Source: Rhodothermales bacterium (GTDB lineage Bacteria; Bacteroidota; Rhodothermia; Rhodothermales; UBA10348). From it: a stretch of DNA of 33,824 nt. The stretch covers positions 1 through 33,824 of the forward strand of contig JAURNP010000210.1 of NCBI GenBank assembly GCA_030830105.1. The letters run 5' to 3'. Both the position numbers and the translations under genes were made by a program. The notes beneath the pieces are model-generated. The model worked only from the letters and a program-made list of their open reading frames with translations, did not search any database and was not told the origin of the DNA. Below, piece by piece: positions 1 to 33,824 of this stretch (the stretch's first letter is position 1; every line of letters begins with the position of its first letter).

Positions 1-2
1 AA

Positions 3-59
3 GTGTCCTTGACGTCGCATCCGTCCGGTCTCTTGCTCCTGGAAGCGCTGGCCGAATAA
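3..59 (+). CDS. possible 3' end of an upstream gene (partial)
   Basis: The third forward frame is open from the left edge to a TAA at 57-59 and reads as a short hydrophobic tail ending LLLLEALAE. It could be the last 18 residues of a gene that starts before the window. Nothing else supports it, and the second frame is also open here, further, to about 169. Function cannot be judged. Confidence 0.2.
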   Translation: MSLTSHPSGLLLLEALAE

Positions 60-213
60 TCGAAGGCCAATTTTCCAAAGGCGTCTCTTGTTACGTACCC
101 TTGGAAGGTCTCAAAGCGTACATGATGCTGCTTTTCAGAGCTTGGAGGCACTTGAGCAGTATTCTATGATCCGAGAAAATGCACGACCCAATCACCACCC
201 AATTGGATCACCG

Positions 214-864
214 ATGAAATACTTTACTCTATTCCTTATTGCGGGGCTGTTTTTCCTCGCACCAACTGTCCAGGCACAGGACGAATCTTCCGTGGACCGA
301 TAGAAATTGGTGCCCTACGAAGAGATGACAACAATGCGCAAAAACTCGAAGGTGAGGCGCGGCGTGTCAAATCTTTCCAAACGTCGCGGTGACGTATCCA
401 AAGGCGACACCGTAATGGTCCAGCAGTGGACCCCCAGCGACAGAGTCAAAATCAAGATTGGAGAATTGGAAGGGTGGGTCAACCTGGCTCGCGTTCGAAT
501 GACTGACCGTCTCGAGGAGATCATTGAATATGAGCGGGAAACCTATGCGATCCAGAAGTGGGAAGCAGAGGAAGCGGCCCGAAACAGTCGGTCTGGATGG
601 AATGTTGAGGTTTATGGAACTGGAGACGAGCCAGTCGGAATCATGGTTATGATAAACGCAGACACCCTGTCTTTTGGTAACCATTCCCTGCCATTCCACG
701 CGAGAGTACAGCCGGAGAGCGGACAGCAGGTCAAAGCCTTCGTAGTTTCAGGATATGACGGAGACGAGATCTACGCAGAGGTCCGCTACAGAGGTCGCAT
801 CATGGCTGGAATCACCTTGATCGGAGATCGGGCTGTGGGAAGCGTTGCCTACACGGTTCGATGA
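214..864 (+). pseudogene. secreted SH3-like domain protein, interrupted by an in-frame TAG
   Basis: An ATG at 214 begins a clear signal peptide (MKYFTLFLIAGLFF, then a VQAQ cleavage region). After 29 codons the frame meets TAG at 301-303. The same frame then stays open to TGA at 862-864. The downstream part resembles a bacterial SH3 domain: a VRRG segment, then a SKGDTVMVQQW strand, then GELEGWVNLARV, the usual GWV end of SH3b domains. The last 100 or so residues are not recognised. One base change would give a normal exported protein of about 215 residues. The options are a recent nonsense mutation, a sequencing error, readthrough, or restart at TTG 307, GTG 310 or ATG 325, which would make a cytoplasmic SH3 protein. 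SH3b domains often bind cell-wall or protein ligands in the envelope, but a specific role cannot be read here. Confidence 0.6.
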
Positions 865-885
865 CCAGCGCCGGAAGTGCGCTGG
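865..885 (+). terminator. hairpin directly after the SH3 gene, possible terminator
   Basis: CCAGCGC (865-871) and GCGCTGG (879-885) form a perfect 7-bp stem with a 7-nt loop, starting at the base after the stop codon. No T-run follows, so intrinsic termination is uncertain. A second small hairpin, TAGGGT/ACCCTA with a 4-nt loop, lies at 904-919. Confidence 0.4.
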
Positions 886-980
886 CGTTCGTTACGCGTC
901 ATATAGGGTAGTGACCCTAAGGAGCTTCACAAACGTGAGATCCTGGAAGTAACGTCCACCTGGAAGAGACGATTACTCTC

Positions 981-1030
981 GGGCTCTGGTAGGCTCTGGT
1001 AGGCTCTGGTAGGCTCTGGTAGGCTCCGGT
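981..1030. repeat. 10-bp tandem repeat, five units
   Basis: Five head-to-tail copies of AGGCTCTGGT occupy 981-1030. The first copy starts with G instead of A, the fifth has CTCCGG instead of CTCTGG, and a degenerate sixth start (AGGGTCT) follows. The array lies in the 253-bp gene-free stretch between the convergent ends of the SH3 gene and aconitase. The unit length is not a multiple of three, which fits non-coding DNA. It is a simple microsatellite-like array without spacers, so it is not a CRISPR. Confidence 0.9.
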
Positions 1031-1117
1031 AGGGTCTCGAGGCGTAGTCCGAGCGGATCGTTAGTCCACCCCGTCAAAACCCGTCGAGGGTGCCCACGAC
1101 CAGTTATCGGTGCTGTG

Positions 1118-3859
1118 TCATGCGCCGACTGACGATGTGTTGAGGAAGTCCCGCAGGACGTAGTGGAGAATCCCGCCGTTGCGGTAGTACTCCACCTCGA
1201 CAGGCGTATCGAGTCGGCAGTCGGTGTCGAATTCGACGGTCGAACCGTCGGTGCGATTGGCCGTCACCCGGATGGAGCTGAGCGCCTTCACATCGTTGTC
1301 CACGGCAATCGAGAACGACTCTGTTCCATCCAGTCCGAGGCTCGTCGGCGTTTCGCCGGTCTTGAACTGGAGCGGAAGGACGCCCATTCCGATCAGGTTG
1401 GAACGGTGGATACGCTCATAGCTCTCCGCGATCACGGCCTTGACGCCCAACAGGAGGGTACCTTTGGCGGCCCAGTCACGTGATGAGCCCATGCCATAGT
1501 CTTTTCCTGCCAGGACGACCAGCTGCGTTCCGTCTTCCTGGTATTTCATGGAAGCATCGTAGATGGGCAGCGTTTCGTCTGTGGGGAAATACCGCGTAAT
1601 GCCTCCCTCCGTCCCCGGTACCAGGTGGTTCTTGATACGGATGTTGGCAAACGTACCACGCATCATCACCTCGTGGTTTCCACGACGAGAACCGTACGAG
1701 TTGAAGTCGAGGTAGTCGACCTCATTCTCGAGCAGATACTGTGCAGCCGTACTGTCCGGCGCGATGGCTCCGGCAGGAGAGATGTGATCGGTCGTTGTGG
1801 AGTCACCCACTTTTACCAGCACACGTGCTCCTTCAATGGTCTGGATGGTTGGCGTCTCGGGTGTCAAGTCCATGAAGAATGGCGGTTCCTGCACGTAGGT
1901 GGACTCGGAAGACCATTCGTAGACGGACCCTTCGGGGATCTGGATCGCATTCCAGAGCTCATTGGAGTCTTCGATGCCATCGTATTCCTTTTTGAAAGCC
2001 TCCGGCGTGACACAGCGGTTGACCAGCTCGCGGATTTCCTCAGCCGTGGGCCAGATGTCCTGAAGCATGACCTCGTTTCCTTCGGAGTCGGTCCCGATCG
2101 GATCCTTGGACAAATCGATATCGACCGTTCCTGCAAGGGCGTAGGCCACGACAAGAGGAGGGGAAGCCAAGTAGTTGGCCTGGACCAGCTGGTGGATGCG
2201 GCCTTCAAAGTTGCGGTTACCCGAAAGCACACCACTCACGATCAAATCGCCTTCCTTGATGGCGTTGGCTGTTGGTTCGGGAAGTGGCCCGGAGTTTCCA
2301 ATACACGTGGTGCATCCGTAACCAACCAGGTTGAAACCGATCGTGTTCAGGTAGGGCCAAAGGCCTGCATTTTGGAGATAGTCGGTTACCACCTTCGAGC
2401 CAGGCGCCAGCGACGTCTTGACGTATGGAGACACTTTCAGGCCGCGTTCTACGGCCTTTTTGGCGACGAGGCCGGCACCAATCATGACAGACGGATTGGA
2501 CGTGTTGGTACAGCTGGTGATGGCTGCAATCGTGACGTCTCCGTGATTCATTTCGATTTTATTGCCGCGGTCATCTTGGTACGTGCCTGTGCTTTCCAGG
2601 CGGTCTCCGCTAAGACCAAAGCCCTGCGGGCCGGCGGCACGCCGCAGCGATGCATGGAATTCTTCCTGCATGGCTGGCAGTTCGATGCGGTCCTGTGGGC
2701 GCTTTGGACCCGAGAGGGCCGGCGTGATCGTGGACAGGTCCAGTTCAAGGACGTCCTTGAATGCAGGATCGGCTGAATCGTCCGTACGGAACAGACCCTG
2801 GGCCTTGGTATAGCGCTCAACAGCAGCGACCAGGTCCTCGTCGCGGCCGGTACGGCGCAAGAAGTCAAGGGTCTCCTGGTCGATGGGGAAGAAGCCCATG
2901 GTGGCGCCGTATTCCGGCGACATGTTGGCAATCGTGGCGCGATCGGGCACGGTCATATTGGAGACGCCCGGTCCGAAGAACTCCACGAATTTGCCCACTA
3001 CACCGTATTTGCGCAGAACCTCGGTAATGCGCAGTACAAGGTCGGTAGCCGTGGCACCCTGAGGCATGGCACCCGTAATGCGGACGCCGATCACTTCCGG
3101 CATGAGCATGTAGATGGGTTGGCCGAGCATGACAGCTTCCGCCTCAATACCACCCACACCCCAACCGACCACACCAAGACCGTCGATCATGGTTGTGTGA
3201 CTATCCGTTCCTACGAGGGAGTCGGGATACCACACGTTCAGGCCATCTCCAGCAGGTTTGGTCCAGGCGCCTCGGGCGATATACTCGAGGTTGACCTGGT
3301 GACAGATACCTGAGCCTGGAGGTACGACTGAGAAATTGTCGAAAGCGCTCTTGCCCCAGCGAAGGAACTCGTAGCGCTCAGCGTTTCGCTCGAACTCGCG
3401 CTTTTCATTGATGAAGAGGGCCTGGTCCTGTCCGAAAGCATCGACTTGAACCGAGTGGTCGATCACAAGGTGGACAGGCACACGCGGGTTGATGGTCTCT
3501 GGGTCGCCGCCCAAGCGGGCCATCGCGCTGCGAAGAGCAGCCAGGTCAACGACTGCCGGGACGCCCGTGAAGTCCTGCAGCAACACGCGTGCTGGCATGA
3601 ACGGGATTTCCACTTTGTCTGGATTGGCTGGGTCATAGGTTGCCAGCTTCTCGACATCTTTCTTCTCCACAAGGAAGCCGTCGCAATTGCGGAGAGCACA
3701 CTCAAGAAGAACTTTGATGGAGTATGGCAGGCGGTCGATGCCTTCAAATCCCTGATCGCGCAGCGCTGGCAGGCTGTACAGTACGCCGGTCCCAGAGCCG
3801 GTGTCAAACGTTTGACGAGTACCGAAAAGATCGTTGGATGCGGAGTGAGCGTCGCTCAT
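1118..3859 (-). CDS. acnA: aconitate hydratase A
   Basis: This enzyme converts citrate to isocitrate through cis-aconitate in the cytoplasmic TCA cycle. The reading from ATG 3859 gives 913 residues, close to the roughly 890 of AcnA/IRP1-type aconitases. The 4Fe-4S ligands are visible as Cys450 in SCTNTSNP and as Cys516 and Cys519 in [12 protein letters not shown], with the family spacing of 66 and a CxxC. Other family blocks are [27 protein letters not shown] and the C-terminal-domain loop [12 protein letters not shown]. The frame stays open upstream to a GTG at 3946 (942 residues), but that extension has no family match. I prefer ATG 3859, although no Shine-Dalgarno precedes it. The gene follows the TonB receptor on the same strand with a 141-bp gap, so it probably has its own promoter. 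It is unrelated in sequence to the AcnX pair further right. Confidence 0.96.
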
Positions 3860-3945
3860 GTCAGTATCGGTTGGACCCCGAGGGGCCGGTTCAAAGAGAG
3901 CCTTAAAGATAGCAAATACAGAGGCGCCCTGCTTGCTTGAACTCA

Positions 3946-3964
3946 CCCAAAAACGCTGTTTGGG
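3946..3964 (-). terminator. hairpin between receptor and aconitase genes
   Basis: CCCAAA (3946-3951) and TTTGGG (3959-3964) form a 6-bp stem with a 7-nt loop, 36 bp beyond the receptor stop. It could end receptor transcription or lie in the aconitase leader. There is no strong T-run after it on the minus strand, so this is tentative. Confidence 0.25.
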
Positions 3965-4000
3965 CGCTCCTGAGGGTGAAAACCGAATGAACGACTGCGC

Positions 4001-6307
4001 TCAGAATTGCGCACGAAGGGCCACGTTGATATTCCTGGGTAGGCCAGGGGCCCATTCGTCACCCCGGAATGCATTGGTCAAGGCACGCTGTGCGTAGAGT
4101 GTGTCTCCAAGATTGCCGACCCGCCCAAGAACGGTCCAGCGACCTGACAGAACCATATTCCATCGGAGGTGCACCAGGTTGTGACCGTCGTATCGAACTG
4201 TGTTATCGGGGTTCATCCAGTAGGAGCCCACGCGGTGCCACGAAATTGCCATTTCACCCTCAATGGATCCTGGTGGACGAAGAACAACTTCCGCATGTAC
4301 AAGATGACGGGGAGCCAACTCCATCTCGTTCCCAGAGAAATTCTGGTCCAGATCTGTGATCCACGCCTCGTACGAATGCCGAGCTATGGTCCAAGCTACC
4401 GATCCTGAGACCAGTGTATGCGGTCGAAGCGTGAGTCCGGACTCGATGCCTTGATGGCGGGTCTGCCCCGTATTTACGCTTCCGCGGCTTCCCTCTTCGT
4501 AGTTGAAGGTGACTATGTCGTTGTCCTTGACCAGGACGTATCCTGTCACTTCCAAGGCAAAGGCATCAAGGCTATTCCAACGTATCCCGGTCTCGAAGTT
4601 GTTGGCCCGGACAGGCTTCAGTCCAATGGACGATCGGGCAGAGCCTTGGCGGAATACCTGACGTTCCGAGGGCACGCGAAAGGCATGCCGATACGATGCC
4701 ACGGCCGTCAGGCCTTGCGCTACTTCGTAGGTCAGACCTGCCTTGGGGCTGAACTGGGAGTAGGTTGTTCGCTGGGAAGCAGGTCGTTTATGACGACCTG
4801 ACTCGAGCAGCCCGAGATGATTTTCGTAATCGTAACCGGCCAAGTCGAAGCGCAGGCCAGCCGTCGCGCGCAAACGCTCCACAGGCGTCCATTCGGCATG
4901 AACGAAGGGCGCGATTTGCTGAAAGGTGACATCGTAGTCGTATTGGTTTCCAGCTCGTTCATAGTCGACAAAAATGGAGGCTACTCGGTTGGCTTCCACT
5001 TCGATCTCCCTTCGCTTACCAGGGCTGATTTCCGCATCCAAACCGACGATCGTACGCACGTTTTCGCTGCGGTTGAACCAGTGCCATCGGGCCTGTGCGC
5101 CAACGGACCAATTTGAGGTTTCCCAGATGGCAGGATCAAACGTCAAGGCCCAATTCGGAAGCAGGTCCATCGCCGAGTAGCGGAAGTATGGCGTCACGCT
5201 GAAAAGCGATGAGCCGGCCCATTTACTCCATGCGCTCGATAGCCGGAAAGCCGACACATTTCGGAAAGAAATGGGGGTATAGTGGGTACGAGGATCCGCT
5301 TCGTAATCCTCCGTGGAGATCGCCGCAATGCCCGCCGGATGCTGTTCCACCCGTGTAGCTGTAGCCACCGTGTGTAAACGGGAAGCAGGCCCCAGGCTGC
5401 GTCTCCAGGCCAGCGTGGCGCTCTGTCGGTTGTAGGCCGTGCCCCGGCGCCATCCGTCGGAATCGGCAACGTTTACATCCAGTCGGTACCCATCCTGATC
5501 GCCGACGGAGGAGACCGTGAAAAGGGCCCGTTTGAAACCAAAGCTTCCGGTCTCACCCAAGATCGAACCACCCGACTCGCTTGGTATGCTGCCCGTTTCG
5601 ACATTGATCACGCCCCCAATGGCATCGCTTCCATGTAGAGCCGTCCCCGGACCCTTGATCACCTCTATCGATGAGGCCTGCGGAATGTTGACTTCAAAGA
5701 GGGCATTGTGATTGAAAAAGCCGGTGGAGCGTGTCGGGATACCGTTCTCCAGGTACAAGTATTGTGGCAACAGCGAAAGGGGCTGCCGGATGGAAGTCAT
5801 GTGTCCCTCACCTTCCGTCGCGTTGATCCAGACGCCGGGTATGCGGTTGGCAATACGCGATGGGTGGGCCGGATTGGATGCGGCGATGAGGTCACCACCA
5901 ATACGGTCGATTGCCTCGGGTAACTCGTTGCCCAACCGTTCTTCCCGGGTTGCCGAGATGGTGATGGCATCCAAAGCAATGGGGGCCCGCTCCATGGCCA
6001 CTTTCCATCCTGAGGAGGGAATGTCCTCTGCTTGAATCGCCAGAATGAGGGGTCGATACCCCAGAAGACGAACGGTCAGCGTGTCGGGTAGTTGGATGGG
6101 ACCACGAAACTGAAAAGCACCGGAAGTACCAGAAAGAACCGTCTGACGTTGATTCAGAAATCGGACGACAGCCCCCGGTAATCCGTCACCGGATTCTGAA
6201 TCAACTACATGTCCGGAAACGGTAGCTACTGACGTGGACTGCGACCAAGACGACTCCGGAACGGCAAGTTGAACAGCAAATACAAACAACAGGACCCATC
6301 GCGCCAT
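4001..6307 (-). CDS. TonB-dependent outer-membrane receptor
   Basis: The 768-residue product has a signal peptide (MARWVLLFVFAVQLAVP), then a carboxypeptidase-regulatory-like domain at about 27-105 (VSGHVVDSESGDGLPGAVV). A plug domain follows at about 118-235 with a typical EVIKGPGTALHGSDAIGGV segment. The rest is a 22-strand-type barrel ending in Phe, as expected for outer-membrane insertion. Such receptors import siderophores, cobalamin or other scarce ligands with energy from TonB-ExbBD. The regulatory-like domain is common in Bacteroidota-lineage receptors. No SusD partner is next to it, which argues against a polysaccharide system and for metal or cofactor uptake, but the ligand is unknown. 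I chose ATG 6307 because it begins the signal peptide; the frame is open to 6709, but that part overlaps gabD and looks non-coding. It is divergent from gabD. Confidence 0.92.
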   Translation of the reverse strand: MARWVLLFVFAVQLAVPESSWSQSTSVATVSGHVVDSESGDGLPGAVVRFLNQRQTVLSGTSGAFQFRGPIQLPDTLTVRLLGYRPLILAIQAEDIPSSGWKVAMERAPIALDAITISATREERLGNELPEAIDRIGGDLIAASNPAHPSRIANRIPGVWINATEGEGHMTSIRQPLSLLPQYLYLENGIPTRSTGFFNHNALFEVNIPQASSIEVIKGPGTALHGSDAIGGVINVETGSIPSESGGSILGETGSFGFKRALFTVSSVGDQDGYRLDVNVADSDGWRRGTAYNRQSATLAWRRSLGPASRLHTVATATRVEQHPAGIAAISTEDYEADPRTHYTPISFRNVSAFRLSSAWSKWAGSSLFSVTPYFRYSAMDLLPNWALTFDPAIWETSNWSVGAQARWHWFNRSENVRTIVGLDAEISPGKRREIEVEANRVASIFVDYERAGNQYDYDVTFQQIAPFVHAEWTPVERLRATAGLRFDLAGYDYENHLGLLESGRHKRPASQRTTYSQFSPKAGLTYEVAQGLTAVASYRHAFRVPSERQVFRQGSARSSIGLKPVRANNFETGIRWNSLDAFALEVTGYVLVKDNDIVTFNYEEGSRGSVNTGQTRHQGIESGLTLRPHTLVSGSVAWTIARHSYEAWITDLDQNFSGNEMELAPRHLVHAEVVLRPPGSIEGEMAISWHRVGSYWMNPDNTVRYDGHNLVHLRWNMVLSGRWTVLGRVGNLGDTLYAQRALTNAFRGDEWAPGLPRNINVALRAQF

Positions 6308-6407
6308 GGCGCGTACATCCGCTCGTTGTTCGACGCGGCATTTGTTGAACCACGAGGATTTGCGCAGATTTTCGATTCGAATCATCAGACCATCAGGCAG
6401 TAAGCTC
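6308..6407. promoter_or_regulatory. shared divergent control region of the TonB receptor and gabD
   Basis: The 100-bp gap between two divergent starts must hold promoters for both genes or leaders to them. It contains a perfect 10-bp palindrome GATTCGAATC at 6374-6383, which could be an operator. I could not assign clear -33/-7 elements. Confidence 0.35.
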
Positions 6408-7859
6408 ATGCTAGCAGTAGAAGACCTCTTGAGAGACAATGCCTTCGTCAACGGACATTGGGTGTCTGCGGATTCCGGAAATCGGTTTGAAGTCACGAAT
6501 CCGGCTGATGGAAAGACGCTGACCTCCGTACCAGATCTCGGTCCGGATGATGCGGCACAGGCTGTGGAAGCAGCTCGAGAGGCATTTGGAGGATGGAAGA
6601 AACAGACCGCAGGCCACCGGGCCAAGATGCTCAATCGATGGCATGATCTTATTCTGGCCAACGAAAAGGATCTTGCTCTGCTCATGACGCTGGAACAGGG
6701 CAAGCCCATCCGCGAGGCACGTGGAGAAATCCGATACGCGGCCTCGTTCGTTCGCTGGTTCGCGGAAGAGGCGCGTCGGGCCTACGGCGATGTCATTCCA
6801 CCGCACGTGGCGGACAAGCGGATTCTAGCGCTGAAACAACCCGTTGGCGTCGTGGCTGCCATCACGCCCTGGAATTTTCCCGCAGCCATGATCACGCGGA
6901 AAGTGGCCCCAGCATTAGCTGTGGGCTGTACCGTCGTTATCAAGCCTTCCGAGTGGACGCCTTTGACGGCTTTGGCGCTGGCTCGCCTTGCCGAAGACGC
7001 CGGATTTCCCTCAGGAGTGCTCAATGTCGTGACGACCATGGACGCGGCGGGTGTGGGCACCATGTTGACGTCCCATCCGGATGTACGGAAGATTTCGTTC
7101 ACCGGATCGACCCGCGTTGGGAAGCTGGTGCTGGCGGGTGCCGCGAACACGGTCAAGCGGGTATCTCTTGAGCTGGGAGGCAATGCGCCGTTCATCGTTT
7201 TTGATGATGCCGATCTGGAAGCTGCGGTGGAGGGTGCCGTTGCGTCCAAGTATCGCAATGCGGGGCAGACCTGCGTGTGTGCGAATCGCATTCTGGTTCA
7301 GGAAGGGATCGCAGAGGAATTCACCGTACGGCTCACAGCCAAGACCTCACGCCTGACAGTCGGTCCCGGCGTGGATGACAGCAGTCAGATTGGACCACTC
7401 ATCAACGAATCGGCGCTTGAAAAGGTGACACGCTTGATTTCCAGCGCGCAAGAGGCCGGCGCAACGATTCGCACGGGCGGCAAAGTCCACGAACTCGGAG
7501 GCACGTTTTTCGAGCCTTCCTTGGTTTCAGGCGTCACAGATGAGATGGACATCTTTTCCGAAGAGATCTTCGGTCCCGTCTCCGCCATTTCGACGTTCAA
7601 GACCGAAGAAGAGGTGATCCGCCGAGCCAACGATACGCCCTTTGGATTGGCCGCCTATGTCTTTACCCGGGACTACGCACGTGCCTGGCGGGTTCCGGAA
7701 GCGCTAGAGTATGGTATGGTCGGTGTCAACACGGGAATGATTTCGACTCCTGTAGCTCCATTCGGAGGCGTAAAGCAGTCGGGTATGGGGCGCGAAGGGT
7801 CCCGCTATGGCATGGATGAATTCCTGGAGACGAAGACGGTAACGATCGGGGGGCTGTAA
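6408..7859 (+). CDS. gabD: succinate-semialdehyde dehydrogenase (NADP+-type)
   Basis: This enzyme oxidises succinate semialdehyde to succinate, the last step of GABA degradation, and feeds the TCA cycle. The 483 residues match the GabD family almost end to end: the block AAITPWNFPAAMITRKVAPA, the general base Glu255 in SLELGGNAPFIVFDDADL, and the nucleophile Cys289 in GQTCVCANR. Cys291, two residues later, matches the second cysteine that makes GabD redox sensitive. The C-terminal FGGVKQSGMGREGS block is also typical. ATG 6408 is chosen because the family N-terminus begins there. The frame is open to 6306 but runs into the opposite gene. A glutarate-semialdehyde activity (DavD-like) cannot be excluded from sequence. 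No gabT lies next to it. The PLP decarboxylase at 26771 is far away and not obviously a glutamate decarboxylase. Confidence 0.94.
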   Translation: MLAVEDLLRDNAFVNGHWVSADSGNRFEVTNPADGKTLTSVPDLGPDDAAQAVEAAREAFGGWKKQTAGHRAKMLNRWHDLILANEKDLALLMTLEQGKPIREARGEIRYAASFVRWFAEEARRAYGDVIPPHVADKRILALKQPVGVVAAITPWNFPAAMITRKVAPALAVGCTVVIKPSEWTPLTALALARLAEDAGFPSGVLNVVTTMDAAGVGTMLTSHPDVRKISFTGSTRVGKLVLAGAANTVKRVSLELGGNAPFIVFDDADLEAAVEGAVASKYRNAGQTCVCANRILVQEGIAEEFTVRLTAKTSRLTVGPGVDDSSQIGPLINESALEKVTRLISSAQEAGATIRTGGKVHELGGTFFEPSLVSGVTDEMDIFSEEIFGPVSAISTFKTEEEVIRRANDTPFGLAAYVFTRDYARAWRVPEALEYGMVGVNTGMISTPVAPFGGVKQSGMGREGSRYGMDEFLETKTVTIGGL

Positions 7860-8031
7860 CAGGTACCTCCCTGCATGATTTGATCGATCGGGCAGTCCAA
7901 ATCCTGGATTGCAGGAAGGCCTCGGCAGCAGCCCAAGCACTCCATTTCAATTGGCGCGATTAGTCCACATCGTTTGCCCGCAAGTCCTATGCGCCTCGTA
8001 CATTGACGACAGATTCCTCCCCATCCGTCAC

Positions 8032-9663
8032 ATGTCCATGCGCTTCCTGATCGCGGTTCTATTCGCCGCCGTTTTCTCTCTGCCTGTTGCTGCCCAGCAA
8101 TGGGATGATTTTGACTTCGTCTCGGACGGCGAGGGGCCATACGAACGTCTGGTAATTCGGGGCGCCGTCATGATCGAAGGATCGGGGGCGCCTCCCACGG
8201 GTCCTGTGGACATCGTGATTGAGAACGACAGGATCGTCGAAATCCGCAATGTGGGCTACCCTGGGTTGCCGATTGATCCAGACCGTCGTCCGGAAGCGGG
8301 CACCAAAGAGATCGATGCGCACGGCATGTACGTGCTGCCCGGCTTTATTGACATGCATGGCCATCCTCACACCGAGGACTCCGGCCATGGCACTCCTCTC
8401 GAATACGTGACCAAGCTCTGGGTGGCTCACGGAATAACCACAACCCGGGTGGTGGGATCGCGCGGTCCGGACTGGCTGCTTGAAATGCAGCGACTTTCGA
8501 ACAACAATGAAATCACGGCGCCCCGCATCCAGGCCTATCCCATTTTCGGTCGGGGATTTGATCGGCCCATCACAACGCCGGATGATGCGCGAGAGTGGGT
8601 ACGCATGGTCAAGGATATGGGTGTTCAGGGCATGAAATTCTTCGGAGCCGCGCCCTCGATTATGGAGGCGGCACTCGATGAGGCGCGAATCCAGGGACTG
8701 CGATCTACGGAGCACCATGCCCAGCTCGATGTCACCCGCATGAACGTGCTTCGTACGGCCAGCCTCGGACTGACCTCGATGGAGCACTGGTACGGGCTTC
8801 CCGAAGCACTCTTCGAGGACCGGGTAATCCAGAATTATCCGGTGGACTACAACTATCTGAACGAGGCACACCGGTTCGGTGAAGCCGGTCGCCTGTGGGC
8901 TCAGGCTGCGCCACCCTTCTCTGACCACTGGAACACGGTCATGGACTCCTTGCTGACCCTCGATTTCACCCTCAATCCGACCTTCATTCCGTATCTGGCC
9001 AGCCGGGATTTGATGGCGCAGAGCCGCAAGGAGTGGCACGCCATCTACACCCTGCCGGCGCTCTGGGACTTCTTCCGGCCGAGCCGCGCCGCTCATGGGT
9101 CGTACTGGTTCTACTGGACGACCGAAAACGAGATGGATTGGAAGGAGAATTATCGTCTCTGGATGACATTCATCAACGAGTACAAGAATCGCGGGGGTCG
9201 AGTGACCCTGGGCTCCGACTCGGGCTACATCTACAATCTCTACGGATTCGGCTACATCCAGGAAATGGAGCTCATGCGCGAGGCCGGTTTCCATCCGTTG
9301 GAGGTAATTCGAAGCGCCACCAACCTGGCCGCTGAAGCGCTCGGCATGGACGACGAGATCGGAACGATTCAGGTGGGCAAGAAAGCAGACCTCGTAATCG
9401 TGCCCGAGAATCCAATCGAAAACCTGAAAGTGCTGTACGGTACGGGCTGGATCCGTCTGAATGACGATACCATGGAGGTTGAGCGTGTGGGCGGCGTCAA
9501 GTACACGATCAAGGACGGCATCATCTTCGATGCCCGCCAGCTGCTGGCAGACGTACGCGCCATGGTCGAAGAGCAAAAGGCCGAGCGTGACATGCCGGCC
9601 GGCCCGATGCCCATGACCATCGAGACGGTGGATGAACTCACACCGCCTGCAGGATCTAACTAA
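8032..9663 (+). CDS. secreted metal-dependent amidohydrolase
   Basis: The 543-residue protein has a signal peptide (MRFLIAVLFAAVFSLPVAAQQ) and an amidohydrolase-superfamily barrel. The metal-site motif HGH is at 109-111 (FIDMHGHPH), further histidines are at 228-229 (EHH) and 252 (MEHW), and the late Asp is Asp396 (LGSDSGY). The C-terminal segment IGTIQVGKKADLVI is the standard closing strand of the composite domain. The superfamily includes imidazolonepropionase-like enzymes, cyclic-amide hydrolases and Xaa-Pro or Xaa-Arg dipeptidases, so the substrate is open. Export suggests it works on periplasmic breakdown products. It is the first gene of a five-gene unit and lies 13 bp before the GH95 gene. 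The 172-bp gap before it probably holds the operon promoter. The start is ATG 8032, with a second ATG two codons later. Confidence 0.88.
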   Translation: MSMRFLIAVLFAAVFSLPVAAQQWDDFDFVSDGEGPYERLVIRGAVMIEGSGAPPTGPVDIVIENDRIVEIRNVGYPGLPIDPDRRPEAGTKEIDAHGMYVLPGFIDMHGHPHTEDSGHGTPLEYVTKLWVAHGITTTRVVGSRGPDWLLEMQRLSNNNEITAPRIQAYPIFGRGFDRPITTPDDAREWVRMVKDMGVQGMKFFGAAPSIMEAALDEARIQGLRSTEHHAQLDVTRMNVLRTASLGLTSMEHWYGLPEALFEDRVIQNYPVDYNYLNEAHRFGEAGRLWAQAAPPFSDHWNTVMDSLLTLDFTLNPTFIPYLASRDLMAQSRKEWHAIYTLPALWDFFRPSRAAHGSYWFYWTTENEMDWKENYRLWMTFINEYKNRGGRVTLGSDSGYIYNLYGFGYIQEMELMREAGFHPLEVIRSATNLAAEALGMDDEIGTIQVGKKADLVIVPENPIENLKVLYGTGWIRLNDDTMEVERVGGVKYTIKDGIIFDARQLLADVRAMVEEQKAERDMPAGPMPMTIETVDELTPPAGSN

Positions 9664-9676
9664 CCGGAGGATCGCG

Positions 9677-12097
9677 ATGAGATGGTTGCTTGCAGCTGCC
9701 TTGATCTGGGTCACTGGTCCCGTCTTGGCCCAGGAAACCATTCTTTTCTTTGACGAGCCTGCGTCCGAATGGGAGCAGGCCCTGCCGGTTGGCAATGGTC
9801 GATTGGGTGCGATGGTATTTGGTGAGATTGCCACCGAACGTATTCAATTCAACGAGGAGACCCTCTGGTCTGGTGGTCCTTACGATCCGGTACAGGAAGG
9901 AGCTCATGCTGGCCTGCCTGAAATCCAGCGCTTGCTCTTCGAAGGCGACTTCGCTAAGGCCCACGACCTGTTCGGCCGCACCATGATGGGCGTGCCTTAC
10001 GAGCAGATGAAGTACCAGCCTTTCGGAAATGTGTATCTGTATTTTGATGGGCATGACTTCGAGGGCGATGATACCGTAACGGACTATCGTCGTCAGTTGG
10101 ATCTGGACACCGGGATTGCAGCAACCAGCTATGTTGTGGATGGCGTCACTTTTACGCGCGAAGTGTATTCGAGCGCCGTGGACCAAGTGATAGTCGTTCA
10201 CCTTACGGCCAGCGAGCCAGGTGCTATTTCGTTTTCTGCCAACCTGCACGGCGTACGTAATGTGGCTCATTCCAACTACGGCACGGGCTACTTCCGGATG
10301 GATGGCATTGCGCCGAATCAGCTCCGCTTGACAGGTAAGAGTTCGACGTATCTGGGCATCGAAGGACAGATGCGCTACGAAGCTCGGGTGGATGCACAGA
10401 CCGAAGGCGGCCGCTCTTGGGTGGATTACCGCACCTTGCATGTAGAAGGCGCAGATTCTGCCACGCTCTTGATAGCGGCAGCTACCAACCATGTGAATTA
10501 CAAAGACGTGTCGGCGAATCCGCAGGCGCGCGTGGCAGCCTACCTGGAAGCAGCCACGGATCGGGATGTGTCTGCCATGCGCGCTGACCATTTGGAAGAA
10601 CACCGCCAATGGTTCCGTCGTGTGTCCATCGACTTCGAAGGGGATCCGACCCTGAGAGAGCTACCCACGGATGAGCGGATTGCCCGCCTGGAAGAAGGGG
10701 AAGACCCGTCTCTGGCAGCTCTCTATTACCAGTTTGGACGCTACCTGCTGATTGCCTCATCGCGCCCTGGCACGCAGCCGGCCAACCTGCAGGGTATCTG
10801 GCAGGATCGGCCCAACCCTTCGTGGGACAGCAAATACACCATCAACATCAACCTGCCCATGAATTACTGGCTGGCCGATTCGGGCAACCTGTCCGAGATG
10901 AACGGTCCGCTGTGGATGTTTGCGCAGGAAGTAGCCGAGGCGGGTACCAGTACGGCCCGCGAACACTGGAATGCAGATGGGTGGGTTCTGCATCAAAACA
11001 CGGACCTTTTTCGCTCCACTACGCCAATGGATGGTCCCTCCTGGGGTGCCTGGCCCGTGGGTGGTGCCTGGGTCATGACGAACCTGTCTGATCACTATCG
11101 ATTCACAGAAGACCGGGAGTTTCTGGAGGAAATGTATCCCGTGTTGAAAGGGCAGGTCGAATTCCTGCTGGATATCCTTGTGGAGCATCCAGACAATGGA
11201 TGGCTCGTCACAGCTCCGTCCAATTCACCCGAGAATTTCCCCGCCTGGGAAGGTAACGGGCGCTTTTTTGACGAGGTGACGGGACTGTATCTGAAAGCCC
11301 GAACGATTGCCGTGGGTCCGACCATGGACATGCAGATCATCCGGGAAGTGTTTGGAAGTTTCAGCGAGCTGGCGGCATTGCTGGGCCGTGACGAAGGACT
11401 CGCCCGTGAAGCGACCGATGCCGCGTCGAAATTGGCTCCCAACCAGATCGGCCAACATGGACAGCTGATGGAATGGATTGAAGACTACGACGAGGTTGAA
11501 CCTTGGCACCGCCATCTTTCTCATCTGTGGGGCCTGTATCCCGGAAGTGAAATCACCCCCGATCAGACGCCAGAAATGGCCGCTGCAAGCGCGATTTCCA
11601 TCGAGCGCCGCGGTACGGGCGGATGTGGTTGGTCATACGGATGGAAAATGGGCCTTTGGGCGCGTCTCTATGCGCCTGGTCCTGCACTGCACGAGTTCAA
11701 GCGGCATCTGATCGACTCGTCCCATCCAAACTTCTTCTCTAAATGTGGTCGCACGCTTCAAGTGGACGGCACCTTTGGAGCCACGGCTTCCATGGCTGAG
11801 ATGCTGCTGCAATCCCACCAGGGAGAGCTCCATCTGCTCCCCGCCCTTCCCCTGCAATGGGGAACAGGATCGGTGAAAGGCCTTCGAGCTCGGGGCAATG
11901 TCGAGGTGGACATGACCTGGGAGAACCATCGCCTGACATCTGTCACTCTCCACGCAGGGTCGGATGGTCCCATTTTGATCAGAGCCAGCGGAATGCGCGG
12001 CGTGGAAACTGCCGGAGGAATAGATTACGCGCAATTGGACGCAGAAACCTTGACCTTTGAGGCCCAGGCCGGGTCTACCTACACACTCACCTTCTAA
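9677..12097 (+). CDS. GH95-family glycoside hydrolase (alpha-L-fucosidase type)
   Basis: The 806-residue exported enzyme (MRWLLAAALIWVTGPVLAQ) matches GH95 throughout. It opens with WEQALPVGNGRLGAMVFG and EETLWSGGPYDP. The catalytic-centre asparagines are probably Asn390 and Asn392 in NINLPMNYW. The likely general acid is Glu519 in the SPEN motif, and Asp697 in DGTFGATASMAEMLLQ is the family base position. GH95 enzymes are inverting alpha-1,2-L-fucosidases, with some alpha-L-galactosidases, acting on the non-reducing ends of host or algal glycans. A good Shine-Dalgarno GGAGG (9665-9669) sits 7 nt before ATG 9677, which fixes the start. The preceding gene ends 13 bp upstream and the next starts 6 bp downstream, so it is mid-operon. 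The assignment of catalytic residues rests on memory of the family and on motif position. Confidence 0.93.
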   Translation: MRWLLAAALIWVTGPVLAQETILFFDEPASEWEQALPVGNGRLGAMVFGEIATERIQFNEETLWSGGPYDPVQEGAHAGLPEIQRLLFEGDFAKAHDLFGRTMMGVPYEQMKYQPFGNVYLYFDGHDFEGDDTVTDYRRQLDLDTGIAATSYVVDGVTFTREVYSSAVDQVIVVHLTASEPGAISFSANLHGVRNVAHSNYGTGYFRMDGIAPNQLRLTGKSSTYLGIEGQMRYEARVDAQTEGGRSWVDYRTLHVEGADSATLLIAAATNHVNYKDVSANPQARVAAYLEAATDRDVSAMRADHLEEHRQWFRRVSIDFEGDPTLRELPTDERIARLEEGEDPSLAALYYQFGRYLLIASSRPGTQPANLQGIWQDRPNPSWDSKYTININLPMNYWLADSGNLSEMNGPLWMFAQEVAEAGTSTAREHWNADGWVLHQNTDLFRSTTPMDGPSWGAWPVGGAWVMTNLSDHYRFTEDREFLEEMYPVLKGQVEFLLDILVEHPDNGWLVTAPSNSPENFPAWEGNGRFFDEVTGLYLKARTIAVGPTMDMQIIREVFGSFSELAALLGRDEGLAREATDAASKLAPNQIGQHGQLMEWIEDYDEVEPWHRHLSHLWGLYPGSEITPDQTPEMAAASAISIERRGTGGCGWSYGWKMGLWARLYAPGPALHEFKRHLIDSSHPNFFSKCGRTLQVDGTFGATASMAEMLLQSHQGELHLLPALPLQWGTGSVKGLRARGNVEVDMTWENHRLTSVTLHAGSDGPILIRASGMRGVETAGGIDYAQLDAETLTFEAQAGSTYTLTF

Positions 12098-12103
12098 CGT
12101 ACC

Positions 12104-13762
12104 ATGATTTCCCGTCTCACCTTTCTTCTCGCCATTCTGATCGCCGTTCCCGTTTCGGCGCAGGACTATTCCGATAGCTATCCGAAGAACCCCGGGATTG
12201 ATATCCAGGGCTATGTATTCGAACTCACCGTAAACGACGACAATGACATCGTTCAGGGCCGCACGACCGTGGATGCCCGGTATGTGGCAGGGGGACAGTC
12301 CCATCTTCGCCTGGACCTGGTCGGCGAATCGGCGGATCGAGGAGATCGCGGCATGGAAGTCCACCGGGTTTTGCATGGGGAAGACGAACTATCCTTTGCC
12401 CACGCCAATGACGCACTCGTGATCGACTTGGGCATGGAAGTACCCGAGGGAAAGCGGGTGGACGTCGTGGTAGAGTACAGCGGCACGCCTGTGGATGGAA
12501 TGGACATCGGCCCCAACAAGTACGGGGACCGGACCTTCTTTTCGGACAACTGGTCGTCCAGGGTACGCAACTGGCTTCCGGTTGTGGATCATCCCTACGA
12601 CAAGGCCACGACGGAAATGATCATCACCCATCCGGCGCACTACCAGTCCACGTCGAATGGCGTCCTGAAGGAGTCGTCCAACCTGGGTGGTGGCATGCGC
12701 ATGACGCACTGGGTCAATGATGTGCCAACCGCTACCTGGCTGTATTTCATCGGCGTGGCAGAGATGGCCATGGAGGTCGTAGACACCTGGAATGGTATTC
12801 CTATTGAGACCTGGGTGTACTGGCAGGACCGGGACAACGGTTTTTATGACTTTGCAGAGCCGTCCAAGGCGGTTCTGGCCTACTATGAGGACCTGATCGG
12901 TCCCTACGTAAACAAGCGTCTGGGTAACATCGTCTCCAATGCCACGCCGGGTGGAGGAATGGAGGCCGCTTCAATTCCGGCCTACTCGGACCGCTCTGTT
13001 TCTGGCAATCGAGACATGCGCTGGCAGTATGTCATCACACACGAGATTGCCCACCAGTGGTTCGGAAATGCCGTTACCGAGTACCATTGGAATGATGTAT
13101 GGCTCAGTGAGGGTTTTGCCACGTACTACACCTTGCTATTCCGTGAGCACCACTATGGGCACGAGAACTTCATGCGGGGTCTCCTGCAGTCGCGGCAGAG
13201 CGTTTTGAACTTCTACGCAGACACGGATTACGATTTCGCGCTGGTTCGCCCATATATCGAGGATTTGAACAACGTGTCCGGCGGCATGATGTATCAGAAA
13301 GGCGCATGGATCCTGCATATGCTTCGCCGCAACCTGGGCGAAGAAATCTACCACGAGGGTATCCGGACCTACTACGCTGAGTTCATGAACAAGAATGCTC
13401 AAACGGCCGATCTGCGTCGACATCTGGAAGAAGCGTCAGGACAGGATCTGGAGCAGTTCTTCAAGCAATGGCTCTTCCAGGGCGGAGTACCGACCGTTTC
13501 CACGAATTGGTGGACAGAGAATGGTCATGTGCATGTGTCTCTGGAACAAACCCAGGAGACGTACCGCTACGAGGTTGAAGTGGATGTACAGGTCCGCTTC
13601 GAAGATGATACACTCTCGGACATCGTGACCGTTACGCTGCCCCACAACGGTGAAGCTGTAAGTCGATCCATCGATGCGGACGGGCGGGGTCGAGCCGTTG
13701 ATTTGATCATGGATCCCAATATTCGTCTGCTGGCGAATTTTGACGTGGAAGAGGGTCGTTGA
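12104..13762 (+). CDS. secreted M1-family metallo-aminopeptidase
   Basis: The 552-residue protein has a signal peptide (MISRLTFLLAILIAVPVSAQ). It carries the gluzincin zinc site HEIAHQWFGN at 313-322, with the third ligand Glu336 in LSEGFATYY; this is the HExxH-x18-E pattern. The substrate-recognition loop GGGMEAAS, with Glu287, stands where GAMEN is in classical M1 enzymes. A Tyr-containing segment follows. At 552 residues it has the N-terminal beta saddle, the catalytic domain and only a short C-terminal part, so it lacks the long helical domain of PepN. It would release N-terminal residues from peptides in the periplasm or outside the cell. It starts 6 bp after the GH95 stop without a Shine-Dalgarno, and its stop overlaps the next start (TGATG). 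Both point to translational coupling. Confidence 0.93.
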   Translation: MISRLTFLLAILIAVPVSAQDYSDSYPKNPGIDIQGYVFELTVNDDNDIVQGRTTVDARYVAGGQSHLRLDLVGESADRGDRGMEVHRVLHGEDELSFAHANDALVIDLGMEVPEGKRVDVVVEYSGTPVDGMDIGPNKYGDRTFFSDNWSSRVRNWLPVVDHPYDKATTEMIITHPAHYQSTSNGVLKESSNLGGGMRMTHWVNDVPTATWLYFIGVAEMAMEVVDTWNGIPIETWVYWQDRDNGFYDFAEPSKAVLAYYEDLIGPYVNKRLGNIVSNATPGGGMEAASIPAYSDRSVSGNRDMRWQYVITHEIAHQWFGNAVTEYHWNDVWLSEGFATYYTLLFREHHYGHENFMRGLLQSRQSVLNFYADTDYDFALVRPYIEDLNNVSGGMMYQKGAWILHMLRRNLGEEIYHEGIRTYYAEFMNKNAQTADLRRHLEEASGQDLEQFFKQWLFQGGVPTVSTNWWTENGHVHVSLEQTQETYRYEVEVDVQVRFEDDTLSDIVTVTLPHNGEAVSRSIDADGRGRAVDLIMDPNIRLLANFDVEEGR

Positions 13763-15021
13763 TGGTGCTTTCGCAGTTTGATGAAGCTCTGCTGGCAGGT
13801 GAAGAGGGCCCAGCCTCCCAGATGGCGATGCGGATCCTGCATCGCATGCTGCCCGTGTTCGGCGTGGATCGCTTCATGGATGTTGAAGCAGCGCATATTG
13901 ACAGTACGGTCTACATGGGTGTGGCCACCATGGAGTATGCTGAACGGCTTGCTGAGTTGGGGGCCAAGGTGCGCGTGCCCTCCACTCTGAACGTCAGCGG
14001 CGTCGACGAACACGGTTGGCAGGAGTGGGAAGTACCAGAAGAAGTGGCTGCCAATGCCACCCGACAGATGCGGGCTTATGAGGCTATGGGATGTATTCCT
14101 ACGTGGACGTGTGCCCCTTATCAAACAGAGCATGCTCCTTCTTTTGGTCAGCAAATTGCAGCCGGGGAGTCGAACGTGATCGGATACTATAATTCGGTCA
14201 TCGGGGCACGTACCGAGCGCTATCCAGATTTGCTGGACATCTGTGCCGCCATAACAGGCCGCGTGCCGGCGGCTGGGCTGCATCTGGATGAAGGGCGCAG
14301 AGGGAGCGTCTTGCTACGATTGAAGGATGTGCCACCAGCGCTGCAGGAGGACGATGCTTTTTACCCGGTTCTGGGACACTTGATTGGTCGTATGGCGCCG
14401 GACGGAATTCCAGTGATCGAGGGGATGCACGTGCAGCCAACGAAAGACCAGCTCAAAGCGGTGTGCGCCGGCGGGGCTTCGTCCGGCGCCATTGCCCTGT
14501 TCCACATGGTCGGCGTGACGCCCGAAGCACCCACCACTCGCGAAGCATTCCTCGGACAGGAGCCGCCACGCGTCATCGACGTGGGCATGAATGAACTGCG
14601 TACGTCCTATCGGGACCTGTCTACAGCGCAGGGAGAGCAGTTAGACATGGTGGTGCTGGGAAGTCCCCACTTTTCGATCGACGAATTCAAGGCCCTGGCG
14701 CCGCTTGTAAAGGGTCGCCAGAAAGCCGACGGCGTGGATTTTCTGGTCACGTGCAGCCGGACGGTCCGAATGATCGCAGATCACGTCGGGCTTCTCGAAC
14801 CAATCGAGGCATTCGGTGCCAAGATTACCGTCGACACGTGTCCACTCACGTCTCCCATGCTTCCCGATCGCATCAACAACCTGATGACGAACTCGGCCAA
14901 ATACGCGTACTACTCGCCCGGTCTGCTGGGTGTGGATGTGATTTATGGTCGACTGACTGATTGTGTAGAATCGGCTATTCAGGGCCGGGTTATCCGGGAG
15001 GAGGGGCCATGGAGCGATTGA
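13762..15021 (+). CDS. aconitase X catalytic (large) subunit
   Basis: The 419-residue protein is an AcnX large subunit (formerly DUF521), recognised from GVATMEYAERLAELGAKV, VPSTLNVSGVDEHGW, the ESNVIGYYNSVIGART block and DTCPLTSPMLPDRINNLMTNSAKYAYYSPG (given here as two adjoining parts of one motif region). Conserved-looking cysteines are Cys111 and Cys117 (GCIPTWTC), Cys331 (TCSRTV) and Cys360 (DTCP); some probably bind the iron-sulfur cluster. Characterised bacterial AcnX proteins are cis-3-hydroxy-L-proline dehydratases that yield pyrroline-2-carboxylate. Archaeal ones are phosphomevalonate dehydratases. With peptide- and glycan-degrading neighbours, the hydroxyproline role is the better guess. 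ATG 13762 overlaps the aminopeptidase stop. It has no signal peptide, so it is cytoplasmic, unlike the three genes before it. Confidence 0.92.
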   Translation: MVLSQFDEALLAGEEGPASQMAMRILHRMLPVFGVDRFMDVEAAHIDSTVYMGVATMEYAERLAELGAKVRVPSTLNVSGVDEHGWQEWEVPEEVAANATRQMRAYEAMGCIPTWTCAPYQTEHAPSFGQQIAAGESNVIGYYNSVIGARTERYPDLLDICAAITGRVPAAGLHLDEGRRGSVLLRLKDVPPALQEDDAFYPVLGHLIGRMAPDGIPVIEGMHVQPTKDQLKAVCAGGASSGAIALFHMVGVTPEAPTTREAFLGQEPPRVIDVGMNELRTSYRDLSTAQGEQLDMVVLGSPHFSIDEFKALAPLVKGRQKADGVDFLVTCSRTVRMIADHVGLLEPIEAFGAKITVDTCPLTSPMLPDRINNLMTNSAKYAYYSPGLLGVDVIYGRLTDCVESAIQGRVIREEGPWSD

Positions 15022-15431
15022 AAGGAAGCGTGATCATTCAAGGAGCCGCTGAGGGCCGTGTTTTGGCCAGTACTGAACCCCTTTCATTCTGGGGAGGGTA
15101 TGACCAACACACCGGAGAAATCATCGATCGGCGACATCCCCTCTCGGGCGAGAACGGTTCCGGCAGGATCCTGGCCTTGCCGTTTACCAGAGGATCGTCC
15201 ACCACGACAGCCATCCTGTTGGAGTCCGTACGGCGAGGTGTTGCACCTGCAGGCATTATTACCGACCGGGCAGATGTCTTCCTGGCATTGGCGTCTGTCG
15301 TGGCGGACGAGATGTATCAGAATGCCTTTCCAATGGTCGCCGTAGATCCCGAGGTATTTGCTGCGCTCCGCAGCGGAGACCGAGCGCGCATCCTCGAAGA
15401 TGGAATCCTGGAGATTGAATCCGGATCGTAG
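15009..15431 (+). CDS. aconitase X swivel (small) subunit
   Basis: The 140-residue protein is the AcnX small subunit (formerly DUF126), the equivalent of the aconitase swivel domain. It shows EGRVLASTEPLSFWGGYD near the N-terminus, then PFTRGSSTTTAILLESVRRG and the ITDRADVFLALASVVADE block. It pairs with the large subunit to close the active site. In some bacteria the two parts are one fused chain; here they are separate. ATG 15009 is chosen because a GGGAGGAGG Shine-Dalgarno lies just before it. It overlaps the large-subunit end by 13 bp, in keeping with coupled translation in equal amounts. It is the last gene of the unit and faces apbE. Confidence 0.92.
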   Translation: MERLKGSVIIQGAAEGRVLASTEPLSFWGGYDQHTGEIIDRRHPLSGENGSGRILALPFTRGSSTTTAILLESVRRGVAPAGIITDRADVFLALASVVADEMYQNAFPMVAVDPEVFAALRSGDRARILEDGILEIESGS

Positions 15432-15515
15432 GGCTGGGAACGCTCGGTCAGGCATTGTACGCTGCTCGGCGGTGCCCGGAATGGGCTCGCCACGGCTTCA
15501 ACACGGCAGCCCTAC
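15428..15515. terminator. inverted-repeat region between convergent AcnX and apbE ends
   Basis: GTAGGGCTG (15428-15436) and CAGCCCTAC (15507-15515) are perfect 9-bp inverted copies. Each contains the stop codon of one of the two convergent genes. Inside, an imperfect hairpin at 15468-15491 (GGCGGTGCCC, GGAAT loop, GGGCTCGCC) could form. It may act as a two-way terminator, but no T-run is seen. Confidence 0.3.
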
Positions 15516-16501
15516 AGCAGCTGAAGTCGATTCTTGAGACCCTTCGAAGTGAAGGAGGTACCGTCGCTGTAAATGAGGAAGCCTTCGACGCCTGCTTGTG
15601 AATCAACAAGCGCCTGACCCTGGGATCGCGAGGCGACCGAAACGGCCGTTGCTAGGGCATCAGCCGTCATGGTATCCCGGGCCACGATGGTCGCGCTGAC
15701 CACGTGATTCACAGAATAGCCGCTGACGGGATCAACAATGTGCGATACTTCCTTCCCGGTAACCGTGCGTTTCTGCAGGTAGATGCCAGACGTAGCGACG
15801 GCTTCGTTTTCGACTTCCAGCGTGGCGACCAGATCCTGCTCCTTTGCCGGATGACGGATTCCAATCTTCCACGGACGATCTGCATCGGGACGACCCAATG
15901 CATAGAGATCACCGCCTGCATCGATAAGGGCGGCCGTGGCGCCAGCATTGTGGGCAGCTTCAATCGCCCGATCGACGCCGTAGCCCTTGGCAATGCCACC
16001 AAAGTCAGCTCCGACACCACTCAAGCCCATCGAAACCGTCGTACCGTCCACACGCAGCTGACGGTAGTCTATCAGTCCTTCTGTGGAGGCACCTGGAACG
16101 AAACCAAGCCGACGCATGGCTGGGAGAACCGTGACATCCATGGCTCCCTCGGACACGTCGCCGAAATGCTGGGCTGCACGGGCCACATCCGAGATTTCCC
16201 GGCCCGATACTCGCTCGCCGCCATTCACGCGCATCAATGCGCTCGAGGCATGGTGAACTGTCAGCAGCCCGTCTACGTCTTGCAGGCGTCGGAATGCGTC
16301 GTTTACCGCATCATTCGAGAACTCATCCTTCAGGAGGGATAAACGAATGGATGTCCCCATGCCATATGATGACCGATGAACGAGGTCGGCGGCCGGATTG
16401 CGTGTAGCAAATGCCCATCCGGGAACCGCCTGTATCAAGGCCAGACCACCGAGAGTTTTTCCAGCATCGGAAAGGAACTGTCGACGGGATGCTTTCATCA
16501 T
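15512..16501 (-). CDS. apbE: FAD:protein FMN transferase, Tat-exported
   Basis: ApbE proteins attach FMN from FAD to a Ser/Thr of partner proteins such as Nqr/Rnf subunits and periplasmic reductases. This 329-residue protein starts with a twin-arginine-type signal (SRRQFLSDAGKTLGGLALI), so it is probably exported folded. Family motifs are FGDVSEGAMDVTV at 113-125, DFGGIAKGYGVDRA at 166-179, DAGGDLYALG at 194-203, ATSG at 236-239, HIVDP at 254-258, and the Mg-binding DTMTADALATA at 276-286. Its usual length is 300-350. No flavinylation target with a DxxTG-type site is encoded next to it, so its client is elsewhere. Two tandem ATGs (16501 and 16498) can serve as start. Confidence 0.93.
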   Translation of the reverse strand: MMKASRRQFLSDAGKTLGGLALIQAVPGWAFATRNPAADLVHRSSYGMGTSIRLSLLKDEFSNDAVNDAFRRLQDVDGLLTVHHASSALMRVNGGERVSGREISDVARAAQHFGDVSEGAMDVTVLPAMRRLGFVPGASTEGLIDYRQLRVDGTTVSMGLSGVGADFGGIAKGYGVDRAIEAAHNAGATAALIDAGGDLYALGRPDADRPWKIGIRHPAKEQDLVATLEVENEAVATSGIYLQKRTVTGKEVSHIVDPVSGYSVNHVVSATIVARDTMTADALATAVSVASRSQGQALVDSQAGVEGFLIYSDGTSFTSKGLKNRLQLL

Positions 16502-16607
16502 GATGTGTTCAGGATCAGAGGATCCGTTCTGGTTGAGTTCGCTGGATAGTACGGCTCTGTCGAGTCGCCAACAGGTTACGTCGCAGGTCAGGGCAGATTC
16601 AAGAAGA

Positions 16608-16814
16608 TCAGTTGTCTTCGGCGCTGATCCGACCTACATCGGGTCGGAGCTCCAAGAATACCACCTGGGTATCTCGTGCGAGGTCTGTCATAATCAACTT
16701 ATCAGTCAATTTTCCGGTTAGCCCCGTCTGGACGTCGAGACGATCGACTTGGAAGAAAACCCGTGTACACCGTACCAAAACCACAGGCCCGCTTTGCGTT
16801 CTGATTCGTACCAT
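16608..16814 (-). CDS. possible small hypothetical protein (68 aa)
   Basis: The 388-bp stretch between apbE (start 16501) and the PhoD-like gene (start 16890) has no long gene. On the minus strand a 68-codon frame runs from ATG 16814 to 16608 and ends LELRPDVGRISAEDN. It alternates hydrophobic and charged residues (SGPVVLVRCTRVFFQVDRLD), as a small beta-rich protein would. It points the same way as apbE, 106 bp upstream. I recognise no family, and no Shine-Dalgarno is clear. The frame stays open further upstream to 17273 inside the opposite gene, which weakens the case. It could be a chance frame within a regulatory region. A 7-bp stem, TCCGACC/GGTCGGA (16628-16648), lies inside it. Confidence 0.35.
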   Translation of the reverse strand: MVRIRTQSGPVVLVRCTRVFFQVDRLDVQTGLTGKLTDKLIMTDLARDTQVVFLELRPDVGRISAEDN

Positions 16815-16889
16815 CTGTTCAGGCAGCCGTTGAAGTGCATGACACTTCTGGTTTCGCCATCTCCGCACTTCCGGATGTTTCCCACCCTC

Positions 16890-19562
16890 ATGGCTATGCG
16901 CACCCTGTCTTTTTTGCTGATCTCTCTTCTGACCATTTCTGGATGTTCTGGACCTGAAACGGCGTTTCTGGCTGAATTTTCCGGCTCTCCCGATCGCACC
17001 TGGATTGGTCCCCAGTATTATGCGAACAGGATGTTGGACTGGGAACTGAAAGAGGGTCGGCTGCAGAGTATCGAGGGGCGACAGGCTAAACCCATGCGTA
17101 CCGTGCACCTGCTGACCCACTGGTTGGCCGATGAGGAAGGTGGGGTGCATATGAGTGTCAGGACCGGCGCCATCAACGAACCCGATCGTCCCAGTGACAG
17201 CACGTGGGTGGGTTTTCTGATCGGAGCCGGTGGGTCGGAGACGGATTATCGAATCAGCTCCTTGGTTCACCATTGGCCGGCGCCGGGAGGAGGATTGGTT
17301 GTGGCCGTAGACGGAAATGGTCAGATTACGGTCCGTGACAATGAGAACCCGGAAGTTGCACGACGGCCCCGAGCCGACTTCAAGCCTTCGGACTGGCCAA
17401 TTATCGCGCCATCAACCACAGAAGGAGCGTTGCAGACCATCCGGGACTTCGGCCTCCGCGCCATGGCCGCTCCTGGCGAGTCCGGGTATGATCTTGTTGT
17501 TGAGACCTTCATTCCCGCGACGGACGAGGTCATCTCTCTCGCTGTTTACCCGGGTCTGGACAAAAAGTATTTCACGGGCAACGTGGCACTGCTCTCCCAC
17601 GGCTCACCATCCCATTCCGGCCAAGGATACTGGTTCGATGGTTGGTCACTCGAGGGCAGCAAAGTCCGTATGGATGCTACCCGGGCCTTTGGGCCTGTAC
17701 TGGGTGTCCAATACACGCTGAGCGAGGAAACGTTGAAGATGACAGCGCAAATGGGACCGCTGGGTGCCGAAGATTCCCGTGTCGCCGAATTGCAGGTAGC
17801 CGATGGTGACTCTTGGACAACAGTAGCGACCGGCGAGCTGGATGACAATGGATTCACTATCGGATTCCGCGTCGAAGACTTCCAACAGGACGGGGATACT
17901 CCGTTCCGCGTGATGTATTCACTGTGGGAAGGGACTACACCAGTCACCCATTATTACGACGGGACGATCCACGCAGGCGTAGAAGGGGAGGAGTTCGTTC
18001 TGGCGGCCATGAACTGTCATCACATCTCTGGCGGAGATGGTTCGTGGACGCACAACCATTTCTGGTGGCCGCATCAGGAAGTGGCGGACCGGGTGGCCTA
18101 TCACGAACCAGACATGATCTTCTTCGCGGGCGATCAAATCTACGAGTCTGGACTCGCCGGTATCATCCGCGCTCCTGAGGATGATGCAATTATCGACTAT
18201 CTCTACCACTGGAATCGATTCTTGTGGGCCTTCGGCGATCTCACGCGGCACCGTCCAACGGTAACCATCCCTGACGATCACGATGTGTATCACGGTAACA
18301 TCTGGGGAGCAGGAGGGAAATCGGCTACGGGTCCGCACTCGCCCGCCTCTGACAACGGTGGGTACATCCAGTCCCCCGGCTTTGTCAATGCGGTCCACCG
18401 CACGCAGACCTCGCATCTTCCGGACCCCTACGATCCGCCCCCGATCGAGCAGGATATTTCGGTCTACTACACGAACGTGGAGTTTGGTGGGATATCCTTC
18501 GCCGTTTTAGCCGACCGTCAATTCAAGAGCTCACCCCGGGATTTGATGCCTGAGGCCGAAATCTGGAATGGCTGGCCCCGTAATGCCAATTGGGATGCTG
18601 CCGAAAAGGGAGATCACCCCGATGCTGTGTTGCTGGGTGACCGACAGCTGACGTTTCTGGATCAATGGGCGAAGGAGTGGGGCAGCGATTCATGGATGAA
18701 GGTGATGCTTTCGCAGACGCTGTTTGCCAACGTGGCTACCATTCCGGTAGACCAATTTGACGGCTCCGGCATTCCGGGTCTACCCATCCCGCCTGCAGGC
18801 GAAATTGTGACCGGCTACAAGAAAGCGATGGATCATGATTCGAACGGATGGCCTCAGACCGGCCGCAACAAGGTTGTCGATGTGCTGCGTCGTGCACGAG
18901 CCTTTCATGTGGCAGGGGATCAGCACCTGGGCAGCACCGTCCGATATGGAAAAGATGCTTTCCAGGACGCTGGATATGGCTTCGTAGTGCCGTCGATTGC
19001 GAATATCTGGCCCCGACGCTGGTTTCCACCCGAAGTCAGCCCCACGCGTGATCCGGAGGCCTCCTGGTACACGGGCGATCATCTCGATGGCTTCGGAAAC
19101 CACATGACCGTCCTGGCGGTCGCCAATCCGGTCAATTCCGAAGTGGAGCCCACCGCCCTGTATGATCGCACGCCAGGGTATGGCATCATCCGTATGAATC
19201 GGACCACGCGTCAGGTAGTCCTGGAGGCATGGCCACGCTGGGTGGACCCTTCGGCACAGGACGCCGAACCGTATCACGATTGGCCGGTGCGATTCCATCA
19301 GGAAGATGGGGATGGTCGCCGCCCAGTCGACCACCTGGCCAGTGTCACTTTCGAAGTGGGCGATGCGCCCGTAGTGGAAGTAACCGATCTGGATTCAGGA
19401 GAGCATATCTACTCCATCCGTCCGGGAGCGGGCATGTACCGGATACCTGTCTACGACACCAGCCGTGATTACAACCTTCGGCTGACATGGCCGGACGGTC
19501 ATGAGCGTACCTTCGAGCTGCCATCCGGTAGCTACCCCATGCGGGATATCATCGCACGATGA
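16890..19562 (+). CDS. PhoD-like metallophosphatase lipoprotein
   Basis: The 890-residue protein begins with a lipoprotein signal (MRTLSFLLISLLTISGC, lipid Cys19). The first 360 or so residues are beta-rich and unrecognised, perhaps one or two lectin-like or Ig-like folds. The metallophosphatase core follows: HNHFWWPHQE, then GDQIYE with Asp415, PDDHDVYHGNIWG with the DDHD block at 462-465, and late metal ligands in AGDQHLG (Asp677, His679). A C-terminal beta region ends the protein. PhoD-type enzymes are Ca/Fe phosphomonoesterases or diesterases that release phosphate outside the cytoplasm; this form, with a long N-terminal extension, is a divergent branch. ATGs at 16875, 16890 and 16896 are all possible and no Shine-Dalgarno decides between them. 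The next gene is another phosphatase-type lipoprotein, 56 bp on. Confidence 0.87.
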   Translation: MAMRTLSFLLISLLTISGCSGPETAFLAEFSGSPDRTWIGPQYYANRMLDWELKEGRLQSIEGRQAKPMRTVHLLTHWLADEEGGVHMSVRTGAINEPDRPSDSTWVGFLIGAGGSETDYRISSLVHHWPAPGGGLVVAVDGNGQITVRDNENPEVARRPRADFKPSDWPIIAPSTTEGALQTIRDFGLRAMAAPGESGYDLVVETFIPATDEVISLAVYPGLDKKYFTGNVALLSHGSPSHSGQGYWFDGWSLEGSKVRMDATRAFGPVLGVQYTLSEETLKMTAQMGPLGAEDSRVAELQVADGDSWTTVATGELDDNGFTIGFRVEDFQQDGDTPFRVMYSLWEGTTPVTHYYDGTIHAGVEGEEFVLAAMNCHHISGGDGSWTHNHFWWPHQEVADRVAYHEPDMIFFAGDQIYESGLAGIIRAPEDDAIIDYLYHWNRFLWAFGDLTRHRPTVTIPDDHDVYHGNIWGAGGKSATGPHSPASDNGGYIQSPGFVNAVHRTQTSHLPDPYDPPPIEQDISVYYTNVEFGGISFAVLADRQFKSSPRDLMPEAEIWNGWPRNANWDAAEKGDHPDAVLLGDRQLTFLDQWAKEWGSDSWMKVMLSQTLFANVATIPVDQFDGSGIPGLPIPPAGEIVTGYKKAMDHDSNGWPQTGRNKVVDVLRRARAFHVAGDQHLGSTVRYGKDAFQDAGYGFVVPSIANIWPRRWFPPEVSPTRDPEASWYTGDHLDGFGNHMTVLAVANPVNSEVEPTALYDRTPGYGIIRMNRTTRQVVLEAWPRWVDPSAQDAEPYHDWPVRFHQEDGDGRRPVDHLASVTFEVGDAPVVEVTDLDSGEHIYSIRPGAGMYRIPVYDTSRDYNLRLTWPDGHERTFELPSGSYPMRDIIAR

Positions 19563-19618
19563 GCTCCCGAGCTGAAAAGTGCCTCGGCCTTGATTAACCT
19601 TACTTTTTCATCCCTACC

Positions 19619-20746
19619 ATGACTTCTCGCATTCCGCTGTTTGCTGTCCTTGTCTCATTCTTGGCCGCGTGTTCTTCGACCGACGAACAGGTCCCAGCAG
19701 CCTCCGGGACTATGGATGTTGGTCCCGTCGAAAACGTGATTCTGATTACGCTCGATGGACTTCGCTGGGAGGAGTTGTTCACGGGCGCCGATGCGTGGCT
19801 TCTGAACAATGATGACTATACCAATAACCGGGACGAGGTCGCGGCGCGCTTCTGGCGCGACACGCCAGAAGCGCGCCGCGAGGCGCTCATGCCCTTTTTC
19901 TGGAGTGTAATCGCAGAGGAAGGGACCCTCTGGGGTAATCGCCATATCGGTTCTGTCGGGGCAGTGACCAACAAGCAGGTGTTTTCCTATCCGGGCTATA
20001 ACGAGATCCTGACTGGATTCGTAGACGAGGCCATCGACTCGAATGACAAGATTGCGAATCGTAATGAGACGGTTATGGAGTGGGTGAACAAACAGGAAGG
20101 ATTCGAAGGTCGTGTGGCTGCGTTCGGGTCCTGGGATGTATTTCCGTACATCGTCAATGAGGAGCGCAGCGGCGTTCCGGTGAATGCTGGATTCGAGTCG
20201 GCCGAAGGCGATTTGACCGAAAAAGAAGCCTGGCTCAACGAGCTGCAGGCTCAGACGCCCTCACCATGGACGTCGGTGCGCCTGGACGTCTTCACCCATC
20301 ATTATGCGCTGGAGACGCTGAAATCGGAACGTCCCCGGTTGATGTACATCTCCTATGGGGAAACAGATGATTTTGCCCACAATGGAGATTATCGCCACTA
20401 CCTGCACGCAGCCTATCGGACGGATGCCTTCATTCGGGATCTGTGGGCATGGGTTCAGAGTGATGCCGAGTATGCTGGAAATACCGCCTTCCTGATCACG
20501 ACAGATCATGGACGAGGTGAGCAGGATCGTTGGGTCGGTCACGGAATCGACTGGGAAGGCTCCGAAGCCATCTGGGTAGCTGCTCTCGGACCGGGATTCC
20601 CGCACGCTGGAGAGGTGGGGAATTCGGTCAATCAGGAAGCGCCGTCTCCCGTATATCAGAACCAGATGGCAGCGACCGTTGCCCACTTACTCGGATTGGA
20701 CTACAACAACCGGGTGCCGATAGGAGCGTCGCTGCTGGAGCGATAA
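19619..20746 (+). CDS. alkaline-phosphatase-superfamily lipoprotein (phosphodiesterase/phosphomutase-like)
   Basis: The 375-residue protein has a lipobox (LVSFLAAC, Cys18). It has the two-metal alkaline phosphatase superfamily pattern: Asp46 in ITLDGLRWEELF, a nucleophile region FSYPGYNEILTG (Ser123 or a nearby residue), GETDDFAH with Asp250/Asp251 and His254, TTDHGRG with Asp296 and His297, and His308. It belongs with type I phosphodiesterases, nucleotide pyrophosphatases and phosphoglycerate-mutase-like enzymes; the substrate is unknown. The usual Thr nucleophile is not obvious, so Ser may replace it. It probably sits on the outer face of a membrane and works with the PhoD-like gene upstream. 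Its coding region contains a perfect 19-bp inverted repeat at codons 74-88, listed separately. Confidence 0.86.
   Translation: MTSRIPLFAVLVSFLAACSSTDEQVPAASGTMDVGPVENVILITLDGLRWEELFTGADAWLLNNDDYTNNRDEVAARFWRDTPEARREALMPFFWSVIAEEGTLWGNRHIGSVGAVTNKQVFSYPGYNEILTGFVDEAIDSNDKIANRNETVMEWVNKQEGFEGRVAAFGSWDVFPYIVNEERSGVPVNAGFESAEGDLTEKEAWLNELQAQTPSPWTSVRLDVFTHHYALETLKSERPRLMYISYGETDDFAHNGDYRHYLHAAYRTDAFIRDLWAWVQSDAEYAGNTAFLITTDHGRGEQDRWVGHGIDWEGSEAIWVAALGPGFPHAGEVGNSVNQEAPSPVYQNQMAATVAHLLGLDYNNRVPIGASLLER
19839..19881. repeat. perfect 19-bp inverted repeat inside a coding region
   Basis: TCGCGGCGCGCTTCTGGCG (19839-19857) and CGCCAGAAGCGCGCCGCGA (19863-19881) are exact reverse complements separated by CGACA. 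The predicted hairpin is long, GC-rich and without mismatch. It lies within the alkaline-phosphatase-like gene, over residues 74-88. Confidence 0.95.
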
Positions 20747-20776
20747 CCCTCCGGAGCCAACCACCCGATTCAGATC

Positions 20777-21523
20777 ATGGTCCCTTCCAACGAACGGGAG
20801 CACCCACACATTCCAAGTCCGCTGGATCCTGACTTCGAGCATGATCTGGATCTGTATTTCCTCGGCCCAAAATCCGAACAGCGGCAATTCCTCTACGAAG
20901 CCCTGCAGCTGGTCCTGAATGACCACGTCTTCTGGCGGCGAAATTATTGGCCCAAGGATCCGCCAGCCATCGGGTACAGCAAGGTCAACGGCCCCGATGC
21001 CAGTCACTTTCGGGAGATGTTCTTTACGGAGCTCTTCTCCCTTGTTTCCGATATGAAACTGAACGTTCCAGTATTCAGCCCGCGATACATGGCGCACATG
21101 ATTTCGGAAACGACGCTGCCGGCGTTGGTAGCATACTTTGCCACGCTGCTACACAATCCGAATAACGTTTCGAGCGAGGCGTCTCCGGTCACGATTCGGT
21201 ATGAACTGGAAGTGGGCAAGCAGTTCGCACGCTTGTTCGGATTTGATGATCGCACATCGTTCGGACACCTCACATCGGGAGGGACGATTGCCAATTATGA
21301 ATCCCTTTGGTTCCATAAGGCGGGTCGATTCCTGCCCGTTGCCATCGAAATGGCCAGGCGCAAGCACGACGGAAAAAGCGGGCAGACGGGAGCGGACGCC
21401 CTTTCTGTTATGAGACTGGTGTTCATGAATCGTTGGGTCGAGCTGGAGGAGGTCGACGGCAGCTCTTACCTCGAAGACTTCCTGGTCAAGCTGCGGGAGG
21501 CGATAGAGGAGTGGGCTGCTTGA
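20777..21523 (+). CDS. N-terminal fragment of a PLP-dependent decarboxylase (truncated)
   Basis: The 248 residues match the N-terminal half of a group II PLP decarboxylase-like family: LDLYFLGPKSEQRQ, NVPVFSPRYMAHMISETTLP, HNPNNVSSEASPVT and HLTSGGTIANYESLW, with the SGGT phosphate-binding motif at 167-170. The protein then ends at TGA 21521-21523. The part that should carry the Asp for the pyridine nitrogen, the catalytic His-Lys and the small domain is missing, and I found no continuation in other frames before the opposite MBL gene. Intact relatives are usually about twice this length or more. It is therefore probably a pseudogene left by a deletion, unless the fragment has gained another role. 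It is not a piece of the decarboxylase at 26771, which has a different sequence. The start is ATG 20777, 30 bp after the previous stop. Confidence 0.7.
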   Translation: MVPSNEREHPHIPSPLDPDFEHDLDLYFLGPKSEQRQFLYEALQLVLNDHVFWRRNYWPKDPPAIGYSKVNGPDASHFREMFFTELFSLVSDMKLNVPVFSPRYMAHMISETTLPALVAYFATLLHNPNNVSSEASPVTIRYELEVGKQFARLFGFDDRTSFGHLTSGGTIANYESLWFHKAGRFLPVAIEMARRKHDGKSGQTGADALSVMRLVFMNRWVELEEVDGSSYLEDFLVKLREAIEEWAA

Positions 21524-21593
21524 ATCAATAAGGTGTTGGGTGAGGAGCGCTGGGCAGGTAATGAAACTCGCTTTCGGCCTCTGTCCGGGCCGC

Positions 21594-22448
21594 CTACAGT
21601 TCAGCCAGAGGGCGCGGATCCACTATTTCGGGTCCACGATCTCCCATGCGCACGCTGCACAATCCTACGGTTGGATCGTGCTCAAAGTACAGATCCCATC
21701 CGCCTTCGACGGCTTGATGAAGCAGTCGGCCTTTCTCTTCAATCGTAGTTATGGGCCACAAATCGTACCCCATGTTCCAGGCAGGAGCCAGATGGGCATG
21801 CGTTGGCAGCAAATCAGCCGTGTATAGAAGGGACTTTTCGGTATCGTGAATCCGTACGAGCTGCATGGCCCGCGTGTGTCCATCGACAGGAATGACCTCC
21901 ACGCCCGGAAAGAGCGCCGTCTGTCCGTCGATCAACGTCAATTGCCCGGATGCGGCGAGCGGCTCCAGGTTTTCGGGCAGGAAGGAGGCCTTTTCGCGGA
22001 TATTTCCCTCCTGCGCCCAATCCCAGTGGGCTCGCTGGACATGAAAGTGTGCATTCGGAAACGCAATTTGCAGCTGTCCATCCACCCGCTCTGTACTACC
22101 GCCGCAATGGTCGAAGTGGAGATGGGTGAGCACCACGTCCGTGACATCATTTCGGTGGAATCCGATCGCGGCCAGCGAAGCGTCCAGCTCCATGGTAGAT
22201 GTATCGACACCGTAGATCTTCAGGAATTTCTCGTCCTGCTTGGTCCCGATTCCATTATCAATAAGGATACAGCGATCCCCATCCACCAGCAGGAGGCAAC
22301 GGGCATGCAATGGAATTCGGTTCAGCTCGTCGGCCGCGATGCGCTTCTGCCACAGAGGTTTGGGGACGATGCCAAACATCGCGCCGCCGTCCAGACCAAA
22401 GCGGCCGGTCTCAATGGTGTGCAGTGTCCAGGATCCGATGCGGGACAT
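21594..22448 (-). CDS. metallo-beta-lactamase-fold hydrolase
   Basis: The 284-residue protein has the MBL zinc motif THLHFDHCGG (His109, His111, Asp113, His114), then His191 in VDGHTRAMQL, Asp212 in LYTADLLPTH and His257 in YFEHDP. These are the full ligand set for two metals. The AHFHVQRAHWDWA segment is typical of the lactonase-like and quorum-quenching-like MBL subgroup, but the substrate cannot be told. There is no signal peptide, so it is cytoplasmic. It is divergent from the aminotransferase, with 160 bp between the starts, and its end lies 70 bp from the truncated decarboxylase. A weak hairpin, CGGCC/GGCCG (21575-21592), sits between those convergent ends. Confidence 0.88.
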   Translation of the reverse strand: MSRIGSWTLHTIETGRFGLDGGAMFGIVPKPLWQKRIAADELNRIPLHARCLLLVDGDRCILIDNGIGTKQDEKFLKIYGVDTSTMELDASLAAIGFHRNDVTDVVLTHLHFDHCGGSTERVDGQLQIAFPNAHFHVQRAHWDWAQEGNIREKASFLPENLEPLAASGQLTLIDGQTALFPGVEVIPVDGHTRAMQLVRIHDTEKSLLYTADLLPTHAHLAPAWNMGYDLWPITTIEEKGRLLHQAVEGGWDLYFEHDPTVGLCSVRMGDRGPEIVDPRPLAEL

Positions 22449-22608
22449 ATGATTGGAGGCTGGTATGAAAAAAGCAGAAACGCTCCTTGACGGGCCACGT
22501 TAGGTGGAGCGGAAACAGAGGTGGAATCGCCCGGCGGGGTGGATATCAAAGTGCCTGCGCCCTAACCTCAGGAGACCAGTACAAACCACCCAATCAACTT
22601 GTTGCCGC

Positions 22609-23745
22609 ATGCCGGTTTCAGACGCCCACCGCATCCAGACCTCGGATCTTGACACGCCTCCCAGACTGCTTCTGGGGCCCGGTCCGTCAAATGCCCACCC
22701 GCGTGTGCTTCGCGCTTTGTCCAATCGTCAGGTTGGGCACCTGGACCCGACGTTCATCCATCTGATGAACGAAGTCCAGTCGCTGCTCAAGTACGCCTGG
22801 CAGACAGAAAACCCGGTGACCATTCCGGTGTCCGGTACGGGTAGTGCGGCCATGGAAGCCGCCGTGGCCAATACGGTAGAATCGGGAGATTCCGTTCTGG
22901 TAGGCTGTAATGGATATTTTGGTGAGCGGATGGTGGATATGGCTTCGCGCTATGGTGCCAGTGTTACGCGCATGGAAGCAGCGTGGGGGACTGCCTTTGA
23001 CCTGGAAACGATTCGCACGGCCATGGAATCCTGTCGCCCCCAGGTTCTGGGGTTGGTTCATGCCGAAACATCCACCGGTGCCCGGCAGCCGTTGGAAGGC
23101 GTACGCGATCTGTGTGATGAATTCGACTGCTTGCTGATCATTGATACGGTGACCAGTCTCGGGGGCGTTGAGCTCTTCCTGGATGAATGGGGTGTTGATG
23201 CGGCATACAGCGGCACACAGAAATGTCTCTCGTGCCCACCCGGACTTGGCCCGCTCACGCTAGGACCACGCGTCCTGGAACGCCTTGAAAAAAGGTCGCG
23301 TCCTGTTCCAAACTGGTACCTGGACATGTCATTGGTGGGCAAGTATTGGGGATCGGAGCGCACCTACCATCACACGGCGCCCATCAACATGAATTACGGG
23401 CTGCGCGAGGCTCTACGGCTGATTGCCGAAGAAGACCTTGAGGCTCGGTGGGAGCGGCATCGAACCAATGCCAACCTGCTCTGGGATGGTCTGGCGGATC
23501 TTGGATTATCCTGTCACGTGGATAAGGAGATTCGCCTTCCGAGTCTCACTACCGTTCGAGTGCCTGATGGGGTCGATTCCGGGCAGGTTGCCCGTACGCT
23601 GCTCACCGAGTACAACATCGAAATCGCCGGGGGGCTCGGTGCTCTTGCCGGCAAAGTATGGCGGGTCGGGTTGATGGGCTTCAACAGTCGCCCGGAAAAC
23701 GTGATGCTGCTGCTGGCTGCCCTCAAGAACGTCCTTCACCGCTGA
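22609..23745 (+). CDS. class V aminotransferase (alanine-glyoxylate/serine-pyruvate type)
   Basis: The 378-residue PLP enzyme matches the alanine-glyoxylate or serine-glyoxylate aminotransferase family. It has LLLGPGPSNAHPRVL at about 20-34, ending in a segment typical of the family start, then SGTGSAAMEAAV, Asp179 in IIDTVTSLGG for the pyridine nitrogen and the Schiff-base Lys205 in SGTQKCLSCPPG. YHHTAPINMNYGLREALRL and the C-terminal GLGALAGKVWRVGLMG are also typical. It would transfer an amino group from Ala or Ser to glyoxylate. Other class V activities such as 2-aminoethylphosphonate transaminase seem less likely. It is the first gene of a five-gene unit, and the next gene starts 5 bp downstream. 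ATG 22609 has no Shine-Dalgarno; the upstream open frame to 22504 has no family match. Confidence 0.9.
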   Translation: MPVSDAHRIQTSDLDTPPRLLLGPGPSNAHPRVLRALSNRQVGHLDPTFIHLMNEVQSLLKYAWQTENPVTIPVSGTGSAAMEAAVANTVESGDSVLVGCNGYFGERMVDMASRYGASVTRMEAAWGTAFDLETIRTAMESCRPQVLGLVHAETSTGARQPLEGVRDLCDEFDCLLIIDTVTSLGGVELFLDEWGVDAAYSGTQKCLSCPPGLGPLTLGPRVLERLEKRSRPVPNWYLDMSLVGKYWGSERTYHHTAPINMNYGLREALRLIAEEDLEARWERHRTNANLLWDGLADLGLSCHVDKEIRLPSLTTVRVPDGVDSGQVARTLLTEYNIEIAGGLGALAGKVWRVGLMGFNSRPENVMLLLAALKNVLHR

Positions 23746-23750
23746 CAGCC

Positions 23751-26700
23751 ATGCAAGCAGTGGATTATTCGGTCGTAAGCCCCGAGCAGGTAAGTGCCTG
23801 TATGGCGGCGCTGCAGCACAAGATTGGTGATGCTGTGCGCACTAATGCGTATCAGCGGATGCTCTACGCAACGGATGCCAGTATTTATCACGTGGAGCCT
23901 GCGGCCGTGGTCATTCCGCGTCATCGTGATGATCTGCAGGCCGTCATGGAAACGGCTGCCCAGTTTCATGTGCCGGTGACGGCGAGAGCGGCGGGAAGCA
24001 GTCTGGCTGGACAGGCCGTTGGAAGGGGGATCATCGTTGACGTGACCAAACATCTGGATCGCATCCTTGAGCTGGATCGCGATAACCATCAGGTAACGGT
24101 CGAGCCAGGAGTCGTGCTGGACGACTTGAATAGATTTCTGCGCGAAGAGCATTTGCTCTTCGGACCCGACCCGGCGTCCTCGAATCGGGCGGCTATGGGC
24201 GGTATCGTGTCCAACAATTCGACTGGCAGTCACTCAATCTGCTACGGCATGACAGCCGACCACGTCCATGCGATGGATGTGGTCTTGTCCGACGGCTCGC
24301 GCGCCTCCTTCAGTAACCTGGATGCTTCTTCTTTCGCCGATCGGGGGCAGCGCTCAGGAATGGAAGGCGCGATTTATCGCGGCATGAATGACTTGCTGAC
24401 GGATTCCCGGTCATTGGACATCATACGTCGCGATACTCCTCGGCATTGGCGCCGATGCGGCGGCTACAATCTGGACCGATTGGCCTCGGGCGGCGTGTCC
24501 TTCCTGAAAGACCATCCTCAAGGCCGCAACCTGGCCCGACTACTTTGTGGTGCGGAAGGCACCCTGGGCTTGATCGAGTCCATCACGCTGGACCTGGTCC
24601 CGCTGCCTCGATACACTGGACTGGCCATCGTCCACTTCCACGAAATTGTCCGAGCACTGGAAACGGTGCAGGTCATTCTCGAAGTGGAACCGAGTGCCGT
24701 GGAATTGCTCGACCACCTGGGTATGTCCATGTGCCGGCAGAGTCCCATGTGGCGGAAGAAGCTGGAAAGCTTCGTTGACGGCGAGCCTAATTCGATCCTG
24801 ATCACAGAATTCCAGGGTGATTCTGAAGCTGAGATTGTTGCCAAGATCGATCGATTGAAACGGCACCTCTCTGACAACGGTGCGCCTTCGCACGCTGTGG
24901 TCTCTGTATTGGATGTGCGTGGACAGAACGACGTCTGGTCGGTCCGAAAAATGGGGCTCGGGTTCCTGATGAGTGTGCGCGGGGATCACAAACCCATCCC
25001 GTTCATCGAGGATGCGGCAGTGCCCGTTGAACACCTCGCCGAGTATGTGACGGGGGTCGAGCGGTTCTGCAATGAGCGTGGACTGGATGTGGCCTACTAT
25101 GCGCACGCAAGCGCTGGTTGCGTGCATATCCGCCCCATGGTGAACACGAAGGCGGCTGAAGAAATTGCCCACTTGCCAGACATCATCCACTTCGCCATCG
25201 ACATGCTCAAAGGATTTGGCGGAGCCTTGTCCAGTGAGCACGGAGATGGGCGGGCTCGCTCTTCGTTCAATCGCTCCTTCTTCGGAGACAATCTCTACGG
25301 CCTTTACGAGCAGACCAAGCAGGTTTTTGATCCAAAGGGCATTTTGAATCCCGGCATCATCACCGGAGCCGACCCGATGACGGATCATCTGCGTTTCGGT
25401 CCGGATTACCGCACGCAGAAGCTGCGCACCAACCTCGATTTTACAGAGGACATGGGCTATGCAAGCGCGGTCGAGATGTGCAATGGGGCCGGCGTATGTC
25501 GAAAGCTGGGTTCGGGCACCATGTGTCCCTCCTTCATGGCAACTCGGGAAGAAGAACATTCCACCCGGGGACGGGCCAATGCGCTGCGCAACGTGCTCAA
25601 TGGCCGACTCGATCCGGATCTCCTGACAGGCGAGCGGCTCCACGAGACGATGGATCTGTGCCTGCAGTGCAAGGCGTGCAAGGCCGAATGCCCCTCATCG
25701 GTGGATATGGCCACCATCAAGGTCGAATTCCTGGATCGCTATCATCGTGCGAATGGAATCCCGCTTCGTGCGCGTTTCTTTGCTCGGGCTGCTTCGCAAG
25801 CCCGTATGTTCAGCGGCTGGTTGGCTCCGCTACTGAATAAGATTTCCAACCGTCCCTTCATGCGCCAACTGCTGGAGAAGACAGTCGGGATTTCCTCAAA
25901 ACGTACGCTTCCACCGTTCGCCGCAACGTCGTTTACGAGCTGGCACCGTCGCCATGCCCGTTCGATTTCATCCGCTGAGCAGGGCCGCAAGCGTGTGGTG
26001 CTGTTCAATGATACGTTCAACACCTACCATTATCCGGACGTCGCCCGCTGCGCCACTCTCTTCCTGGAGGCCTGCGGATTCGAGGTTATCCTCCCGGGTC
26101 ACCGCTGTTGTGGCCGGCCTGCCATCTCCAAGGGACTGGTGAACATGGCCCGGAAGCAAGCCTCACAGACGCTCGATAAGTTATTGCCTTTTGCCGAGGA
26201 GGGATTGCCCATCATCGGTCTCGAGCCGAGTTGCCTGCTTTCCTTCGGTGACGAGTATCACAAGCTGCTCCCTGGCGACCCCCGCGTTCAGGTTGTGGCC
26301 GAGCGAGCCATCCTGTTTGATTCGTTTGTAGCAAGCCTCGATGCGGATCGATTGCCCGCCATGAGCGGGTACGCGGAGGTGCTTTTGCACGGTCATTGCC
26401 ATCAGAAGGCCGATGTTGGCACGGCAGGCACACACGCTGCCATTGGACGCATCGATGGGTGCAGCGTCAACGAGGTCGATGCAGGCTGCTGTGGTATGGC
26501 TGGTTCGTTCGGGTTCGAGAAAGAACACTACGAGCTTTCCATGCAGATCGGCAAGCAGCGTCTGTTTCCGGCGGTGCGCGAAACACCCCGACATACAACA
26601 GTCGTTGCACCAGGCGTCAGCTGCCGTCAGCAAATCATTGAAGGGACGGGTCGTAAAGCCATCCATCCAGCCGAATTGATGTACCGCGCCATGCTGCGTG

Positions 26701-26774
26701 CTCAGGAATCAGGCGATGGCTCGACTGCAGCGGCTGTACCTGACATCGTCAGCACCTCCTTGGACGACTCATGA
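23751..26774 (+). CDS. FAD/Fe-S 2-hydroxyacid dehydrogenase (GlcD-GlcF fusion, YdiJ-like)
   Basis: The 1007-residue protein fuses a flavin dehydrogenase with an iron-sulfur electron-transfer part. The PCMH-type FAD domain spans about 48-270, with ARAAGSSLAGQ at 79-89 and GPDPASSNRAAMGG at 138-151, followed by the FAD-oxidase C-terminal domain to about 550. Two ferredoxin-like sites follow: Cys577, Cys583 and Cys592, and CLQCKACKAEC with Cys637, 640, 643 and 647. Two CCG motifs at 786-788 and 913-915 complete the heterodisulfide-reductase-like part. E. coli YdiJ has the same layout and length and oxidises D-2-hydroxyglutarate; relatives act on D-lactate or glycolate. Next to a glyoxylate-type aminotransferase, glycolate is possible. 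The quinone pool is the likely acceptor. The next gene overlaps its stop (ATGA). Confidence 0.92.
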   Translation: MQAVDYSVVSPEQVSACMAALQHKIGDAVRTNAYQRMLYATDASIYHVEPAAVVIPRHRDDLQAVMETAAQFHVPVTARAAGSSLAGQAVGRGIIVDVTKHLDRILELDRDNHQVTVEPGVVLDDLNRFLREEHLLFGPDPASSNRAAMGGIVSNNSTGSHSICYGMTADHVHAMDVVLSDGSRASFSNLDASSFADRGQRSGMEGAIYRGMNDLLTDSRSLDIIRRDTPRHWRRCGGYNLDRLASGGVSFLKDHPQGRNLARLLCGAEGTLGLIESITLDLVPLPRYTGLAIVHFHEIVRALETVQVILEVEPSAVELLDHLGMSMCRQSPMWRKKLESFVDGEPNSILITEFQGDSEAEIVAKIDRLKRHLSDNGAPSHAVVSVLDVRGQNDVWSVRKMGLGFLMSVRGDHKPIPFIEDAAVPVEHLAEYVTGVERFCNERGLDVAYYAHASAGCVHIRPMVNTKAAEEIAHLPDIIHFAIDMLKGFGGALSSEHGDGRARSSFNRSFFGDNLYGLYEQTKQVFDPKGILNPGIITGADPMTDHLRFGPDYRTQKLRTNLDFTEDMGYASAVEMCNGAGVCRKLGSGTMCPSFMATREEEHSTRGRANALRNVLNGRLDPDLLTGERLHETMDLCLQCKACKAECPSSVDMATIKVEFLDRYHRANGIPLRARFFARAASQARMFSGWLAPLLNKISNRPFMRQLLEKTVGISSKRTLPPFAATSFTSWHRRHARSISSAEQGRKRVVLFNDTFNTYHYPDVARCATLFLEACGFEVILPGHRCCGRPAISKGLVNMARKQASQTLDKLLPFAEEGLPIIGLEPSCLLSFGDEYHKLLPGDPRVQVVAERAILFDSFVASLDADRLPAMSGYAEVLLHGHCHQKADVGTAGTHAAIGRIDGCSVNEVDAGCCGMAGSFGFEKEHYELSMQIGKQRLFPAVRETPRHTTVVAPGVSCRQQIIEGTGRKAIHPAELMYRAMLRAQESGDGSTAAAVPDIVSTSLDDS

Positions 26775-28219
26775 GTACAAACCATCACATGACGCCCGAC
26801 GAATTCCGCAAGTTCGGAAAGCAAGTCGTGGACTGGATTGCCGATTACTACGAATGGGTGGAGTCCCGACCGGTTTTGCCCAACTTGGCTCCGGGCGATA
26901 TCCGGAAATCTCTTCCCGAGGATCCGCCCGAAATCGGAGAATCCTTCGAGCATATTTTGGGCGATGTGGACACGCTGATAGAGCCGGGACTGACGCACTG
27001 GCAGTCTCCGAAGTTCATGGCCTATTTCCCGAGTAACACCTCGTTTCCATCCATTCTGGGCGAGATGCTGGCAGCCGGGATGGGGCAGCAAGGCATGGTC
27101 TGGAAAACGAGTCCCGTGGCAACCGAGCTTGAGACGCATGTCATGGACTGGCTGGTTTCCCTGATGGGTTTACCGGAGCATTTCAAGGGCAACGGGGTCA
27201 TTCAGGACACAGCTTCGAGTGCCACGTTGTGCGCCCTGCTTGCCGCTCGCGAACGGGTCACTGGGGGAGCAGCCAATCGAGCAGGTGTGCCCTCGAACCT
27301 GGTGGCCTACACCTCTGATCAGGCGCATTCGTCCATCCAGAAGGCCGCGCGGATCGCGGGCATCGGGGACGAACGCATGCGGCTCATCCCATCGGATGAT
27401 CATTTCCGGATGGATACTGAGGCATTGGCCGCCGCGATCCGCGCGGACCTTGAAGGCGGCCTCACGCCGTTTTTCATTTGCGCCGCGGTGGGCACTACCT
27501 CTTCGATGGCCGTTGACAATGTGCAGGCCATCACCGACGTCGTACGGCGTGAGGCCGCTGACATTTGGGTGCATGTAGACGCCGCCATGGCAGGGACTGC
27601 GGCCGTATGCCCTGAATACCGATGGATCCACGACGGGGTTGAGGCGGCCGACTCCTACTGCTTCAACCCGCACAAGTGGATGTTCACCAATTTTGACTGC
27701 AATGCTTTCTGGGTGCGGGATCGCAAGCAATTGATTGATGCCCTGAGCATCCTGCCGGAGTACCTGCGAACGGCCGAGCATCTGAGTGGCGCCGCCATTG
27801 ACTACCGGGATTGGCAGATTCCACTTGGCCGCCGTTTTCGGGCCCTGAAACTGTGGTTTGTCCTTCGGCACTACGGTGCGGCCGGCCTGTGGCACCATAT
27901 TGCCGAGCACGTTCGTTTGGCAGAATCTTTCGAACACAACGTAGTTGCTCACGACGACTTCGAACTGGTCGTTCCGAGGACGCTCAACCTGGTGTGCTTC
28001 GCCCATCGTCGCGGAGACGCGTTTACCGAGGCGCTCATGGCAGCGGTAAATGCCACCGGTCAGCTGTATCTGAGTCACACCCGCTTGGGTGATCGGTATA
28101 CCATCCGTTGCAGTATCGGAGGGCGGGATCAGGAGCAGCGTCACGTAGATGTTGCCTGGAATCTGATTGTCCAGAAAGCCAAGCAACTAGAGGAGTCCGA
28201 AGGTGAGTCCCGTGGTTGA
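26771..28219 (+). CDS. group II PLP-dependent decarboxylase (aromatic-L-amino-acid type)
   Basis: The 482-residue enzyme matches the aromatic amino acid decarboxylase family. It opens with RKFGKQVVDWIADYYE, then LTHWQSPKFMAYFPSNTS and QDTASSATLCALLAARE. Asp270 in VHVDAAMAG and the PLP lysine Lys302 in NPHKWMFTNFDC mark the active site. The length is normal for the family. Likely substrates are Tyr, Phe, Trp or Dopa, giving the amine and CO2; some bacterial members instead catalyse oxidative deamination to aldehydes. ATG 26771 overlaps the upstream stop as ATGA, and its end overlaps the transporter start by 17 bp, so it belongs firmly to this unit. Why a decarboxylase sits with hydroxyacid genes is not explained by known pathways. 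Confidence 0.93.
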   Translation: MSTNHHMTPDEFRKFGKQVVDWIADYYEWVESRPVLPNLAPGDIRKSLPEDPPEIGESFEHILGDVDTLIEPGLTHWQSPKFMAYFPSNTSFPSILGEMLAAGMGQQGMVWKTSPVATELETHVMDWLVSLMGLPEHFKGNGVIQDTASSATLCALLAARERVTGGAANRAGVPSNLVAYTSDQAHSSIQKAARIAGIGDERMRLIPSDDHFRMDTEALAAAIRADLEGGLTPFFICAAVGTTSSMAVDNVQAITDVVRREAADIWVHVDAAMAGTAAVCPEYRWIHDGVEAADSYCFNPHKWMFTNFDCNAFWVRDRKQLIDALSILPEYLRTAEHLSGAAIDYRDWQIPLGRRFRALKLWFVLRHYGAAGLWHHIAEHVRLAESFEHNVVAHDDFELVVPRTLNLVCFAHRRGDAFTEALMAAVNATGQLYLSHTRLGDRYTIRCSIGGRDQEQRHVDVAWNLIVQKAKQLEESEGESRG

Positions 28220-29717
28220 TTCCGGCCATCCATCCGACCCACATCGCTTTTTGCGCGAGCGTCTCGGCACGTGGATCGGGCCCGCGCTGTTTGTCCTTTT
28301 TCTGGTCGTCCCCGCGCCCGATGACTTGAGCGTGGCTGCCTGGCAAACGGCAGGTATCGGACTCTGGATGGCCATTTGGTGGATGACCGAGGCCGTACCG
28401 ATTCCCATCACTTCGCTGTTGCCACTGATCCTTTTTCCTCCGCTCGATATTGCGCCTATTCGCGAAGCAGCCGAGCCCTATGCCAACCCACTCATCTATC
28501 TGTTCATGGGTGGATTCATGTTGGCCATCGGCATGGAAAAGACCGGCTTACACAAGCGCATCGCACTTTCTCTTCTGCGCAAGGTCGGAACGCGTCCCGA
28601 TGCCATCATCGGTGGATTCATGCTGTCCGGGGCGCTGCTCAGTATGTGGGTGACCAACACGGCCACCACGATGATGATGCTTCCCATCGGGCTTTCTGTG
28701 GTTGCCCTGGCCAAGGGACAATTGGATCACGACACATCTCCCAACCTGGGCCCGGCCCTGATGCTGGGGATTGCCTATTCCTGCACCATTGGAGGACTGG
28801 GGACGCTCATTGGAACGATTCCAAACGCGCTCGTGGCAGGCTTCATGCAGGAGACCTACGGGGTGGAGGTTGGCTTTGTCCAATGGATGGGAGTGGGTAT
28901 CCCATTGATCGTAGTGGGGCTTCCTCTGACCTGGTGGCTGCTTACGCGCGTCCTGTTTGATCTGGGCCGTGAGAGAATTGCCGGCATGGAGACACTGATC
29001 CAGGATTCTTTCTCCGAGTTAAGGAAGCCCTCGAAGGATGAAAAGGCCGTCTTCTGGGTTTTCGGAATGGTCGTACTGCTCTGGCTCACCAGACCCTTGC
29101 TCACGGGCTGGTTGCCCGGTCTTTCGGACACCGTCATCGCCCTGGGTGGAGCAATTATCCTGTTCCTGATTCCGTCCACCCAGCCGGGTCCAACATGGGA
29201 ATCGCGATTCCTCATCACCTGGCAGGATGCCAAACGACTACCGTGGGGTATTCTGGTCCTCTTCGGTGGTGGCCTCTCACTTGCAGCCTCGATCAGTACC
29301 ACGGGTCTTGCTGCCTGGTTGGGCTCCCTGATTTCAGGCGTCAGCAACTGGCCGGTCATTCTGATCATCCTGCTGGTCACGCTCCTGGTCATATTCCTGA
29401 CCGAGTTGACCTCCAATACGGCAACGACCGCTGCCTTCCTGCCAGTCATGGCCTCTGTGGCCCTGGGTATAGGACAGAATCCGTTCCTGCTGACTATTCC
29501 GGCCACGTTGGCAGCCAGCGCGGCGTTCATGCTGCCCGTAGCGACACCACCCAATGCCATCGTCTACGGGTCCAACCTGCTGACCATCCCGCAGATGGCC
29601 CGAACCGGCATCTGGATGAACCTGCTTTTCACCGTCGTGATGTCCGGGATGGCCTATTTTCTGGTTCAGTGGGTGTTCGGTGTGGAGCCGGGCATTCTTC
29701 CTTCCTGGGCTTCCTGA
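28203..29717 (+). CDS. SLC13/DASS-family sodium:dicarboxylate-type symporter
   Basis: The 504-residue inner-membrane protein has about eleven hydrophobic helices. It carries the two pseudo-repeat signatures of the DASS family: WVTNTATTMMMLPI in the first half and TELTSNTATTAAFLPV in the second, both with the SNT-like Asn-Thr that binds sodium and carboxylate. The early MTEAVPIPITSLLP block is typical. Such carriers import succinate, malate, citrate or sulfate with sodium. GTG 28203 is chosen because AGGAG (28191-28195) lies 7 nt before it, inside the previous gene; this also implies coupling. It could bring in the substrate of the upstream dehydrogenase or a related dicarboxylate. Confidence 0.93.
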   Translation: MSPVVDSGHPSDPHRFLRERLGTWIGPALFVLFLVVPAPDDLSVAAWQTAGIGLWMAIWWMTEAVPIPITSLLPLILFPPLDIAPIREAAEPYANPLIYLFMGGFMLAIGMEKTGLHKRIALSLLRKVGTRPDAIIGGFMLSGALLSMWVTNTATTMMMLPIGLSVVALAKGQLDHDTSPNLGPALMLGIAYSCTIGGLGTLIGTIPNALVAGFMQETYGVEVGFVQWMGVGIPLIVVGLPLTWWLLTRVLFDLGRERIAGMETLIQDSFSELRKPSKDEKAVFWVFGMVVLLWLTRPLLTGWLPGLSDTVIALGGAIILFLIPSTQPGPTWESRFLITWQDAKRLPWGILVLFGGGLSLAASISTTGLAAWLGSLISGVSNWPVILIILLVTLLVIFLTELTSNTATTAAFLPVMASVALGIGQNPFLLTIPATLAASAAFMLPVATPPNAIVYGSNLLTIPQMARTGIWMNLLFTVVMSGMAYFLVQWVFGVEPGILPSWAS

Positions 29718-29734
29718 CATTCTCTCATTTTGCC

Positions 29735-30688
29735 ATGCACCTGAGCAATACCCGTCAATCCATTTTTGTCGCAGGCCACCGCGGTCTTGTTGGGTCCGGC
29801 GTGGTTCGGGCGCTCAAGCATGCGGGGTTTGACCGATTGATACTCAGGACGCGGCAGGAGCTGGACCTGACGGACGCCGATGCAGTCCGCGCTTTCTACC
29901 AGGAGGAAAAGCCCGACTTCGTAGTAGTCGCTGCCGCCAAAGTTGGAGGGATCCTGGCCAACGACTCATACCCGGCAGATTTCCTGCACACGAATCTGGA
30001 GATTCAGTCGAATGTGATTCATGGCGCCCATGAGGCCGGAGTAAAACGGCTGCTGTTCCTGGGAAGCACCTGCATCTATCCGAAGCTGGCGCCGCAGCCA
30101 CTCAAGGAAGAATACCTGCTCACGGGTCCATTGGAGCCAACCAATCAGTGGTATGCGATCGCCAAGATTGCTGGCGTGAAGCTCTGTGAGGCGCTTCGAA
30201 GCCAATACGGAGTGGACTTCGTCTCCATGATGCCGACGAATATGTACGGCCCGGGGGACAACTTTGACCTGAATTCATCGCATGTACTGCCCGCGCTCAT
30301 CCGCAAATTCCACGAAGCAAAAGGAACGTCGGATCCGGTAACACTTTGGGGGACAGGGTCGCCCAAGCGCGAATTCATGTATGTGGACGATCTGGCTTCT
30401 TCTATCCTGCACGTGCTCCAGACGCCGGAGGATCAGCTCTTCGATGCCGCTCCCGACGGCTTGATCAACGCAGGGGTAGGACACGACCTGTCCATCGCCG
30501 AGCTTGCCGAAACCATCAAGCAGGTTGTCGGAGCGGATAATGCGATCTCGTACGATACGTCCAAGCCGGACGGTACGCCCCGCAAACTGGTCGATGTGAC
30601 ACGGCTTTTCTCCCTCGGATGGAGGCCTGAAGTGGACCTGAAAGAAGGCATCCGTCGAACCTACGAGTGGTACCAAGCTCAGCACTGA
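29735..30688 (+). CDS. fcl: GDP-L-fucose synthase
   Basis: This short-chain-dehydrogenase-type enzyme turns GDP-4-keto-6-deoxy-D-mannose into GDP-L-fucose by epimerisation at C3 and C5 and reduction with NADPH. The 317 residues show the nucleotide-binding GHRGLVGSG at 14-22, the catalytic Ser111 and Cys113 in FLGSTCIYP, and Tyr140 and Lys144 in the YAIAK motif. MPTNMYGPGDNFD and GTGSPKREFMYVDDLA are family signatures. The length is normal. Its usual partner gmd is not in the window. ATG 29735 starts 17 bp after the transporter stop; the frame is open far upstream, but only as an out-of-frame shadow of the transporter. It may be the last gene of the operon by position rather than by function. 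The product feeds fucosylated surface glycans. Confidence 0.95.
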   Translation: MHLSNTRQSIFVAGHRGLVGSGVVRALKHAGFDRLILRTRQELDLTDADAVRAFYQEEKPDFVVVAAAKVGGILANDSYPADFLHTNLEIQSNVIHGAHEAGVKRLLFLGSTCIYPKLAPQPLKEEYLLTGPLEPTNQWYAIAKIAGVKLCEALRSQYGVDFVSMMPTNMYGPGDNFDLNSSHVLPALIRKFHEAKGTSDPVTLWGTGSPKREFMYVDDLASSILHVLQTPEDQLFDAAPDGLINAGVGHDLSIAELAETIKQVVGADNAISYDTSKPDGTPRKLVDVTRLFSLGWRPEVDLKEGIRRTYEWYQAQH

Positions 30689-30703
30689 CGGGAGTAGCGT
30701 CAG
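30685..30703. terminator. hairpin between convergent fcl and ATPase ends
   Basis: CTGACG (30685-30690) and CGTCAG (30698-30703) form a perfect 6-bp stem with a 7-nt loop. The stem overlaps the fcl stop codon, and the ATPase stop is only 13 bp away at 30716. Its place suits a two-way terminator, but there is no T-run. Confidence 0.35.
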
Positions 30704-30715
30704 CTCTGCATGGTG

Positions 30716-33700
30716 TCAATGTACTACGTTCCGCTCGCGCAGCAGCCGGATCACGGCATGCGAAAACAAGGGGCGGATGCGATAGGACTGACCCGCATCG
30801 ACGGCTGTATGCCGATACATGCGGCCAGCCTCCCTTTTTTCGGTGGTCTCGATGACCAATGCATTTCCGAGAGTCTCGAACAAAGTAAGCGCCTTGTCTT
30901 CCGACAGCCGGTCGATGCGTGCATACTCGTTCGGTGTCAAAGATCCGTGCTCGAGAATAGCCTTGAGGGCGAATACCTGGTCCATATTGAAGCCCGAGAA
31001 AAATGACAGGTTCAGTGCCGGTGCATGGGACACTCGCATCGAAGCGGCATCTTCGGACATGCTGACGGAGCGAATCCATTGCAGCAGAGCCATCTGAATG
31101 TTCTGTCCGAACTGATTGAAGAGCCGATCGAAGAAGGCCTCCCGCAGGATCTGCTGCTGGCGCTCGCGACTGGTGACGCGACGCAATTTGCGGCGGAGCA
31201 GAGGGCTGGGCTCTTCGGGCTTTACGAATTCCAACGGGATGCCGCTCTTGCGGTGACGCTCCATGATGAGCCGTTCGAGGTCCGCACGGTTCAGGTCTGT
31301 CATGGCGTGCTGGCTGACCAGGGAAGCCGAATCGGGATCCGCCGTTTTGAGGATTTGCCAAGCAAACGTTGAAATGGTACCGATCCAGATGATGCGTGAG
31401 TCTGTAAGCGACATCAACTGAAGGACATCCACCAGCAAGTCATAACCCCCGATACCACGCAGGATGAGGACCTCAAGATGCTCCACCATGCAGACAGGAG
31501 CGTTTTGACCCTCGAGGGACATGGAGATGGCCTTGGCGGCCTCGGAAACCGTGTTTACCTCCGGCATTGGAAGGTCCAGAGAGGTACCAAGGAAAGCCAG
31601 GAGCTCCTTGGGACTACTGGGGCGATTCTCCAGGCGGGCAATCCGAAGGTCACGGTCTTTGAGACGCGTTGCCCTCAGGACATTGAGCAAGCTGGTGCGT
31701 CCTGAGGATGGGCCTCCCACCAGGATAGCCGACTGCGGCATACCCAGGTCAAATTGCTCCAACTGGTTTTCAATGAATGTCAGACTCTGGTCTCGACCAA
31801 TGAGGAGGTCCGAGTCCGAAAGGGGCTGGAACGAGAACAGTTTTCGGTAAACGGTCGGGACGTCCTCGAGGACAGCTTCGAGTTCGGCAAGTCCCAGCGC
31901 GGTTTCGTGAAAGGAGGCACGTGTGGGCGAGGGAGTGCCAACCGCTTCTTTTCCACGTTCAATGAGCGCGCGCGCTTCGCGGTGGCCCCGCAGGAAAAGG
32001 CGTTCGAAAAGCACCCCTGCCTGGCGGGCAAAGCGTGAGAGTCGCTGACCCGCTTCGCGCGCTTCCGCATCGATGCGTGATCGCACATCCATCACGTAAG
32101 CACCAACCTGATGTTCTACCTCCAAGCGATCCTGGATCCGGGTCCATGCTTCGAATGACTCACGGCGGTACACATGTGTCAACATAGAAGCGCCCTCTTC
32201 GATGCGATCGCCTATGGTAGCGATCGCATCGCGGGTACGACGCAGACTTTCCTGAATCATGCTCACGAGCTGATCAGGGTCCTCCGCAACGCTATCAGGA
32301 GTTTCTGTCGGTTCTGTCTCGGATGATTCACCGGTCGCCGCCTCAATCGAAAAGCGTACGATGGATGGGAGGTTGACTAATTCCTCGAGGACCTCTTTCA
32401 GGTCGTTCTTGGCATCCCGCGTTCCCTCGGACAGTTCCTCTGCGTCTATTTCGACCGTGCCTTTGCGTGCGATTTCACGCAAGCCAATAATCCGGGCATC
32501 CTGATCCGGAGCGATCAATGACTCACTTTCCGAAGAAAGTGGATGGACCCGGAATGATTCGGGCAGCGCTTCAATCACGGCGGAGAGCCCGTCGAGAAAA
32601 GCCTGATTCTCGTCTGGAATCCGGGTTAGCAGGGACAATTCCTGGATTGGCTCGATCAGTTCCTCCTGTACCCGGCGAACAGCCTCCTCGCCGAGCGATT
32701 GAAGCCGGCTTGCCCGATCCGAAAAAAGGCCTTCTCCCGATGGTTGGGATCTGGAATCAAGCTGCTGCTCCGTTTCTTCCAGGCGCGCAGCAACCGCCAT
32801 GGTCCGCCGCCTGATGGGCTGGACCAAATGATTTTCAACCCCTTGCCGGGTTCCGTACACCAGTTCGTGCAAGGACGTACGCAGTGCGGCCAGTGTCACC
32901 AGGAACTCTGATCGCTCCTGAACTCGGGATGTCCATTCCTTCCAGGTGGGCGCCTGGGAAGCAATGCGATCGAGTCTCCCAGCAAAGACGTCATCTGCGA
33001 TAGTGGGGATATCGCTCATGAAAGAGCTTGCGCGCTCGAATTCCGTCTGTAACGGGATCCACGCCTGTTCGATACACCGGTCGACACCTGCGGCCGCACG
33101 GCACGACAGATCGTCTCCAGCCGCCCGGAAAACCTCCTGTAGTCGATCGGCAGCTCGATGAACAGAGGCCATGACATCTGGAGATACATCGCCCTCCATA
33201 TCCTGGGATAGCTGCCATTGATTCTCGGCTCGAAGGATGGCATACACCAGATCGGAAACAGCCCGTTCGATGGTAGTCATCACACGGGCAGCCCGGCTGC
33301 GGTCGTCGTCCAGCACCTTTCCGAACTGAACCGGAATCCACTCCCGAGCAAATGCCCTTCCAAGAGCACCCACGGGGACTTCGCGTAGACGTGATTCCGG
33401 TGCAGAGCCGAAGCTGCGGGTCAGACGAACCATGCCTTTTCGCGCGGCGGTCAGCGCGCTATCCGCAGATGATGGTTCGTAGAGACGCTCCGGCTCTACG
33501 TCTTCCAACGTGTCGGGCCAATCTCCTACATACGCATCCATCTCTGTTAACCAATCGCAGAAAAGGCGGGCCAGTTCGTCTGGGGACAGCAGCGTTGAGG
33601 TAAGCCTTTGGTAGGCAGGCAAGAATGCCTCCTGAAGGTGTTCGCGAGCTTCTTCTAGGTCGGTAGGTTGCGAGGGGCCTGGGGCAAGTCGGGCTACCTC

Positions 33701-33814
33701 GGACAAGCCTTGTTGCACCTGCGTGATCCGTTCATCGACGCAGTCTGCAAATCGATGACCGCCTTCGAAAGCAGCAGTCCGCAGGGCGGTGAGCATGGTC
33801 TTTGGACTATGCAT
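30716..33814 (-). CDS. large helical protein with a P-loop (AAA+/STAND-like) ATPase domain, function unknown
   Basis: The 1032-residue protein is rich in Glu, Arg, Leu and Ala for about its first 650 residues, with long predicted helices or coiled coils. A related motif recurs: EWIPVQF and QAWIPLQTEFE, suggesting repeats. From about 680 there is an ATPase domain, opening with LLIGRDQSLTFIENQL, then Walker A VGGPSSGRTSLLN, where Arg706 stands in place of the usual Lys. Walker B is VCMVEHLEVL, with Glu778 and no preceding Asp. A sensor-like strand RIIWIGTISTFAW follows, and the last 130 residues look like a winged helix (SLTPNEYARIDRLSEDKALTLFETL). No signal peptide or membrane helix is seen. 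ATG 33814 follows GGAGG at the very edge of the window; GTG 33820 or a more distant start outside the window is possible. It may be a STAND-like switch or a structural ATPase. Confidence 0.75.
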   Translation of the reverse strand: MHSPKTMLTALRTAAFEGGHRFADCVDERITQVQQGLSEVARLAPGPSQPTDLEEAREHLQEAFLPAYQRLTSTLLSPDELARLFCDWLTEMDAYVGDWPDTLEDVEPERLYEPSSADSALTAARKGMVRLTRSFGSAPESRLREVPVGALGRAFAREWIPVQFGKVLDDDRSRAARVMTTIERAVSDLVYAILRAENQWQLSQDMEGDVSPDVMASVHRAADRLQEVFRAAGDDLSCRAAAGVDRCIEQAWIPLQTEFERASSFMSDIPTIADDVFAGRLDRIASQAPTWKEWTSRVQERSEFLVTLAALRTSLHELVYGTRQGVENHLVQPIRRRTMAVAARLEETEQQLDSRSQPSGEGLFSDRASRLQSLGEEAVRRVQEELIEPIQELSLLTRIPDENQAFLDGLSAVIEALPESFRVHPLSSESESLIAPDQDARIIGLREIARKGTVEIDAEELSEGTRDAKNDLKEVLEELVNLPSIVRFSIEAATGESSETEPTETPDSVAEDPDQLVSMIQESLRRTRDAIATIGDRIEEGASMLTHVYRRESFEAWTRIQDRLEVEHQVGAYVMDVRSRIDAEAREAGQRLSRFARQAGVLFERLFLRGHREARALIERGKEAVGTPSPTRASFHETALGLAELEAVLEDVPTVYRKLFSFQPLSDSDLLIGRDQSLTFIENQLEQFDLGMPQSAILVGGPSSGRTSLLNVLRATRLKDRDLRIARLENRPSSPKELLAFLGTSLDLPMPEVNTVSEAAKAISMSLEGQNAPVCMVEHLEVLILRGIGGYDLLVDVLQLMSLTDSRIIWIGTISTFAWQILKTADPDSASLVSQHAMTDLNRADLERLIMERHRKSGIPLEFVKPEEPSPLLRRKLRRVTSRERQQQILREAFFDRLFNQFGQNIQMALLQWIRSVSMSEDAASMRVSHAPALNLSFFSGFNMDQVFALKAILEHGSLTPNEYARIDRLSEDKALTLFETLGNALVIETTEKREAGRMYRHTAVDAGQSYRIRPLFSHAVIRLLRERNVVH

Positions 33815-33824
33815 GGCCACCTCC

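Follow-up and report, generated by a model that had tools for sequence, protein, structure and literature searches.

Introduction

Membrane tension is usually given as the sole gating stimulus of MscS-family channels, and none of them is known to us to have an obligate AAA+ partner. A search of open-licence papers returned no description of an AAA+ partner of MscS or of a gene pair such as the one described here; in E. coli, the MscS cytoplasmic domain is reported to interact with FtsZ (PMC4440785). The locus analyzed here pairs an MscS-family gene with a gene for a large AAA+ protein. In layout, this protein is similar to the ORC/Cdc6 initiators (2qby; 7jgr, chain G), which also have a GR box before the P-loop and a winged helix behind the AAA+ core; however, it is only 10–15% identical to them, lacks the Walker A Lys and the Walker B Asp-Glu, and carries a long helical N-terminus and a membrane-channel partner. 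Some ORC subunits also carry degenerate sites. The STAND NTPases (nSTAND1 and nSTAND3) and the AAA_16/AAA_22 families show weak sequence matches to members of the new family, and many Rhodothermales members share the STAND-like Walker B form hhhhDxhE, but the protein studied here falls below the gathering score. The channel partner shares PF00924 with MscS-family channels in general, from which it would differ in having an obligate AAA+ partner. Distant members carry PF00999 or PF00324 at their N-terminus, as Na+/H+ exchangers and SLC12 cotransporters do; unlike in ordinary exchangers and cotransporters, the transporter part continues into the helical-AAA+ module, and an MscS gene comes next. 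Each part is of a known kind; what appears undescribed is how they are paired, their fusion to transporters, and the degenerate P-loop shared across the order.

Results

The gene is complete and constrained

The window, i.e., the whole stretch of DNA analyzed (33,824 nucleotides), is an entire contig (G000:C178) of a Rhodothermales draft genome of 2.5 Mb in 221 contigs. At 30716–33814 on the minus strand, it contains a coding sequence with an ATG at 33814 for a 1032-residue protein with helical, AAA+, and winged-helix parts; this gene is complete, and the partner gene upstream of it is truncated by the contig end. Translation and direct reading of the codon confirmed the open reading frame and the CGC codon of Arg706 (31697–31699, minus strand), which replaces the Walker A Lys, as described in the first-pass annotation. 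A simple hydropathy scan found no transmembrane segments in the protein. Relative to its nearest relative, the gene shows a pN of 0.167 and a pS of 0.767 (non-synonymous and synonymous change per site), with the strongest constraint in the C-terminal third (pN 0.066 and 0.114 vs. pS 0.81 and 0.70). Judged by these substitution rates, the gene is genuine and under strong purifying selection. In the AAA+ part, pN is 0.114 and pS is 0.703, and since pN is far below pS, this domain is maintained despite its altered P-loop. To the left of the gene (22504–30688) lie what we take, from our own reading of the sequences, to be genes for an aminotransferase-like protein, a large oxidase-like protein, an SLC13-type transporter, and a GDP-fucose synthase-like protein, whose order beside the ATPase gene is kept in several genomes of the family.

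The AAA+ domain is predicted to adopt an ORC/Cdc6-type fold

The protein starts with a helical region (residues 1–640; 31895–33814), which is followed by the AAA+ core (residues 641–870; 31205–31894) and a C-terminal winged-helix-like domain (about residues 934–1032; 30719–31015), all on the minus strand. On the same strand, an LLIGRD box (residues 670–675; 31790–31807) precedes the P-loop, with R674 present in 25 of 26 Rhodothermales rows, and an RHRKSG motif (residues 853–858; 31241–31258) is among the most conserved of the domain; R853 is found in all 59 rows that have a residue there, Lys-type and Arg-type alike. Alignment and AlphaFold2 models thus agree with the GRD box, helical N-terminus, and winged-helix end that had been proposed from the sequence.

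Modeling with AlphaFold2 used alignments of six close sequences (mean pLDDT 64). In the full-length model, the first ~620 residues are almost entirely helix, with pLDDT mostly 70–90 to about residue 560, and the AAA+ part has a pLDDT of about 25; a fold search with this model returned nothing significant, for the N-terminal helical region as for the rest. Folding the domain alone resolved the AAA+ core (pLDDT mostly 70–90), followed by the winged-helix-like end. The top Foldseek matches of this domain were Cdc6/ORC proteins (8.1e-7), and VIA-align against Drosophila Cdc6 (7jgr_G) gave a Z of 13.4 and an rmsd of 5.7 over 229 aligned residues; because the aligned range ends near residue 306 of 403, the support for the winged helix comes from the secondary structure of the model and from a profile of 26 family domains, the winged-helix part of which matches the MarR-type protein YusO (2.1e-5). 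In the model, the AAA+ domain has the features of the ORC/Cdc6-type fold, namely an alpha/beta core, an ORC-type lid, and a C-terminal winged helix.

Profile searches with the window protein alone (Pfam, NCBIfam, PADLOC, and PDB sequences) yielded no significant family, and no Pfam model reached its cut-off. AAA_16 (PF13191) scored 18.7 bits with the whole protein and 22.8 bits with the domain alone, below the gathering cut-off of 32.6. Among the 26 family domains, AAA_16 matched 20 and AAA_22 matched 17, and nSTAND1 and nSTAND3 each weakly matched five, the window protein not being one of them; no sensor-type repeats were recognized behind its winged helix. The profile of 26 family domains also gave weak AAA matches. 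By fold, the protein belongs with AAA+ proteins of the ORC/Cdc6-like or STAND-like type, and none of the libraries searched has a model of its family. The profile and fold searches brought up no close characterized family, ORC/Cdc6 being the nearest by structure; the first-pass annotation is borne out in that this is an uncharacterized AAA+ protein with a truly altered P-loop, a change shared across the order (see below).

As the best structural matches are origin-binding proteins and the winged helix matches a MarR-type regulator, the protein could be read as a DNA-binding or initiator-like regulator. However, the same domain is fused to membrane transporters in other members and has a constant channel partner (see below), which indicates a membrane location, and STAND proteins have winged helices that do not bind DNA; we therefore regard a role on DNA as highly improbable.

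A probable single loss of the Walker A Lys in Rhodothermales

Where active AAA+ and STAND ATPases have GxxxxGK[ST], the window protein has GGPSSGRT (residues 700–707; 31694–31717, minus strand; residues 700–708 read GGPSSGRTS). Its Walker B-like strand, identified by alignment, is PVCMVEHLE (residues 773–781; 31472–31498, minus strand), with Glu778-His779 in place of Asp-Glu and hence a single acid, at the Asp position. Residue 778 is Glu or Asp in 39 of 39 Rhodothermales rows, residue 779 is His, Asn, Gly, Gln, Arg, or Asp, and no row of the family alignment has Glu at 779. The absence of the Asp-Glu pair, which had been pointed out in this protein, is thus real, but it characterizes the entire family, even the GK members.

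Homologues were gathered from 42 of 114 genomes of the order and 71 of 395 genomes of the phylum, and those in Rhodothermales mostly match along their entire length. At the Walker A position, the 39 Rhodothermales rows have Arg in 28, Met in three, Leu and Ala in two each, and Val, Ser, Gly, and Gln in one each, and none has Lys; by contrast, 19 of the 21 rows outside the clade, transporter-fused proteins included, have Lys, the others having Ala and Asn. The first P-loop Gly is kept in all 21 outside rows but in only 14 of the 39 Rhodothermales rows; besides the Lys position, Gly700 and Gly703 are eroded there, Gly705 is invariant, and Thr/Ser707 is always present. In a maximum-likelihood tree of the domain, the Rhodothermales sequences form one clade on a long branch with a support of 100/100. 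One Rhodothermales genome (G031) has two copies: one is of the Gln type, and the other, a distant copy fused to SLC12, retains GKTT.

The presence of Arg in 28 genomes rules out a sequencing or assembly error as its source. It had been argued that homologues with a normal GK would make Arg706 a private change; such homologues exist, yet Arg706 is not private, as it is shared by most Rhodothermales homologues. Nor is it universal in the family, given the 11 Rhodothermales rows with other residues and the Lys of the outside rows. Arg is, rather, an order-wide lineage feature. Rhodothermales probably lost the Lys a single time, at the base of the order, after which the site decayed further. In the simplest history, Lys changed to Arg once at the base, Arg then decayed in several lineages, and one family outside the order (L079 and L080) lost its Lys independently.

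Since the Walker A site has decayed in Rhodothermales, the protein is most likely non-hydrolyzing there. A different possibility is a slow or ATP-locked switch, in which Arg706 would hold the phosphates, ATP would stay bound, and a slow hydrolysis cycle would be the signal to the channel. The retention of Arg in most of the order, the invariant Gly705, the constant Thr/Ser707, and the strong purifying selection on the gene are all consistent with such a switch; however, Arg has given way to seven other residues in several families, and the first P-loop Gly is lost in 25 rows, a drift not expected at a position essential for binding. We consider this switch unlikely. Because Arg itself has decayed in 11 of the 39 rows, a loss of catalysis explains the pattern better than a switch specific to Arg, and of the earlier proposal of a nucleotide switch that hydrolyzes slowly or not at all, the part that stands is that little or no hydrolysis is probable. 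Although the Arg kept in 28 rows may still do something, the motif pattern most likely marks the Rhodothermales protein as a pseudo-ATPase and not as a slow motor.

An MscS-family channel gene accompanies the ATPase gene

The 18 bases at the right end of the window (33807–33824, minus strand), read in the frame of the upstream gene, encode GGGHA and a stop codon, i.e., the last five codons of an MscS-family channel gene, which shares 8 bases with the start of the ATPase gene; in the nearest relative (L030), the MscS protein terminates in GGGHADA at the matching position. The N-terminal portion of the channel lies at the very end of another contig of the same genome (C63), so that the middle of the gene falls in an assembly gap between C63 and the window. 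Only these ends are assembled in this genome. The beta-domain PF00924 was identified in the partners of its relatives, where it is above the cut-off (E 4.7e-21 in L031 and 2.5e-21 in L035). Inspection of what lies beyond the right edge of the window, which had been suggested as a place to find a conserved partner, thus led to an MscS-family channel.

In 33 of 33 Rhodothermales loci and 19 of 19 other loci with enough flanking sequence, an MscS gene lies next to the ATPase gene on the same strand; with two SLC12-fused loci, where the ATPase gene shares its end with a short MscS-like gene, this amounts to 54 of 54 assessable loci. The two genes usually overlap or lie a few bases apart and are presumably co-transcribed. 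MscS is upstream of the ATPase gene in Rhodothermales, whereas it is downstream elsewhere, indicating that the association outlived a rearrangement.

The two genes also occur together across genomes. Among 57 genomes of the order, which are related and hence are not 57 independent points, the ATPase is present in 29 and absent from 28; the MscS subfamily (E below 1e-60) was found in 28 of the former and none of the latter. The sole ATPase-bearing genome without an MscS match is that of the window, in which the channel gene is split by the contig break, and in one genome that appeared to have MscS without the ATPase (G019), an ATPase fragment adjoins MscS. In genus g12, one species (G042) has both genes and four (G028, G052, G111, and G203) have neither; in G042, 4.3 kb separate the two flanking genes, compared with 21 to 77 bases in these four Rhodothermus-type relatives. 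The flanking genes are adjacent where both genes are missing, which argues that the channel-ATPase pair comes or goes as a unit. The pair has similar neighbors in other families (L042, L051, and L053), so the empty sites of g12 more likely reflect loss of the whole unit than gain, as judged from gene order.

This patchy distribution (42 of the 114 genomes of the order), together with the weak nSTAND matches of the AAA+ parts, might suggest a defense system in which a STAND-like sensor opens the MscS channel and kills or arrests an infected cell; known defense systems do include channel-forming effectors. However, in several families of the order, the pair sits at one and the same site of the chromosome, next to a sigma-70 gene; its neighbors are conserved within the family, and fusions to ion transporters occur. 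PADLOC gave no significant match for the window protein (only DruC at 0.012, on the helical stretch) and none for the channel, and a marginal AAA-level match to mad8 (about 2e-4 to 3e-4) appeared in two distant members; no plasmid match was found, leaving spread by plasmids unsupported. Defense is, in our judgment, quite unlikely.

Distant members are fused to ion transporters

Distant members of the family (L084–L087 and probably L088) have a membrane N-terminus. The PF00999 Na+/H+ exchanger domain was found in L084 and L086 and is below threshold in L087 and L088. Four of these proteins, of about 1500 residues (L084:7185-11690, L085:7054-11550, and L086:6895-11382, minus strand; L087:3967-8463, plus strand), contain the helical-AAA+ module, in which the GK is normal, and an MscS gene follows directly. 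L048 and L094 carry the PF00324 amino-acid permease domain, with a weak PF03522 SLC12 match in L048. In these loci (L048:10079-15139 and L094:6982-12069, minus strand), an SLC12-like cotransporter is fused to a distant copy of the module in a protein of about 1690 residues, and the MscS-like gene that overlaps the end of the fusion encodes about 245 residues.

The strict pairing, the overlapping genes, and the AAA+ fold would also suit an assembly factor or chaperone that inserts or oligomerizes the MscS heptamer and does not regulate the finished channel. Yet, to our knowledge, other MscS channels need no AAA+ assembly factor, the transporter fusions suggest a lasting complex, and lost catalysis is ill-suited to a remodeling ATPase, so that we find such a factor about as improbable as a defense system. 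The defense, initiator, and chaperone readings are all weaker than that of a subunit or regulator of MscS.

The protein is a candidate regulatory partner of the channel

As the family is conserved and always beside an MscS gene, it probably forms an undescribed channel-regulating complex. We consider it reasonably probable that the protein is a cytosolic AAA+ partner of the MscS channel and, in Rhodothermales, most likely a non-hydrolyzing scaffold or subunit, although two genes kept together could serve one process without their products touching. The overlapping pair would encode the channel and a cytosolic partner that contacts it, in which the ORC/Cdc6-type AAA+ domain and winged helix sit on a long helical arm. 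In the Lys-type majority of the family, the AAA+ domain probably binds ATP and may act as a nucleotide-dependent switch that controls how the channel gates or assembles; in fusions with an Na+/H+ exchanger or SLC12 cotransporter, the module may act on that transporter too. After the basal Lys-to-Arg change and further decay, the Rhodothermales protein would have become a non-hydrolyzing scaffold or a subunit insensitive to nucleotide state. Seen this way, the ATPase would be a cytosolic AAA+ regulator of osmotic ion channels, with a putative role in osmotic or ionic homeostasis. Of the settings that had been guessed at for the protein (envelope, chromosome, or defense), the constant MscS partner and the transporter fusions favor the membrane, and chromosome and defense are little supported.

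We suggest more tentatively, and at somewhat less than even chance, that these proteins represent a new class of membrane machine, in which an ORC-like AAA+ domain on a helical arm gates or coordinates MscS and, in the fused forms, the exchanger or cotransporter too, and which has become a pseudo-ATPase in one order. If so, salt transport and emergency release would be joined in one complex. An AAA+ partner dedicated to a single MscS subfamily throughout a phylum, and joined to salt transporters in other members, would imply that turgor release is, in some bacteria, under an added nucleotide-linked or structural control. The Lys-type and Arg-type branches offer a natural experiment on the need for ATP hydrolysis in channel control.

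Variants of the channel and the ATPase

At their start, most Rhodothermales MscS partners have a lipoprotein-like signal (e.g., LILSGC) together with an acidic stretch rich in Ser and Thr (examples are L030:6914-8023, L031:6848-7981, and L035:5600-6937), and the partner in L043 is 660 residues long, with a long extra N-terminal part. In the family of the window, another MscS gene, in divergent orientation, is found immediately upstream of the partner channel (G000:C63:17442-18230, minus strand; also in L030, L031, L034, and L039). Short versions of the ATPase, of about 413–430 residues (L082:6929-8215, minus strand; L083:6946-8187, plus strand), lack the helical arm and are still adjacent to MscS, suggesting that the AAA+ domain and winged helix are the core that goes with the channel; these short versions are a convenient minimal construct.
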